A stretch of DNA of 57,171 nt from the NCBI GenBank assembly GCA_014384545.1, contig JACNFQ010000052.1, forward strand, positions 1 to 57,171, read 5' to 3'. Source of the stretch: a bacterium. Its GTDB lineage: Bacteria > UBP7 > UBA6624. The notes beneath the pieces are model-generated. The model worked only from the letters and a program-made list of their open reading frames with translations, had not been told where the DNA came from and did no database searches. Position 1 is the first letter of the stretch. Every line of letters begins with the position of its first letter. Shown piece after piece: positions 1 through 57,171 of this stretch. Position numbers and translations under genes: made by a program.

Positions 1-233
1 GCTCCAACCTCGATGCCCTAGCGGGCATCAATCTGGGCAAATCTCCTACATTTGGAGGAAGAAAGATGCGGTTGGAAGCCCATCTTCTAGACTGGGAAGG
101 CGACCTGCTCAACGACCCCGTTGAGGTTCGGTTTGATACCTACTTGCGAGAAGAGGTAGAATACCCGACAATTGAGGAGCTGCGGCGTCAGCTGGAGAGA
201 GATCTTCAAGCGGTTCGCGGTAATGGAGGATAA
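1..233 (+). CDS. ribF: RibF, bifunctional riboflavin kinase/FAD synthetase (C-terminal end only)
   Basis: The gene enters from outside the window and only about 76 codons are visible, ending at TAA 231-233. The frame reads GINLGKSPTFGG, then LEAHLLDWEGDLL, then a charged LREEVEYPTIEELRRQL tail. This is the pattern of the C-terminal riboflavin kinase domain of RibF (PTFGG loop, E-x-HLLDF-x-GDLY). The enzyme phosphorylates riboflavin to FMN and adenylates FMN to FAD in the cytoplasm. It lies 3 nt upstream of rpsO, a common bacterial arrangement. The adenylyltransferase half is outside the window. Confidence 0.85.
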   Translation, partial: SNLDALAGINLGKSPTFGGRKMRLEAHLLDWEGDLLNDPVEVRFDTYLREEVEYPTIEELRRQLERDLQAVRGNGG

Positions 234-236
234 TGA

Positions 237-506
237 ATGACGATACACCCTGAGGTTAAGTCTCAGATCATAAAGGACTTTGCCCTAACCCCCGAGGATA
301 CAGGTAGCCCAGAAGTGCAGGTTGCTCTACTTACATACCGTATCAAGCAACTGACTGAACATCTGGAGAAAAACCGCAAAGACAACCACTCTCGAAGAGG
401 GTTCCTTGCCCTGATTCAGCGCCGTCGAGATCTCTTGGCTTATCTTAGAGAAAACGAGAACGAACGGTACCAATCCCTAATCAAGCGTCTCTCGCTAAGG
501 AGATAA
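237..506 (+). CDS. rpsO: 30S ribosomal protein S15
   Basis: This 89-residue protein matches the family's usual length. It contains the S15 signature: [21 protein letters not shown], then the [23 protein letters not shown] block, and a basic C-terminus ending SLRR. S15 binds the central domain of 16S rRNA early in small-subunit assembly. The start codon lies 3 nt after the ribF stop and the stop lies 2 nt before rplY, so it is almost certainly co-transcribed. pnp, which follows rpsO in many bacteria, is replaced here by rplY. Confidence 0.97.
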
Positions 507-508
507 TC

Positions 509-1048
509 ATGACAAATCAACTCTCCGTTGAACTGCGCCAACAGTGCGGCACTTCGGCTGCAAAGGGAATACGAAGGGAGGGCAAGGTGCCCGGTGTTGT
601 TTATGGGGCAAACCGCGAACCCCTCTCAGTTTCGGTCAACCGTCAAGAGGCGTTGAACGCCCTAGACGAAGTGTACAAAGGGACCCAATTGTTGCTCGTG
701 GACATATCAGGAAAAGAGACGGTTTCTGCTATTATTCGGGAAGTCCAAACACATTACATGGATGGAACTTTACAGAATCTAGACATCTGGGTTGTTAACC
801 CCAAGAAAGAGATTACAGTCAAGGTCTACTTGATTCCCACAGGTGATTGGGATCTCCAGCGGGCCAAGGGGTTTCATATGGAAATCAAATCGATCAAGGT
901 AACAGGGCTTCCAGAAAACCTTCCGGGAACAGTTCCCTTTTCTACAACGAACTTAGCCGAGGGGGAGAAACTTCGTATCAAAGATATAGCTCTTCCAGAA
1001 GGAATCTCTATCGCAGAACACGGAAACACCGTCGTCTGTCGACAGTAG
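509..1048 (+). CDS. rplY: 50S ribosomal protein L25/CTC family
   Basis: 179 residues. The N-terminal part (about 1-90) is the 5S rRNA-binding L25 domain: basic GTSAAKGIRREGKVPGVVYG, then TVSAIIREVQTHYMDGTLQNLDIW. The remainder is the longer beta-rich C-terminal domain of CTC/TL5-type L25, so this is not the short enterobacterial form. Pairing of rplY with pth, as here, is widespread. The stop codon TAG at 1046-1048 overlaps the likely beginning of pth in another frame, suggesting translational coupling. Confidence 0.93.
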   Translation: MTNQLSVELRQQCGTSAAKGIRREGKVPGVVYGANREPLSVSVNRQEALNALDEVYKGTQLLLVDISGKETVSAIIREVQTHYMDGTLQNLDIWVVNPKKEITVKVYLIPTGDWDLQRAKGFHMEIKSIKVTGLPENLPGTVPFSTTNLAEGEKLRIKDIALPEGISIAEHGNTVVCRQ

Positions 1049-1632
1049 ACCGGCTGGTCGCTACGCTGGGAAACCCTGGCGACAATTACGCAAGTAGCCG
1101 GCACAATATCGCTTGGCGTCTTGCTGATTTCCTTAGAGAGCGGGAAGGTTGGTCCCCTTGGAAATCTGTTAGAAGTGGTTTCTTGGGACTCCGAAGAGCA
1201 AAAGGTCTTTGGTCGTTTGGGGTATGGAAAGGACTAAACATCGCACTCCTAAAACCGACCACTTTCATGAACAAATCGGGGGGACCCATCTATCAAATCC
1301 TCAAGAACGAATCTCTGCCACTTGAGGCTCTACTTGTGGTAGCTGATGATATCCATCTTGAGCCTGGCAAGGCCCGCATTCGCGCCCAAGGGAGCCATGG
1401 GGGGCACAACGGACTCTCCCATATTTCTGATACCCTAAGAACGACGAACTACCCTCGGTTTAGGTTGGGTGTGGGTAGTGACAAGGGTAATAATCTAGTT
1501 GACCATGTTCTTTCACCTTTGGACGCCCCTGACGAAGCCAGAATCCAATCTCGTTTTGACCACTTTGGAGATGCTCTCCTTTGTTGGGCAAAGGAGGGTT
1601 TTCCATCATGCCAAGACCTTCTTGCTAGGTAA
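1036..1632 (+). CDS. pth: Peptidyl-tRNA hydrolase with no canonical start codon
   Basis: Family hallmarks are all present: LVATLGNPGDNY at the N-terminus, the catalytic His in SSRHNIAW, LLKPTTFMNKSGG, the Asp in VVADDIHLEPGK, and GSHGGHNGLSHI. Pth cleaves peptidyl-tRNAs that drop off ribosomes. The frame has no ATG, GTG or TTG near the expected N-terminus. The only standard start is TTG 847, which would add over 60 unrelated residues inside rplY. I placed the start at CTG 1036, giving 198 residues, close to the family norm. CTG 1057 is the alternative, and a sequence error is possible. GTA 1045-1047, overlapping the rplY stop, is one base from a GTG. Confidence 0.85.
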   Translation: MSTVDRLVATLGNPGDNYASSRHNIAWRLADFLREREGWSPWKSVRSGFLGLRRAKGLWSFGVWKGLNIALLKPTTFMNKSGGPIYQILKNESLPLEALLVVADDIHLEPGKARIRAQGSHGGHNGLSHISDTLRTTNYPRFRLGVGSDKGNNLVDHVLSPLDAPDEARIQSRFDHFGDALLCWAKEGFPSCQDLLAR

Positions 1633-1666
1633 ACTCCTTTTCTCTTTTTCGGATATAGAATAAAGT

Positions 1667-2524
1667 ATGCCTGAACAGGACTCGGGTGCCCCCCTTCTTT
1701 CTATAGATTCCGCGCCCTATGCCCTCTCCCAGTTAGAAGCATTTGCTCGAAAATGCCGAGTTGATATTCTCAGGATGACCACACGGGCACAATCGGGACA
1801 TCCAGGTGGCTCCCTATCAGCGATTGATCTTCTTGTCGCTCTTTATGGAACCCAACTTAGGGTTAGCCCAGCTGCTCCAAATAACCCCCACAGAGACCGT
1901 TTTATCCTGAGTAAAGGGCACGCCAGCCCTAGTGTCTATGCCGTATTGGCACAAGCGGGGTTTCTGAGTGAGGATGATTTGGATCGGTTTCGTACGCTTG
2001 GTGGCGTCTGCCAAGGGCATGTCGATGTTCGATGTCCCGGAGTTGATTTTTCGGGTGGGTCGTTGGGTATGGGACTTTCCTTTGGGGTAGGGTGTGCTTT
2101 GGCAGCTCGCTTAGATGGAAATGACCGAACAGTTACCGTCATGATGGGAGATGGAGAACTCCAAGAAGGACAGTTGTGGGAAGCTGCGATGTCGGCGTCG
2201 CACCACAAACTGGGAAACCTCAAGGGAATCGTTGATTTGAATGGTATCCAAAATGACGACTTCTGCTACCAACAGATGGACATGGGTGATATCGCTTCCA
2301 AGTGGTCTGCCTTTGGTTGGGCAACTCGGAGCCTTGACGGACATAATATGGAAGAGATTGTGGAGGGTTTAGCGTGGCAACACGAACAACAGAACGGACC
2401 CTCTGTCCTCTTAGCAAATACGATAAAAGGTAAAGGAGTTTCGTTCATGGAGAACAACCCCAAGTACCATGGCTGTGCTGCAACCCCTGAAGAACTCGTC
2501 GTTGCCTTGGAGGCACTCGGATGA
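1667..2524 (+). CDS. Transketolase, N-terminal (thiamine-diphosphate) subunit
   Basis: 285 residues, corresponding to the first half of a full-length transketolase. Visible features are SGHPGGSLSAIDLLVALY, the SKGHASPSVYAVLAQAG block and the ThDP/metal-binding motif GDGELQEGQLWEAAMSA...VDLNGIQ. Transketolase moves two-carbon units between sugar phosphates in the non-oxidative pentose phosphate pathway. Many archaea and some bacteria encode it as two polypeptides, as here. The stop overlaps the start of the C-terminal subunit (ATGA at 2521-2524), so the halves should be made together. Confidence 0.93.
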   Translation: MPEQDSGAPLLSIDSAPYALSQLEAFARKCRVDILRMTTRAQSGHPGGSLSAIDLLVALYGTQLRVSPAAPNNPHRDRFILSKGHASPSVYAVLAQAGFLSEDDLDRFRTLGGVCQGHVDVRCPGVDFSGGSLGMGLSFGVGCALAARLDGNDRTVTVMMGDGELQEGQLWEAAMSASHHKLGNLKGIVDLNGIQNDDFCYQQMDMGDIASKWSAFGWATRSLDGHNMEEIVEGLAWQHEQQNGPSVLLANTIKGKGVSFMENNPKYHGCAATPEELVVALEALG

Positions 2525-3462
2525 GCTTTGGTGCTTCCCGAGATGGCTATGGAGAGGCTCTACTAGAACTTTCCTCTAACGAAAAAGTCGTCGTTCTAGA
2601 GGCCGACTTGGGCAAGAGCACCAAGAGTTGCTGGTTTCGTGCAAAATACCCCGAACGCACTTTCTCTTTTGGGATCGCCGAACAGAACATGGTTCTGGCG
2701 GCGGCTGGGTTGGCATCTTCGGGCTACATCCCGTTTGCTAGCACTTTTTCTATCTTCTGTGAACGCGCCTTTGAACAGATGCGTAACGGGGTTGCTCGGC
2801 CTGGTTATGCCGTCCATCTATGTGGCAGTCACGGTGGCATACACACCGGCGAAGATGGTTCGTCTGCTCAGGCGATTGAAGACCTCTCGGTCTTTAGGAG
2901 TATTCCAAAGCTCACCGTTCTCCATCCCTGCGATGATATCTCTGCCCGTATCCTGACCTGTCAATTGGCTGAATCTAGGCATCCTTCTTACACGCGAACT
3001 GCAAGGAATAAAGTGCCTCGGCTATATGAGGGGAAAGAGAGCGTATTGCGGATTGGGAAAGGTGTTACTCTTCGCCAGGGGCGTGATGTAGCAATCTTAG
3101 CGGTGGGGGTGATGGTTCATAGGGCCTTGGATGCTGCACAACAGTTGTCCAAAGAGGGGATTGAGGCAACCGTAGCCGATTTCCATACCCTAAAGCCACT
3201 GGATGAAGATCTTGTGGGGGAACTTGCGCATCGGTGTGGAGCTTTCGTTACAGCTGAAGACCACTCACTCATTGGGGGACTTGGTGGTGCAGTCGCCGAA
3301 TCTCTCTCTCAAATCCATCCTGTCCCCCTAGAACGCGTGGGTGTCAAGGACCGGTTTGGTGAATCAGGCAAACCCGAACCCCTTATGGATATGATGGGGC
3401 TAACCGCAGAGGATATCGTAGCAGCAGCAAAGAGAGCAATTACCCGAAAGGAGACCAACTGA
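2521..3462 (+). CDS. Transketolase, C-terminal (pyrimidine-binding) subunit
   Basis: 313 residues carrying the second ThDP-binding half and the C-terminal domain. Visible features are the conserved Glu in FSFGIAEQNMVLAAAGLA, the SHGGIHTGEDGSSAQAIEDL loop and the C-terminal VAILAVGVMVHRALDAA...FHTLKPLD...EDHSLIGGLG domain. It completes the split transketolase with the preceding gene. Transaldolase follows after 2 nt. Together they make a non-oxidative pentose phosphate module that could supply sedoheptulose 7-phosphate to the heptose genes found at 7261-9218; that link is inference from context. Confidence 0.93.
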   Translation: MSFGASRDGYGEALLELSSNEKVVVLEADLGKSTKSCWFRAKYPERTFSFGIAEQNMVLAAAGLASSGYIPFASTFSIFCERAFEQMRNGVARPGYAVHLCGSHGGIHTGEDGSSAQAIEDLSVFRSIPKLTVLHPCDDISARILTCQLAESRHPSYTRTARNKVPRLYEGKESVLRIGKGVTLRQGRDVAILAVGVMVHRALDAAQQLSKEGIEATVADFHTLKPLDEDLVGELAHRCGAFVTAEDHSLIGGLGGAVAESLSQIHPVPLERVGVKDRFGESGKPEPLMDMMGLTAEDIVAAAKRAITRKETN

Positions 3463-3464
3463 CC

Positions 3465-4130
3465 ATGGAGATTTATCTAGATACAGCAATCGTTGATGAA
3501 ATCAAGGAAATCCAAGAGTGGGGTCTCGTTCGAGGCGTAACGACCAACCCCAGTTTGATTGCCCAAACGGGGCGAGACTATAAGGACGCTGTGATGGAGG
3601 TTCTTTCCTTAGTAGATGGTCCTGTTTCGGTAGAAACTCTCTCGGATAACGCTGCCGAAATCGTCTCCCAGGGGGAAGAGTATGCGACATGGGGAGATCT
3701 TGTCGTTGTCAAGGTGGCGACCACTGTTGAAGGACTAAAGGCGATTTCTCAGTTGCGGGCGTTGGGTATTCCCACCAATGCGACTCTCATCTTTTCGCTC
3801 AATCAAAGTATCCTAGCTGCAGAAGCGGGTGCTAACTACATCTCCCCCTTTGTGGGTAGATTGGATGATATTGGCGGGGACGGGATTGGGCTCGTTGCTG
3901 AATCGGTTGACTATGTGGAAGAAAACGACCTTGATTGCGATGTGATTTCTGCCAGTTTACGCCACCCTCAACATCTTGAAGATTCCGCCAAAGTCGGAGC
4001 TCATATTGCGACTTGTCCCCCCTCCTTACTTAAGAAGGCACTCAAGCACCCCCTTAGTGATATCGGTCTGGCAGCGTTCTTTTCGGATTGGAGAAAGGCA
4101 AGTAGAAATGTAAGGGGGTTGGAAGAATGA
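3465..4130 (+). CDS. tal: Transaldolase (small, Fsa/TalC-like type)
   Basis: 221 residues, the size of the short decameric transaldolase/fructose-6-phosphate aldolase group. It begins MEIYLDTAIVDEIKEI, then GVTTNPSLIAQTG, has the Schiff-base lysine region VVVKVATTVEGLKA, and the NATLIFSLNQSILAAEAGANYISPFVGRLDDIG block. It exchanges a dihydroxyacetone unit between sugar phosphates. Context beside transketolase supports transaldolase rather than aldolase activity. The stop overlaps the pyrG start by 4 nt (ATGA, 4127-4130). Confidence 0.93.
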   Translation: MEIYLDTAIVDEIKEIQEWGLVRGVTTNPSLIAQTGRDYKDAVMEVLSLVDGPVSVETLSDNAAEIVSQGEEYATWGDLVVVKVATTVEGLKAISQLRALGIPTNATLIFSLNQSILAAEAGANYISPFVGRLDDIGGDGIGLVAESVDYVEENDLDCDVISASLRHPQHLEDSAKVGAHIATCPPSLLKKALKHPLSDIGLAAFFSDWRKASRNVRGLEE

Positions 4131-5746
4131 AATATATCTTCGTTACCGGTGGGAACATCTCTGCTTTGGGAAAAGGCATCGCTGCAGCAAGTGTAGGGAC
4201 TTTGCTCAAGGCACGCGGGTGGAATGTGGCAGCTGTAAAAGTAGATCCCTATCTAAATGTAGACGCTGGCACGATGAGCCCCTACCAGCATGGAGAGGTA
4301 TTTGTAACGAAAGATGGTGCCGAGACCGATTTGGATTTGGGTCATTACGAGCGTTTCTTAGATACCGACCTCTTCCAAGTCAATAATGTGACCGCAGGCA
4401 GAGTTTATCGGAATGTCCTTGACAAGGAGCGCAAAGGGGAGTATCTGGGTGCTACAGTCCAGGTTGTCCCCCACGTCATCAACGAAATCAAATCTCTCAT
4501 CAAGACTGCAGGTGAAGGGAAAGAAATCCTGTTGGTAGAACTAGGAGGCACAGTAGGTGATATTGAAAGTGCCGCCTTTGTAGAGTCGATTAGACAGTTT
4601 AGGAAAGATGTAGGGCAAGAGAATGTCTGTTATATCCATTTGACTTTGCTTCCTTACATTCCCAGTGCGGGAGAAGTCAAGACAAAACTTACACAGCACT
4701 CGGTTAGGGAGCTTCGTGGCTTAGGGATTCAGCCCGATATCATCATCGCAAGAACGACTCAACCGATTGATCAATCTGTTCGAGACAAGATCGCTTTGTT
4801 TTGTGATATCTCAACCGATGCGGTGATTCAAGGGCTTGATACGAACTGTATCTACCGAATTCCCCTCAAGATGGAATCGGAAGGACTAGCCAGACAGGTA
4901 GAAGCTGCTTTGGGATTAGAGCCCCGCAAACCTTCCTTGGGTGATTGGACGGATTTTGTGGAGTCGGTTGTCTCTTCTCCTAAAAAGATAGAGGTCGCAA
5001 TTGTCGGAAAATACATCACACTTGAAGATTCTTACAAATCCGTTACAGAAGCCCTTATCCATGCTGGAGCAGCTTCTCAAAGGCAAGTGACGATTCGATG
5101 GGTTCATGCCTCGGATGTCAAGAGCGAAGAAGATGCGGATCGCCTCCTCTCTGGCGTCCATGGCGTCGTCGTACCTGGAGGGTTTGATAACCGAGGGCTA
5201 GAAGGGAAGATCGCTGCAGCTAAGTGGTGCCGTGAAACAGATACCCCCTATTTGGGTCTCTGTCTGGGGCTTCAAGTGATGGTAATAGAGTTTGCCCGCA
5301 ACGTGGCGGGTTTAGCAGGGGCAAACACCACCGAGGCTGAACCCGACACCCCTTATCCCGTCATCGCCCTCCTAGAAGAGCAAGAGCGTATTCGATACAA
5401 AGGGGGCACGATGCGTTTGGGGGATTACCCCTGCCATCTCAAAGAGGGGACTTTGGCCCACCGACTTTATGGTAAATCTGAGATTGCAGAGCGCCACCGC
5501 CACCGCTACGAAGTAAACAATGCTTGGAGAGAGATACTAGAAGAAGAGGGGATCCTTTGGAGTGGCTGTTCCCCCGATGGATTCTTGGTTGAAGTAGCAG
5601 AACTCCCTCATCACCCTTTCTTCATTGCGAGCCAGTTCCACCCCGAGTTTACCAGCCGACCATTAGCACCCAATCCTCTCTTTGGTGGTTTCCTAAGAGC
5701 CGCTGTTTCCCTAGCCCAACAGAGAATTACCCTAGCCAAGAAGTAA
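4127..5746 (+). CDS. pyrG: CTP synthase
   Basis: 539 residues, typical length. The N-terminal synthetase domain starts KYIFVTGGNISALGKGIAAASVG and contains DPYLNVDAGTMSPYQHGEVFV and DLGHYERFL. The C-terminal class I glutamine amidotransferase domain has VVPGGFDNRG, the nucleophile Cys in YLGLCLGLQVMVIEFARN, and His-Glu in SQFHPEF. It converts UTP to CTP with ATP and glutamine. It is the last gene of the plus-strand run and converges on the next gene with only 6 nt between stop codons. No terminator hairpin is evident there. Confidence 0.97.
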   Translation: MKYIFVTGGNISALGKGIAAASVGTLLKARGWNVAAVKVDPYLNVDAGTMSPYQHGEVFVTKDGAETDLDLGHYERFLDTDLFQVNNVTAGRVYRNVLDKERKGEYLGATVQVVPHVINEIKSLIKTAGEGKEILLVELGGTVGDIESAAFVESIRQFRKDVGQENVCYIHLTLLPYIPSAGEVKTKLTQHSVRELRGLGIQPDIIIARTTQPIDQSVRDKIALFCDISTDAVIQGLDTNCIYRIPLKMESEGLARQVEAALGLEPRKPSLGDWTDFVESVVSSPKKIEVAIVGKYITLEDSYKSVTEALIHAGAASQRQVTIRWVHASDVKSEEDADRLLSGVHGVVVPGGFDNRGLEGKIAAAKWCRETDTPYLGLCLGLQVMVIEFARNVAGLAGANTTEAEPDTPYPVIALLEEQERIRYKGGTMRLGDYPCHLKEGTLAHRLYGKSEIAERHRHRYEVNNAWREILEEEGILWSGCSPDGFLVEVAELPHHPFFIASQFHPEFTSRPLAPNPLFGGFLRAAVSLAQQRITLAKK

Positions 5747-5752
5747 ACCTTT

Positions 5753-6610
5753 CTAAACAGCGATATGGACCGCCCCTTCTCTCTCTATTTGAAGGGGAAG
5801 TGGTGCCATCACCAAATCGCCATCGACAGCCAAAGGGACCTCTATTCCCTCTTTGCCCGAAACGACAAATTGATTCCCCACACCTCTAAAAACATCCTTT
5901 TTGGTCAGTTTTCCCTTCTCTGCTCGGGGAAGTAAGAAGGGTAACGCCATCCGAGAACGAGGCAAAAAGACCGCCAGATCCAAGTTACCATCAGAGGGAT
6001 CTGCTTGTGGCGCAATCTGAATCCCCCCCCCTGTAAGTCCACTATTGAACAGCCCCATCCAAAATGTCTCGCCTTCCCACTTGCACCCAACACCATCCAC
6101 CCGGAGATTCAGGAGGGGGAGGGAGGGGAGGGTCATTAAGAAGATCAATCTGTAATCAAGCCATTTTGGCACCGTTTCCCGCACTTTATTAACCTCGCCA
6201 TCTAATCCAATTCCAAACGAGTTAACGAAGCGTATTCGGTGACCTTGTTTATCTGTTGCAACCCATAAGTCAACGTCTTTCCACTGGGGATTCCTTAATC
6301 GTTCCTTAGCCTCGCTTAGATTCCCAGGAGTTAGCCCCATCCGACGCGCCAAATCGTTTCCATGTCCCAAGGGAACGGGGATAATGCGGGCACCCGGTCC
6401 TAGCGCTTCAACAGCCTCTCGCAAAGTGCCATCCCCCCCCACCACAGCGACTGGATTCTGACCCTTTGAAGAGGCCCAACTCTCCCTGTCTGTCACAACC
6501 TCACAGTTCCCCAAGACCTGAGCAATACCGTTTACTCCCCCTCCAAACGCCCTTACAGCTCGCGCCTTGGGATTGACCCACAGGGGGACTTTAGTCACGG
6601 GAGACAACAC
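5753..6610 (-). CDS. Diacylglycerol kinase-like lipid kinase
   Basis: 285 residues of the DAGK catalytic family (DagK/YegS-like). Visible are the NPKA start, the nucleotide-binding VVGGDGTLREAVEAL, PVPLGHGNDLARRMGL, FVNSFGIGLDGEVN, and a late DGNLDLAVF and AVDGD. These enzymes phosphorylate a lipid hydroxyl such as diacylglycerol or a sphingoid base; the substrate cannot be read from sequence. It is the last gene of a long minus-strand run and overlaps comF by 20 nt. A C8 run at about 6025 falls inside the gene; the frame is intact in this copy. Confidence 0.85.
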   Translation of the reverse strand: MLSPVTKVPLWVNPKARAVRAFGGGVNGIAQVLGNCEVVTDRESWASSKGQNPVAVVGGDGTLREAVEALGPGARIIPVPLGHGNDLARRMGLTPGNLSEAKERLRNPQWKDVDLWVATDKQGHRIRFVNSFGIGLDGEVNKVRETVPKWLDYRLIFLMTLPSLPLLNLRVDGVGCKWEGETFWMGLFNSGLTGGGIQIAPQADPSDGNLDLAVFLPRSRMALPFLLPRAEKGKLTKKDVFRGVGNQFVVSGKEGIEVPLAVDGDLVMAPLPLQIEREGAVHIAV

Positions 6611-7277
6611 CCGCTACGACAGAGGAGACCCCCTTAGACAAGAGAGCGTTTGAAGATGCCCGTAGAGTAGACCCCGTCGTCATCACATCATCCAGCAAGA
6701 GGATTCGTGCCCCAAATAACTCGGGACCCTCGGCACAGACGAAAGCCCCTTTTAGATTTGCGCGCCTCTCCTCTCTGGAAAGCCCTCTTTGGGGGGGCGT
6801 AGGTCGTGCCCTCAATAGGCGTCCCCTAAAGGGCCACCCTTTGAGGCGAGAGATCTCTTTTGCTAAGAGAGCTGGGGGGTTGTATCCTCGCTCTCTTCTC
6901 CGCTCTGGCCACATGGGAACTGCTTCTACCGCTGAAAACTCCTCATTCTCTAAGTGCTCCACCAAGAGTTCAGCCAACAGGGGGGCAATCCAAGGAGAAG
7001 TCTCTTTGAATCTACGAGCCACCCGAGACCATGCCCCTTCATGCCTTCCAAGAGCAACCGTCTTCTCTAGGGGAATAGGTTCGACAGCACACGCTGGACA
7101 TCCTTCTCTGTCAAGGATCTCGGCACACCTAGGGCAGATTGGTTCTTTCTTGGGAGCACTCTCCTTACAAGGGGGACATAAAAGCCCCAAACTAGGACGA
7201 CTACAAGAAACACATTGCGCTACGGGGAACAACAGTGCCCCCACTTGCCGACCCCAGTGGCTAACCCAAGAACGCAC
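6591..7277 (-). CDS. ComF-family phosphoribosyltransferase-like protein
   Basis: 228 residues. The N-terminus has a zinc-ribbon-like set of cysteines (CVSC, CPPC, CPRC, CPAC). The C-terminal half is a phosphoribosyltransferase fold with the PRPP loop ILLLDDVMTTGSTLRA. This is the ComF/GntX architecture. In transformable bacteria ComF takes part in handling incoming single-stranded DNA, but many members occur in organisms without known competence. It overlaps hldE by 17 nt and the lipid kinase by 20 nt, so it is translated as part of the operon. comM is also present at 36804-38345. Confidence 0.85.
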   Translation of the reverse strand: MRSWVSHWGRQVGALLFPVAQCVSCSRPSLGLLCPPCKESAPKKEPICPRCAEILDREGCPACAVEPIPLEKTVALGRHEGAWSRVARRFKETSPWIAPLLAELLVEHLENEEFSAVEAVPMWPERRRERGYNPPALLAKEISRLKGWPFRGRLLRARPTPPQRGLSREERRANLKGAFVCAEGPELFGARILLLDDVMTTGSTLRASSNALLSKGVSSVVAGVVSRD

Positions 7278-8676
7278 GGGTAGAAAACCCCTCCAGAAGG
7301 GGAATCGTCTCTACGCGCCCCCCAGCCGCTTTCGTCTCTTTAGCACCCACTATCTCGTGGGGGGAGTAATCCCCCCCCTTGATGAGGATGTCGGGATAAT
7401 CAATGGTGGACAGAAGTGTGGCTGGTGTCTCTTCTCCAAAAGGTATCACCAAATCAACGAAAGGTATGTCACAAAGTGCCTCTACTCTCCTCTCCATCCT
7501 GTTTTGGGGGCGACCCTTCCCTTTTAGATTTCTAACCGAGAGATCATCATTTAGCCCCACAATCAACCGATCCCCCCTAGAGGCAGCCTGGGCTAATAAC
7601 GAGAGGTGCCCTGCGTGAAGCCCGTCAAAACAGCCATTCGTGAAGATGATTGTTTCCCCCTTTTTTCGCCACTCTTCTATCCGCGTTTTCCCTTCGTCTT
7701 GTCCCGCACCAAAGCCCCGTGGAGGAGATAAGACAAGACGCCCGATATCCCCTACAGATAGTATTGATGTGTCTGGTCGCGTTACGGAGAGTCCAGCCGC
7801 ATCGTTTGCCAAACGAATCATCTCTTCCCACTTTACCCCAGAAGCGAACCCCGCAGCTAACAGTGAAACGACCACATCCCCTGCACCCGTCACATCAAAC
7901 AGACGGTGGACTTTCCCCGATACGGATCCCGTTTCTCCATCCTGCCTTGCCCAAGCCATGCCTTGGGCTGCCAAGGTAATCACCACAGCCTCTATACCCA
8001 ATCCCTCTACCAATTGTGTTGCCGCCTTGATACCTCCAACTCGCCCTTCCAAAAGGGGGTGTCCAAGCAAGCGCTCGGCTTCCTTTTTGTTGGGCGTCAA
8101 AACACCACAACCTCTATACCTATTTCTATGGGGCGGCTTAGGGTCTGCAACGGTGGGAATTCCCCAATCCCGCGCTTTCTCTAGATGTGCTTGTAGAGAA
8201 GTAGCTGATAGAGCTCCCTTTCCGTAGTCTGAAAGAACCAAGACATCATCCTCTTTGCAAACGCACGCCTCTTCGGGCGAGATTTTCTCTGGGGGAGACT
8301 CGCGGTCAACCCTAAGTAAATGTCTTCCCTTCCCGATATATCTAGTTTTAGTGGTGGTTTCCGTATCGGTGATTACCCGAACACCTTCTAGACGAACCCG
8401 GCTCCGGGAGAGACAAGCCAACAGAGATTGACCCTCTTCATCGTCTCCCACCGAACCCTGAAGAGCTACATCTGCCCCCAAAGTCGCTAGTTGTGTGGCA
8501 ACTACCCCTGCTCCCCCAGCTGTTTCCCGAACCGTTCCCTCTAAGAGAATCGGTACGGGCGCTTCTGGACTTTGACGAGGAATCAATCCCCTGACAAAAC
8601 GATCTAACATCAAGTCGCCCACCACGCGAATCCTGCTTCCAAGAGGAAGATGTTTTCGCAAGCGCTCGCACTTCAC
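7261..8676 (-). CDS. hldE: Bifunctional heptose 7-phosphate kinase/heptose 1-phosphate adenylyltransferase
   Basis: 471 residues, the length of fused HldE. The N-terminal ribokinase-like domain shows VVGDLMLDRFVRG, a GGAGVVATQLATLGADV sugar-binding stretch and FDVTGAGDVVVSLLA with the catalytic Asp. The C-terminal cytidylyltransferase-like domain has FTNGCFDGLHAGHLSLLAQAA (HxGH nucleotide site) and GLNDDLSVRNLKG. It makes ADP-D-glycero-beta-D-manno-heptose for the lipopolysaccharide inner core. It overlaps gmhB by 4 nt, the intervening pathway step being the neighbouring gene. Confidence 0.95.
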   Translation of the reverse strand: MKCERLRKHLPLGSRIRVVGDLMLDRFVRGLIPRQSPEAPVPILLEGTVRETAGGAGVVATQLATLGADVALQGSVGDDEEGQSLLACLSRSRVRLEGVRVITDTETTTKTRYIGKGRHLLRVDRESPPEKISPEEACVCKEDDVLVLSDYGKGALSATSLQAHLEKARDWGIPTVADPKPPHRNRYRGCGVLTPNKKEAERLLGHPLLEGRVGGIKAATQLVEGLGIEAVVITLAAQGMAWARQDGETGSVSGKVHRLFDVTGAGDVVVSLLAAGFASGVKWEEMIRLANDAAGLSVTRPDTSILSVGDIGRLVLSPPRGFGAGQDEGKTRIEEWRKKGETIIFTNGCFDGLHAGHLSLLAQAASRGDRLIVGLNDDLSVRNLKGKGRPQNRMERRVEALCDIPFVDLVIPFGEETPATLLSTIDYPDILIKGGDYSPHEIVGAKETKAAGGRVETIPLLEGFSTRAFLG

Positions 8677-9218
8677 AGAAGGAGCCTCTCGGTAAGTGAA
8701 ACAAAACCTTCAAATATCTCCGTAAAGGGAGGGAGAATCTCCGGAGCAATCCTCTCGCCCTGCCCCGTCCGCACCAAGGCAGTTTTCATGCCTAGACTGT
8801 AAGGAGCTAAGAGATCTCGGGGGGTGTCCCCCACAGCCCACGAAAGTGAAGGGTCGATACTCCATTCTTCTATCGCCTGGTGAAACATCCCGGGCGCAGG
8901 CTTTCTACACGCGCTGTTCTTATCAAAATCAGGGTGGTGCGGGCAGAAGTAATAGGCATCAATAGACGCATTGCTTCTACTTAGAATCTCACTCATTCGG
9001 TGATGAATCGCTTCTACATCTCTAGAAGTATGAAACCCCCTTGCTACGCCCGACTGGTTCGTAATCACGATGCGTAAGTACTCCGCTTTTTCCCAATCAA
9101 GCAGAGCTTTCTCGACTCCTTCATAGAACTGCACGCCATCTGGTGTGGCTAGATAGCCCCCATTATCAATCAGGGTGCCGTCCCTGTCAAGAAAGACCGC
9201 TTTTCTCACAAACCCCAA
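8673..9218 (-). CDS. gmhB: D,D-heptose 1,7-bisphosphate phosphatase
   Basis: 181 residues of the HAD superfamily, GmhB type. The catalytic motif FLDRDGTLIDNGGYL is at the N-terminus, ITNQSGVARG is motif II and AVGDTPRDLLAP carries the metal-binding Asp. The zinc loop reads CPHHPDF...SACRKPAPGM. The usual C-x-C pair before RKP is reduced to a single Cys (SAC), so zinc coordination may be altered. It acts between the two reactions of HldE, whose gene overlaps it. It also overlaps kdsA by 13 nt. Confidence 0.93.
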   Translation of the reverse strand: MGFVRKAVFLDRDGTLIDNGGYLATPDGVQFYEGVEKALLDWEKAEYLRIVITNQSGVARGFHTSRDVEAIHHRMSEILSRSNASIDAYYFCPHHPDFDKNSACRKPAPGMFHQAIEEWSIDPSLSWAVGDTPRDLLAPYSLGMKTALVRTGQGERIAPEILPPFTEIFEGFVSLTERLLL

Positions 9219-9988
9219 TGGGGGGCAAGCCGACCGATAAGGGTATCCATCTCATCCAAGGGCACCATATTGGGGCCATCACTTGGCGCCTTTTCAGGGT
9301 TGGGATGAGTCTCCAAGAACAAGCCCATAGCACCTGCTGCCAACGCCGCTTTTGCCAAAGGCTCAATGAACTCGCGTTGTCCCGATGAAACACCATCTCC
9401 ACCACCCGGAAGTTGAACCGAATGGGTCGCATCAAAAACGACGGGTCCCCACCTTTTCATAATGGGAATCCCACGCATATCTACAACCAAATTGCGGTAG
9501 CCAAAAGTGGAACCTCTTTCACACAAGAGAACAGGAACCTCCCCCCCCAATCTGACTTTCTCCACGGCATGCCCCATATCTTCAGGGTGGAGAAACTGCC
9601 CTTTCTTGACATTAACAGGAAGCCCCGTTGCCCCGCATGCTTCAAGCAAATCAGTTTGACGACATAAAAATGCTGGCGTTTGGAGCACGTCCACTACCCC
9701 AGCCACCTTTACGGCTTGTTCCGGATGATGCACGTCGGTCAGCACCGCCAAGTCCGTCTTTTCTTTCACTAAAGCCAGAATGCGGAGACCCTCTTCTAAC
9801 CCCACACCCCTGTAGGAATCCCCCTTTGTTCTGTTCGCCTTATCCCAAGATCCCTTGAAAATAACGGGGATGCGCTGCTCAACAGAGAGCTGGACAAGGC
9901 TCTCTGCCACTTCAAGAGAAAGAGCCTCGCTTTCTAGGGAACATGGACCTGCAATGAGAAAGGGTGCGTGAAAATCAGGAAGAGCCAC
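9206..9988 (-). CDS. kdsA: 3-deoxy-8-phosphooctulonate (Kdo-8-phosphate) synthase
   Basis: 260 residues with the KdsA signatures: FLIAGPCSLESEALSLEVAE, FKGSWDKANRTKGDSYRGVGLEEGLRIL, LTDVHHPEQA, LQTPAFLCRQTDLL, VNVKKGQFLHPEDM, ERGSTFGYRNLVVDMRG and FDATHSVQLPGGG. It condenses phosphoenolpyruvate with arabinose 5-phosphate for Kdo synthesis. The start codon is GTG at 9986-9988. Together with gmhB, hldE and the acyltransferase it shows that the organism builds a Kdo/heptose lipopolysaccharide. Confidence 0.95.
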   Translation of the reverse strand: MALPDFHAPFLIAGPCSLESEALSLEVAESLVQLSVEQRIPVIFKGSWDKANRTKGDSYRGVGLEEGLRILALVKEKTDLAVLTDVHHPEQAVKVAGVVDVLQTPAFLCRQTDLLEACGATGLPVNVKKGQFLHPEDMGHAVEKVRLGGEVPVLLCERGSTFGYRNLVVDMRGIPIMKRWGPVVFDATHSVQLPGGGDGVSSGQREFIEPLAKAALAAGAMGLFLETHPNPEKAPSDGPNMVPLDEMDTLIGRLAPHWGL

Positions 9989-10078
9989 GGCGGGTAGATT
10001 CTAGCGTCCGAACCACAACCGACCCCTCTTGAATCCCTAGTGAGGAGTGCTCTGGTGGGGAGATTCCCTTTGCTCGCC

Positions 10079-10954
10079 CTAGGGCAGGGTTGCTCGTTCG
10101 CCAGCACCCTTCCAACGGTTATGTAACCACAGCCACTGGTCTGGAGATTCCAGAACGAGGCTCTCTATCTCGCTTGTATATCTCTGTGCACCCTCATCTA
10201 AGGACAAACCCGCCAAAGAAAAGGGTTTCCTCACTGCCCAGCGAAACTGCCCCCACGACACACGAAAACATGCTGTAGCCACCAGGGGCACATCTCCTCT
10301 TTGGGCATAAACAACAGGACCCTTGAACGCTCTTGCCATCCTGTCCATAAAGACGACGGGGGTTCCCGATCCTGCGTGTTGGTCACTAACCAACCCCAAG
10401 ACGGTCCCCTCTTCTAGGGCACGTGCCAACTTGACAGCCTCTCGCCAATCTCGTGTAGCGTGACCCATCCCAAACTTCTTCCTCGTTGAAACAGAAATCT
10501 CATCTAATAAACTGTTCTCTTGGCTACGACCCACCACCATGAAAGGTGTGGGGTGTAAACCCCTTGTGATGAGTGCTCCAGCTAACTCCCAGTTGCCTAG
10601 GTGCCCCGTCAATACGATACCCCCGCCCGCTATTGCCTCTAACCCCTCTTCTCCTTCCGCAGTGATTTCAACCTCTTCAAGGAAGGAGGTACCAAGGTGG
10701 TGCATATATAGAACCTCTACAGCTGTCGTTGACAGATTGCGAACAGATTCTTCTAGTAGGACCTCTCTCTCATGGGGCGACAATGTGGGCAAACTCTGAG
10801 ACATCCGTTCCAATGCCCGTAGACGAGGTCCCTTCATCAAGGGCCAAATAAGGCGGTGGGCAGCGGTCGCAATCCTCTCCCCTTGGGCATAGGGCGTGGT
10901 GGCGACCTTCCGCATGGCAAAACGGAGAATGATCGTTTCTAGCCATCTTCTCAT
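10079..10954 (-). CDS. Lipid A biosynthesis acyltransferase (LpxL/HtrB family)
   Basis: 291 residues. The catalytic HX4E motif of the family is seen in IVLTGHLGNWELAGALI, followed by PFMVVGRSQENSLLDEI, GMGHATRDW, GLVSDQHAGSGTPVVFMDRMARAFKGPVVYA and WLWLHNRWK near the end. These inner-membrane enzymes add secondary acyl chains to Kdo2-lipid A. The stop lies 90 nt upstream of the kdsA start and its own start is 3 nt after the dehydrogenase stop. Which acyl chain it adds cannot be told from sequence. Confidence 0.88.
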   Translation of the reverse strand: MRRWLETIILRFAMRKVATTPYAQGERIATAAHRLIWPLMKGPRLRALERMSQSLPTLSPHEREVLLEESVRNLSTTAVEVLYMHHLGTSFLEEVEITAEGEEGLEAIAGGGIVLTGHLGNWELAGALITRGLHPTPFMVVGRSQENSLLDEISVSTRKKFGMGHATRDWREAVKLARALEEGTVLGLVSDQHAGSGTPVVFMDRMARAFKGPVVYAQRGDVPLVATACFRVSWGQFRWAVRKPFSLAGLSLDEGAQRYTSEIESLVLESPDQWLWLHNRWKGAGERATLP

Positions 10955-10957
10955 TCT

Positions 10958-11926
10958 TTATCCCACGGGGGTAAGTGGAGGGCGTCCCTCCCAGACGGCA
11001 AGGATGTTCTCAATCACCAGACGCCCCATCTCTTCTCTTACCCCCACCGAAGCGCTTCCAAGATGGGGGGCAAGAACGATGCGGGGATGTTTCAAGAGGG
11101 GATTGCTCTGTAATGGGGGTTCGGGGTCGTACACATCAAGCCCGGCTCCAAACAACTCGCCTTTGTCCAACGCCTCTAGAAGGGCGTCCTCATCCACCAA
11201 TCCACCCCGAGCCGCATTGATAAGAATCGCTGTTGGTTTCATCCTAGAAAAGGCATCCCTGTTCATGACCTTTTCTGTATCTGGGAGAAGGGGGGCATGG
11301 AGCGAAAGAAAATCACTTTGCTCCAAAAGCTCTTCCCATGCAACCCGCTTGGCTCCTAATCTCTTTTCACCTTCTTCCCATGGGTAACTATCCGTATAAA
11401 GGACCTTCATGCCAAACCCCACGCTTCGTTCGGCAACGGCACGTCCGATTCTCCCCGCACCGAAGATACCCAATACCCGCCCCCCTACATCCTGTCCCAA
11501 GAGAAGATGGGGTGCCCAACCCTGATACTCACCTCTTGAAACCAAGCGATGCCCCTCTACCAATCGTCTAGCCGAACCTAACAACAACGCCCAAGTGAGG
11601 TCAGCCGTTGCTTCTGTTAGCACGTCGGGCGTGTTTGTAACCACGATTCCCCGTTCTTTACACGCTGACAAGTCAATATTGTCATAACCCACCGCATAGT
11701 TGGCAACGATCTTTAGCCTTGGTGCGGCATCAAGAAGTTCGGTATCTACCCTGTCTGAAAGGAGGGTCACCAACGCAAAAGCCTCTTTCACTTCAGATAA
11801 CAACCCAACTCGAGACATCCGCCCACCTCTTTCGGGGACGACCACATCCCATCCCTCACTCCGTGCCTTCTTGTCGGGTTGTCCGGGAAGATCATGACTC
11901 ATTACCAGTCTCTTTTTCATTGCCAC
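10958..11926 (-). CDS. D-isomer-specific 2-hydroxyacid dehydrogenase (glyoxylate/hydroxypyruvate reductase-like)
   Basis: 322 residues. The N-terminal catalytic domain is followed by the NAD-binding domain GRVLGIFGAGRIGRAVAERSVGFGMKVLY. The catalytic triad lies in INAARGGLVDEDALLEAL (Arg), LDVYDPEPPLQ (Glu) and LAPHLGSASVGVREEM (His). The closest family feel is glyoxylate reductase, but phosphoglycerate dehydrogenase-type substrates cannot be excluded; there is no C-terminal ACT domain. It sits between metG and the acyltransferase in the minus-strand run with very short spacers. Confidence 0.88.
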   Translation of the reverse strand: MAMKKRLVMSHDLPGQPDKKARSEGWDVVVPERGGRMSRVGLLSEVKEAFALVTLLSDRVDTELLDAAPRLKIVANYAVGYDNIDLSACKERGIVVTNTPDVLTEATADLTWALLLGSARRLVEGHRLVSRGEYQGWAPHLLLGQDVGGRVLGIFGAGRIGRAVAERSVGFGMKVLYTDSYPWEEGEKRLGAKRVAWEELLEQSDFLSLHAPLLPDTEKVMNRDAFSRMKPTAILINAARGGLVDEDALLEALDKGELFGAGLDVYDPEPPLQSNPLLKHPRIVLAPHLGSASVGVREEMGRLVIENILAVWEGRPPLTPVG

Positions 11927-11941
11927 TTCCTTAACAGCCCA

Positions 11942-13825
11942 CTACTTGACCTTTGTTCCAGGAGGAACGGCACGATCAGGTGAGAGTAATACGGGTGCAC
12001 CATCACTTGCTGCCAAAATCATCCCCTCGCTCTTTTCTCCGCGCAACAGTGCAGGCTTCAAGTTAGCAACGACCACAACTTGGCGGCCCACCAATTCCTT
12101 GGGTTTATAGGAGCCAGCAATCCCTGCAACAAGCTGCCTGTTGTTCGCTTCTCCCACATCCACACCCAATACCAACAGCCTCTCTGCATCCGGATGGGGT
12201 TCCGCCTTTATCACGGTGCCCACTCTAAGTGAGACCTTTGAAAACTCTTCAATTCCAATCATTTTGTCCTCTTCCTCCCTTGTCACCTTTTTCTCTTTCT
12301 TAGGTGGAGTCTCTGCTTCGATCCGAGGGAATAACTGTTCGGGTAGTCGAAGCGTTGTGCCACCTTCCACTACCCAAACCTCTTTAGAGGGTGTTGCCTC
12401 TGTCGCTCCCAATGCAGCTTGAATCGCCACCGCCGTCTTGGGCATGATTGGTGCCAACATCCTGGCTCCAGTAACCAAGACATCTCCCACATGGGCAAAG
12501 ACCTCTTTCAAAGCCTCAACATCTCCCTCTTTTTGTGATTGCCAAGGCGCTGCATCATTTATGTACTTATGCCCCCACCTCATTAAATCCAATGCAGATT
12601 CTGTTGCCTTTTGCAAAGCACAAGCCTCCATCGAACACCTCCACGACTCTAGTAAGGCGTCACGCTTTTCGGTATATTCAGACAGGGGGGTTCTTAACGG
12701 AGGAACCTTGCCACCTAACCATCTCTCTACCATCGTTCCTGCACGATGGAGCAGATTGCCCACTTCGTTGGCTAGATAAGCGTTGTAACTCTCACCAATC
12801 TGGTCGGGGTGCACAGCCCTATCACTTCCAAAAGCGACTTCATGGAGGCAAAAAAACCGCACAAGCTCATCTCCAAAGGGGCCCATCCCCTCGCCCAGAT
12901 TAGTAGGGTCAATAACATTCCCCAAACTCTTGCTCATCTTCGTCTCGCCGATCGTGAGATAGCCATGAAGTTGCATCCCCAACGGTAAAGGCACATCGGC
13001 AGCCATAAGTAAGGCGGGCCAAACACCCGCATGGAACCATAAGATATCTTGAGCCAACAGATGAATGGTACCTTTCCACCTCTCTTCCCAATTATCCTCA
13101 CGCTCCCACCCAACTCCCGTGAGATAACTAATCAACGCATCAAACCAAACATAGAAGACGAAATCTTCATCATCTGGCACCTCAACACCAAATGCGTGGC
13201 GTGCCTTTGGTCGCGTGATGCAAAGATCTTCAACGGGGCCTCGCAACCTGCTAAGAATCTCGTGGCGCCGTTTCATTGGCTTAACAAATTCAGGATTAGC
13301 TTCAATATGGTCGGCGACTTTAGGTGCCCACTTTGAAAGTGGAAAAAACCAAGCAGGCTCTTCTATTTCTTCAAGTTTGTCCCCTGTCAATGGATCTCTA
13401 TTTCCGCACTTTTCTGCTTCCATCGGGGGCACAAATCGCGCTTCTCTAACGTTGTACCACCCTTCATAAACACCTTTGGTAACTTCTCCTCTCTCCTTTA
13501 GCCGAAGAAAAAACCTCTGCACATCTTGATGATGTAAAGGTTTGTCTGTAGCAACAAAGGTATACGCTTGAACTCCCAACGTCTCCATGAGGTTCTCCCA
13601 CCGTGGTCGCATTAGTTCTACAAATGCTTGGGGGGTAAAGCCCCTTTCTTCTGCCACTTTGGCAATCTTCTCGGCATGTTCATCCGTACCCGTAATGAGG
13701 CGCACGTCCCCGCCCTTGCCTCTGTGATATCTAGCCAAAGCATCCGCAGCAATTGTGGTATACGCATGCCCCAAATGGGGGTCCGCGTTGGGATAGAAGA
13801 TGGGCGTCGTTATCGCACGAATCAT
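11942..13825 (-). CDS. metG: Methionyl-tRNA synthetase with C-terminal tRNA-binding domain
   Basis: 627 residues. The Rossmann core has TTPIFYPNADPHLGHAYTT (HIGH motif as HLGH) and GETKMSKSLGN (KMSKS). The C-terminal hundred residues (from IGIEEFSKVSLRVGTVIKAEPHPDAERLLVL) form the EMAP/Trbp111-like tRNA-binding domain. The connective peptide reads YNVREARFV where zinc-binding forms carry Cys-x2-Cys, so this is a zinc-free type. It charges tRNA-Met. The start overlaps the stop of the DUF3084 gene by 4 nt. Confidence 0.96.
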   Translation of the reverse strand: MIRAITTPIFYPNADPHLGHAYTTIAADALARYHRGKGGDVRLITGTDEHAEKIAKVAEERGFTPQAFVELMRPRWENLMETLGVQAYTFVATDKPLHHQDVQRFFLRLKERGEVTKGVYEGWYNVREARFVPPMEAEKCGNRDPLTGDKLEEIEEPAWFFPLSKWAPKVADHIEANPEFVKPMKRRHEILSRLRGPVEDLCITRPKARHAFGVEVPDDEDFVFYVWFDALISYLTGVGWEREDNWEERWKGTIHLLAQDILWFHAGVWPALLMAADVPLPLGMQLHGYLTIGETKMSKSLGNVIDPTNLGEGMGPFGDELVRFFCLHEVAFGSDRAVHPDQIGESYNAYLANEVGNLLHRAGTMVERWLGGKVPPLRTPLSEYTEKRDALLESWRCSMEACALQKATESALDLMRWGHKYINDAAPWQSQKEGDVEALKEVFAHVGDVLVTGARMLAPIMPKTAVAIQAALGATEATPSKEVWVVEGGTTLRLPEQLFPRIEAETPPKKEKKVTREEEDKMIGIEEFSKVSLRVGTVIKAEPHPDAERLLVLGVDVGEANNRQLVAGIAGSYKPKELVGRQVVVVANLKPALLRGEKSEGMILAASDGAPVLLSPDRAVPPGTKVK

Positions 13826-15126
13826 TCCTCTAAACTCCTCAAATTGAACCGAATACGCTCTGGAGTCAATATCTCAAAGTTCGGTATTGCCGAAGTCGCC
13901 TCAATCTCTACCAATACGCCCCCTGTAAAGTTCGTCATTTCTCGGGCAATCTCAACCAACGATGCCAACGGGTACAAAACACGCTTCTGAGAAAGACGGT
14001 CTGGCAATACCCCCCTATCTCCCGCCAATCGACTTGCCTCACCCAACATCTCCTCCAGCCGACCATAGTTCGTATTCAAATCTCCCGACTCCTGGAAAAA
14101 CCGTCTAACGACGACCTCCCCCTTCGGAAAGACAGCCCTTACAGGCACCCAAGACATCGTCAAGCGAACGCCCTCTCCTCGAAAAGCATTCGTTGCAGCA
14201 ATCACCCGCAAGAACTGCCACCCCAAGGAGTTGTCCCATACCTCCATCGCTTGGCGGGACAAACTTTCAGGGGTCTCAGTTCCTAATCTGACCTCTAGTC
14301 GCTCCAGCTCGGACTCTAACAAGACAAACTGAGAAGCAAGCCCTTCTTCCATCGCTTCAGGAGTTGCCTCTTGCCTAAATAGGTATCGTCTAAGCTCTAG
14401 CCCCTTGGGAAAAAGCATCGTTCCTTCTCCGGGCAACGCCTCTGCCTCTAGAAGGGCAGCCCCCAACTGAAGAACCTGTTCCTCCAGCGCTGCTCTCGTA
14501 GCTGTCAATACCTCTACTTCGCCCTGTTTTTTGGCCAGATCGTCCTCCACATCCACCAAGGCTGTCTTCAAAAGGTTGAGCTGATAGAGGCGCTGTCCCG
14601 ATTCTTCCTGAGCCACATCCCTTTCACTCTCCAGTCCTGAGATTTCTCCTTGGAGCGATTCCACTTCTGTTGCAATCGCCAAGAGTTCCTCTTCTGCGGT
14701 CAGTCTCTCCGCATCTAAACGAAGAATTGTCTCGTTTTTCTCGGCAAGGTCCCCTTGCAACCTCCCCTGATCTTCCAGAAGTGCCTCATTCCTGATTTCC
14801 AGCAATGCCAAAGAGGCTGTGGCGTCTTCCATCTGTATTGAGACCGTCTGGAACTCTTCTTTCAGTTCCTCTATCTTGAAGATAGCGTCTCGCACATCTG
14901 CACTCACCCAAGAAAGGAGACCGAAGATAAACCCCGATACGACAATGCCCGAGAATCCTGCCCAAATCGCAGAAGCATGCTTGGGGCGCAATCCCCACAA
15001 TCTCCGACGAGACCGTGCAAACCGCCTGCCCGCTAAATCGCCCAAATAGGACAACACACCCCCCGCCAACAGAAGGAAGAGAAGCCGGAGTGCCCCGCCT
15101 GGGGTCAACCCAACACACCATACCAA
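13822..15126 (-). CDS. DUF3084-like membrane-anchored coiled-coil protein
   Basis: 434 residues. Two hydrophobic segments lie near the N-terminus (about 12-30 and 48-68), separated by SYLGDLAGRRFARSRRRLWGLRPKHAS, which is the DUF3084 signature as I know it from cyanobacterial and Deinococcus proteins. Residues about 80-225 form a long Glu-rich coiled coil. The rest is a mixed globular domain. Function is unknown. It overlaps metG, and its start overlaps a possible 33-residue ORF. Being in one run with nurA and herA may hint at envelope-linked or chromosome-linked work, but that is conjecture. Confidence 0.75.
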   Translation of the reverse strand: MVWCVGLTPGGALRLLFLLLAGGVLSYLGDLAGRRFARSRRRLWGLRPKHASAIWAGFSGIVVSGFIFGLLSWVSADVRDAIFKIEELKEEFQTVSIQMEDATASLALLEIRNEALLEDQGRLQGDLAEKNETILRLDAERLTAEEELLAIATEVESLQGEISGLESERDVAQEESGQRLYQLNLLKTALVDVEDDLAKKQGEVEVLTATRAALEEQVLQLGAALLEAEALPGEGTMLFPKGLELRRYLFRQEATPEAMEEGLASQFVLLESELERLEVRLGTETPESLSRQAMEVWDNSLGWQFLRVIAATNAFRGEGVRLTMSWVPVRAVFPKGEVVVRRFFQESGDLNTNYGRLEEMLGEASRLAGDRGVLPDRLSQKRVLYPLASLVEIAREMTNFTGGVLVEIEATSAIPNFEILTPERIRFNLRSLEE

Positions 15127-15206
15127 TGTAGATAGATGGCAACGAACAACGGGAACCCCACCAAGAGGAGAAGAGCTCCTCCTAATAGAAGGGGGTGGGG
15201 CACCAT
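15105..15206 (-). CDS. Possible 33-residue single-span membrane peptide
   Basis: An ATG at 15204-15206 opens a short frame, MVPHPLLLGGALLLLVGFPLFVAIYLHWYGVLG, almost entirely one hydrophobic span. It fills the otherwise empty 100 nt between the crotonase and DUF3084 genes, and its stop overlaps the DUF3084 start by about 20 nt, in keeping with the tight packing of this run. The ribosome-binding site is poor (AAAGG one base before ATG). It may simply be an alternative upstream stretch of leader for the next gene. Confidence 0.35.
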   Translation of the reverse strand: MVPHPLLLGGALLLLVGFPLFVAIYLHWYGVLG

Positions 15207-15229
15207 GCCTTTAGAGGGTTTCAGGGGCC

Positions 15230-16024
15230 TTATCCCTCTTTCTTCTTTGCTGCTTGATCGTCCAAGAAAGAATGTACTTTCTTCTTTGATGCGGGCAAAG
15301 ACCAAGACTCTGCAAAGAAGGAGGCTTCCGCTTCTAGCCCCGCACACAACCCCCTTTCAAGTGGCATTTGAAGTGCTTTCTTTGCCAGTGCAATGACATC
15401 GGGGTCTTTCGCAACGATAGGCGCCAAGAAAGCGAATGTCTCTTCTAAAAGGTCGCTATGGGCAACCGCCTTGTGAACCAAGCCCATTTCAAGCGCTTCC
15501 TTTGCGCGAAACTGCCTACCAGTCAAAACCAAATCCAACGCAGTAGGTCTCCCGACTAAGCGCGTAAGACGCTGAGTACCCCCCCAACCAGGGATTAGAC
15601 CGAGGTTGACTTCAGTCTGCCCAAACCGTGCACGCTTACTGGCAATCCGAAAATCACAACAAAGGGCAAGCTCTAATCCACCACCCAAACAGATGCCGTT
15701 GATAGCAGCGACCGTTACTAGGGGTATTGATTCAAACATCCCCCAAACCCGAATACCTTTCTTAGAGAGAGAGTGGGCACCAACGCTATCTTGCTCAATA
15801 AGTTCGGGTAAGTACGCCCCTGTTGAAAAGACGGGTCCACACCCCGTAAGAACGACCGCGTGTAATCGGTCGTCATTTGTAGCATTATTCAAAACCAGCT
15901 CTGTCTCTTCCAAAAGGGCATCAGATAAATTGTTTAGGGGATTGCCCGCCCACACAATCCGAACCACAAGCACTCTCTCTTGCTCAATCGCAGCCTCGAT
16001 GTAGTCTCCTTTATATGGGAACAC
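15230..16024 (-). CDS. Enoyl-CoA hydratase/isomerase (crotonase) family protein
   Basis: 264 residues. The crotonase fold shows the oxyanion-hole segment GPVFSTGAYLPEL, INGICLGGGLELALCCDFRIAS with the first catalytic Glu, and ARFGQTEVNLGLIPGWGGTQRLTRLVG with the second. Both catalytic glutamates of hydratases are therefore present. It probably hydrates 2-enoyl-CoA; a 3-hydroxyacyl-CoA dehydrogenase is encoded at 53913-54794. The start is GTG at 16022-16024, sharing one base with the herA stop, so translation is coupled. Confidence 0.85.
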   Translation of the reverse strand: MFPYKGDYIEAAIEQERVLVVRIVWAGNPLNNLSDALLEETELVLNNATNDDRLHAVVLTGCGPVFSTGAYLPELIEQDSVGAHSLSKKGIRVWGMFESIPLVTVAAINGICLGGGLELALCCDFRIASKRARFGQTEVNLGLIPGWGGTQRLTRLVGRPTALDLVLTGRQFRAKEALEMGLVHKAVAHSDLLEETFAFLAPIVAKDPDVIALAKKALQMPLERGLCAGLEAEASFFAESWSLPASKKKVHSFLDDQAAKKKEG

Positions 16025-17808
16025 TAGAACTTGAACTCAACCCCTCCCTTTTTCTTCCACTCCGCCGCCTTGGGTGCTCTCTTCTTACCCCTGTCAATCT
16101 CTTCCTTGCTTTGGAGGTAAAGGTCACCAGGGACACAGGGTGGGTAAGGGAATTGCATAATGACTGGTTGACTAAACCGTGCATGTTTCAAAAGGAGCGT
16201 TCCCTTAGGGAAAATCGCCATCTTGGACTTCACCTCTTCTGGCAAATAGGCGTAATCGGGTAGACCCAACTCGGTGGGTCCCGACCTTCCATAACAGAGG
16301 GTACTGGAGTTATCCGTAACCTGCTTGTCAATCATGGAGGCAAACTGTTCTGCTCCAAAAAGGGTAAGTCCCAACGACCGACCCCGTGCTGTGGCATGGA
16401 CAATCGCTTCCTTGAGGCTCGTTTCACTATCCGCAGGGGCAAACTTATTCAACTCATCCACAAAGACGATGATGTTATCTAGTCCTTCGGTTTCGGTCTT
16501 CTTTTCAACGAGTTCCGCCAAGCGACGCAATGTGCGTTCAAAGACCATTTTTTGCCCCCTCTCATGGAGAGCTTGGATATCAATTACGAAGATGTCTCCC
16601 GTCTGGAAATCATCCAAAGGAATGTCTTTGGGCTCCTCAGGAATGTCCCTTGAGTTCACCAATCCTTGGAAAAGGTCAGGGAGTGTCACGATGTTCTGAA
16701 CCAACTTGAAGAAGACCGTGCGCGTATGCCCATGCCAATGTTCTCTATCCCTCATCACCCGCCGCTCTTCGGTTAGGAAATCTACCAAATCAGGGAAATC
16801 GGACAGGGTATCGTCCTTATCTACGATATCCAGTAGATCCTCGTAGGCTGCTTGGACATTGTCATCCCAGTCCTCCTTCTCAAAAAGGTTGGGTAAGTAT
16901 CGGCGGAGTTCAGGAATATCCCAGAGGAAAACTTCTACTTTTCCGTCTTGACGCAAACAGTTCACCTTTGCTGTGGTATGCCCAGCATAGGGTGCAAAAA
17001 TACGGATTTGGTCAAAAGGTTCCGCTGGTACACCTAACTCTTTGTAGATGCGACGGTAGTAATCCCCCCGTTCGCCCACTTCATCAAGTTCGGGGTTCTT
17101 CTTGTCTAAGAACAGAAGATCCTTCCCTTTGACATTGAAGAGAACGATCCCAATGCGCCTCTTACGATAGGCATCGTTTTTCTTGAAGAAAGTCTGGACA
17201 CTCTTTAGCATAAACTCCACCAAACTTGTCTTTGTAGCCAAACCCGAGATACCACTAATATTGAAGTGGGCGCCTTCGGGCCCCAATAGAAACTCCACAT
17301 CTAAGAAGATCGGTGTGAGTTGCCCATCACCATTCTTGATAACACCGATGGGAACACCCCTGTCTTCGATGTATCCCTCCATCCCAAAAGCACGGCGAAT
17401 TCCCCCGGGGCTGGCGTAGTAGATGCTGGCTCGGGTAACGGGGCGGGCACGCTTATCCGTAGAGCCGATGATATTGGCACGCGCCACTATCACCTCAGAA
17501 ATATCTGTAGGAAGAGTTTGCTCGGGTCGACCAAAATCATGACTAATGAAGTCTGAAAGAAAGTTGGGCATATCCATTGTGGAACGGAGGTCAACAACGA
17601 CACCAAATGTAATGTGTCCATCTGCCCGAACTGCAGCAACGATATTTCCTAGTTCTAGGTTCTCTTCTTGGCGAGAAAGCCAAAAATGGAAGAATGACGA
17701 GGTGTTCGGGTTTTCGGCTGTACTTGCACCCTTCCCTACGGGACCATGGAACTCGTTGATATAACCCCGATAGTCCTCGGTTGCTAACTGAATTTTATTC
17801 TCGGTCAC
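16024..17808 (-). CDS. herA: HerA-like hexameric DNA-translocase ATPase
   Basis: 594 residues from a GTG at 17806-17808 preceded by AGAAGGA at 9 nt. A longer open frame runs back into nurA and was rejected. The N-terminal beta-barrel (HAS-barrel-like) has LGNIVAAVRADGHITFGVVVDLRS. The FtsK/HerA ATPase domain has Walker A GISGLATKTS (186-195), Walker B VFVDELNKFAP (448-458) and ATARGRSLGLTLFGAEQFAS. HerA pumps DNA and partners the NurA nuclease in archaeal end resection. The nurA gene lies 50 nt upstream, so a HerA-NurA resection complex is likely. The insert of about 200 residues between Walker A and B is large. Confidence 0.85.
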   Translation of the reverse strand: MTENKIQLATEDYRGYINEFHGPVGKGASTAENPNTSSFFHFWLSRQEENLELGNIVAAVRADGHITFGVVVDLRSTMDMPNFLSDFISHDFGRPEQTLPTDISEVIVARANIIGSTDKRARPVTRASIYYASPGGIRRAFGMEGYIEDRGVPIGVIKNGDGQLTPIFLDVEFLLGPEGAHFNISGISGLATKTSLVEFMLKSVQTFFKKNDAYRKRRIGIVLFNVKGKDLLFLDKKNPELDEVGERGDYYRRIYKELGVPAEPFDQIRIFAPYAGHTTAKVNCLRQDGKVEVFLWDIPELRRYLPNLFEKEDWDDNVQAAYEDLLDIVDKDDTLSDFPDLVDFLTEERRVMRDREHWHGHTRTVFFKLVQNIVTLPDLFQGLVNSRDIPEEPKDIPLDDFQTGDIFVIDIQALHERGQKMVFERTLRRLAELVEKKTETEGLDNIIVFVDELNKFAPADSETSLKEAIVHATARGRSLGLTLFGAEQFASMIDKQVTDNSSTLCYGRSGPTELGLPDYAYLPEEVKSKMAIFPKGTLLLKHARFSQPVIMQFPYPPCVPGDLYLQSKEEIDRGKKRAPKAAEWKKKGGVEFKF

Positions 17809-17858
17809 AAGTCGTTGTCCTTCTTCTATTTTACTCTTATTCTTTCTGTTATCTCTAT

Positions 17859-18848
17859 CTAGACAGCCATTGCTCCATGTAGATACCACTTGATTGTCTC
17901 CGTTTTGGGGAGGTGGTTTGTCAAGAACTCGGTGCAAACTCTCACAGGATATATGAGCCTTTCCCACTTGGGGCGGGGGTAGGCAACAGGGTTTCGTAGG
18001 GCAAATACCCGTCGAGAAATCACGTCCACCTCGGTAGGGGGAATGGGATACCCAGAATAGATCTCGGGGCGAACAAGTCCAAAACTGGATGTATGCCCCA
18101 TCGGCTGCCTAATGCGGAGAAACCAAGATGTTATTTCGGCGCCTAGATCGTTCCTAAAAGTGAAAAGGGCGCTCCTCTCTCCATACCCAAGGCTATGTGT
18201 CCGCCGTTGTTGCTCGGAAGACAAAAAGAGAGGGTGGTTGTCCTTACATAACCCCACGGCGTGGGGCACACCCTCTGGTAGGTGCGAAAGAGAGCCATCA
18301 ACAAGAATCGTCTCTTGCCCACCCCTCTCTTTGACCCAGTCCAGCAGATGTTCCGATTCCAACTTGTGACGCAACTTACGAACCGCAAAGACTGCAGATC
18401 TTCGTTGGTCAGAAAAATACCCCGATTTTGCCCCCGTGTCGGTAAATCCTTCAGGAAGAGCACACCCTAGATGGGATTGCGAAAGGAGACCAAACTCTTC
18501 AATTCGTGGAGGACCAAACATCTGGAAGCCATTCCTTGTGGTTTGAATAATCAGACTGGCAATGATCGCATAGTGAACAGCAAGCCGCGTATCCCCCAGT
18601 TCGCACGCCCCCACTAGATGTGTGTGCTGAATCCCATCCATAAACCAAGCAATCTTCTCTTCTCCTCCTTCTAGAACCCCCTCTAGGGGTTGGATGATTC
18701 CCCCTTCATGTACTGTGGTGTTTTCCCTTAGATCAAGCCGAGAAGGTCCAAACGCCATCTCTTCAATATGATCTGCCGCAGCAATCTCCCCACCAGAGTC
18801 CACAAGAAAACGGCGAATCAGTTTCAGCTTGTCGGCAAGAAAGGGCAC
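17859..18848 (-). CDS. nurA: NurA-domain nuclease
   Basis: 329 residues from GTG 18846-18848, no good Shine-Dalgarno visible. An N-terminal acidic stretch is followed by KIAWFMDGIQHTHLVGACELGDTRLAVHYAII, a central ETILVDGSLSHLPEGV (typical NurA Asp-Gly-Ser motif), and SLGYGERSALFTFR...WFLRI...YPRPKWERLIYPV towards the end. NurA is a manganese-dependent 5'-3' nuclease that sits on the HerA ring. Identification rests on these motifs and on herA next door. It is the first gene of the minus-strand run; the 187-nt gap to the porin gene should carry divergent promoters. Confidence 0.75.
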   Translation of the reverse strand: MPFLADKLKLIRRFLVDSGGEIAAADHIEEMAFGPSRLDLRENTTVHEGGIIQPLEGVLEGGEEKIAWFMDGIQHTHLVGACELGDTRLAVHYAIIASLIIQTTRNGFQMFGPPRIEEFGLLSQSHLGCALPEGFTDTGAKSGYFSDQRRSAVFAVRKLRHKLESEHLLDWVKERGGQETILVDGSLSHLPEGVPHAVGLCKDNHPLFLSSEQQRRTHSLGYGERSALFTFRNDLGAEITSWFLRIRQPMGHTSSFGLVRPEIYSGYPIPPTEVDVISRRVFALRNPVAYPRPKWERLIYPVRVCTEFLTNHLPKTETIKWYLHGAMAV

Positions 18849-19035
18849 ATCGGGATTCTAGATGGGGTATAGGACGCCTTGCGCTCATAGAAAAGGAGTG
18901 CGAAGGTCTGAAGATGGTCTAGCCCATGCCACTAAAGTGTAAAATAGGTCTCTGTCTCCCCAGGGACTCCCCAAAAACGAGGGTTGCCACTTAGATTACC
19001 AGTGCAGAGACTATTACTTGATTAGGAGGTTTGTT

Positions 19036-20064
19036 ATGAGACAGAAAAACGGAACAAGAAAAATACTCTTGGCTTTGTTGATTCTGACCCCGGTCGCTCT
19101 AGTGGCAATACCGGTGGGCGGAACAGATGTTTCTCTAAAAGGAGATGTCAACTTTAGGTATATTGACAACGATGGAGATACCGTTGGGGATAGTGCGGCT
19201 AGCGAACTACGCATCCGTCTCTTTGTTGGTGCAAAACTCACCGAATCGTTTTCGACAAATGCGGTGCTTTATGTCACTAGTAACCCACCCAACACAATTG
19301 CCGAGATTGGGAGTTCTTTGGGGGGGTCGATGGTCGCTGGTCCCGCCTATGTGACTTGGCACAATCCTTGGGGAGATTTAAAGGTAGGAAGGTTACACGC
19401 CAAGATGATTGGGAATAACTTGGTGGATAACACCGATATCTTTCATCAGTTCCAACTAGGCGTTTTCCATGGTGCTTTTGCTAGCTTCAATGACTTCAAT
19501 CGCTGGGACTTGGATTTCTATCTAAGAGAATCAAATGGTGTTGGTGCAACGGACGAAGGGCTTGCTTGGGGTCTCACCGTAGGTTTGGATGAGATGCTAG
19601 GTAACAAAGTGCACTTTGGGACAATCTCCTATGACAGTGATTATGCTTTACCTGGCAACTATCCAGCAGCACTAGCAGCGACCTACGATGGATTCCGTGC
19701 TTTTTATGCAGGTGCTTCTATCGGGCTGTCAGATATCACCGACCTGAACCTTGAGTGGATTTCTGGTTCTCAAGACAACTTGGGTGGTGGTTCAACCGAA
19801 GGAACTGCGCTCTTGAGCAGACTAGTTTACCCATTGGGAGATGACCTTTCCTTGGGTGTCGCTTATGGAACGATGGAGCCAGGAGCTACCATTGATGGTC
19901 TCTTTGGTGAGGCAGTTGCAGGAAACCCCGCATCAATGGATGGAGATATGTTGCGGTTTGATCTTCGTTGGAAGAACTGGACATTTAGCTTTATCAACTG
20001 GGAGGATGACTTGGCGGCTCAACAGGATACAGTTCTGCGTGCCGAATACCACATCAAATTCTAG
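19036..20064 (+). CDS. Outer-membrane beta-barrel (porin-like) protein
   Basis: 342 residues from ATG 19036, preceded by TTAGGAGG at 7 nt. A signal peptide (RKILLALLILTPVALVAIPVGG) precedes many alternating amphipathic strands ending in an aromatic or charged terminus (LRAEYHIKF), as expected of a barrel. Segments such as DVNFRYIDNDGDTVGDSAASELRIRLFVGAKL resemble porin or alginate-export-type barrels. It stands 1 nt before the Rieske start, so it belongs transcriptionally to the respiratory cluster and may be the pore for nitrate or nitrite; that role is inference. Confidence 0.7.
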   Translation: MRQKNGTRKILLALLILTPVALVAIPVGGTDVSLKGDVNFRYIDNDGDTVGDSAASELRIRLFVGAKLTESFSTNAVLYVTSNPPNTIAEIGSSLGGSMVAGPAYVTWHNPWGDLKVGRLHAKMIGNNLVDNTDIFHQFQLGVFHGAFASFNDFNRWDLDFYLRESNGVGATDEGLAWGLTVGLDEMLGNKVHFGTISYDSDYALPGNYPAALAATYDGFRAFYAGASIGLSDITDLNLEWISGSQDNLGGGSTEGTALLSRLVYPLGDDLSLGVAYGTMEPGATIDGLFGEAVAGNPASMDGDMLRFDLRWKNWTFSFINWEDDLAAQQDTVLRAEYHIKF

Positions 20065-20065
20065 T

Positions 20066-20530
20066 TTGAACCCGTCGGAGAAGGCCAAAACCCCAAAGAC
20101 TGGCGTTGATCGCCGGGGGTTCCTTGCGCGGGCGTTGGCTATTGGCGGAGCTGCTGTCTCTTATGCGACCTTTGGTGGCTTCGCCCTCCGTTTCTTATAT
20201 CCCGATACCACGGGTGAAAAGAGACGGATGTACCTCGCGTCGATCTCTTCGCTTCCTAAGGGAAAAGCTGTTGTCGTTTCAACACCCTCAGGAAAACGAG
20301 TCGTTGTCTTGAATACCGCCGACGGCATTCGTGCATTCTCTACAATTTGTCCTCACTTGGGGTGCCAAGTACACTGGGAAGATGAAAATAACCACTTTTT
20401 CTGCCCTTGCCACAGCGCCGTGTTTGATCCCACAGGAAAGGCAATGGAGGGCCCCCCTGCTTCAGATGGAAAAGATATGTTGGCAGTGGAGATTGCCTTA
20501 GAAGGAGATGGTGTCTTCGCCTGGGTATGA
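20066..20530 (+). CDS. Rieske iron-sulphur protein of a cytochrome bc complex
   Basis: 154 residues from TTG 20066-20068, one base after the barrel stop. A twin-arginine-like segment DRRGFLAR (15-22) precedes the membrane anchor IGGAAVSYATFGGFALRFLY. The 2Fe-2S ligands are CPHLGC (95-100) and CPCH (113-116), followed by the Pro-loop region GPP. It passes electrons from quinol at the Qo site of cytochrome b to a c-type cytochrome. Here the cytochrome b gene overlaps by 4 nt and the c-type protein downstream is an octahaem cytochrome. Confidence 0.92.
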   Translation: MNPSEKAKTPKTGVDRRGFLARALAIGGAAVSYATFGGFALRFLYPDTTGEKRRMYLASISSLPKGKAVVVSTPSGKRVVVLNTADGIRAFSTICPHLGCQVHWEDENNHFFCPCHSAVFDPTGKAMEGPPASDGKDMLAVEIALEGDGVFAWV

Positions 20531-21564
20531 GTGGTTTCTGGCGTTCACGCATGCCCGTCAATGAAGAGGCGATAAAGGAGTTTGGTTCCGAGGCGGTTCC
20601 TGGACACCTGAAGAGATGGTGGTTTGCCCTAGGTGGCACACCAGCCTATCTCTTCATTGTCCAAGTATTTACGGGGATACTCCTTACTTTCTACTACATT
20701 CCCAACCCCGAAAAAGCCTATGATTCTGTCAGGTATATTACCGAGACAGTACCTTTTGGATGGTATATACGGGGGATGCATTTGTGGGGGTCTCACCTGT
20801 TGATTGTCGCTGTGATTCTCCATATGATGCGTGCGTTCTTTACGGGAACTTACCGAAAGCCCCGCGAGTTGACGTGGGTGTTGGGAGTCCTCCTCTTGCT
20901 ATTGATGATGGGGATGGGTTTCACAGGGTACAGTCTCGTTTACGAGCAGCTCTCCTATTGGGGGGCAACTGTGGCAAGCAATCTTACCGAGTCGGCACCC
21001 GGGATTGGACCGATCTTAGCAAACTTCATTCGGGGAGGTGCTGAAATTGGAGAAAACACACTTACCCGGTTTTATATCTTCCATATCGCTGCTGTGCCCA
21101 CCTTACTCGTTATGGTCTTGGCGGGTCATATTTGGATGGTGCGGACCCATGGTGTGAAAGAGCTTCATTTTGAGGATGAAGAGGAGTCGGAAAAGGGAAC
21201 ATTCCCCTTCTTCCCTAATCATTTCTTGACAGAGTTGCTCGTAGGTCTGGTGTTGATGGTTCTTCTATCAACACTCTCGGTTGTTTTCCCGGCTACTTTA
21301 GCAGATCCAGCAAACCCCTTAGTCACCCCCGAACATATCAAACCCGAATGGTATTTCCTCTTTACATTTAGGTGGTTGAAGTTAGCTGGTACAGATATGG
21401 CTATAGCCACAATGGGTCTATTTGCGCTCCTTTTTGTAGGGTGGCCTTGGGTGGACAAGTTGTTACGAAAGAAGAATCCTTCTAGTGAGGCGAGTGTGTT
21501 GATTGGAAGCCTCGTTACTTTGGGCTTGGTGGGGATGACGATGTGGGAGATATTCTCAGGTTAG
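20527..21564 (+). CDS. Cytochrome b (b6-type with fused subunit IV region)
   Basis: 345 residues. Haem ligands are His85/His99 (14 apart) and His186/His201 (15 apart); the latter spacing is the b6 rather than mitochondrial bc1 pattern. KPRELTWVLGV follows the first helix pair, as in b6. The Qo-site PEWY motif is at 273-276 in IKPEWYFLFTFRW. About seven membrane helices are evident, so one chain covers b6 plus subunit IV. It oxidises quinol in the inner membrane. The stop is followed after 15 nt by the octahaem cytochrome gene. Confidence 0.93.
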   Translation: MSGFWRSRMPVNEEAIKEFGSEAVPGHLKRWWFALGGTPAYLFIVQVFTGILLTFYYIPNPEKAYDSVRYITETVPFGWYIRGMHLWGSHLLIVAVILHMMRAFFTGTYRKPRELTWVLGVLLLLLMMGMGFTGYSLVYEQLSYWGATVASNLTESAPGIGPILANFIRGGAEIGENTLTRFYIFHIAAVPTLLVMVLAGHIWMVRTHGVKELHFEDEEESEKGTFPFFPNHFLTELLVGLVLMVLLSTLSVVFPATLADPANPLVTPEHIKPEWYFLFTFRWLKLAGTDMAIATMGLFALLFVGWPWVDKLLRKKNPSSEASVLIGSLVTLGLVGMTMWEIFSG

Positions 21565-21579
21565 AAAAGGAGTAGATAG

Positions 21580-22992
21580 ATGGCAAGACATATGAGTCTC
21601 AATAGAAAGCAGGTTGTCGTTGGCACCTTGGGGTTGGTCTTTTTAGCCTCCCTTGTTGTCGTGGCTTGGGTAGAAGGAGGAAAACTCCGTTTCCAGCCCA
21701 AACCCGAACCTATCATTTCTAGTGAAAATGAAGGATGTGTTGCGTGTCATACCGAAAAAACCCCTGTGATTGTTCAACAATGGGCAGATAGTGAACATGG
21801 TCAATTAGGGGTGGGGTGTATTGGGTGTCACCAAGCCGAAAAGACGGATGTTGATGCGTATCGCCACGAGGGTGCTTTGATTGCAACGATCGTTACCCCC
21901 AATGATTGTGCGCGATGCCATGCCCAAGTTGCTGAAGAGTTCCAAGCAAGCCACCACGCCAAGGCGGGGGATATCTTGAACTCATTGGACAATATATTAG
22001 GGGAAGTTATAGAGGGGGTGCCAGCTGCGACAAATGGTTGTATCCAGTGCCACGGATCCAAAGTCGCACTCTTGACTGACGCGAATGGCAATGTACGGAA
22101 GGATGACGGCGGTCGACCGATGTTTGATCCTTCTACTTGGCCCAACTCAGGGATGGGACGCATCAACTTAGATGGAAGTCTTGGTTCTTGTTCCGCCTGT
22201 CATAGTCGACACACTTTTTCTCGCGCTATGGCTAGACAACCCGAGAACTGTGGGAAGTGCCACATGGGACCAGATCACCCGCAGATTGAGATCTACAACG
22301 AAAGTAAGCATGGTATCGCCTATGCCGCTTCTTCAGATGAAGATATGAATCTTGACGCTAAGAAATGGGTTGTGGGAGAAGATTACTTTGCAGCCCCCAC
22401 CTGTGCCACCTGCCATATGAGTGCCACACGCAACTTACCCGTTACTCACGATGTGGGCGACCGCATTTCATGGACGCTTCGTCCCAAGATATCTAAGCTA
22501 CTGGAAAACCACGAAGAGCGCCGCAGTCGGATGAAGGATGTGTGTGAGGCTTGCCACAGCCCTGGATTTACTCGGGGTTTCTATAAGCAATACGATGAGG
22601 CGATTCATCTGTACAACGACAAGTATGGGGGCCCCTCAACGACGATCATGGGGATGTTGAAAGAGAGAGGGTTGATTTCTCCCGATCCATTTGACGATCA
22701 TATTGAATGGGTCTATTTTGAACTTTGGCATCACGAAGGGAGACGCGCTCGGATGGGAGCCTCCATGATGGGACCAGACTACACCCAATGGCATGGTTTC
22801 TACGAAGTGGCTAAGCACTTCTACTTCAAGTTCCTTCCAATGGCCAAAGAGCTGTCTGAAGGGGACGAAGTGGCAATGGCATTGATAGACAGCATTCTCG
22901 CATCAGAAGAACACGCTTGGCTAGACGGGTTGTCCCTTGAGGACAGGGAGCGGCTAAAAGCGTACTACAAAGAGCGCTACGGCGACGAGTAG
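21580..22992 (+). CDS. Membrane-anchored octahaem c-type cytochrome, hydroxylamine oxidoreductase family
   Basis: 470 residues with an N-terminal membrane anchor (12-30) and eight CXXCH sites starting at Cys53, 80, 110, 154, 204, 224, 275 and 322. Segments GSCSACHSRHTFSRAMA, CGKCHMGPDHPQIEIYNESKHGIAY, PTCATCHMS and VTHDVGDRISWTLRP are the hallmark of the HAO/octahaem nitrite reductase family. A C-terminal MMGPDYTQWHGFYE (Tyr401) lies in the region where HAO has its haem-crosslinking Tyr, but equivalence is unproven. The anchor and the adjacent cytochrome b/Rieske genes suggest electrons come from quinol. It could reduce nitrite or hydroxylamine, oxidise a nitrogen compound, or relay electrons to NapA. 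Confidence 0.88.
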   Translation: MARHMSLNRKQVVVGTLGLVFLASLVVVAWVEGGKLRFQPKPEPIISSENEGCVACHTEKTPVIVQQWADSEHGQLGVGCIGCHQAEKTDVDAYRHEGALIATIVTPNDCARCHAQVAEEFQASHHAKAGDILNSLDNILGEVIEGVPAATNGCIQCHGSKVALLTDANGNVRKDDGGRPMFDPSTWPNSGMGRINLDGSLGSCSACHSRHTFSRAMARQPENCGKCHMGPDHPQIEIYNESKHGIAYAASSDEDMNLDAKKWVVGEDYFAAPTCATCHMSATRNLPVTHDVGDRISWTLRPKISKLLENHEERRSRMKDVCEACHSPGFTRGFYKQYDEAIHLYNDKYGGPSTTIMGMLKERGLISPDPFDDHIEWVYFELWHHEGRRARMGASMMGPDYTQWHGFYEVAKHFYFKFLPMAKELSEGDEVAMALIDSILASEEHAWLDGLSLEDRERLKAYYKERYGDE

Positions 22993-23016
22993 CCAGGAGG
23001 AATAAGGAGGAGCGAA

Positions 23017-25503
23017 ATGGCATTAGTATCTTTGATAATAACTAAGGAAGGTAAGGAGAGTGTGCGTGTGCTGGAGGGTGGTGATCTTGAAACCCTTGAC
23101 GCACAGATAGAAGCGATAAAGGCATCTGGCGAGGCTGATGATGTCAAGCCCGTTTTTATGAGTATTGAGAGGGCTGATTTTTCCAGGCGAGAGTTCCTCA
23201 AGCGCACAGCTTATACATTTGCTGCAGCTTTGATCCTGCCCACTTTCTCTTCTTGTGCTCCCTCCCTACAGCAATCGGCCGAGAAGATTCTCCTTTCGGA
23301 CCCCACCGTCAAGTGGAACAAGTCCACCTGTAGATTCTGCGGTGTGGGGTGTGGGGTAATGGTTGCAACGAAAGCGGGAACCGTTGTGGCAGTAGCAGGA
23401 GATGAAAAAAACCCTGTAAACAAGGGGCTTCTTTGTGTCAAGGGTTACCATCTTCCATCCATCCTTTATGGCTCGGATAGGCTTAAGAAACCCCTTGTAA
23501 GGAAGAATGGTGAGTTGGTGGAGACATCTTGGGACGAAGCTCTCTCTTTGGTTGCGTCCAAACTGAGTGAAACTCTCCAAACGAAGGGGCCTCGAGGTGT
23601 CGCGTTCTATGGTTCTGGTCAGTGGACTATCCAAGAGGGGTATGCGGCGAGCAAATTTATGCGCGCAGGCGTAAAGAGCAATCACCTAGAGGCAAACGCC
23701 AGGCTTTGTATGGCTTCAGCGGTTGTGGGTTTCCTTTTGTCCTTTGGGAAAGATGAACCAATGGGACCTTATGACGACATAGAGAAGACAGACAACTATG
23801 TGTTGTGGGGAAACAATATGGCGGAAATGCACCCCGTTCTTTTCTCTCGCATGCTAGAGAGACGAAAGAAAGCAAGCCATGTCAAGATTGTGGACCTTTC
23901 TACCCGAACGACCCGCACCTCGCAAGCTTCCGACCTCCATATTCTCTTCAAGCCCCAATCAGACTTAGCGATTGCTAATGGGATTGCGAATCTCCTAATA
24001 GAGAAGAACAAGATTGATAAAGATTTTGTCTCTAAGCACTGCAACTTCTCCGCTGGAAAAGAAGATATTGGGTATGGGTTGGAAGACAAGTTCGCGTTCA
24101 AGAAAGAGTCCCGTAAGCTTAGCTTTGAAGAATACGCTGCCTATGTTGCTGAATACACCCCCCAGCGTGTAGAAGAGATTTCTGGGGTATCTCCCAAGAA
24201 CCTAGCGACTCTAGCAGAGATTTATGGAGATCCCAATAGTGGCGTGGTCTCCTTTTGGTGTATGGGTGTGAACCAACATACAAGGGGTACTTGGATGAAC
24301 AACCTCATCAACAATCTCCATCTTTTGACAGGGAAGATCTCAAAGCCTGGAAACAACCCCTTCTCGCTTACAGGGCAGCCATCTGCGTGTGGAACGGTTC
24401 GTGAAGTGGGAACACTTGCTCACGCTCTCCCTGGCGGGCGAAAAGTCACAGTGCCAGATCATCGTGCTGATGTAGAGAAGGCTTGGAATGTGGAAGAGGG
24501 AACGATTCCCGATTGGGTGGGATACCATACAGTGGAGATGTTCCGTGCGGTTGACAGGGGTGAAATAGGATGGATGTGGATTCAGACAACGAACCCCATG
24601 GTGTCGATGCCCAAGTTGGGCAGGTATCTCAAGGCGATGGAAGATCGAAAGACCTTTCTCGTTGTTTCCGAAGTCTATCCCACGCCCACATCAGCTGTGG
24701 CGGATGTTGTCTTTCCCACCAACCTATGGGTTGAGAAAGAGGGTTGTTTTGGGAATAGCGAACGGCGCACCCAACAATGGGATGCAATTGCTACGCCTCC
24801 CGGTGAGGCGAAAAGCGATCTGTGGCAAATCATTGAAGTTGCAAAGCGTATGGGTTGGCACCATCTCTTTGAAGGGAACCACCCAGAAGAAGATCTCTAT
24901 GAGGAATATCGACAACTCACATTGGGGCGGGGCAAGGATGTTGCCCCCTACGAAACACTGAAAAAGACGCGAGGCATGAGATGGCCCGTTGTGGACGGGA
25001 AAGAGACCCTATATCGGTATAGGGGCGGAGAAGATCCCTATGTGCCAGACGGTGAAGATGTCTATTTTTACGGCAAGCCCGATGGAAAAGCTGTCATTTG
25101 GGCTCGCCCTTGGGAGCCTGCCCCTGAGATTCCTGATGAAGATTACCCCTTGTGGCTTTGCACGGGGAGAGTGTTGGAACATTGGCATACAGGATCGATG
25201 ACACGCCGTGTTCCTGAGCTACACGGCGCTATGCCAAAAGGTTTCATTGAGATACATCCTGAAGATGCAACTCTTCTTGGCATTCAAGACGGACAAGAGG
25301 TTCGCCTGACTAGCCGAAGAGGAGAGATTACTCTTCCTGCCTCAATAGGTGAAACCGCCCGGGGCACGCCCCCAATGGGGTCCGTCTTTGTCCCCTTCTT
25401 TGACGAGTCAAAACTAGTCAACCTTGTGACCCTAGATAGTTTCTGCCCCTTATCAAAAGAACCTGATTACAAGAAGTGTGCGGTAAGAGTCGAAGCTGTA
25501 TGA
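23017..25503 (+). CDS. napA: Periplasmic nitrate reductase catalytic subunit with N-terminal extension
   Basis: 828 residues from ATG 23017 with strong upstream GGAGG sequences. Residues 1-54 are an unusual cytoplasmic extension. A twin-arginine signal SRREFLK (56-62) and hydrophobic stretch follow, ending FSSC. The 4Fe-4S ligands are Cys105, 108, 112 and 140 (then Val-Lys), and the molybdenum Cys231 lies in NARLCMASAVVGF, the NapA pattern. Molybdopterin-binding segments and the C-terminal beta-barrel (PLWLCTGRVLEHWHTGSMT...LRGEI-like) are complete. It reduces nitrate to nitrite in the periplasm. No separate napD or napC gene is seen; the extension may do the NapD job. Confidence 0.92.
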   Translation: MALVSLIITKEGKESVRVLEGGDLETLDAQIEAIKASGEADDVKPVFMSIERADFSRREFLKRTAYTFAAALILPTFSSCAPSLQQSAEKILLSDPTVKWNKSTCRFCGVGCGVMVATKAGTVVAVAGDEKNPVNKGLLCVKGYHLPSILYGSDRLKKPLVRKNGELVETSWDEALSLVASKLSETLQTKGPRGVAFYGSGQWTIQEGYAASKFMRAGVKSNHLEANARLCMASAVVGFLLSFGKDEPMGPYDDIEKTDNYVLWGNNMAEMHPVLFSRMLERRKKASHVKIVDLSTRTTRTSQASDLHILFKPQSDLAIANGIANLLIEKNKIDKDFVSKHCNFSAGKEDIGYGLEDKFAFKKESRKLSFEEYAAYVAEYTPQRVEEISGVSPKNLATLAEIYGDPNSGVVSFWCMGVNQHTRGTWMNNLINNLHLLTGKISKPGNNPFSLTGQPSACGTVREVGTLAHALPGGRKVTVPDHRADVEKAWNVEEGTIPDWVGYHTVEMFRAVDRGEIGWMWIQTTNPMVSMPKLGRYLKAMEDRKTFLVVSEVYPTPTSAVADVVFPTNLWVEKEGCFGNSERRTQQWDAIATPPGEAKSDLWQIIEVAKRMGWHHLFEGNHPEEDLYEEYRQLTLGRGKDVAPYETLKKTRGMRWPVVDGKETLYRYRGGEDPYVPDGEDVYFYGKPDGKAVIWARPWEPAPEIPDEDYPLWLCTGRVLEHWHTGSMTRRVPELHGAMPKGFIEIHPEDATLLGIQDGQEVRLTSRRGEITLPASIGETARGTPPMGSVFVPFFDESKLVNLVTLDSFCPLSKEPDYKKCAVRVEAV

Positions 25504-26009
25504 GGAGGATCTTCCTAGTAGTAACGACCACCTTGCTCCTAGGGGGGTGTGGGGACGGTGGTGATCCCCGTCCTGGCACACGTGCTTACGCTGGGGCACC
25601 TCCGACGATACCTCACCAAGTGGAATCGCTGGGTCGAGGAAACTGTCTGGGTTGCCATGGGGCGGGGTTAGAGGTCTCGTTAGATGGTGACAAACAGAGG
25701 GGGCCAGAAACACCACACCCTAATCAACTCTCTTGCCGACAATGCCATGTCGTCTCTTCTGGAGAGAGCGTTGCATTTGGCCATACGATCTTTCAAGGTG
25801 CCCTTCCCGGGAAAGGTGGAAACCGTAGCCACCCTATCGCCCCACCCCTGATACCGCACCCTCTTCAAAACAGGAAGGAATGTCTCTCTTGCCATGGGGA
25901 CTTAGGGGATTTAAAAGCTCCAACGAGCTCTCACCAAGATCGTCTATCTTGTTCCCAGTGCCATATCCCCTTAAACCCAGAGCTAGGGGCTTGGCTTCCG
26001 CCTAAGTAG
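25500..26009 (+). CDS. Tetrahaem NapB-like cytochrome c lipoprotein
   Basis: 169 residues from ATG 25500, overlapping the napA stop (ATGA). A lipoprotein signal ends LLLGGC (Cys17). Four CXXCH sites begin at Cys49, 79, 128 and 151. The protein reads as two similar halves: APPTIPH-CLGCH-TPHPNQLSCRQCH and APPLIPH-CLSCH-SSHQDRLSCSQCH. Each half resembles the dihaem NapB pattern (P-x-IPH ... CxxCH ... CxQCH). It most likely carries electrons to NapA in the periplasm as a lipid-anchored partner. NapB itself is normally dihaem and soluble, so this is a doubled version. Confidence 0.82.
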   Translation: MRRIFLVVTTTLLLGGCGDGGDPRPGTRAYAGAPPTIPHQVESLGRGNCLGCHGAGLEVSLDGDKQRGPETPHPNQLSCRQCHVVSSGESVAFGHTIFQGALPGKGGNRSHPIAPPLIPHPLQNRKECLSCHGDLGDLKAPTSSHQDRLSCSQCHIPLNPELGAWLPPK

Positions 26010-26158
26010 AAGAAGAGTTTAGTTTCTTTCGTGCATTGGGAACGAAAAGCCACAGCACTGGGGCACAACACCGGTATTGAGACTTGGCAAACGCCGCGCC
26101 TCTTTGCTCGCTCTTGAAACTCTTTGTCACTTAACTCATTCCTCTGTTTGAAGGGGGG
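26010..26158. other. Intergenic, nothing recognised
   Basis: The stretch between the tetrahaem cytochrome and the decayed esterase holds no open frame with a start signal and no clear terminator. It should contain the end of the respiratory operon transcript. Confidence 0.4.
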
Positions 26159-26501
26159 CTAAGGAGGTGTGCCTAGATAGATTGCCCATATCACTTCGCT
26201 AGCTGGGTAGGTGCTTGCTGGGGTTAGGTACTTCTTGTAGAGTTTACAGAGGCGAGACCCGTTCGGTGTACACCATTCCCCTGCACCGGGCCATTCATGA
26301 CCAGCACCCTTGAGAGTAAGGAGGGAAACCTCAACACTGGAGCACTCCCAACGCATCCATTCGACTTAATGTCCTCAAAAGTGATCCTTCCTTCCTTACC
26401 ACACCCCATCCGTCCTGCCCACATCTCCATGCTCTCTGGAACGGATGAGAACGGCATCGCCTTGCCACTTTCAAACTCGCTCCCCTGCGGGTTTGGTGGG
26501 G
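26159..26501 (-). pseudogene. Remnant of a polyhydroxybutyrate-depolymerase/feruloyl-esterase-like hydrolase
   Basis: Two minus-strand frames join into the C-terminal third of this alpha/beta-hydrolase family. Upstream frame: FESGKAMPFSSVPESMEMWAGRMGCG...IKSNG. Downstream frame, from about 26356: CSSVEVSLLTLKGAGHEWPG...YPASEVIWAIYLGTPP. The family pattern is 'GGxx..SVPETxxxWAxxNGC ... CxxGxEVxLYTIxGxGHxWPG ... xASxxIWxFF', with the catalytic His in GHEWPG. A single frameshift near 26356 separates the halves, and the N-terminal two thirds, including the Ser and Asp region, is missing because the nuclease gene ends at 26502. It is therefore a broken fragment. Confidence 0.7.
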
Positions 26502-27818
26502 TTAGAGGGGGATTGATTTGCCATCAATCAGGACCGCATAGGGGTCATAGGTAGTCGCTTCTAGGTCACCACTAAAGTCGGAGTGTTCCACCTTTACATC
26601 TAAGACGGTCACCTCTTCTCCCGTCTTTGTCTGTCCAAGGCGCTTCCCAGCAGCATCCCAACCCTTGACTAGGATTTCGCCACCATCAAGTGTTGAAAGT
26701 CGTGCACTACCAGGGCGATTCCCTCGTAGGGGGTTAGAAACCTTTACTTTTCCCTTGATTGCCTTCCCAAATCCTTCCGAACGCCATGGGGTCTCTAGCG
26801 CCATTTCCTGGTACGGTTTGCACCATGGCTTGGCATCGCACCAGTTGCAAGTTTCGGGGTGGGGGTTGGCTTCAAAAGAAGCTTCTGGCTTGCCCGATAA
26901 CCTAGAGATTTCGGCACCCGCCTCTCTAATCATCAACCCTATCGCATCGGCCTCCTTCTTGTCGGGGGCAAACCCCTCAACGTGGTCGTGCGCCGTGTAC
27001 CAGAACTCTACCCTTTTGGGTAATGCCCCCCACATCTCTTCTGCCAAATGAGCATAGATCTGTCCCTGCAAGGCATGGTCTGGTGGTAAACCCTCTACGG
27101 GGGGAGAACATCCGCCACTCTTGAAGTCTACCAAGAGGGTCCCTTCTTTGTTCTCTTGGGCGTAATCAATATAGCCCCCTACTTTGCCATCTTTACTAAA
27201 CGCAGCAACTTCCCTATGGGTGGGCATTGCTCTTTCCAGCCCCTCTGCTGTCATCCTCCCTTGGGTGATGCGGTCTAATGCCCAAAGAGCTTGGTCAATC
27301 GCTGATGTTTCTTTTCTGTCGTCCCACCTGCCCCTAGACCGTTTCGCGGTCTCAAATTGGCTCTTCTTTTTGCTCCATTGGGTGCGCACAATATGGTCTA
27401 CCCACTGGGGGGGCGAAGCCAAACTGAAGTCGCAATCAAAGACGCGTTCAATGGCATCATGGACGAGTGTCCCCACATGGAGAGCTTGGCTGTCCACAAA
27501 GGGGATCGTTCTCTCATAAGAAAAGTGATAGTTTCGGGGACACGCCAAAAACCCCTTTGCCTTAGAGAAACTCGTAGCCCCTTTCTTCCACTCACCCCGA
27601 GTCCGCTGGGGGGCAACAAGTGGAGGACCTTCCCGCATGGGGGAAAGAGGATTCTTGCCCAAGAACCATTCCTCAATCTTTAGCTCTCCCTCGGTATTGG
27701 GCCCCTCAACAACGCTCTTCGGAAACCACTGTTCATATCCATCTTGCCTTGCAAGAAGCAGTGCTTTTGCGGTCTCCCTCACCTTTGTCCATACGCCGAT
27801 TACTTCTTCTTTTGCCAT
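26502..27818 (-). CDS. PD-(D/E)XK nuclease of the RecB/Cas4 type with extra flanking domains
   Basis: 438 residues. The nuclease core has His120 (GTLVHDAIE), Asp218 (GGYIDYA), Asp231 and Lys233 (LVDFKSGG) and Gln251 (HALQGQIYAHL). Four cysteines, Cys93 (ACPRNY) and Cys324, 327 and 333 (CNWCDAKPWC), match the 4Fe-4S clamp of AddB/Cas4-type nucleases. Residues 1-55 form a separate small domain (TKVRETAKALLLARQDGYEQWFPKS...IEEWF), and residues about 350-438 look beta-rich, perhaps an OB fold. No cas, addA or phage genes are adjacent. A DNA-processing role is likely; the pathway is unknown. Confidence 0.75.
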   Translation of the reverse strand: MAKEEVIGVWTKVRETAKALLLARQDGYEQWFPKSVVEGPNTEGELKIEEWFLGKNPLSPMREGPPLVAPQRTRGEWKKGATSFSKAKGFLACPRNYHFSYERTIPFVDSQALHVGTLVHDAIERVFDCDFSLASPPQWVDHIVRTQWSKKKSQFETAKRSRGRWDDRKETSAIDQALWALDRITQGRMTAEGLERAMPTHREVAAFSKDGKVGGYIDYAQENKEGTLLVDFKSGGCSPPVEGLPPDHALQGQIYAHLAEEMWGALPKRVEFWYTAHDHVEGFAPDKKEADAIGLMIREAGAEISRLSGKPEASFEANPHPETCNWCDAKPWCKPYQEMALETPWRSEGFGKAIKGKVKVSNPLRGNRPGSARLSTLDGGEILVKGWDAAGKRLGQTKTGEEVTVLDVKVEHSDFSGDLEATTYDPYAVLIDGKSIPL

Positions 27819-27898
27819 GACGTTAGTTTACTGCTGTTTGCCAAGCCGTGTGGGGAGTTCGGAGACCTTCACCAACGATAGCCCTCTAGAATCTCCAT

Positions 27899-27919
27899 AG
27901 GGCGCCTCGTAGGCGCCCT
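27899..27919 (+). promoter_or_regulatory. Perfect 9-bp hairpin immediately before the antiporter start
   Basis: AGGGCGCCT (27899-27907), a CGT loop, and AGGCGCCCT (27911-27919) form a perfect stem followed by CTTT and then the ATG at 27924. It occupies the place where a Shine-Dalgarno sequence would sit. It may be a short-tailed attenuator-terminator or a translation-blocking hairpin. A second possible stem upstream pairs GGAGA near 27861 with TCTCC near 27892, so a structured leader is possible. Confidence 0.5.
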
Positions 27920-27923
27920 CTTT

Positions 27924-29171
27924 ATGGAACCAGGCACAGCTCTTTCACACATCCTTGACCTCCTCATTATTCTGGGGGCAGCCAAGATTGGGGCCGAGGT
28001 GATGGTTCGGTTTAAGCAACCCCCCGTAATTGGTGAGTTGTTAGCTGGTGTTGTGGTTGGTGGTAGTGTTCTAGGGTTAATTCACCCTGAGGGAGATGTG
28101 ATTAGCACTTTGGCAGAAGTAGGCGTTATCCTCTTGCTTTTTGAAGTGGGGATGGAAACGGATTTGGGCGAGTTCGTAAAGATTGGACCACAGGCGATTC
28201 TTGTCGCTCTTATTGGTATCATTTTTCCATTTGGTTTAGGTTACTACGGCTCGTTGGCGTTGGGCTTGGGTGAAGGAAGCACGATGGTCGCCCTTTTTGT
28301 GGGTGCCGCTATGACAGCAACGAGTGTTGGTATTACGGCTAGGGTCTTTGCCGACCTAAAACAGCTAGGGAGCAAGGAAGCTCGTACCGTGATTGGGGCG
28401 GCGGTGGTAGATGATATTCTGGGGTTGGTTATTTTGGCGACTGTGGTAGGGGCATTCCAGAGCGGTGGCGAGATAGAAGCGGGTGCTATTGGACTGATTG
28501 CACTCAAAGCATTTGGGTTCTTTGCCGGGGTCATCCTTTTGGGCAAAGTCTTTGCCGAACCTCTGTTCAAATTCCTATTAGCGATGCGGGTCTCTGGTTC
28601 ATTAGTTGTAGGCGCTTTTATCTTTGCCGCCATCACAGCTGTAGCAGCTGAACGGTTGGCTGGATTGGCTCCAATCGTGGGTGCTTTTGCCGCCGGTATG
28701 GTTGTGGCAGATACATCTCACGACACAGTGATTCGCGAGCGGTTAAGACCCATCGGACTGCTCTTGATTCCCATCTTCTTCCTCTCTATAGGTGCCCAAG
28801 TGGACTTGTCAGCATTGGCTTCCCCCAAGGTTCTCATTGCAGGGGGGGTCATTACTCTATTAGCGATGGCCGGAAAGATTCTTTCAGGATGGGGGGCATT
28901 TGGGCAAGGCATCAACCGGTGGGTAGTGGGCTGGGGAATGTTGCCTAGGGGCGAGGTGGGACTCATCTTTGCGTCAATCGGCTTGTCCGTAGGGTTAGTA
29001 GGTCCTGATGTGCATGGCGTCATCATTCTGATGGTCGTACTCACCACTCTAATTGCGCCTATGGTTCTTACACGACTATTAGGCAAAAAGAGCCCTGAAA
29101 CAGATTTTGAGGATGCCGCGATTCTTGAATCAACCTCCCCCCATGTGGGCGGAGGGGATAATCCTCTCTAA
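27924..29171 (+). CDS. CPA2-family Na+(K+)/H+ antiporter
   Basis: 415 residues with about 12-13 membrane helices. The N-terminal helix runs straight into FKQPPVIGELLAGVVVGGSVLG, the CPA2 signature. TATSVGIT (131-138) is the unwound helix motif and VVDD with Asp163-Asp164 is the ion-binding pair, the electrogenic type. A C-terminal polar tail of about 25 residues follows. It exchanges Na+ or K+ for protons at the inner membrane. No ribosome-binding site is visible because a perfect hairpin sits there. The neighbouring nuclease is divergent. Confidence 0.9.
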   Translation: MEPGTALSHILDLLIILGAAKIGAEVMVRFKQPPVIGELLAGVVVGGSVLGLIHPEGDVISTLAEVGVILLLFEVGMETDLGEFVKIGPQAILVALIGIIFPFGLGYYGSLALGLGEGSTMVALFVGAAMTATSVGITARVFADLKQLGSKEARTVIGAAVVDDILGLVILATVVGAFQSGGEIEAGAIGLIALKAFGFFAGVILLGKVFAEPLFKFLLAMRVSGSLVVGAFIFAAITAVAAERLAGLAPIVGAFAAGMVVADTSHDTVIRERLRPIGLLLIPIFFLSIGAQVDLSALASPKVLIAGGVITLLAMAGKILSGWGAFGQGINRWVVGWGMLPRGEVGLIFASIGLSVGLVGPDVHGVIILMVVLTTLIAPMVLTRLLGKKSPETDFEDAAILESTSPHVGGGDNPL

Positions 29172-29195
29172 CTATTCGTCCTCTACAATAAACAG

Positions 29196-29561
29196 ATGAA
29201 AGGTCAAATCTATACAGCGATTCTTACAGGTTTCTTGGTCGGTTTGGTCTTTCCCACCATCACCATGATTCCTGACATCATGATGACGAAAGTCTCCGCA
29301 GCACTTGTAGGGCTCTTCGTCCCTCTCTTTGCGGTCTTTACTGCTATTGCCATTGCGAAAGCGTGCAAGTGGGGTTTGCCCCACATGGGCAATCTCTTTG
29401 TAATCGCCTATCTCACAGAGATGCTCCCCGTTCTTGGCCCCTCGTTTGGTAGGGCAGGCCACCTTTGGGAAATCCCCCTGATTGCCCTCTTGGGCGCTGC
29501 AGGTGGTGCATTATGGAGCCTCCCCTTCGGGTTGTGGAAGAGGAACCCCAAGACTCGCTAG
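29196..29561 (+). CDS. Small polytopic membrane protein of unknown function
   Basis: 121 residues with four hydrophobic spans: ILTGFLVGLVFPTITMI, AALVGLFVPLFAVFTAIAIA, LFVIAYLTEMLPVL and IPLIALLGAAGGALWSLPFGLW. The tail is basic (KRNPKTR). I do not recognise the family. It follows the antiporter by 24 nt on the same strand, so it may be co-transcribed with it, though nothing shows a shared function. Confidence 0.6.
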   Translation: MKGQIYTAILTGFLVGLVFPTITMIPDIMMTKVSAALVGLFVPLFAVFTAIAIAKACKWGLPHMGNLFVIAYLTEMLPVLGPSFGRAGHLWEIPLIALLGAAGGALWSLPFGLWKRNPKTR

Positions 29562-29636
29562 AGGGCTAATACTCTGTTACCTAGCCTTCTTCCTCTTCTC
29601 CTCAACTTAGAGAGGGCCTCCTCATTTGATGACTCG

Positions 29637-30281
29637 GTGATGGTGAGGCTGATTGTGGGAGCGGTTCTCGTCTTGGTAGCCGTCTTTCTCGTCCTTGTGA
29701 TGCGGGCAACGAAGAAGCGGAGGGAAGAGATGGCGATGGTGGCAGAAGCGTTGGGTTGGGGTTTTCAACCCCATAGGTTTTCTCTAAAGGGCAAACCCTA
29801 CGCCCGCCTGCCGTTGCTGCGGAGGGGGTCATTCGGAACCAACGCCCTCTTGAAAGAAGGGGAAGCCGTCTCTTTCTTTGATTTTACCTATGTGGTCCAT
29901 ACGGGCAAGAGTTCCCAGGCTGTCATCCAAACGGTCGCTCTCTTCCAGTCTGAGGGTGACCTCCCGCGATTCTCCCTAAGGCCCGAACACTTTGGGGATC
30001 GCATAGCGTCCAAACTGGGCTGGAAGGATATTGACTTTGAAGATGAAGAGGACTTCTCAAACGCCTACTTCCTGAAGGGGAAGGACGAATCCGCTGTGCG
30101 GAGCCTCTTCAACTGGCACTTGCGTGATCACTTGTCCAGAGAACAGGGATGGTCCCTAGAGGGCGAGGGGCACTGGGTGCTGATTTACCGCCATGGCAAA
30201 CGCGCTTCGCCCGGAGATTATGCCCGGTTCATAGAAGCGACAGAGACGCTCTTTGGCTATCTGGAGAAATCGACCCTCTAA
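29637..30281 (+). CDS. Membrane-anchored protein of unknown function
   Basis: About 214 residues from GTG 29637 (ATG 29640 is equally possible). One N-terminal membrane helix (LIVGAVLVLVAVFLVLVMRA) is followed by a basic stop-transfer (TKKRREE) and a cytoplasmic domain with LGWGFQPHRFSLKGKPYARLPLLRRG, FFDFTYVVHTGKSSQAVIQTVALFQS and FSLRPEHFGDRIASKLGWKDIDFE. This anchored design with a 'phi-x-D-phi-x-Y...QTV' core occurs in several uncharacterised bacterial proteins. I cannot assign a function. Its stop overlaps the convergent SURF1 stop by 4 nt. Confidence 0.6.
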   Translation: MMVRLIVGAVLVLVAVFLVLVMRATKKRREEMAMVAEALGWGFQPHRFSLKGKPYARLPLLRRGSFGTNALLKEGEAVSFFDFTYVVHTGKSSQAVIQTVALFQSEGDLPRFSLRPEHFGDRIASKLGWKDIDFEDEEDFSNAYFLKGKDESAVRSLFNWHLRDHLSREQGWSLEGEGHWVLIYRHGKRASPGDYARFIEATETLFGYLEKSTL

Positions 30282-30988
30282 TCTCTAAGTTTTCTCTGGA
30301 AGGAAAGTCCAGCCCATAAGGCGTAGCCAAGAACGAGGACCACCCCACTAAACCACGTAATGGCGTAGGGAAGGTGCGGGGTATCTCGGACGGGCAATGT
30401 CCATCCAGTAACAGGTAATGAGGGGCTAGGTGGATGCCCTGCGGGGTCTTTTTCTTTGCCGACAATAACTGACCAACCCAATAGCGACAGCCCCAAATCG
30501 GCTGCCATTTCCTGGGGGGCAAAGCCTCGCCAATGGTTTCCCTCTAGACGGGGATTACCTTTCCACGCAGGCAAGAACGCTGCAATCCCATCAATCCTGT
30601 CATTGGTGGGGAGGGCATCTAAGTGAGTCTCAATTCCCTCTTGGGGTAGCCACCCACGGTCAACCAAGATTGCGTAATCAGGATTACCACCCACCAAGAA
30701 TCGCATGACCACCCTAAAGCCAGGTTGACTACTTTCGAAATACCCCACCACAAGTTGAGGTTTTCCTACAAATTCACCCTCCAAAACAACCAACCTGCGA
30801 CCCCCTTCCATAGGGCCACCCCCCGCCAATACCTCCTCGTTCTCTAAGGGTAGCAGCGCCAGTTCTTTGTGGGCAATAGCAAGCAATTCTTGTTGTTCTT
30901 GGTGCCGCTCCCATTGCCACATCCCCAACGAAGAGAAGAGTGTCAATGCCCCCACAACGGCAACCCATCCCAGTACTGTTCTAGCCAT
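30278..30988 (-). CDS. SURF1 family protein
   Basis: 236 residues with the SURF1 layout. The first membrane helix is WVAVVGALTLFSSLGMWQWERHQEQQ (the LGxWQxxR signature). A periplasmic domain contains LEGEFV, VVMRFLVGG...ILVDRGWLP and RLEGNHWRGF. The last helix is HLPYAITWFSGVVLVLGYALWAGLSFQRK (HxxYAxTWF signature). SURF1 proteins help assemble haem-copper cytochrome oxidases. No oxidase genes lie in the window, so the partner is elsewhere. It is transcribed divergently from the acetyltransferase with a 35-nt gap. Confidence 0.88.
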   Translation of the reverse strand: MARTVLGWVAVVGALTLFSSLGMWQWERHQEQQELLAIAHKELALLPLENEEVLAGGGPMEGGRRLVVLEGEFVGKPQLVVGYFESSQPGFRVVMRFLVGGNPDYAILVDRGWLPQEGIETHLDALPTNDRIDGIAAFLPAWKGNPRLEGNHWRGFAPQEMAADLGLSLLGWSVIVGKEKDPAGHPPSPSLPVTGWTLPVRDTPHLPYAITWFSGVVLVLGYALWAGLSFQRKLRD

Positions 30989-31023
30989 CCGCCAAGCCTA
31001 ATCGGTTGCTATAGACTGGTGGG

Positions 31024-31464
31024 ATGATTCGCCGCGCCGTTCTTTCTGACTTAGATGCCCTTGTAGAGCGTGGGTTAGAGGCGGCGTCGGACAGTGAGGG
31101 GTTGGCTCTGGACGCATCCGTTCTCAAGGAGGGAATCAAAGGAATACTAACTGGGGAGCAACAGGGGTATATCTGGGTAGTGGTGGAAGGGGGAATCGTT
31201 GTCGCTACGGCGATGGTGACCTTCGAGTGGAGTGATTGGCGAAACGCCCCCGTTTGGTGGCTCCAGTCGGTCAATACAGCACTCTCACACCGCCGCAAAG
31301 GTCTCCTCCGACGCCTCTATGCCCAGATCCGTTCCGAAGCGAAAGCAGCGGGTGCCTGTGCCTTGCGCCTCTATGTGGATACGGAGAACACCACAGCTTG
31401 CCAAGCGTACGAGGCGTTGGGGATGGACGGCGACCACTATCGCGTTTATGAAGAGATGCTCTAG
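31024..31464 (+). CDS. GNAT-family N-acetyltransferase
   Basis: 146 residues. The acetyl-CoA-binding motif is WWLQSVNTALSHRRKGLLRRLYAQIRSEAKAAG, the family's usual beta4-alpha3 pattern with R-x2-G-x-L, followed by LRLYVDTENTTACQAYEALGM and the closing HYRVYEEML. It acetylates an amine of unknown identity. It stands alone between a divergent SURF1 gene and a large protease gene. Confidence 0.85.
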   Translation: MIRRAVLSDLDALVERGLEAASDSEGLALDASVLKEGIKGILTGEQQGYIWVVVEGGIVVATAMVTFEWSDWRNAPVWWLQSVNTALSHRRKGLLRRLYAQIRSEAKAAGACALRLYVDTENTTACQAYEALGMDGDHYRVYEEML

Positions 31465-31494
31465 TGGATTGGGAACCCATCAAGAACGAGATCG

Positions 31495-31527
31495 TCTAGA
31501 AGGGGAAGCGTCCACCGTCCCCCTAGA
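31495..31527 (+). terminator. Possible hairpin terminator after the acetyltransferase
   Basis: TCTAG-AA-GGGGA (31495-31506) pairs with TCCCC-CTAGA (31518-31527) around an 11-nt loop, giving a ten-pair stem with one two-base bulge. There is no U-tract after it, so it is a weak terminator candidate. It lies 31 nt after the acetyltransferase stop and upstream of the protease promoter region. Confidence 0.4.
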
Positions 31528-31554
31528 TCTAACACACACCAAGAAACAGCCGTC

Positions 31555-31560
31555 TATAAT
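31555..31560 (+). promoter_or_regulatory. Candidate -10 element for the subtilase gene
   Basis: TATAAT at 31555-31560, 35 nt before the ATG of the protease gene, is a perfect -10 hexamer. No convincing -35 hexamer sits 17 nt upstream. Confidence 0.35.
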
Positions 31561-31595
31561 AATAGTTGTTCTCAGTGGGTCTCTTGGAGGTTGGT

Positions 31596-34500
31596 ATGAA
31601 TAAACGAGCAATCATCACCATCGTTCTCTTTGTAGTGGGGTGTGGTGGTGGTGGTGGCAATAATCCCCTAGTGAACGATAGAAAACCACCTACGCCCACT
31701 GAAGTTGCACTAGGGTTTGAACATGGGACACCAGGGCGACATATCCGGGCAACCACGATGGACGCTGCCGAAGGCTCCCTAGTTGTAGCAGATGGCGAGG
31801 TGTTGATTAGGTACAAAGAAGGCACACCTTGGTCAAGAATAGAGCGTGTGGTCCTGGCGTATGGCCATCTGATTGATGGGCATATCCCCGCCATCAACGC
31901 AATCAGGATTCGTCTACCGGAGGGCTTTGACCTTCAAGAAGCGATTGGCGTCTATGGTGGACTGGACTGGTCAACCTATTCAGCGCCTAACGGTATGGTG
32001 GAACTAGCCCGCACCTCAAACGACCCCCTACGGTACAGCCAGTGGTGGCATCAAACTGCAAACATTCCTACAGCTTGGGATACCTCTACCGGCGATCCAC
32101 ATCAGTCCATCGCCATCATCGACTCGGGCATTGCCAACACACACGCTGACCTATCTGGCAAAATAGATTCTGATCCCGGCTGGGATCTCTGGAACGATGA
32201 CGCTGAGCCTTGGGAGGAGTGGGGGGATTGCGGGTCGCTGTTCAACTATGGCCATGGCTCACACGTCGCCGGGATCGCCACGGCATCAAGCAACAACCTT
32301 CAAGGGGTTGCTGGCGTGTCTTGGGATACAAAGATCGTCTCATATAGGGTGTTTGGTCCTTGCTGGGGTAATGGTGCTTCGTTTTGGGATATCGCCACGG
32401 CAATCACGATGGCCGCCAAGAGACCTGACGTGGTGGTCATCAACCTTAGTTTAGGTGGCGAGGGGGCTGATGGGGTAATACACGGTGCTGTCAAGTTTGC
32501 GCACGAAAAGGGAAAGGTAATCGTTGCAGCCGCTGGGAATAGCAACTCCAGCATAGTGAATTACCCTGCCGGCTACCCCGAAGTGATTGCTGTCGCCTCT
32601 CTGGGGCAAAGCGAGTGCCGTGCTTCCTACTCAAACTATGGCTCTTGGATTGACATCGCTGCCCCCGGTGGTGAATCCAGTGTTGACAATGGCGTTCTCT
32701 CTACCTACTTTGATGGGATCACCTCCAACCTTTATGCTGGCTTACAAGGGACCTCAATGGCTTCTCCCGTTGTAGCGGGTATAGTTGCGCTCCTCAAGGC
32801 ACAACACCCCGAATGGGGGCCCGAAACAGTTAGGCAAGTACTCAAGCAGAGTGCTGACGCATCTATTTTCAACCTTGGGTGCAATGCCGGGTTCGAGAGC
32901 CTCCTAGGCGCAGGGCTAGTCGATGCTGCAGCTGCCATTGGTTCTACCGATATCACATCCCCTCAATTACAGGATGCGTTTCCTGTTGCGCCCGATGTCG
33001 TCCAGATGGTTTTCACCGAGAAGATGGATCTTTCAACACTTATCCCTGGGCAAGCTTATCTAAGGGTATGGGGAACCAGTGGGTTCCAGATACCCTCTTT
33101 GGTCCAGGTACTAGACAAGGGGAGGGACACAACCGTCTTGCTGACCTTTGATTCGCCCCTGCCCACCACGGAAACCCTCTATGCCGGCGCAGGTGCGGGC
33201 GTGACGGATCTTGCCGGAAATGCCTTCACAGGAAACGGGGTGGGCTTCGTCGCCCCTTCCGCACCTGTGAACTGGGCTTCTGCTCTTGAAAGCGCCACCG
33301 CCCAATCCAACTGTACCTTTAGTGGTGGTACAAGTGGGTTGTCAGGCATCGATGGCGATACGGCAACTGTGTGGGAGGGGTGTTCTTGGATTGACAATGG
33401 ACAGTTAGGTTCAACTTGCTTTATCAGTAGGTTTTCTGAACCTCGTTATGTGGGGCAGGTCACTGTGCATCTAGGTTGGAACGAGGATAACATGGGTGGA
33501 ATCGTCTATCTCATGATGGATGAGCAAGACAACCCATCTCTTGATGAATGTGACGCTGGGATGCTAGGAGAGTCTCACGTGCGCATCGGTGAGATTCCTG
33601 CTGGACAATCTGGGTGGATGAGCTTTGAAACAGCCTCTCCCGTCTATGCCCAAGAGGTTTATATCTGTTGGGTGTCAAGCGATGGAATGTCTTGTGCCTC
33701 AGACAAGCGCCCCACAGTCTCGGAGTTGGAAGCTTACACTGTACAGGTGCCAACGATGGAAGAGGGCTGTGTCGCGTGTTCTGTTCCAGGCCCCACCCCC
33801 ACCATTAGCCTTGTCCAAGGGGCGCTTGATCTCCGTCTAAAGTGGAAAGATATAAACTGGGCAAGTGAATACCGGGTTTATAGGGATGACGGGCTTGGCA
33901 ATTGGAACGCTGTAGCCACGCTTCCAGCTGGTACATTGAACTGGACTGATACCACTGTTGATCCAGCCACCACATACATCTATGCCTTGACCGCAGTGGA
34001 TGAAGGTGGCAATGAGACCACCTTTGGGCAAACTGCCTCTGGATTTGTGGTTCGAGGTGAGCAAGCCTCACCTCTTTGGGGGTCGCGCGCCGTTGTTCTT
34101 CATCAAGCTAGCGGGAAGCCTCGTCTTCCTTTCCAAGATGCGTATTCTTTTCGGCGGGTCAAGGATGGAGGAATGAACAGCAACATCTCCTCATGGTGGC
34201 AAAACAACATTGATACATCCACCTCAGGAGGGGATCTTGGCGTAGAACTGCGCGGTGCTATAAGTGGTGGGAACTTAGCGCTCTCCTACCTAGATGTAGG
34301 GCGCTTTTATGTGAAGACCTCCTACAACTTTGGGGGAGGATGGGTGCTGTCTACTGTTGACACAGGGGGGGCTAAAGCGAACGGGCCCTCGGTCGCCTTA
34401 GACAACAGCACCATCTTTGTCGGGTATGGGCGCGAAGCCTATTACTTCCTAGAGTCCAACGATTACTTGAGGGTAGCTACAAAGTATGCCGGCCAATCCT

Positions 34501-35090
34501 GGATTACACAGGCACCCGTTCAGGTAAATGGCCCCGTCACCACAAGCGCCCAGTTTGATTCCAAGGGCCTTCGCCATCTGTTCTATTCAGATTCGTCAGG
34601 CGGGTTGAAAGTGCTATATGACTGTGGTGTGTGGTGCTTTGAAACGGTTATTAATGAGGGTAATGGCGTCACTAGACCCCGTGCGACAGCCCTTGATGAC
34701 GGTTTCCTTTTGGCGTATTGCCAGGTAGGGAATTCGCCATCGGTTGACAGAATCGTTCTCGTTTGGGGGGGCGTTGCAACTACTTGGAACACAATCCAAC
34801 TAGGCGTGGGGGCTTCTTGTCGGGATAATGATCATTATGATGTTGGTTTAGATGCGCTTGGTCGTGTCCACTTTGTGGTTCACTTGCAGTCTGGCTCTGT
34901 TAGACACTATTGGAATGATGACTTGGGTGGTTCCCCGTGGTCTAGTGTAGATTATTCCTTCGGAATAGGTCATTTGCCTGGTGGGAACTTAGACTTGGAT
35001 GTGGGGGAGGGCGGTGTTGTTCATATCGCTTTTACGGATGGATATTCTGGATTGATTCACTATATCAAGAGTGAAGTTGGCCCCAACTAG
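31596..35090 (+). CDS. Large subtilisin-like (S8) serine protease lipoprotein
   Basis: 1164 residues from ATG 31596, preceded by GGAGG at 6 nt. A lipoprotein signal ends LFVVGC followed by a Gly run. A propeptide-like region precedes the S8 domain, which has the catalytic Asp in AIIDSGIANTHADL, His in GHGSHVAGIA and Ser in GTSMASPVVAG. Downstream come a beta-sandwich with ITSPQLQDAFPVAPDVVQMVFTEKMD, a discoidin-like stretch, a fibronectin III-like unit after GCVACS, and a C-terminal part with repeated Asp/Tyr/Trp-rich strands suggesting a propeller. It should be an outer-surface or periplasmic protease. The GC-x-AC plus FnIII module recurs near the N-terminus of the repeat lipoprotein at 41721. 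Confidence 0.88.
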   Translation: MNKRAIITIVLFVVGCGGGGGNNPLVNDRKPPTPTEVALGFEHGTPGRHIRATTMDAAEGSLVVADGEVLIRYKEGTPWSRIERVVLAYGHLIDGHIPAINAIRIRLPEGFDLQEAIGVYGGLDWSTYSAPNGMVELARTSNDPLRYSQWWHQTANIPTAWDTSTGDPHQSIAIIDSGIANTHADLSGKIDSDPGWDLWNDDAEPWEEWGDCGSLFNYGHGSHVAGIATASSNNLQGVAGVSWDTKIVSYRVFGPCWGNGASFWDIATAITMAAKRPDVVVINLSLGGEGADGVIHGAVKFAHEKGKVIVAAAGNSNSSIVNYPAGYPEVIAVASLGQSECRASYSNYGSWIDIAAPGGESSVDNGVLSTYFDGITSNLYAGLQGTSMASPVVAGIVALLKAQHPEWGPETVRQVLKQSADASIFNLGCNAGFESLLGAGLVDAAAAIGSTDITSPQLQDAFPVAPDVVQMVFTEKMDLSTLIPGQAYLRVWGTSGFQIPSLVQVLDKGRDTTVLLTFDSPLPTTETLYAGAGAGVTDLAGNAFTGNGVGFVAPSAPVNWASALESATAQSNCTFSGGTSGLSGIDGDTATVWEGCSWIDNGQLGSTCFISRFSEPRYVGQVTVHLGWNEDNMGGIVYLMMDEQDNPSLDECDAGMLGESHVRIGEIPAGQSGWMSFETASPVYAQEVYICWVSSDGMSCASDKRPTVSELEAYTVQVPTMEEGCVACSVPGPTPTISLVQGALDLRLKWKDINWASEYRVYRDDGLGNWNAVATLPAGTLNWTDTTVDPATTYIYALTAVDEGGNETTFGQTASGFVVRGEQASPLWGSRAVVLHQASGKPRLPFQDAYSFRRVKDGGMNSNISSWWQNNIDTSTSGGDLGVELRGAISGGNLALSYLDVGRFYVKTSYNFGGGWVLSTVDTGGAKANGPSVALDNSTIFVGYGREAYYFLESNDYLRVATKYAGQSWITQAPVQVNGPVTTSAQFDSKGLRHLFYSDSSGGLKVLYDCGVWCFETVINEGNGVTRPRATALDDGFLLAYCQVGNSPSVDRIVLVWGGVATTWNTIQLGVGASCRDNDHYDVGLDALGRVHFVVHLQSGSVRHYWNDDLGGSPWSSVDYSFGIGHLPGGNLDLDVGEGGVVHIAFTDGYSGLIHYIKSEVGPN

Positions 35091-35302
35091 AGACATCGCT
35101 TTCCTACCAAGACCTAGCGGGCTAGCGGTTTTGCGAGTAGGTGGACGCAAGCTCTGGCGTCCCTATCGCAGAGCCAACGCGACATCCCACTGGTCTCCGA
35201 CCGAGGAGATTCAAGAAACCAAAACAACCTAAACCCATACATCCATAGCCCATTTCTTCCGGTTGCGTCTGATGGAGACAGGTAGGGGATTGGACGATTC
35301 CC
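35091..35302. other. Intergenic region with possible hairpins
   Basis: This 212-nt gap lies between converging genes. GGACGC near 35152 can pair with GCGTCC near 35166, and an alternative stem CTCTG/CAGAG overlaps it. No U-tract follows either. No coding frame or known RNA was recognised. Confidence 0.35.
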
Positions 35303-35659
35303 CTAGGTTACTGCAACTATTCGTCGGCGTATTCTCTTCTCCTTTTCTTTGGCCTCTTGGTCAGATGATGTCACTTCAATCTCAACATCTTCAAAGACAC
35401 CAATAACCTCTTGAAAAACGATCTCCCCATCTTCGTCAAGGGCAAGAAGAATTCTCTCTGCCCCGTCCACATCATCTGTTAGTTGATCAATTGAGGCATT
35501 TGTTACATCTGCTTTCTTCCAAACGTCACCCTTGACGATGAAACTCTCTTCTACCCCTATAACAAACCACTTCGATTCAGCATAAATAACCACATTGGTC
35601 ATTAAATCCCCGCCTGCACTCTCAAGTGCACGGTCGGCTGCCTCTTCTAAGCTTGGCAC
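35303..35659 (-). CDS. TRL-like protein lacking its signal peptide (possibly truncated)
   Basis: 118 residues from GTG 35657-35659. The first half, PSLEEAADRALESAGGDLMTNVVIYAESKWFVIGVEESFIVKGDV, follows a pattern I know from small bacterial lipoproteins (TRL-like), where it normally comes after a signal peptide. Here the frame extends upstream only 13 codons (to a TGA) with no signal peptide, although the upstream codons still read IFPGGVPSLEEA. The tail (60-118) is acidic then basic. The gene may therefore have lost its 5' end. Two lipoprotein genes lie just upstream on the same strand. Confidence 0.5.
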   Translation of the reverse strand: MPSLEEAADRALESAGGDLMTNVVIYAESKWFVIGVEESFIVKGDVWKKADVTNASIDQLTDDVDGAERILLALDEDGEIVFQEVIGVFEDVEIEVTSSDQEAKEKEKRIRRRIVAVT

Positions 35660-35774
35660 GCCACCTGGAAAAATGAGGATGGTGGTCTTGGTGTCCTTTC
35701 ATTATTGGTGAAACTACCTTAGTGTCCCTTCGTTTCAAATCACCTTGGTGTGATACTGTTCCAGATGTGGCTCC

Positions 35775-36122
35775 TTATTCGTTGCAGGTTAGAAGCATGG
35801 TGTGGACTTCACCGTTGGCAACATAGGCGGTTTCACGCCAGAAGATGCCTGTAGATTGGTCCTCGGCTCGCCCTGTGTATGTCTTTCCAGCACCCGTACC
35901 TATGAGAATAGTGTTGTGGACTTCACCGGGAGAAAGAACCTCTTCACCAGATTCGGTACCATCAATGAAAAAAGTAAGATTACGTGAACCAATACAGGTT
36001 GCAATATCTAAATGAAATGTCCAGTTTCGCGCATTGAAATCTAAATCAGGGGAACTACACCCAGCCGCACCAATCAACAAACCAAGAACAAGAAAACCCC
36101 TAGTCAACCCCCGCCATTCCAT
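35775..36122 (-). CDS. Small lipoprotein of unknown function
   Basis: 115 residues from ATG 36120-36122, one base after the stop of the preceding lipoprotein gene. The signal RGFLVLGLLIGAAGC ends in a lipobox. The mature part is short and beta-rich, NWTFHLDIATCIGSRNLTFFIDGTESGEEVLSPGEVHNTILIGTGAGKTYTGRA, with two further cysteines that could form a disulphide. It resembles a single Ig-like or transthyretin-like domain. No specific function can be assigned. Coupling with the preceding gene suggests the two act together. Confidence 0.65.
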   Translation of the reverse strand: MEWRGLTRGFLVLGLLIGAAGCSSPDLDFNARNWTFHLDIATCIGSRNLTFFIDGTESGEEVLSPGEVHNTILIGTGAGKTYTGRAEDQSTGIFWRETAYVANGEVHTMLLTCNE

Positions 36123-36123
36123 T

Positions 36124-36648
36124 CTATGGAATCGCAATGCGGTGCAACTCTCTGGCTCCGGTGGTGTTTTCTATCATTTCAAGGGGGGTGCTATCTAAAT
36201 CAGACACAGCAATCACAAAGTACTCCTCCCCCATATCCATGCCAAAGTCAGCTGTGTCAATACCAGCTCTTTCAAGTGAGATTTGCACATCCTTTGGTGC
36301 AAGATCATAGGCAGAGCCCGAACCAAAATCAATGACCATACCGAGAACCCCACCAAAGAGAATGTTACCTATAAGGTGAGGGAAAAAAGCATAATTCTTC
36401 TCGATGCGCATTTCAAAAGTATCGTATCCCTCTTTGCTGAATCGCACCGTATACGGAGCACCATCTCTTGCCAAGGAAACGACTGCGGGCATCTGATAAG
36501 TGCCAATCCCAACGACCTCAATCGTGACACCCGCCAAGGATGAAGAGAAATCCACATCTTGGGTGCGCCCGACGGTAATAGTCCTACATCCACTCAGTGA
36601 GAAGAATCCAAGAACAACTAACGCTAGCAAGAATTTGTAATGTCGCAT
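36124..36648 (-). CDS. PEGA-like lipoprotein
   Basis: 174 residues from ATG 36646-36648, with TTGCTATGCG context and an AAAGAGGT site upstream. The lipoprotein signal is KFLLALVVLGFFSLSGC. The mature protein has YQMPAVVSLARDGAPYTVRFSKEGYDTFEMRI, a PEGA-type motif, then GNILFGGVLGMVIDFGSGSAYDLAPKDVQISL, a glycine-rich stretch common in surface lipoproteins of this type. It is probably membrane-anchored in the periplasm or at the surface. It is coupled to the next lipoprotein gene (1-nt gap). Confidence 0.7.
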   Translation of the reverse strand: MRHYKFLLALVVLGFFSLSGCRTITVGRTQDVDFSSSLAGVTIEVVGIGTYQMPAVVSLARDGAPYTVRFSKEGYDTFEMRIEKNYAFFPHLIGNILFGGVLGMVIDFGSGSAYDLAPKDVQISLERAGIDTADFGMDMGEEYFVIAVSDLDSTPLEMIENTTGARELHRIAIP

Positions 36649-36803
36649 AGCAACCTCTTTTCCGACAAGCGGATTCACATTTTACCCCCACACCCCCCCC
36701 GTTTTGAGTGATTTCGTAAGCCAAACTGGTTGGCATCAGGTAGACAACTTCACAACACCCATTATCAGTTGGTCTCTTTCCTCAATGGGAAGGCAACCCA
36801 TCT

Positions 36804-38345
36804 TTAGCAGGTAGGGGGGCGAAGGCGGTACTGGAGTGCCTCGGCGATGTGGGGGGCTTCAATCGTAGATGCGCCCTCCATATCAGCGATGGTGCGGGCT
36901 ACCCGCCTTACACGAGCTACAGCGCGAGCAGAGAGCTTGTAACGCTCGGCTGCAAGCCCCAATAGACGGTCTGCTTCACCCTTTACGGGCGCATGTTTAT
37001 CCAAGGCACACCCCGGCAACCCGCCATTAGTACGCCATGCTTCGTTCGTATACCTTTGGCTTTGTAGAGTACGAGCTGCAGTTACCCTGCGTGCGACTGC
37101 CTGGGACCCTTCCCGTGCAGGAGCATCTACCCGAAGGTCACGGTAAGGAACACGCGCCATCTCTACCACCAAATCAATACGGTCCATGATGGGACCCGAA
37201 ATGCGCTTTCGGTACTTGGTCACTTCGGCAGGAATACAACGACAAGCCGTCTCGGGATCTCCCCAATGACCACAGGGGCAAGGATTCATCGCTGCTACCA
37301 ACTGAAAACCCGCCGGGAAACGGACACTGCCCGCCGCACGCGTCACCGTAACCCATCCCTCCTCCAATGGCTCGCGCAATGCTTCCAACGAACCCTTCTG
37401 AAAATGTGGAATCTCATCAAGGAAAAGTACTCCAAGATGAGCCAAAGAGACGGCTCCTGGGGAGGGTCTTGAACCCCCACCCACCAACCCTGCGGGGCTC
37501 GTTGTATGGTGTGGCGAGACAAAGGGGCGACGCACCACCACCCCCCCTGCCTGAATCCTCCCCACCACCGAATGAATCGCGGTTGCCTCTAAGACCTCTG
37601 AACGCTCTAGAGGCGGAACCAACCCGGGAATCGCACGAGCAAGGAGTGTCTTTCCAGAACCTGGGGGGCCCATCATCAGGATATGGTGCCCCCCCGATGC
37701 GGCGACCTCTACGGCTCGTCTGGCTAAGATCTGCCCAGCAATATCCCTAAAATCAACGATGGGGGTCTCACCCTCTACCCCTACGGTTGTCAAGGGGAGC
37801 GGGTCAGCAGGCGTCTCTAAGAGACTTAGGGCATGGCGAAGCGAGCGCACCCCAAAGACCTTCACCCCCTCAACCAACGCTCCCTCTTCGCCATTCTCTT
37901 CTGCCACCAAGATCTGCGTTGCTCCTGCTTCTTTTAAGGCAAGAACCGAAGGTAATACACCAGCAACTGGGCGAACCCTCCCATCCAGAGAGAGCTCACC
38001 TACAAATCCCCAACCCTCTAATAGGGTTCTTGGGAACTTGCCGTTAGAGCCACGAAGGAGAAGAGCGACAGCTAAGGGAAGATCGAGCCCTGTGGAGCGC
38101 TTGTCTACCCCGGCTGGGGCTAGGTTGATTACCCAATGCCTGTCAAAACTGACCAAACCTGGAAGGCTATTCGTTACCGCTGCTTGCACCCTGTCTACAG
38201 CTTCACGCACCATGCGCCCTGGCAATCCGACAAGGTCGAACGAGCGGGCTCCCGCCCGTGCATGGGCCTCTACCACCACCCGACGCCCACTTACCCCCTC
38301 TGGAACTGCACCCCACGCCGAGACGATCTCTTTCTTCTTGTTCAT
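36804..38345 (-). CDS. comM: ComM/YifB-family Mg chelatase-like AAA+ ATPase
   Basis: 513 residues. The N-terminal Lon-protease-like fold contains FDLVGLPGRMVREAVDRVQAA and RHWVINLAPAGVDKRSTGLDLPLAVALL. The AAA+ domain has Walker A MGPPGSGKTLLARAIPGL, Walker B VLFLDEIPHF, and the family stretch AAMNPCPCGHWGDPETACRC. The C-terminal part carries LSARAVARVRRVARTIADMEG. ComM is a helicase that promotes branch migration during natural transformation. comF-like and yraN genes are also present in the window. Upstream lie three phased TGTTCA repeats overlapping its start. Confidence 0.93.
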   Translation of the reverse strand: MNKKKEIVSAWGAVPEGVSGRRVVVEAHARAGARSFDLVGLPGRMVREAVDRVQAAVTNSLPGLVSFDRHWVINLAPAGVDKRSTGLDLPLAVALLLRGSNGKFPRTLLEGWGFVGELSLDGRVRPVAGVLPSVLALKEAGATQILVAEENGEEGALVEGVKVFGVRSLRHALSLLETPADPLPLTTVGVEGETPIVDFRDIAGQILARRAVEVAASGGHHILMMGPPGSGKTLLARAIPGLVPPLERSEVLEATAIHSVVGRIQAGGVVVRRPFVSPHHTTSPAGLVGGGSRPSPGAVSLAHLGVLFLDEIPHFQKGSLEALREPLEEGWVTVTRAAGSVRFPAGFQLVAAMNPCPCGHWGDPETACRCIPAEVTKYRKRISGPIMDRIDLVVEMARVPYRDLRVDAPAREGSQAVARRVTAARTLQSQRYTNEAWRTNGGLPGCALDKHAPVKGEADRLLGLAAERYKLSARAVARVRRVARTIADMEGASTIEAPHIAEALQYRLRPPTC

Positions 38346-38366
38346 TTTCTGTTCACCCTTTGTTCA
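38339..38366. repeat. Three TGTTCA repeats at exact 11-bp spacing
   Basis: TGTTCA occurs at 38339-38344, 38350-38355 and 38361-38366, one helical turn apart, in the 91-nt divergent region between comM and pepC. The first copy overlaps the comM start codon (ATGAACA on the minus strand). Such phasing is what a regulator binding one DNA face would need, but the sequence may also reflect the AAAGGG ribosome-binding region. Confidence 0.45.
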
Positions 38367-38436
38367 TCTTATTGCTCCTTTTGTTTCGTGCGCCACTTTC
38401 GTTTGATTTGGGTGGGTATCCGTTATCCTCCCCCTT

Positions 38437-39816
38437 ATGAATAATCCTTCCCTACCCGCTGACCCAGCAGAGGCAAACGACCCCTTAGGTTCGCTCTCGG
38501 AGCAAGAGACGACCTCTTACCATACGGCGTTTGGTTCAGACCCCAAAAACCGTTTAGCTATGAATGCTGTGACCCGTAGCGACCTCTCTGATATTGCGAT
38601 GGACAGGGATGCTTTCCGTGCTGTAGACCACCATTTTTCTGATCGTGTTCATCCCAAAGGAGATGCCACCAGCCAAAAGGCGAGTGGGCGTTGTTGGCTT
38701 TTTGCGGGGCTGAATGTGATGCGTCTGGGATTGATGAAAGAGAAGAACATCAAGAACATAGAACTCTCCCAGTCCTATCTGCTATTCTGGGACAAGTATG
38801 AAAAGGCGAACTGGCACCTAGAGTGTATTATCCAAACTGTAAACGAGCCCTTAGAAGGCCGCCTCGTTTCCTGGCTGTTAGCAAACGCCGTTCCCGATGG
38901 AGGGCAATGGGATATGTTTGTCAACCTCATAGAAAAATATGGCGTCGTTCCCCAGTCTGCAATGCCCGAAAGCCACAGTAGTAGTGCCACCGCCAAGATG
39001 AACCGCCTCTTGCTCCACAAACTCCGGGAGTGGACAAAGAGCCTCCGTGATGCCCACGACGAGGGGGGCTCTTTAGCTGATTTGCGCACCCTCAAGGACA
39101 GAATGATGGCAGAAGTTTACCGTATCTTAGCCATCCACATTGGCGAGCCCCCCTCTACCTTTGATTGGCAGTATGAAGACAAGGATGAGGCGTTCCACCG
39201 ATACGAGGGGCTTACCCCTCACAGATTTAGGGACGAACATCTCCCCTTCAATGTCTCTGATACCGTTTGCCTTGTCCATGCTCCTACAGAGGACAAACCT
39301 CTCAACACGCTCCTGACCGTCTCTTTTTTGGGCAATGTTGTGGGTGGGCATACCACCCGATACGCCAATGTCTCCCTCGACACCATGAAGAAAGCTGCCA
39401 TCGCCTCTATCCAAGCGGGAGAAGCGGTCTGGTTTGGGTGTGATGTGGGAAAACGATTCCACCGAGACCTAGGCGTAATGGACACAGATCTCTACGACTA
39501 CAACCTCGTTCTTGGTACAGATACAGCTCTTACTAAAGCCGACCGGCTAAACTATGGAGACAGCCTGATGACCCACGCCATGGTCTTTACAGGGGTAGAC
39601 CTGCGTGATGGCAAACCCCAAAAGTGGATGGTTGAAAACAGTTGGGGCGACAAGGTGGGAAGTAAAGGGTATTTCATAATGACCGACGCCTGGTTTGATG
39701 AATACAACTACGAAATCGTTGTCAGTAAGCGCTTCGTGGACAAAGCGATTCTGGACATCTTCGACCAAGACCCCATCGTCCTTGCCCCATGGGACCCCAT
39801 GGGCGCCCTCGCCTAA
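38437..39816 (+). CDS. pepC: Aminopeptidase C/bleomycin hydrolase family cysteine peptidase
   Basis: 459 residues, family-typical. The catalytic Cys86 lies in TSQKASGRCWLFAGLNVMR, the His in LMTHAMVFTGVDL and the Asn in WMVENSWGDKVGSKGYFIMTDAW. Further matches are LSQSYLLFWDKYEKANWHLE, PDGGQWDMFVNLIEKYGVVPQSAMPE and VWFGCDVGKRF. The enzyme is a cytoplasmic hexameric exopeptidase. It stands alone, divergent from comM, and is followed by a weak hairpin (AACCCC/GGGGTT, 39842-39861). Confidence 0.95.
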   Translation: MNNPSLPADPAEANDPLGSLSEQETTSYHTAFGSDPKNRLAMNAVTRSDLSDIAMDRDAFRAVDHHFSDRVHPKGDATSQKASGRCWLFAGLNVMRLGLMKEKNIKNIELSQSYLLFWDKYEKANWHLECIIQTVNEPLEGRLVSWLLANAVPDGGQWDMFVNLIEKYGVVPQSAMPESHSSSATAKMNRLLLHKLREWTKSLRDAHDEGGSLADLRTLKDRMMAEVYRILAIHIGEPPSTFDWQYEDKDEAFHRYEGLTPHRFRDEHLPFNVSDTVCLVHAPTEDKPLNTLLTVSFLGNVVGGHTTRYANVSLDTMKKAAIASIQAGEAVWFGCDVGKRFHRDLGVMDTDLYDYNLVLGTDTALTKADRLNYGDSLMTHAMVFTGVDLRDGKPQKWMVENSWGDKVGSKGYFIMTDAWFDEYNYEIVVSKRFVDKAILDIFDQDPIVLAPWDPMGALA

Positions 39817-39905
39817 GAAGGTGCTTTTCTCCGGCTGAACTAACCCCCCTGGGAAGGGGTTGGCGAACGAGAACATAGGCGGTCAATCCTCGGTAAAATC
39901 ATCCC

Positions 39906-40391
39906 ATGCCCACACCCAAAAAACCAGGGGAGGACCGTGCTGCCCATGAACGGGACAGCGACAGGCTGCAACGTGTACGCCAAAGACGAATGGAGCATAG
40001 AGACACACCACCACCCCCATCACTTGAACTCACACGAGGGCATCGATTGGGTTGCTTGGTGGTTGTTTTACTTGTTACTCTTCCTCTAGCCAAACTTCTC
40101 GTTCACCCTTGGGAGATGACTTGGTTAGGGGCATGGATGGTTATGGTCGGGATTCTCTTGATGATAGGGGGAGCCGCATGGCGGGGATGGGCAATCTGGG
40201 AGGAGATCTCTCATTGGCCCTTGGATAGCTTGTTGAACTTCTTCCTTTGGCCCAAGAAGTTTATCTTTCTCTTCTTCCATGCAACCTCCTGGAAACAGAT
40301 GAAAGTGCCATTCTTTCTATCCCTTTTTGGAATCCTGTTAATCCTCTTAGGTTTTGTTCAAAACGCCGTCTTCCACGCCCCTTCTACCTAA
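39906..40391 (+). CDS. Membrane protein of unknown function
   Basis: 161 residues. The first 50 are polar and highly charged (PKKPGEDRAAHERDSDRLQRVRQRRMEHRD). Three membrane spans follow: LGCLVVVLLVTLPLAKLLV, TWLGAWMVMVGILLMIGGAAWRGWAIW and a C-terminal VPFFLSLFGILLILLGFVQNAV. I do not recognise the family. Its stop overlaps the convergent metallopeptidase gene by 8 nt. Confidence 0.6.
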   Translation: MPTPKKPGEDRAAHERDSDRLQRVRQRRMEHRDTPPPPSLELTRGHRLGCLVVVLLVTLPLAKLLVHPWEMTWLGAWMVMVGILLMIGGAAWRGWAIWEEISHWPLDSLLNFFLWPKKFIFLFFHATSWKQMKVPFFLSLFGILLILLGFVQNAVFHAPST

Positions 40392-41259
40392 TGACGACAC
40401 GCCACAACCCCCATAACAGCCCCAAGCTAAGCACGGCACCTAAGACACAGAGTTGGGGTTCGCGGGCACAACGACAAAGGGGACCTTTGGTCGCTGTCTC
40501 TCCTCTCTCATAAACGCCACAAGCTCCCCCAGGCTCTAAGAACGAACCCGCTTGGGCTATGCCATCCCAAAATCGTTTGCCCATCATGGGGTCCACCTGT
40601 TCTAGCTTCTGTTTTAAGTAGGTAACTTTCGCCCTTAGAACACGATTCTGTCCCATCCATTTCTGGAGTGCAAATCCTGAAACGACCATTTCTGCGAACG
40701 TCTCAGCACGATCTTCTTTTTCGTTACTTGTGGCATACCTAGAAACAAAACCTGCTGGTGTTGCCTCTTTCCACCAATCCACACTTCGATAGGAAAAACC
40801 CTGAGGATTCAGTGCGGTCCAGCCATCCGCGATTAACTTCTTGTTCGCTTGCTCCAAGGTGTGAAAAACCTCGTGGTGAATCGTGGAGGCTGCTTGATGA
40901 CATGCGCCTGCTGAAAGCGGAAGCGTCAAGTAGATCTCACCATTACCCGCTAGCCCACCCACCCGTTGCCCGCCCATCCTTATGTGATGCCCCAAGAGAA
41001 TCGTTCGGACATCAGCCTTCAAGAAGATGTCGTTGGGGTACCTTCCCAATTCCGCTTCTAACAGCGGAAAGAACCCATCCAAGACCTCAGAGTAAGCTCC
41101 CTTTCCCGTAACAAACGATCCTCGCAAATCTGCCTCATCAAAGAGAACTTCAATCGTGTATCGCTCTTCAATCCGCTCCTTAGCTCGTATTGCCCCTGGC
41201 GACACCGGACAACACCCCACAAAGAGCGTGATGGCGAGTCCGAGGCATAATCTGTTCAT
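40384..41259 (-). CDS. Putative zinc metallopeptidase with lipoprotein-like N-terminus and Cys-rich C-terminal anchor
   Basis: 291 residues. The signal ends TLFVGCC. The zinc motif HEVFH is at 129-133, preceded by TIH, and the likely third ligand lies in EKEDRAETFAEM about 50 residues later, the pattern of gluzincin-like predicted metallopeptidases. The C-terminus reads CGVYERGETATKGPLCRCAREPQLC, then a membrane span and a final Arg, a layout like the Cys-then-helix-then-basic sorting tails of myxobacterial proteins. The substrate is unknown. It overlaps yraN by 4 nt. Confidence 0.65.
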   Translation of the reverse strand: MNRLCLGLAITLFVGCCPVSPGAIRAKERIEERYTIEVLFDEADLRGSFVTGKGAYSEVLDGFFPLLEAELGRYPNDIFLKADVRTILLGHHIRMGGQRVGGLAGNGEIYLTLPLSAGACHQAASTIHHEVFHTLEQANKKLIADGWTALNPQGFSYRSVDWWKEATPAGFVSRYATSNEKEDRAETFAEMVVSGFALQKWMGQNRVLRAKVTYLKQKLEQVDPMMGKRFWDGIAQAGSFLEPGGACGVYERGETATKGPLCRCAREPQLCVLGAVLSLGLLWGLWRVVIR

Positions 41260-41600
41260 GAGAGGGGAACTCTATCAACCCTTTCCACAGAACCATCAAT
41301 CGCTCGTGTAACGAGGACCATTTCAAGGCGCACGGGACCTTCATGTGGTGATTTTGCTAGCCATAGGTCAACTGAACGAAGGAGGCGTCTTTTCTGTGCT
41401 CTGGTCACCAAAGAGCGTGGGCGCCCTTTCTTGCGTGATTTGACCTCTAGAAACAGGAGGGTATCGCCCTCCAGCGCCACTATATCAACTTCCCCACCAC
41501 CCCGCGGCCGCCAGTTGCGTGCTAACAGCTTCGCCTTCACACAGATCAACCCCGCCACCAGATCTTCAGTCATTGCTCCTAGCCTTCTTCTCGTGTCCAT
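41256..41600 (-). CDS. yraN: YraN/UPF0102-family predicted endonuclease
   Basis: 114 residues. The family core is LLARNWRPRGGGEVDIVALEGDTLLFLEVKSRKKG, with catalytic residues of a PD-(D/E)XK-like Holliday-junction-resolvase fold (Glu of GEVDIV, Glu-x-Lys of LEVK). It is commonly found beside rnhB and comM; here both are in the window but separated by accessory genes. Its exact cellular role is unresolved. Divergent from the large repeat lipoprotein. Confidence 0.88.
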   Translation of the reverse strand: MDTRRRLGAMTEDLVAGLICVKAKLLARNWRPRGGGEVDIVALEGDTLLFLEVKSRKKGRPRSLVTRAQKRRLLRSVDLWLAKSPHEGPVRLEMVLVTRAIDGSVERVDRVPLS

Positions 41601-41720
41601 ACACCCATTTAATCACAGCAGCAGACAGATGTTCGCTCTTGGGGTACTATCTATCCCCAAAACACCTTGCTCCCGCCCTGAAAACACCGGTTGGATAGGT
41701 GTCCCCTAGAATAAGTGGCG

Positions 41721-44700
41721 ATGAAAAGGACTTTTCTTTTCCTTGTCGTTCTTCTAGCGGGTTGCTCTGGCGGAAACAACACTCGGCTCCAAGAGGGGGC
41801 TCCCCCCGGGCAAGTGGGTTCGGGGTGTGCCGCTTGCCCCCTCGTTCCCACCGATTTGGCAGGAACCCAAGGTGATCACGACAACCAAGTCGTTCTAACT
41901 TGGTCGTTGGGAACAGGGCAAGAGTCCCATCAGGTTTGGCGCGGTACTGGGGGGGTAACAGAACCCGTAAAGGTCGCAGATTTACTCGTTGATGCTCTTA
42001 CATGGACAGATACCACCATGACGCGTGGAACCACCTACCGATACCATGTGGTGCTCAAGGATAGTGCTTCGGGTTTTGTGGGCGGGATGGGGCAGGGGGT
42101 CAAGGGGTGGGCAAACCCCATTACTACGATTGATTCGGGGCCACCAGACCCCTCCACAACAGATACAGCCACTTTTGTCTTTTCGGGAGACTTGCCCACC
42201 TTTGAATGTGAACTAGATGGGGACGGTACGGCATGGGCACTTTGCGAAAGCCCTAAAGTTTATACGGGATTAGCGGATGGAACACATAACTTTCAAGTGC
42301 GTACGCGAGAGGGGGAGATTTTTGACCTAACACCTGATACATGGTCATGGCGCGTGAACGACCTTCCCGAAACGACGATCGATAGTGGTCCTCCCAACCC
42401 CGATACCAGCGATACCGCCACATTTACATTTAGCAGCGATGATCCTGCCGCCACTTTTGAGTGTGAGTTGGACGGGGATGGCACAGGGTGGGCACCATGT
42501 ACCAGCCCCCATGTGATTACAGGACTAACCGAGATGACCCACCACTTTGAGGTGCGCGCAGTGGTGGGGACACGCATTGATGATACCCCAGCCACCTGGG
42601 ATTGGTTGGTGGACCTCTCAGCCCCAGAAACCCAAATCGACAGTGGTCCTGCCCAAGATTCCTTTACCTCTTCAACAGAAGCAACCTTTACTTTTAGTAG
42701 CCCCGACACGCCCACCGCGACCTTCCTTTGTGATTTGGATGGTCTTGGGTTTTCCTCTTGTACAAGCCCCATTACCTATATTGAACTGGCAGAAGAAGCA
42801 CACCACTTTGAGGTGAAAGCGTTTGATGGGGTTTCTGAAGACCCCACTCCTGCAACGAGGGATTGGACAGTGGACATTACCCCCCCCGACACGACGATTG
42901 ATTCGGGTCCTGCAGACCCCACATCATCACAGAATGCAACATTTGCTTTTTCGTCAAACGAAACGGGGGGCTCCTTTGAGTGTGATTTGGATACAGGGGG
43001 ATGGGCAGCATGTACTAGCCCCCATACCTATACGGGGCTAACAGAAGGTCCTCACCATTTTGAGGTGCGCTCTTCCGATCTAGCGGGAAATGTGGATGCC
43101 ACTCCTGCTCCTTGGGACTGGACGATAGACCTTCCTCCTGAAACGACGATTGATAGTGGCCCCGCAGACCCTGACGCCAACACCTCTGCTACTTTCAGTT
43201 TTAGCAGTAGCGACCCCGGCTCCACCTTTGACTGTGCTTTGGAAGGAGGAGCTTGGGCATCGTGCACCAGCCCCCATACCTATACGGGGCTGACAGAAGG
43301 TGCCCACCACTTTGAAGTGCGTGCCCATGACGGCCTTTCAAACGACCCCACGCCTGCCGTTTGGGATTGGACGATTGACACCACCCCCCCCGACACGACG
43401 ATCGATTCGGGCCCCAACGACCCCACCACCGCTACAGATGCCACTTTTACCTTTAGTAGCAACGACCCTGCCGCCACATTCTCTTGCGACTTGGATACGG
43501 GGGGGTGGGCTTCGTGTACAAGCCCCCAAACTTATACCAGATTATCGGTAGGGACACACCACTTTGAGGTGCGCGCTACCGACTTAGCCGGGAACATTGA
43601 CCCCACCCCCGCTGTTTGGGACTGGACGATCGAACCGGGTATTGAGCCCGAGACCACGATAGATTCAGGACCAGCAGAGGGCTCCGTTACCCCATCTACC
43701 GAAGCGACCTTTACCTTTAGTAGCGACGATCCATTGGCTACTTTTGAGTGTGATCTCAACAGTGGTGGATTTGCCGTTTGTACTACCCCCAAAACCTATA
43801 CGGGTTTGACAGATGGTGAACAGGTTTTTCAAGTAAGAGCAGTCGCCGCGGGCGGCCTTAAGGATAGCACCCCTGCTACCCGCAAGTGGACCGTTGATAC
43901 GATCCCCCCCGAAACGACGATTGATTCGGGTCCTGCAGACCCCACCACCGCGACCGATGCGACCTTTACCTTTAGTAGCGACGACCCCGCCGCTACCTTT
44001 GAGTGTGATCTAGATATTTCTGGATGGGTCGCTTGCACCAGCCCCAAGACTTATACGGGGCTTTCGGTGGGTGCACACCACTTTGAAGTCATGGCGACCG
44101 ACTTAGCTGGGAACATTGATTCCACCCCTGCAGTTTGGGATTGGACGATTGACCCCGCTGCCGAACCCGAAACGACGATTGAGTCGGGACCTGCTGAAGG
44201 CTCTTCGACACAACTCACCGAAGCGACCTTTACCTTTAGTAGTGATGACCCTGACGCCACCTTTGAGTGTGATTTGGATGGGGGGGGGTGGCTGGTCTGC
44301 GTTACTCCCAAGACTTATACGGGGTTAGCGGATGGTGGTCATACTTTCCAGGTGCGCGCAGTCGCTTTGGATGGCAGCAAGGACAGCACCCCCGCGACCC
44401 GCAACTGGACGGTTGATACTCTCCCACCTGAAACGACGATTGATAGTGGCCCCGCAGACCCCACATTCTTAACGGATGCCACCTTTACATTTAGCAGTAG
44501 CGAAGCGGGTAGTTCTTTTGGTTGTCAACTGGATGGAGGGGGTTGGTTTACTTGCTTTAGCCCCAAAACCTACACAGGGCTTGCCCCAGGAGCTCATACT
44601 TTTGAGGTAGAGGCTACCGATAGTGCAGGCAACCAAGATCCCACGCCCGCTGTCTGGAACTGGACCATCCAAGCACGCGTCCACGAGCCCCCGCCCATTT

Positions 44701-45542
44701 TGGATGATTTTGAGACAGGGGATTTCTCTAAGTACAGTTGGGTTTCCGAGAACCCTGGATGGGTCGTTCAAACTGGAACTGTTTACGAAGGACTCTATTC
44801 AGCGGGAAGTGAAGTCATTACCCACAACGAAACGGCTGCGCTAGAACTAGATGTTGAAATCACAATAGGGTATGTGGGGACCGTTCAGTTTGCCCATAGG
44901 GTCTCTTCAGAAGCGACTTATGACTTCCTCCGGTTCTATGTGGACGGGGTGCAACAAGACGAATGGGATGGCGAGGTGGCTTGGGCTACCTCTTCCTACG
45001 AGATTTCAGAAGGGCAACATACCCTGCGATGGACTTACGAGAAGGATGGCTCCGTTTCAAGTGGGCAGGATGCCGCCTACATTGACCTTGTTGAAATCAC
45101 CGAACTCATTCCCGAACCCCCACCCCAACCCCCGATTTTGGATGACTTTGAGACAGGAGACTTCTCTAAATACCCTTGGAAAGTAGGAGCGCCGGGATGG
45201 AATGTTGGAACCGATCAGATCCATGGCGGTTTGTTCTCTGCTGGAAGTGATGTGATTACCCACGGCGAAGCTGCTACCTTGGAGCTTACCGTTGAAATGA
45301 CTGCTCCAGGAACCGTCAAGTTTTGGTATAGCGTCTCTTCGGAGACAAACTGGGATTTCCTTCGCTTCTATATTGATGGGGTTGAACAGAGTAGTTGGTC
45401 GGGCATTGTCGCTTGGGCACAAGCGTCCTTCGCCCTTACCACAGGGCAACATACCCTAAAATGGGTCTATGACAAAGATGGTTCTGTCAACTCCAACTCG
45501 GACAAGGCTTGGATTGATGACGTCGAAGTGACCCAACCTTAG
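41721..45542 (+). CDS. Giant surface lipoprotein with ten Ig-like repeats and two C-terminal sandwich modules
   Basis: 1273 residues from ATG 41721 (GTG 41715 is possible). A lipoprotein signal ends VVLLAGC. A fibronectin III-like module (about 40-130) is followed by ten units of about 84 residues that begin ETTIDSGPADP, carry two cysteines (FECDL...ACTSP), then KTYTGL, HHFEVRA, and end TPAVWDWTID. Two further modules of about 140 residues start ILDDFETGDFSKY and resemble concanavalin-like or MAM-like sandwiches. It is likely an exposed adhesin or structural protein. No catalytic motif is seen. The gene contains a G9 run at 44280-44288. Confidence 0.85.
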   Translation: MKRTFLFLVVLLAGCSGGNNTRLQEGAPPGQVGSGCAACPLVPTDLAGTQGDHDNQVVLTWSLGTGQESHQVWRGTGGVTEPVKVADLLVDALTWTDTTMTRGTTYRYHVVLKDSASGFVGGMGQGVKGWANPITTIDSGPPDPSTTDTATFVFSGDLPTFECELDGDGTAWALCESPKVYTGLADGTHNFQVRTREGEIFDLTPDTWSWRVNDLPETTIDSGPPNPDTSDTATFTFSSDDPAATFECELDGDGTGWAPCTSPHVITGLTEMTHHFEVRAVVGTRIDDTPATWDWLVDLSAPETQIDSGPAQDSFTSSTEATFTFSSPDTPTATFLCDLDGLGFSSCTSPITYIELAEEAHHFEVKAFDGVSEDPTPATRDWTVDITPPDTTIDSGPADPTSSQNATFAFSSNETGGSFECDLDTGGWAACTSPHTYTGLTEGPHHFEVRSSDLAGNVDATPAPWDWTIDLPPETTIDSGPADPDANTSATFSFSSSDPGSTFDCALEGGAWASCTSPHTYTGLTEGAHHFEVRAHDGLSNDPTPAVWDWTIDTTPPDTTIDSGPNDPTTATDATFTFSSNDPAATFSCDLDTGGWASCTSPQTYTRLSVGTHHFEVRATDLAGNIDPTPAVWDWTIEPGIEPETTIDSGPAEGSVTPSTEATFTFSSDDPLATFECDLNSGGFAVCTTPKTYTGLTDGEQVFQVRAVAAGGLKDSTPATRKWTVDTIPPETTIDSGPADPTTATDATFTFSSDDPAATFECDLDISGWVACTSPKTYTGLSVGAHHFEVMATDLAGNIDSTPAVWDWTIDPAAEPETTIESGPAEGSSTQLTEATFTFSSDDPDATFECDLDGGGWLVCVTPKTYTGLADGGHTFQVRAVALDGSKDSTPATRNWTVDTLPPETTIDSGPADPTFLTDATFTFSSSEAGSSFGCQLDGGGWFTCFSPKTYTGLAPGAHTFEVEATDSAGNQDPTPAVWNWTIQARVHEPPPILDDFETGDFSKYSWVSENPGWVVQTGTVYEGLYSAGSEVITHNETAALELDVEITIGYVGTVQFAHRVSSEATYDFLRFYVDGVQQDEWDGEVAWATSSYEISEGQHTLRWTYEKDGSVSSGQDAAYIDLVEITELIPEPPPQPPILDDFETGDFSKYPWKVGAPGWNVGTDQIHGGLFSAGSDVITHGEAATLELTVEMTAPGTVKFWYSVSSETNWDFLRFYIDGVEQSSWSGIVAWAQASFALTTGQHTLKWVYDKDGSVNSNSDKAWIDDVEVTQP
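42120..44670 (+). repeat. Tandem array of ten ~84-residue Ig-like units
   Basis: Units begin with (E/D)TTIDSGP and end with W-x-W-(T/L/R)-(I/V). Units 6 and 8 share LSVGxHHFEV-ATDLAGNID and units 7 and 9 share PAEGS-xTEATFTFSSDDP-ATFECDL-TPKTYTGL-FQVRAVA-KDSTPATR, so a two-unit block (6-7) was duplicated as 8-9. Units 1-5 are more divergent. Two conserved Cys per unit suggest one disulphide each. Confidence 0.85.
44697..45539 (+). repeat. Two C-terminal DDFETGDFSKY modules
   Basis: The modules start at 44697 and 45135. Both share ILDDFETGDFSKY, WxxGxxGWxV-like spacing, (F/Y)SAGSxVITH, a DFLRFY(V/I)DGV core, GQHTL(R/K)W and YxKDGSV. They look like a recent duplication of a carbohydrate- or protein-binding beta-sandwich. 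Confidence 0.75.
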
Positions 45543-45553
45543 ACCGTATCTTG

Positions 45554-46159
45554 ATGACTTCACAAGACGAAATAACTAAGATTCATCAGGAAATTTTCCA
45601 CCTCGTCTCCAAACTCAACACCCTACAGAATGAGGCTCCATTGACCCCCGTACCCCATTACAGTTTCAGAACTTTGGCGGGCACTCCCACACTTTCCGAT
45701 CTATTTGGCGAAAAGAAATCTCTCTTTGCGATTCACAATATGGGGCAGGGCTGCCGCTACTGTACCCTGTGGGCTGATGGTATCAACGCCTTTCTTCCCC
45801 ACCTTGAAACTGAATTCTCGGTGGTGCTGTTCTCAAAGGACAGCCCCGAGACCCAAAGACGCTTTGCTAACGATAGGGGATGGAGATTCCAGTTGGCATC
45901 CCACGGCGGAGATAACTACATCAAGGAACAATCTGTGGTGCCCAATCAAGACAACTATCCAGGAGTCGTTTACTACGAAAAGAAATCAGGTGAGATATAT
46001 AGAAAGAACAGTGCTCCCTTTGGCCCTGGCGATATGTACTGTTCGCTATGGCACCTGTTGTCCCTTGCTGGGCGAAGTGCCGAAGATTGGACCCCCCAGT
46101 TTCGTTACTGGACACGCCCTAAGCTTCTGGATGATGGAGGCGAGAATCTCGTTGAGTAG
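45554..46159 (+). CDS. DUF899-family thioredoxin-like protein
   Basis: 201 residues from ATG 45554, 11 nt after the repeat lipoprotein gene. The thioredoxin-like domain has LFAIHNMGQGCRYCTLWADGINAFLPHLE with a Cys-x2-Cys pair, FSVVLFSKDSPETQRRFANDRGW, and an aromatic C-terminal stretch, SLWHLLSLAGRSAEDWTPQFRYW. This matches DUF899/AhpC-like proteins. It may be a redox protein of the cytoplasm, but activity is not known. No signal peptide. Confidence 0.75.
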   Translation: MTSQDEITKIHQEIFHLVSKLNTLQNEAPLTPVPHYSFRTLAGTPTLSDLFGEKKSLFAIHNMGQGCRYCTLWADGINAFLPHLETEFSVVLFSKDSPETQRRFANDRGWRFQLASHGGDNYIKEQSVVPNQDNYPGVVYYEKKSGEIYRKNSAPFGPGDMYCSLWHLLSLAGRSAEDWTPQFRYWTRPKLLDDGGENLVE

Positions 46160-46169
46160 TCCCTACTTG

Positions 46170-46379
46170 ATGTGGGACGAACCCACCCCTTCTCTGTGGG
46201 ATTGGACGATTGACCTTCACCCCGAAACGACGATAGATTCAGGCTCTGACCATCCCGATGTAGCGACGAGCCTTGGGAATCTTGCTGCTTTTTTTCGTGC
46301 CCCTAATCGGGATAAGGAAGCTGAACCCTTAGAACAGCGTGCAACGAAAATCCGCACCATCAAGCGAGGATCCAGCTAA
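46170..46379 (+). pseudogene. Chimeric remnant: end of an Ig-like repeat joined to a TPR fragment
   Basis: A 69-codon frame after the DUF899 gene reads PTPSLWDWTIDLHPETTIDSGSDHPD, a junction piece of the repeat array encoded at 42120-44670, and then DVATSLGNLAAFFRAPNRDKEAEPLEQRATKIRTIKRGSS, the kinesin-light-chain type TPR pattern (PDVATSLNNLAxLYRxxGRYxEAEPLxxRAL). Neither part forms a whole domain. The repeat piece seems to have been copied here from upstream or left by a deletion. The stop TAA (46377-46379) lies inside the first base-box of an attC-like element. Confidence 0.6.
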
Positions 46380-46437
46380 CAATCGGTTTTATCGGACGGT
46401 CCGCTATGCGGCTCGCCATTGAGCCGGGGTGTTGGGT
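46374..46437 (+). other. Candidate integron attC site 1
   Basis: The left box AGCTAAC (46374-46380; one mismatch to RYYYAAC) contains the upstream stop TAA. The right box GTTGGGT (46431-46437) fits GTTRRRY exactly. The 64-nt element is an imperfect palindrome: TAACAATCGGTTTTATCGG on the left matches the reverse complement of the right arm (CAACACCCCGGCTCAATGG) at over half of positions. The CCATTGAGCCG-GGTG segment also resembles Vibrio-type attC repeats from memory. A gene with a good RBS starts 17 nt after the right box. Confidence 0.55.
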
Positions 46438-46454
46438 TGCAACGAGGTAACAGG

Positions 46455-47213
46455 ATGAATCGTGCCGTAGTGTTTCATGTGCCACATAGTTCCGACGTGA
46501 TTCCTAGCGAGGCACGGGCCGGGCTCCTGCTGAGCGATTCAGAGCTAGCTAATGAGTTGCTTCGCATGACCGATTGGTATACGGACGAGCTCTTTGCGCA
46601 GGCGGCTTGTGGGTGCCCAACAGTTGTTTTTCCCGTGAGTCGGCTCGTCTTGGATCCCGAGCGATTCGAGAGTGATGAACGCGAGGTGATGGCTGCTCAA
46701 GGCATGGGGGTCATCTACACGAAAACCTCAAGTGGGCACCGGTTGCGTGAATGCCCTGCCGCCGTGATGCGGGAGGCTGCTCTAGCCAAGTACTATCGTC
46801 CCCATCATGCGCGGTTAACCCGGGCTGTGAGTCAGTGCCTAGAAGAACATGGGCGTGCGTTGATTATCGATTGCCACAGCTTTCCAGCCGCACCCCTACC
46901 ATTCGAGCTCCAAAAAGAGTTGGACCGCCCCGAGATCTGTATTGGCACGGACTCCTTCCATACTCCAGCCGCCCTTACCGACACCGCTCGTACCGCCTTC
47001 GAGGGACAAGGTTTCACCGTAGATATTGATAGGCCGTTCTCAGGAGCTCTAGTACCGTCTAGGTATTATCAAAAGGACCAGACCGTCTCCAGTATCATGA
47101 TTGAGGTCCGCCGCGACCTTTACATGGATGAGGTCACCGGCAGGCGGCACCCCACGTTTGCAGACGTAGTTCACCGCCTGACGGTTGCTTTGCGAGCCAT
47201 TACCATAGAATGA
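46455..47213 (+). CDS. N-formylglutamate amidohydrolase-family protein (probable gene cassette)
   Basis: 252 residues from ATG 46455 with GAGG 8 nt upstream. The family signature is VVFHVPHSSDVIPSEAR near the start, then MTDWYTDELF, FPVSRLVLDPERF, the metal-binding IIDCHSFPAAPLP and DRPFSGALVPSRYY, SSIMIEVRRDLYMDE. Members hydrolyse N-formylglutamate or related N-acyl amino acids with a metal. Its base and codon usage differ from neighbours: fewer GGGG/CCCC runs and higher G+C. It is bounded by two attC-like elements, so it is probably an imported cassette gene. Confidence 0.82.
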   Translation: MNRAVVFHVPHSSDVIPSEARAGLLLSDSELANELLRMTDWYTDELFAQAACGCPTVVFPVSRLVLDPERFESDEREVMAAQGMGVIYTKTSSGHRLRECPAAVMREAALAKYYRPHHARLTRAVSQCLEEHGRALIIDCHSFPAAPLPFELQKELDRPEICIGTDSFHTPAALTDTARTAFEGQGFTVDIDRPFSGALVPSRYYQKDQTVSSIMIEVRRDLYMDEVTGRRHPTFADVVHRLTVALRAITIE

Positions 47214-47224
47214 ACATGGAAGCA

Positions 47225-47299
47225 ACCCAATCAAGTCACTTGAGCCGCGGGCAATCCCGTGTCTCCGTTGCTCGACGGCCAAATGGTAAGCGGTTAGGC
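47225..47299 (+). other. Candidate integron attC site 2
   Basis: The left box ACCCAAT (47225-47231) is 6/7 to the ACCCAAC expected as complement of the GTTGGGT that opens the amidohydrolase cassette. The right box GTTAGGC (47293-47299) fits GTTRRRY. The arms between them are partly complementary (CACTTGAGCC near 47237 against GGCCAAATGG near 47278), and the interior folds further. The element begins 11 nt after the amidohydrolase stop and ends 36 nt before the next gene. Confidence 0.5.
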
Positions 47300-47335
47300 T
47301 AATAGTACAAGTCAAGAGTCCCTTATGATTATCTT

Positions 47336-48262
47336 ATGAAACCCTTATCCCTCCTATCTCTTCTTCTGTTTTTTGGAGGCGTGCTATCTCCTCATCCCAT
47401 TGCCGAATCTCTGGCGCCAGGAAGGCCCCCTCACGGTCCGCCACCACACCGTCATCCACCATCACATAACACCACAAATGAAGACGCCAAGCCCCGTGTC
47501 TCAATCACGGTTCAGGGGCATTGGCGAATCATCAACAGCAATGGTATTCCTTCCCACGATACGGGGAGTTTTCCAAATAGAGGTAATCCCAATGCAATCT
47601 CAGCTCAGTCTTATACCTATCGAGTTCCCTTGCATCCAACACCTGCCCCATCAGCCACACCCCTTGGGCAGCACCCCTTTGGCGTTGCGATCAATGGTGT
47701 ACCCTTTGACCCCAATACGGCAGAGTGGTGGAATAACGACCCCCAGTCGGGTTGGCACATCGAAGCGTTCACGGGGGCAACCCTTGGTATGGACGACAAC
47801 AACGCCCATGTGCAACCCACGGGCGGATACCACTACCACGCCCTCCCCACAGGACTTGTAGAGAGCCTAGAGGGCTCCTTGCCCATGATTGTGGGGTGGG
47901 CAGCCGATGGGTATCCCATCACGACGCCTTGGGGATATACCGACCCGCTTGATTCTGAAGCCGACTTAGTAGCTCTCCATTCTGGGTATACAGTCAAGAC
48001 GGGTACTCGCCCCAGTGGTCCGGGTGGTATTCATGACGGTACCTATGCCGAAGATTGGATCTTTACGGATTCGGGCAACCTAGACGAAAAGAATGGGCGG
48101 TTTGCCGTTTTGCCCGAGTTTCCTGAGGGTACTTACCATTATGTCATTACGGACAGCTGGCCCTTCATCCCCCGTTCCTTTAGAGGAACACCCAACGAGA
48201 GCTTCCTCAGGCATGGTCCCCCAGGGGGCAACCGTCGTCCCCCACCACCCCATACACGCTAG
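47336..48262 (+). CDS. Secreted YHYH-domain protein
   Basis: 308 residues. A signal peptide (PLSLLSLLLFFGGVLSPHPIAES) precedes a Pro/His-rich linker. The YHYH core is GGYHYHALPTGL, preceded by HPFGVAINGVPFDPNTAEWWNN and followed by MIVGWAADGYPITTPWGYTDP and GTYHYVITDSWPFIPRSFRGTPNESF. This family occurs in secreted bacterial proteins of unknown activity; His clusters suggest metal binding. It lies between GTTAGGC (47293) and GCCTAAC (48391), an exact complementary pair, as expected at the two ends of one integron cassette. Confidence 0.78.
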   Translation: MKPLSLLSLLLFFGGVLSPHPIAESLAPGRPPHGPPPHRHPPSHNTTNEDAKPRVSITVQGHWRIINSNGIPSHDTGSFPNRGNPNAISAQSYTYRVPLHPTPAPSATPLGQHPFGVAINGVPFDPNTAEWWNNDPQSGWHIEAFTGATLGMDDNNAHVQPTGGYHYHALPTGLVESLEGSLPMIVGWAADGYPITTPWGYTDPLDSEADLVALHSGYTVKTGTRPSGPGGIHDGTYAEDWIFTDSGNLDEKNGRFAVLPEFPEGTYHYVITDSWPFIPRSFRGTPNESFLRHGPPGGNRRPPPPHTR

Positions 48263-48465
48263 GGTAAGGATTGTGTGAGGTCGCTACATGCGGGGGGATA
48301 GACATGAGGGACGGAGGCCAAGACCGGGCGCTTGCGTTTGGTCTTGTGCCGGAGCACCCGACATGGTGGCTCGGAGAGCCACAACCCCCCGCCTAACGGG
48401 TTCCTGGGGGGCAACCTAACGGAATCTGGGAGGGGACGGTTCCACGGGATGCGGGGGGTGGGGGG
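48263..48465. ncRNA. GC-rich structured intergenic region, possible RNA or attC relic
   Basis: This 203-nt gap between convergent genes contains three good stems: CAAGACC/GGTCTTG (48319-48325 with 48340-48346), GTGGCTC-GGA-GAGCCAC (48366-48382, perfect), and C6/G6 (48385-48390 with 48406-48411). The third loop holds GCCTAAC (48391-48397), and ACCTAAC follows at 48414-48420; both fit RYYYAAC. No convincing GTTRRRY closes it (GTTATTT at 48465 is poor). It does not match RNase P, tmRNA, 6S or SRP RNA by eye. Confidence 0.35.
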
Positions 48466-49401
48466 TTATTTGAGCCAACGGAGGGCAGAGAGGGGCCAGA
48501 AATTAAAGAACGGTTTGCCTGCTACCGTATCAATGGGCACATACCCGCCGCTGGAGTGCTTTTCCAAGCCTTCAAGGGCAATCCCTCCCAGCGATCCCAG
48601 AACCCACGTGCGGGAGTCCTCTGAAGAGGGGCGGTTGTCCCCCATCACAAAGAGATGTCCTTCGGGCACCACCACGGGGCCCACCGAAAGAAAAGAGACT
48701 CCCCTAGTGATATACCCCTCTACCAACTGCTCTCCATTGACCCACACCGCATCCCCTTGAACCACCACTTCGTCGCCGGGGATACCAATCACTCTCTTCA
48801 CATATAGGACTTTCGCGATACCCCCTTTATTCGCTCCATCAATCATTGAAAGAGACGCCGCATCAACCTCTCGCCAAAAGACGATAACACTCCCTCTTTT
48901 GGGCGTCCCGAACCAACTCCCTCCCTTCCAGTAAAAAAACCGCTCCTCCAACTCTAAATAGGGGCTCATGGAAGACGCTTCTAAGATATCTTTGCCCGGC
49001 ACAGCCCCCGCCCCTAACATGAATTGGCTTACCAACAAGAACAAAAGAGCGATGCGCCCCACTCGCCACAACCCCACACGCATATCGGTAACTTCCGTCC
49101 CCAAGAAATCCACCGAACCCGATGCCAAGATCGTCTCGCCAAGAGAGACAACAACTGTTGCTTTACCCGGAGCCATAGAAGAGAGATCGAAATCTAAACC
49201 GTCATAAGGCAAGGGCAATGTAATCTCCCTTCCCTGTTTCTCGCCCACAGTCAGGACACCTTTCGTTGTCCGAAATGTAACCAAAGGAGGATCGCCACTT
49301 GGGTTGGGATTTTTGACGAAAAAGGGCATCTGTTTCCCGTTCGCTCGGGCCCGCCACGAACCCCCCTGCCGAAACTCAATCCTGTTGACACCACCGACCA
49401 T
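48466..49401 (-). CDS. Signal peptidase I-like protein (second copy, with N-terminal domain)
   Basis: 311 residues. About 100 N-terminal residues form a beta-rich domain (VRIEFRQGGSWRARANGKQMPFFVKN...). A membrane span follows (VGRIALLFLLVSQFMLG), then the S26 domain with catalytic Ser in LEASSMSPYL, Lys in VLYVKRVIGIPGDEVVV, and VMGDNRPSSEDSRTW. It cleaves signal peptides on the outer face of the inner membrane. Its start overlaps the rnhB stop by 1 nt. Together with the paralogue at 50763 it brackets rbgA and rnhB. Confidence 0.85.
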   Translation of the reverse strand: MVGGVNRIEFRQGGSWRARANGKQMPFFVKNPNPSGDPPLVTFRTTKGVLTVGEKQGREITLPLPYDGLDFDLSSMAPGKATVVVSLGETILASGSVDFLGTEVTDMRVGLWRVGRIALLFLLVSQFMLGAGAVPGKDILEASSMSPYLELEERFFYWKGGSWFGTPKRGSVIVFWREVDAASLSMIDGANKGGIAKVLYVKRVIGIPGDEVVVQGDAVWVNGEQLVEGYITRGVSFLSVGPVVVPEGHLFVMGDNRPSSEDSRTWVLGSLGGIALEGLEKHSSGGYVPIDTVAGKPFFNFWPLSALRWLK

Positions 49402-49973
49402 CAGGCACCCCCTCCTACCAAGAGGGAGAATGCGACAGGGCGAAACGACCTTCTATGGCAAGGAGTAGGTCCCTTTTCTTCTATTGCTCTCCTATGTCTC
49501 TCTGTCCCATACCCCATATGAACCCCTAATCCATACCCTGACCAACGCTTGTCTAACCCATGCATGATTGCATCCCTACTCACTTTTGCTACTAGGGATG
49601 CTGCACCTACCGCTTTGTGGTCTCTATCTGCCTTGGGAATGGGACGCATCGGGGCTGGAATCTTTGGGGAGTCGTTCCCGTCAATGACGACAAGAACCTC
49701 TTTAGGGAGACCCGCCGCTTGCCAAGCTAAACCCATCGCACGCATCGTCGCTTCAACGATACCCAACTTGTCCACTTCTGCCGCTCCCATCACCCCCACG
49801 CCCACTTGAGCTGTTGACGAATAGATGCACTTGACCAACGCCTTCCTTCGGGCGGGAGGAATCGTTTTACTATCTCCCAAACCAGGAATTGCTTCGTTCA
49901 AGAACACACACGCTGCCACCACTGGTCCCGCCAAGGCACCCCGCCCCGCCTCATCAATCCCAGCTTCGTTCAA
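49401..49973 (-). CDS. rnhB: Ribonuclease HII
   Basis: 190 residues. It starts MNEAGIDEAGRGALAGPVVAACVFL with the family's catalytic D-E of GIDEAGRG, then GLGDSKTIPPARRKAL, a VIDGND motif, and KADRDHKAVGAASLVAKVSRD with the conserved Lys and Asp. It removes RNA from RNA-DNA hybrids and single ribonucleotides. The stop shares a base with the following lepB-like start and its own start overlaps rbgA by 4 nt. Confidence 0.95.
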   Translation of the reverse strand: MNEAGIDEAGRGALAGPVVAACVFLNEAIPGLGDSKTIPPARRKALVKCIYSSTAQVGVGVMGAAEVDKLGIVEATMRAMGLAWQAAGLPKEVLVVIDGNDSPKIPAPMRPIPKADRDHKAVGAASLVAKVSRDAIMHGLDKRWSGYGLGVHMGYGTERHRRAIEEKGPTPCHRRSFRPVAFSLLVGGGA

Positions 49974-50782
49974 GTCGGCATCTCTAACGAGATTCTTCCC
50001 AATCGACCTTTCCTATAACTATCCACGAGCCTCCTCGCTGCTGCGGGTCTATTCAGGACGCCCCCCCTCCCTAACAACCCTTGTCGCCGAGCGAGGCGGT
50101 CTAGGAAATCTCCTTCTCCTGTGGTATCACCGGGCAAATCCAATACATCCGACCACCCCCTACGCTTCTCATCTAAGTAGGTAACCAAATGCCCCGCTAC
50201 CTCTTCAGGATCCCAATCTCCTTGGGGAATCGTTCCACAACAGACACGACGCCAATAGGACTCCATTTCAACTTGGTCATCCCCCATCACTCCGGGCTGA
50301 TCTAACAGGAGGATTCCGTCTACCAAACGGACCCATTCCACCCCTCGAGTTACCCCTGGGCGATCGCCCGTTTCTTGCTTCTTTCGCCCCACCATGGCGT
50401 TGATCAATGAAGATTTTCCGGTATTGGGAATCCCCACCACACTTGCCCGAATCTTCCTGAAAGGGCTTTTGTGCTTCGCCCACTCGGTCAGTGCGGCACT
50501 CGCCTCTCTAACCTGTTGTCTGTTGTTCCTATCGATCGCAACGACCATCGAGCCATCACGCCCAAGCCGTTGAACCCACGCCCTGTTTGCTGAAGGGCTG
50601 GCAAGATCTGATTTCATGAGGAAACGAATCACAGGGCGTCCCTTGAATCGGTGGCGGAATGTCAGGGATGTGGTGGAAAGAGGAGCGCGTGCATCCAAGA
50701 CCTCTAGGAAAAGACCACACTTCTCAATCGCTCTCCAAGGGCTCGCCATCTGTACCCCTGTTCTACTCTGCCCCACCATCAC
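49970..50782 (-). CDS. rbgA: RbgA/YlqF-family circularly permuted GTPase
   Basis: 270 residues (ATG at 50749 is an alternative start). GTPase motifs occur in permuted order: the G4-like RFLMKSDLA comes first, G5 follows, then G1 GIPNTGKSSLINAM, and G3 DQPG. This is the pattern of YlqF/RbgA, which aids late 50S subunit assembly. Location two genes from rplS suits ribosome biogenesis. It overlaps the upstream signal peptidase gene by 20 nt. Confidence 0.9.
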   Translation of the reverse strand: MMVGQSRTGVQMASPWRAIEKCGLFLEVLDARAPLSTTSLTFRHRFKGRPVIRFLMKSDLASPSANRAWVQRLGRDGSMVVAIDRNNRQQVREASAALTEWAKHKSPFRKIRASVVGIPNTGKSSLINAMVGRKKQETGDRPGVTRGVEWVRLVDGILLLDQPGVMGDDQVEMESYWRRVCCGTIPQGDWDPEEVAGHLVTYLDEKRRGWSDVLDLPGDTTGEGDFLDRLARRQGLLGRGGVLNRPAAARRLVDSYRKGRLGRISLEMPT

Positions 50783-51590
50783 GATGAGGGACTGTGCCAG
50801 CCCTCTCGCTGGGCCAGTAAATAAAGAGAGGTCTCCCTCGCAACCGATCTGGAGGAAGAACGCCCCAGCATCGAGAATCTAATGAGTTTGTCCTGTTATC
50901 ACCTAACAAGAACCACCCCGAGCCCTCCTCCCCCTCCGCGGGAATATCCCAATTGCTTTTTCCCGAACAGCCAGCATTGAATACCGCTTCCGTTTCTTGG
51001 TCTGTATAGGACTCGTCTAACAGAAGTCCGTTTACCCAAACACCCCCCCCTATCAGCTCAATCCTGTCCCCCGGTCCCGCGATGACCCTCTTTACCCACA
51101 AGTCTCCCTGAGGTAACTTTAGGTCAGGTGGGGGAGAAAAAATGACCATTTGCCCATGGGATGGTTCGGTAAAGAGAAAGTCATACTTCGTCCCAAACAA
51201 CTTATCTCCCTCTTGAAGATTGGGAATCATTGAACCGGAAGGAACGAAGAAAGTCTGCAAGATCCATGTTTTCAAGAGAATCCAGAAGAAGAACGCAAAC
51301 CCCAACGACTCGGTCCAATCCAATAGGTGTGAAAGGAACGTTGAAGAAAAGAGAAGAGTTCCCTCTCTTTTTCCATTGATGAACAGAGGGTTTTTTCCAT
51401 GAACCCTAGCAGCGACTTCTACCTCTTGCCCCCGTTCCCACTTAACCTTCTTCCCCTCTTGAGCACCTACCCGCACGACCCCCCACTTTACGGACAGCAC
51501 CCCACCCCTCTTCGGTAGGAAATCTGGGGGAACGGGATGGAACCGACCGTCGGCCGGAAGGGCCCCGTTCTTCGGGGCCGCTTTGCTCAC
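50763..51590 (-). CDS. lepB: Signal peptidase I with N-terminal extension
   Basis: 275 residues. Roughly 85 polar N-terminal residues (VPPDFLPKRGGVLSVKWGVVRVGAQEG...NPLFINGKREG) precede the membrane span LGFAFFFWILLKTWILQTFF. The catalytic Ser is in VPSGSMIPNLQEGD and Lys in LWVKRVIAGPGD; WFLLGDNRTNSLDSR closes the fold. The N-terminal piece recalls that of the paralogue at 48466 (both include a K/R-x-G-x-x-P-x-F-(I/V)-N/K pattern), pointing to duplication. It lies between rplS and rbgA. Confidence 0.9.
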   Translation of the reverse strand: MSKAAPKNGALPADGRFHPVPPDFLPKRGGVLSVKWGVVRVGAQEGKKVKWERGQEVEVAARVHGKNPLFINGKREGTLLFSSTFLSHLLDWTESLGFAFFFWILLKTWILQTFFVPSGSMIPNLQEGDKLFGTKYDFLFTEPSHGQMVIFSPPPDLKLPQGDLWVKRVIAGPGDRIELIGGGVWVNGLLLDESYTDQETEAVFNAGCSGKSNWDIPAEGEEGSGWFLLGDNRTNSLDSRCWGVLPPDRLRGRPLFIYWPSERAGTVPHRDGGAE

Positions 51591-51592
51591 CC

Positions 51593-51952
51593 CTACTTCC
51601 GCTCCTTGATGCGGCTTTGTCGTCGACTTAGCCCTCGGAGGTGCTTCAGTTTGGCTCGGCGAACCTTACCCTTTCTTACAACCTCAACCTTCTCTAATCG
51701 TGGACTGTGCAAGGGGAATGTTTTCTCTACCCCAACCTTGTGGCTCTCTTTTCGCAAAGTAAAAGTCGCCCCTACTTCCATCCCGCCGTGGCGCGCTGTA
51801 CAGACACCGATAAATGTCTGGAGTGGTTGGCTCTTTTCCCCATCGTTTTCTTTGTAGAGGACTTTGAGGGTATCCCCCGAACGAAAATCGGGGACCTCCC
51901 TCTGTCTCTCGGCTAAGAAAGCCTCTACATCTTCTGTTCTTCTGATTGCCAT
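51593..51952 (-). CDS. rplS: 50S ribosomal protein L19
   Basis: 119 residues, standard length. It has DFRSGDTLKVLYK...EGEKSQPLQTFIGVCTARHGGMEVGATFTLRKESHKVGVEKTFPLHSPRLEKVEVVRKGKVRRAKLKHLR, the whole L19 signature. It bridges the subunits near the 30S-50S interface. It follows trmD by one nucleotide, the usual bacterial order. Confidence 0.97.
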   Translation of the reverse strand: MAIRRTEDVEAFLAERQREVPDFRSGDTLKVLYKENDGEKSQPLQTFIGVCTARHGGMEVGATFTLRKESHKVGVEKTFPLHSPRLEKVEVVRKGKVRRAKLKHLRGLSRRQSRIKERK

Positions 51953-51953
51953 A

Positions 51954-52646
51954 TCAACGCTTACTCCTGCTTACCAAATCGGGGCGCCGGGCTCGTGTTC
52001 GCTTTGTTGCCTCATTCTGACGCCAGTTGGCTACTTCTTTGTGGTTGCCACCCAACAGAACGGGGGGTACCTGAAGCCCTCTGTACTCTCGAGGACGCGT
52101 GTAATGGGGGTATTCCAGCCCCTTGCCCGAAAACGACTCTTCTGTCAAACTTTCTGGCGAGAGAAATCCCTCTTGGAGACGCACTGTCCCCTCTAGCAAC
52201 GTCAAAGCCGCAACTTCTCCGCCCATCACCACAAAATCTCCCAACGAAATCTCTCGTGTCGCTAGGGTTCGCACCCGCTCGTCTACCCCCTCATACCTGC
52301 CACACATCAAGATCCAACCCGGACCCTCTGCCAACTCCTCTACCAATCCTTGGTCTAATCTCTCGCCTTGAGGGGAAAGAAGGAGCGTTTGGGGTTTTTC
52401 ACCAGCCCATCTATTCTCTACGATTTCGTCAACAGCCCTAAAAAAAGGTTCTGGCTTCATCACCATTCCAGCACCCCCGCCATAAGGAGTATCGTCCACC
52501 ATGCGGTGGCTCCCCAACGCCCACTTCCGTAGGTCATGTGCCTCCAAATCTAGGACACCCTCGCCCTGGGCCCGACCCAATAGAGAGTGGTGGGCGTAGT
52601 CTCGGATCATCTCCGGGAAAATCGTGATGATATCAGCCTGAATCAA
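51954..52646 (-). CDS. trmD: tRNA (guanine37-N1)-methyltransferase
   Basis: 230 residues from TTG 52644-52646, one base after the khpA stop. A longer version would overlap khpA. It begins IQADIITIFPEMIRDYAHHSLLGRA and contains VDDTPYGGGAGMVMKPEP and the knotted SAM site MCGRYEGVDERV...EISLGDFVVMGGEVAALTLLEGTVRL. It methylates G37 in tRNAs to keep reading frame. The neighbour rimM, commonly between the KH gene and trmD, is missing here. Confidence 0.96.
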   Translation of the reverse strand: MIQADIITIFPEMIRDYAHHSLLGRAQGEGVLDLEAHDLRKWALGSHRMVDDTPYGGGAGMVMKPEPFFRAVDEIVENRWAGEKPQTLLLSPQGERLDQGLVEELAEGPGWILMCGRYEGVDERVRTLATREISLGDFVVMGGEVAALTLLEGTVRLQEGFLSPESLTEESFSGKGLEYPHYTRPREYRGLQVPPVLLGGNHKEVANWRQNEATKRTRARRPDLVSRSKR

Positions 52647-52647
52647 C

Positions 52648-52932
52648 CTAGAGTGCTTCCTCTTCAAACTCCTCTTCATCGCGGTCAAGATCCTCAGGTC
52701 GTGGTCGAAGGTCTACCTTCAATAGGCGTCCCTCCTTTGCTCCAATAGCACCGAAAATTGCACGGAGTGCTTGAATCGTTCGCCCTCGTTTTCCGATAAT
52801 GCGACCCTTTTGATCATCGGGCGAATCGATAAGGAGCATCGTCCCTTCATCCTCTGCAATCTCTGTAACTTGTGCTTCGCCACTCTCTAACAAGCGGCTC
52901 AAGATAGCGCCTAACAACTCTATATCTTTCAT
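52648..52932 (-). CDS. khpA: KH-domain RNA-binding protein KhpA
   Basis: 94 residues. The KH GxxG loop is RIIGKRGRTIQALRAIFGAIGA, typical of the small KhpA proteins encoded between rpsP and trmD. A short acidic tail (RDEEEFEEEAL) follows. KhpA binds RNA with its partner KhpB in many bacteria. It overlaps rpsP by 4 nt. Confidence 0.9.
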   Translation of the reverse strand: MKDIELLGAILSRLLESGEAQVTEIAEDEGTMLLIDSPDDQKGRIIGKRGRTIQALRAIFGAIGAKEGRLLKVDLRPRPEDLDRDEEEFEEEAL

Positions 52933-53510
52933 TCTGTTTTCTCCTCGCTTTCGGTTTCTGGCTCTTCTGAATCTCCTTCTTCTTCAGACGGAGACTCCTC
53001 GGTATCAACTAAGGATTCAACTTGATCAGCCTCCTCCGTTTTTTCAACGACCTCCTCCACGGGCGATTCTTCTAGAGCCTCAGCAACGACCGCTTCCGTT
53101 CTCTCTTCGTCTGCGGCATCCCCTTCTTCCTTTGCCTCTTCAGAGAGGGGCTCTTCGGGCGTCTCTTCACCAGCAGTTTCCTCCACGACTTCTTCAATCA
53201 CTGGAACAACTTCTTCTTTAGGTGTCGCCTCTACTACGGAGCCATCTTGGGTAAGAACGCCTGTGCCCCCTGCCTTGCGGTACTTTGATACGATTTTCTT
53301 CACGCGTTTAGAGGGCTTAGCACCCACCGAAATCCAATGGTCGTACCTCTCTAAGTTGATCTCTAAAGGTTGCCCCGGGAAACTCGCTCCGTGGCTGCCC
53401 AGAATCTCTAACGACTTTCCATCTCGGGGCGACCGATAGGGGACAGCCACGATCCGGAAACTGGGTTGTTTTTTCTTCCCTACTCGGGACAATCTAATCG
53501 CAACTCTCAT
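52929..53510 (-). CDS. rpsP: 30S ribosomal protein S16 with a ~110-residue acidic extension
   Basis: 193 residues from ATG 53508-53510, with AAGGAGG well placed upstream. Residues 1-80 are a normal S16 (MRVAIRLSRVGKKKQPSFRIVAV...LEILGSHGASFP...INLERYDHWISVGAKPSKRVKKIVSKY). The remaining ~110 residues are strongly acidic, with many Glu, Ser, Thr, and Pro (EEVVEETAGEETPEEPLSEEAKEEGDAADEE). S16 is normally 75-130 residues, so this tail is unusually long; it is expected to be disordered. S16 helps assemble the 30S 5' domain. Confidence 0.93.
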   Translation of the reverse strand: MRVAIRLSRVGKKKQPSFRIVAVPYRSPRDGKSLEILGSHGASFPGQPLEINLERYDHWISVGAKPSKRVKKIVSKYRKAGGTGVLTQDGSVVEATPKEEVVPVIEEVVEETAGEETPEEPLSEEAKEEGDAADEERTEAVVAEALEESPVEEVVEKTEEADQVESLVDTEESPSEEEGDSEEPETESEEKTE

Positions 53511-53841
53511 CACCATCCTCCTTCAATCTCAACGCACCTTCTATTAGGGCGTTTATATCTATTTCCTCGATGCCACCCGCCTGCAAGACTTCGGCAAGGC
53601 GTACAGATCGCACCTTTCCACTCTTTCTCTCTGTAGGGGTCAGTGCCCCCAAGACAGCTCCAAAAGCCTCCAATCGACCTTTGGCGAGAATCATCTCTTT
53701 CATCTCTTCGGGGATTTTTAGCGGTAACAAGTTGAGTGCCGATCGCCTCATGAAACGAGGAACCTTGAGAAACCCCTGAAGAGCCTTATGAATCGCTTCA
53801 AGATTGGGCTTGGTAATACCTTTTGGTAATATAGAGGTCAT
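53494..53841 (-). CDS. Free-standing Ffh M-domain-like protein
   Basis: 115 residues. The order LKVPRFMRRSALNLLPLKIPEEMKEMILAKGRLEAFGAVLGALTPTERK then RLAEVLQAGGIEEIDINALIEGALRLK parallels the SRP Ffh M domain (GxLxxLxxMIPG...LxxxEAIIxSMTxxER...SRRxRIAxGSGxxVxDVNRLLKQF). The NG GTPase domains are absent: 71 nt upstream is another gene. The methionine bristles and the GSRxRRIA RNA-contact motif are degraded. It stands exactly where ffh normally precedes rpsP. It may be a relic of ffh or a stand-alone protein; a full ffh should exist elsewhere. It overlaps the rpsP gene by 17 nt. Confidence 0.5.
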   Translation of the reverse strand: MTSILPKGITKPNLEAIHKALQGFLKVPRFMRRSALNLLPLKIPEEMKEMILAKGRLEAFGAVLGALTPTERKSGKVRSVRLAEVLQAGGIEEIDINALIEGALRLKEDGDESCD

Positions 53842-53912
53842 CGTTGGTCTAGGTCTGCAAATACGCGTAGCACTCTATTCTACCCTAGCAGAGAGCAGAG
53901 GGTGTTTGGTCG

Positions 53913-54794
53913 CTATTTCTTGGTGTAGCTGTAAAACCCCTCCCCAGACTTGCGACCTAGTTTTCCTTCGGATACCAACTTGTCCAACAAGGGGCTGGGG
54001 TCAAAGAGGGCTTGGTCTGGAAATGCATTGTGCCACCCATCCATAATGAACTTCGTTGTATCCAACCCCACATAATCCAGAAGTTGGAGAGGCCCCATGG
54101 GGTAACCACACCCCATCTTCATCGCGTCATCTATATCTGCCTCGGATGCATCCCCTCTATCTAACAGGCGAACTGCTTCCATAAGGTAGGGGACTAAGAG
54201 TCTGTTGACAATGAACCCTGGTGTATCCTTGCAAGTTACGGCTCGCTTCCCTACGCCTTCGCCAAACGCCAGCAAAGCGGTGTGTGTTTCTTCACTCGTC
54301 TCTTCGGCTTTTACCACCTCTACGAGACGCATGACTGGAACGGGGTTAAAGAAATGAAGCCCCCCAAAGCGATCGGCACGGTTTGTGGCTGCAGCTAGCT
54401 CTTTGATCGGTAATGAGGATGTGTTGGATGCAAAGAGACAAGGGGCAGGTGCCGCCTTGTCCAACGAGGCAAAGAGATCTTGTTTAATCTCAAGGTTTTC
54501 AATGATCGCCTCGACAACCAAGTCTGCATTTGCTACGGCACCTTCGGCATCGGTGCTCGTAGAGATTCTTGCCATAACCTCGTTGAATGCGATTTGTTGG
54601 GCTTCTTCTCCCTCAACTTTCTTCCGTAGAACGCGCTTAAGGCTACCCTCAAGCCGAGCTATTCCCTTCTCTAAAAACGCCTTGTCAACATCTACGAGAG
54701 TGACTCTATATCCGTTTTGGGCTGCTACTTGAGCAATCCCATTCCCCATTAATCCTGCCCCAAAAACCGTTACATTCTTAATATTTGATCCCAT
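53913..54794 (-). CDS. hbd: 3-hydroxyacyl-CoA (3-hydroxybutyryl-CoA) dehydrogenase
   Basis: 293 residues from ATG 54792-54794 preceded by AAAGGAGGT at 8 nt. The NAD site is NVTVFGAGLMGNGIAQVAAQNGYRVTLVD. Catalytic segments are ASNTSSLPIKELAAATNRADRFGGLHFFNPVPVMRLVEVV (His of FFNP region), TPGFIVNRLLVPYLMEAV and GYPMGPLQLLDYVGLDT. It oxidises 3-hydroxyacyl-CoA to 3-oxoacyl-CoA. A crotonase is encoded at 15230, and no thiolase is in the window. It is divergent from the glycosyltransferase gene with a 51-nt gap. Confidence 0.93.
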   Translation of the reverse strand: MGSNIKNVTVFGAGLMGNGIAQVAAQNGYRVTLVDVDKAFLEKGIARLEGSLKRVLRKKVEGEEAQQIAFNEVMARISTSTDAEGAVANADLVVEAIIENLEIKQDLFASLDKAAPAPCLFASNTSSLPIKELAAATNRADRFGGLHFFNPVPVMRLVEVVKAEETSEETHTALLAFGEGVGKRAVTCKDTPGFIVNRLLVPYLMEAVRLLDRGDASEADIDDAMKMGCGYPMGPLQLLDYVGLDTTKFIMDGWHNAFPDQALFDPSPLLDKLVSEGKLGRKSGEGFYSYTKK

Positions 54795-54845
54795 GATGAA
54801 ATACCTCCTTTTTCCAAAGGGGGAGGATACCATCCCTTTCGACAA

Positions 54846-55919
54846 ATGAAGGTCTCATTCTTGTCTGAACGGATGCTTCCGGGCTTGGGGATGGATCGCT
54901 TGGTCCATTCGTACGCCTCGTTCTTGGCTCAAGATGGGCATGATGTCAGATTACATACCCCCGAAGCTTCCCTCGATCTAGTACCCTCTGGCCTAACCCA
55001 CACCCCCCTCCCCCCCATCCGGTCGCGCCGTGCTCCGATTCAAGACTGGGAAGTTTGGGGAGCTTTGCCTGCTCTGCCCACCTCTAAAGAGAGACATTGG
55101 GTCTTGGCGACCCCCCCCTATACATCTCTGTCGGGCTTTCTGGGTGATACGACGATTCTCCACGGAGGAACGAGCCCTCCCACAGGATTGGGGTGGAAAG
55201 GGACTGCTACCTATTTGTGGCGAGAACTCTCTTCCTCTCTTGTCCATCTCCCCCTTGCTACACGAATCGTGACGCTCTCTAAGTTCCTTGCCAAAGGGTT
55301 GCCTGCTTCGGTCCATGGTGCCACCGCTATCATCCCCCCTGGGTGGGACCATTACCCTCTGAAAACCCGAGAAGAATCTGCCTTGATGCGGGAGCGCCTT
55401 TTGGGGGGAAGACAACACCTACTCTTGGTGATGGGGCGACTCAACGCAAAGTATCAACCCTATAAGGGTCTCCTTGATATTCTTAGAATTGTTCGTTCCC
55501 TCCCCCATGTGCGCTTAGCCGCTTCTGGTTGGGGCGACGATCGAGATGGGTGCGCGCTACAACACGCTGGGGTTGCTGTCCTCCCCCAACACCCCTCCGA
55601 AGATATGGGCAACCTTATTGGTGCAGCAGACTTGGTGGTCATGGCTAGCCGGTGGGAGGGATACGGGTTGCCCGCAGCCGAAGCCCAGTTCCAAGGTGTC
55701 CCTGTTATTGCGCTCAACCGTGGCGCTCTCTCCGAGGTGGTCCATCAGGGTGTTTCTGGGATGTTGGTTGATGATGTCCAAGGACTAGCCGATGGGATTC
55801 GCAACCTTCTAGACGAACCCCAACGGCGCAAGGAAATGGGTTTGGCGGGGCAAGAGCGTGCCCAATCAAGAACTTGGGCTCATGCTGCAGCGACCTTCTC
55901 CTCTTTCCTATTCTCCTAA
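54846..55919 (+). CDS. GT4-type glycosyltransferase
   Basis: 357 residues. A GT-B fold glycosyltransferase of group 1. The N-terminal domain starts MKVSFLSERMLPGLGMDRLVHSYASFL, and the C-terminal nucleotide-sugar domain has LLVMGRLNAKYQPYKGLLDIL and the E-x7-E motif in SRWEGYGLPAAEAQFQGVPVIALNRGALSEVV. It transfers a sugar to an unknown acceptor, plausibly an envelope polysaccharide. The next gene begins 18 nt later and may be co-transcribed. Confidence 0.88.
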   Translation: MKVSFLSERMLPGLGMDRLVHSYASFLAQDGHDVRLHTPEASLDLVPSGLTHTPLPPIRSRRAPIQDWEVWGALPALPTSKERHWVLATPPYTSLSGFLGDTTILHGGTSPPTGLGWKGTATYLWRELSSSLVHLPLATRIVTLSKFLAKGLPASVHGATAIIPPGWDHYPLKTREESALMRERLLGGRQHLLLVMGRLNAKYQPYKGLLDILRIVRSLPHVRLAASGWGDDRDGCALQHAGVAVLPQHPSEDMGNLIGAADLVVMASRWEGYGLPAAEAQFQGVPVIALNRGALSEVVHQGVSGMLVDDVQGLADGIRNLLDEPQRRKEMGLAGQERAQSRTWAHAAATFSSFLFS

Positions 55920-55937
55920 GAGACTAGGATATTCGTA

Positions 55938-57020
55938 ATGACTTTCACCTTTCTCTTTATTCTCCTCAATATGGGGTGGAATCTAGAAGAAGAGAGCAAA
56001 CTTATCCAATCTGATCTTTCCGAGATTAGGGGGCTCCCTTTCTTGAGAGATGTCGCCGTTGCTTCAATCAACACAGAAGGATTCCTAGACTACGCTAGGA
56101 GGCGGATGGAAATGGAAAACAGCCCCGAAGAGCAAGCCTCTTGGGAAGTGGCAGCATCCTTGCTGGGGTTGTTGCCTCCTCAAACAGATATCGAAGCTGA
56201 AACTCTCTCACTCCTTGAAGAACAAGTGGGGGGCTTCTACGACCCTCCTACCGAAACGATGTATGTGATGGAGGGGTTTGAGGGGGGGGTGGCAAGAATG
56301 ATTCTTGCCCACGAACTGACCCACGCTCTAGATGACCAACATTACGGATTAGATGAGGGGATTGAGGCACGCCAGGGGAATAGTGATGCCCTCTTTGCCT
56401 ACCAAGCAGTCGTTGAGGGGAGTGGCGTAGCGATGATGACGCGGTGGATGATCGCTCATATTACAGAGCTTTCTAGGGAGGATCTCCAAGAAGCTCAGGG
56501 TGCTGGGAGTGCCGGTTTTGGAACGGCGCCACCCCTCCTATGGAAACCCCTAATAGCGGTCTATATGGCGGGCGACCTCTTCCTAAAAGCAGGACCGAAT
56601 GCCCCTCATACGATGATGAAACAAGCTGTGGGCGAAGATATCGATACAGCCCTAGAAACACCTCCTCTCTCTTCTGAGCAGATTCTTCACCCAGAGAAGT
56701 ATTGGAGCGATGAAGAGAGAGACGATCCTGTGGTCGTCCAATGGGATGCTTCAAGATTGCTCGCGGGCTGGGCCGTTGTGGGTGAAGATACCCTAGGCGA
56801 GATTCTCCTTGCCCTTCTAACGACATCACCAGACCAAGGGGGCGGGTTTGATCCCAACAACCCCCTCTCACTTCTTCGTCTCCGCTTTACCAACGACGCT
56901 GCAAAAGGGTGGGGAGGAGACCGATACATCCACATCCAACGAGGGGAGGAACACGCCCTTCGACTCCATACAGTCTGGGATACACCCAAAGACGCGGCGG
57001 AATTTGGTGTTGCATTATAA
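55938..57020 (+). CDS. Putative HEXXH metallopeptidase-like protein
   Basis: 360 residues. A short hydrophobic N-terminus (TFTFLFILLNMGW) may be a weak signal. The zinc motif HELTH is at 125-129 in ILAHELTHALDDQHYGL, with a likely third ligand Glu160 in VVEGSGVAMM. The rest is alpha-rich. The C-terminal RYIHIQRGEEHALRLHTVWDTPKDAAEFGVAL echoes a stretch of the next, partial ORF. Members with this motif are widespread and uncharacterised. It follows the glycosyltransferase closely. Confidence 0.68.
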   Translation: MTFTFLFILLNMGWNLEEESKLIQSDLSEIRGLPFLRDVAVASINTEGFLDYARRRMEMENSPEEQASWEVAASLLGLLPPQTDIEAETLSLLEEQVGGFYDPPTETMYVMEGFEGGVARMILAHELTHALDDQHYGLDEGIEARQGNSDALFAYQAVVEGSGVAMMTRWMIAHITELSREDLQEAQGAGSAGFGTAPPLLWKPLIAVYMAGDLFLKAGPNAPHTMMKQAVGEDIDTALETPPLSSEQILHPEKYWSDEERDDPVVVQWDASRLLAGWAVVGEDTLGEILLALLTTSPDQGGGFDPNNPLSLLRLRFTNDAAKGWGGDRYIHIQRGEEHALRLHTVWDTPKDAAEFGVAL

Positions 57021-57026
57021 ACTGCG

Positions 57027-57171
57027 ATGCCTCTTGTCAGCAGGGTGTGGGGGGACGAATCGGGGTTTGGATACTCCCTTCTACGAGAAGGTGGCGGGGG
57101 TGTGTCCTTGCTCGTTGGTTGGACGGATGCCCCCGCTCAAGCACGGGACGCCCTAGAGGCGCTTGTGGCCA
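57027..57171 (+). CDS. Start of an unidentified protein (partial)
   Basis: A frame from ATG 57027, 6 nt after the preceding stop, stays open to the window end. It reads MPLVSRVWGDESGFGYSLLREGGGGVSLLVGWTDAPAQARDALEALVA. The ending GWTDAPAQARDALEAL resembles the VWDTPKDAAEFGVAL close of the preceding protein. It could be a tandem relative of that protein's C-terminal region. Not enough is visible to name it. Confidence 0.5.
   Translation, partial: MPLVSRVWGDESGFGYSLLREGGGGVSLLVGWTDAPAQARDALEALVA

Follow-up and report, generated by a model that had tools for sequence, protein, structure and literature searches.

A gene module that joins a Rieske/cytochrome b complex, an HAO-family octahaem cytochrome and a periplasmic nitrate reductase may support proton-motive nitrate and nitrite respiration in a UBP7 bacterium

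We propose that five genes from a bacterium of the phylum UBP7 (lineage UBA6624) form an operon for the respiration of nitrate and nitrite. In it, a proton-motive Rieske/cytochrome b complex would replace NapC and would feed both an octahaem nitrite reductase and, by way of a tandem NapB, the nitrate reductase NapA. All in all we consider this probable. The genes are on the forward strand of what we will call the window, which is the entire stretch of 57,171 nucleotides that was analysed (contig JACNFQ010000052.1 of assembly GCA_014384545.1). As a preliminary description of this DNA had it, they encode a Rieske protein, a cytochrome b, an octahaem cytochrome c, NapA, and a tetrahaem cytochrome c, in that order and all on one strand (20066-26009; Table 1). 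Judging from sequence comparisons, the family assignments are secure for the Rieske protein, cytochrome b, and NapA, and they are clear for the octahaem protein (HAO superfamily) and the tetrahaem protein (NapB). The concept has already been published for one organism, Caldithrix abyssi. Within the literature that we searched, what is new is the breadth of the synteny, a compact variant without NapGH or NapM, the tandem NapB, and the conserved low-potential Rieske residues.

Table 1. Genes of the operon and the gene just upstream of it (positions in the window).
Feature	Position	Strand	Remarks
Porin-like outer-membrane beta-barrel, putative	19036..20064	+	start ATG 19036 or TTG 19018
Rieske [2Fe-2S] protein	20066..20530	+	TTG start; Tat-type anchor; PF00355 E 5e-13
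Cytochrome b, fused b6 + subunit-IV parts	20527..21564	+	PF00033 (Cytochrome_B) 2e-53; PF00032 (Cytochrom_B_C) 3e-10
Octahaem cytochrome c	21580..22992	+	Multi-haem_cyto PF13447 6e-29; 8 CXXCH
NapA, periplasmic molybdenum nitrate reductase	23017..25503	+	NF010055 1014 bits; TIGR01706 984 bits
Tetrahaem lipoprotein, tandem NapB	25500..26009	+	NapB PF03892 2.5e-8, two stretches; 4 CXXCH

Since this order of genes is also seen in other phyla, we do not think that the operon is a chance arrangement. Most of its genes had been described as overlapping by 1-4 nt. This is right for two of the four junctions (4 nt each, ATGA). At the remaining two, the genes are separated by 15 and 24 nt, and good ribosome-binding sites (AAGGAG and AAGGAGG) are present. 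The porin-like gene does end 1 nt before the TTG of the Rieske gene, and it is probably the first gene of the transcription unit. Its position suggests that it may belong to the system; searches of Pfam and NCBIfam gave no match for it. Bacteroidota loci have a porin-type gene (PF13372) in the equivalent position, and we rejected the idea that the two are homologous, as phmmer gave no match between them. The count of FNR-like sites was not above chance. Elsewhere in the window, two overlapping genes on the reverse strand (16024-18848; 647 and 329 amino acids) have no Pfam match and, by eye only, look like a helicase/nuclease pair.

The host assembly is 1.39 Mb, with 79% completeness and 0.01% contamination. 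The contig also carries genes for CTP synthase and MetRS, and the G+C content of the operon (50.5%) is that of its surroundings (52% for the window), so mis-binning is unlikely. Nor does the G+C content give any sign of recent import. The octahaem protein and NapA are both absent from the two other genomes of the phylum that we examined. The genome also encodes the oxidase gene COX1, on other contigs; a SURF1 family gene (oxidase assembly) is on the reverse strand of the window at 30278-30988.

The usual electron donors to Nap were not found. In the 79%-complete genome, a search with PF03264 (NapC/NrfH) gave no match, and the best match to the NapH model TIGR02163 scored 26.6 bits against a cut-off of 213; all that the genome yielded for NapH were ferredoxins below the cut-off. 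NrfA, NapD, and Hcp were also looked for in the genome and none was found, and the operon contains no NapG, NapH, or NapM. A NapC or NapGH set elsewhere in the genome had been named beforehand as evidence against the idea that a bc-type complex stands in for NapC. We saw no such set in the 79% of the genome that is covered, and this, along with the widespread synteny described below, bears the idea out. Missing genes may of course lie in the remainder. Similarly, no full-length NrfA was found in 28 genomes whose octahaem gene falls within or close to the Rieske/b clade (the best match was partial, at 30 bits), with the qualification that these genomes are incomplete and that the comparison lacks a baseline from genomes without the module. 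The lack of NrfA in genomes with the module fits with the octahaem protein being a nitrite reductase.

The Rieske protein and cytochrome b look like the core of a b6-type complex: they have the Rieske ligands CPHLGC...CPCH, the bis-His pairs, and the PEWY motif of the Qo site. In the cytochrome b, the spacings of the haem His pairs are x13 and x14, as in the b6 type, and there is no N-terminal Cys for haem c-n. Canonical high-potential Rieske proteins have the motif CPCHGSxY. The cluster loops of the window's protein are CPHLGC and CPCHSAVF, with Ser replaced by Ala and Tyr by Phe, and the linked Rieske proteins examined are much the same (Ser is missing from 36 of 36 and Tyr from 35 of 36). 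Yeast Rieske mutants lose about 130 mV and about 65 mV, and these losses are roughly additive (PMC12954380). Given these losses, and because both of the hydrogen-bonding residues are gone, we predict that the potential of the window's Rieske protein is low and suited to menaquinol. This is not certain, as the rule is not strict: Kustd1480 is without the Tyr, yet has a potential of +335 mV (PMC12954380). Homologues of MqnA and MqnD, which are genes for futalosine-type menaquinone synthesis, are present in the genome. A second Rieske/b complex is encoded on another contig (C68; L094:689-4800). Its Rieske protein is of the high-potential type (CPCHGSKY), its cytochrome b is split, and its large subunit has 7 CXXCH motifs. 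It seems that the genome keeps one Rieske/b complex of each potential tuning.

There is no gene for cytochrome c1 or f in the operon, and in all of the linked loci the third gene is that of the octahaem protein. Among solved structures, IhOCC (4qo5) and HAO-family proteins are closest to this protein. The model predicted for it is of moderate confidence (pLDDT 72); its top fold matches are 4qo5, HAO, HOX, Kustc0457/0458, and HDH (Z about 10-13), and other multihaem enzymes were far worse. Like the window's protein, IhOCC from Ignicoccus and Kustc0457/0458 from Kuenenia (6h5l) have the HAO fold and no cross-linking Tyr, but they are only about 20-32% identical to it over the aligned parts, and they come from other organisms and have other partners.

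Tyr401 had been suggested as the equivalent of the cross-linking Tyr of HAO, and we reject this. The column of NeHAO Tyr467 holds Trp404 in a multiple alignment and Gln403 in a profile alignment, two to three residues away from Tyr401, so the protein lacks the cross-linking Tyr of nitrifier HAO. In the multiple alignment, Met396 is eight residues before Trp404. The eHao proteins of Campylobacterota have as their signature a Trp at the position of the cross-linking Tyr, with a Met eight residues before it (PMC8940962, citing Haase 2017). Trp404 and Met396, together with the distal pair Asp232-His233, are present in 38 of 38 Rieske/b-linked octahaem proteins, and they are invariant in the stand-alone proteins as well. 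By these residues we classify the octahaem protein as a reductive HAO of the eHao type. We rely on the signature rather than on a tree for this because, when HAO, HDH, and IhOCC are included as references, the reference branches are too long (about 6 changes per column). Most likely, the octahaem protein reduces nitrite, either to ammonium or to hydroxylamine.

The octahaem protein had also been described as anchored, and the predicted model agrees: there is a long and confident helix near the N-terminus (residues 7-37), which we take to be a membrane helix. In a rough check of motifs, 30 of 38 linked octahaem proteins had no cleavage site, and most of the stand-alone relatives had an AxA site or a lipobox. 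Because the window's protein has a loose match to such a site (VVA), its anchor is likely rather than proven.

NapA exceeds both of the NCBIfam equivalog cut-offs (Table 1), and it matches E. coli NapA (2nya) with E 5e-258, with CRFCGVGC and NARLCMAS aligned. Before its Tat motif there is an N-terminal extension of about 50 residues (23017-23172), behind a strong ribosome-binding site, which is missing or shorter in relatives. We considered whether the extension might be a fused NapD and rejected this, as we found only short chance matches (the query was an approximate E. coli NapD sequence). As for the tetrahaem protein, each of its halves has the NapB pattern (A)PPxIPH...CxxCH...CxxCH, and the halves score 108 against each other, as compared to 40.6 +- 7.9 for shuffled sequences in which the haem motifs were left in place. 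A profile of six tetrahaem sequences matched NapB structures first (3ml1, 1jni, and 1ogy), and a lipobox Cys (Cys17) is invariant in six of six. By its sequence, then, the tetrahaem protein is a NapB duplicated in tandem, and a predicted lipoprotein.

To see how widely these genes occur together, we took the 80 best-scoring relatives of the octahaem protein from a scan of genome contigs. Cytochrome b immediately precedes the octahaem gene in 37 of these 80, which come from about ten phyla; the recurring order is Rieske-cytochrome b-octahaem, with a membrane-anchored octahaem protein. NapA is directly 3' of the octahaem gene in 17 of the 37 cytochrome b-linked loci among the best 80. In two more loci (L009 and L081), the contig stretch begins at the octahaem gene, and NapA is next in both. 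The search for this arrangement that had been recommended thus found it to be widespread. The exact order Rieske-cytochrome b-octahaem-NapA-tandem NapB is found in KSB1 (L030 and L045) and in Acidobacteriota (L066 and L073). Bacteroidota and their relatives have Rieske-cytochrome b-octahaem-NapA-NapG-NapH-NapB. Overall, one Rieske/b-octahaem module has three types of NapA attached to it: a short NapA with a tandem NapB; a NapA of 930 amino acids with NapG, NapH, and NapB; and a third type that is nearby in loci from Calditrichota and Ignavibacteria. On the other hand, loci from Nitrospinota, Planctomycetota, Poribacteria, and Anammoxibacter have the Rieske/b-octahaem genes and no Nap within the stretch that was seen. 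Because of these loci, and because many octahaem proteins (in Acidobacteriota) are without Rieske/b, the role of the octahaem protein is not tied to Nap.

Pairwise identities of the Rieske, cytochrome b, and octahaem proteins also covary (r 0.87-0.92, or r 0.94-0.95 with NapA; 0 of 2000 permutations were as high), although these correlations are inflated by near-identical loci from Bacteroidota. In a tree, the Rieske/b-linked octahaem proteins are mostly together, apart from a large stand-alone group from Acidobacteriota, and linkage to Rieske/b requires 10 label changes as compared to 28 in shuffles. One concern had been that the octahaem protein would prove to be an ordinary HAO whose relatives lie apart from cytochrome b and napA. 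Instead, the signature of nitrifier HAO is absent, and within the Rieske/b clade the octahaem gene of most relatives is still next to cytochrome b. No relative of the octahaem protein was found in the viral contigs that were searched. In the stand-alone loci from Acidobacteriota (L020, L024, L044, L047, L050, L052, and others), the octahaem protein is by itself, mostly with a cleavable signal, and no gene for an electron donor is evident nearby. Also, one KSB1 contig (L031:3-9497) has two consecutive Rieske/b clusters, one with a distant cytochrome with 9 CXXCH and a hexahaem protein, and the other with an octahaem protein.

In the mechanism that we favor, menaquinol would be oxidised at the Qo site of the Rieske/b complex. 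One electron would pass over the b haems, which would allow energy to be conserved in the manner of a bc complex. The other electron would go from a low-potential Rieske protein directly to the anchored octahaem cytochrome, which would be the third subunit of the complex, in place of cytochrome c1 or f, and which would reduce nitrite to ammonium or hydroxylamine. In the nitrate branch, electrons would go to the lipid-anchored tandem NapB and from there to NapA. One Anammoxibacter locus (L038:1471-5101) encodes a tandem NapB followed by Rieske, cytochrome b, and octahaem proteins, with no NapA in the contig, which suggests that the Rieske/b complex itself is the partner of the tandem NapB. The Bacteroidota operon additionally encodes NapGH, so that NapA need not be fed by the Rieske/b complex in that group. 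In its strongest form, the proposal is of one stable complex in about ten phyla, in which the HAO-family enzyme is both the acceptor of Rieske electrons, replacing c1 or f, and the terminal nitrite reductase, and passes electrons through the double NapB to NapA, for a proton-motive nitrate ammonification with a low-potential Rieske protein tuned to menaquinol. We put this form forward only tentatively.

Could the octahaem protein be an electron relay only? It would then replace c1 or f on a path from the Rieske protein through the tandem NapB to NapA, and nitrite would be excreted or reduced elsewhere. A fixed place beside cytochrome b and a membrane anchor would suit a relay, nitrate respiration does not need a second enzyme for nitrite, and the Anammoxibacter locus has the tandem NapB and the Rieske/b-octahaem genes. 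We think this unlikely, because a relay need not keep the distal Asp-His pair and the Trp and Met of eHao, yet these do not vary in linked or stand-alone proteins, and because no full-length NrfA was found in the 28 incomplete genomes with the module. It also seems improbable to us that two systems share one operon, with Rieske/b and the octahaem protein reducing only nitrite while NapA and the tandem NapB are fed by another quinol dehydrogenase or by the second Rieske/b complex. We did not find NapC, or NapH above its cut-off, in the 79%-complete genome, and the tandem NapB can occur beside Rieske/b and the octahaem protein without NapA, as in Anammoxibacter, which links it to this complex. 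Still, Nap can be missing beside Rieske/b-octahaem, Bacteroidota have NapGH beside the module, and the UBP7 genome does have the second complex with its 7-haem subunit. Finally, that the octahaem enzyme is oxidative (acting on hydroxylamine or another nitrogen compound, with Rieske/b running in reverse or accepting its electrons) would fit with the HAO fold and family and with the presence of COX1 and a second Rieske/b complex, but it is very improbable given that Trp404 is in the column of the cross-linking Tyr, that the enzyme is linked to NapA rather than to a system for ammonia oxidation, and that there is no haoB-like partner such as the one in locus L004.

Our preferred reading, a Rieske/b complex that feeds both nitrite and nitrate reduction, has precedents. 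A cluster of genes for Nap, Rieske, cytochrome b, and eHao in C. abyssi (Cabys_2564-2556) was the subject of a prediction in 2017, and its authors propose that Rieske/b passes electrons to NapM and/or eHao, which would take nitrate to ammonium (PMC5317091). Both organisms have Rieske, cytochrome b, the octahaem eHao, and NapA clustered together without NapC. However, the cluster of C. abyssi includes NapG, NapH, and NapM, whereas the operon in the window has none of the three; of the two, only the operon in the window has a lipid-anchored tandem NapB; and the gene order differs. Also, C. abyssi has ACIII, while the UBP7 genome has the second Rieske/b complex.

Another precedent is Campylobacter jejuni, in which the Qcr genes are located apart from nap. 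In 2018, Qcr was shown to be required for nitrate respiration by Nap, with an H+/2e- ratio of 2 (PMC6195509). As in our reading of the window, a bc-type menaquinol complex serves periplasmic nitrate reduction, NapC is absent, and the process is electrogenic. Unlike the complex that we propose, Qcr is a general bc complex that is also used for oxygen respiration, and the abstract of that study mentions no octahaem subunit (PMC6195509).

A likeness to the Rieske/b complexes of anammox bacteria, which the preliminary description brought up, holds in part. In Kuste4569-4574, too, a cytochrome b of the b6 type is encoded together with an HAO-like octahaem protein, but there b6 and subunit IV are split, an extra multihaem c and an NAD(P) oxidoreductase are present, and the Rieske protein, at +303 mV, has both Ser and Tyr (PMC12954380). 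The operon in the window has a fused cytochrome b, Ser changed to Ala and Tyr to Phe, and NapA, and it has neither the NAD(P) oxidoreductase nor the extra multihaem subunit. Systems of eHao/HaoA with a NapC-type partner share with the window a reductive octahaem protein of the HAO type, with the Trp/Met signature, that is fed from the quinol pool. In those systems, however, the quinol dehydrogenase is a tetrahaem NapC/NirT, which is not proton-motive, as opposed to Rieske/b. For example, in plasmids of Desulfosarcina and Desulfobaculum (L002:7395-9413 and L003:7422-9419), a NapC/NirT cytochrome adjoins a related octahaem protein.

Nap and the cytochrome c nitrite reductases are generally not regarded as energy-conserving in themselves. 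If both were fed by a bc-type complex dedicated to them, the route from nitrate to ammonium would become proton-motive. That both hydrogen-bonding residues of the Rieske protein are consistently lost leads to a testable prediction of redox tuning. And because the module is common in uncultured groups where NrfA was not found, it would escape any survey of nitrate ammonification based on nrfA alone.
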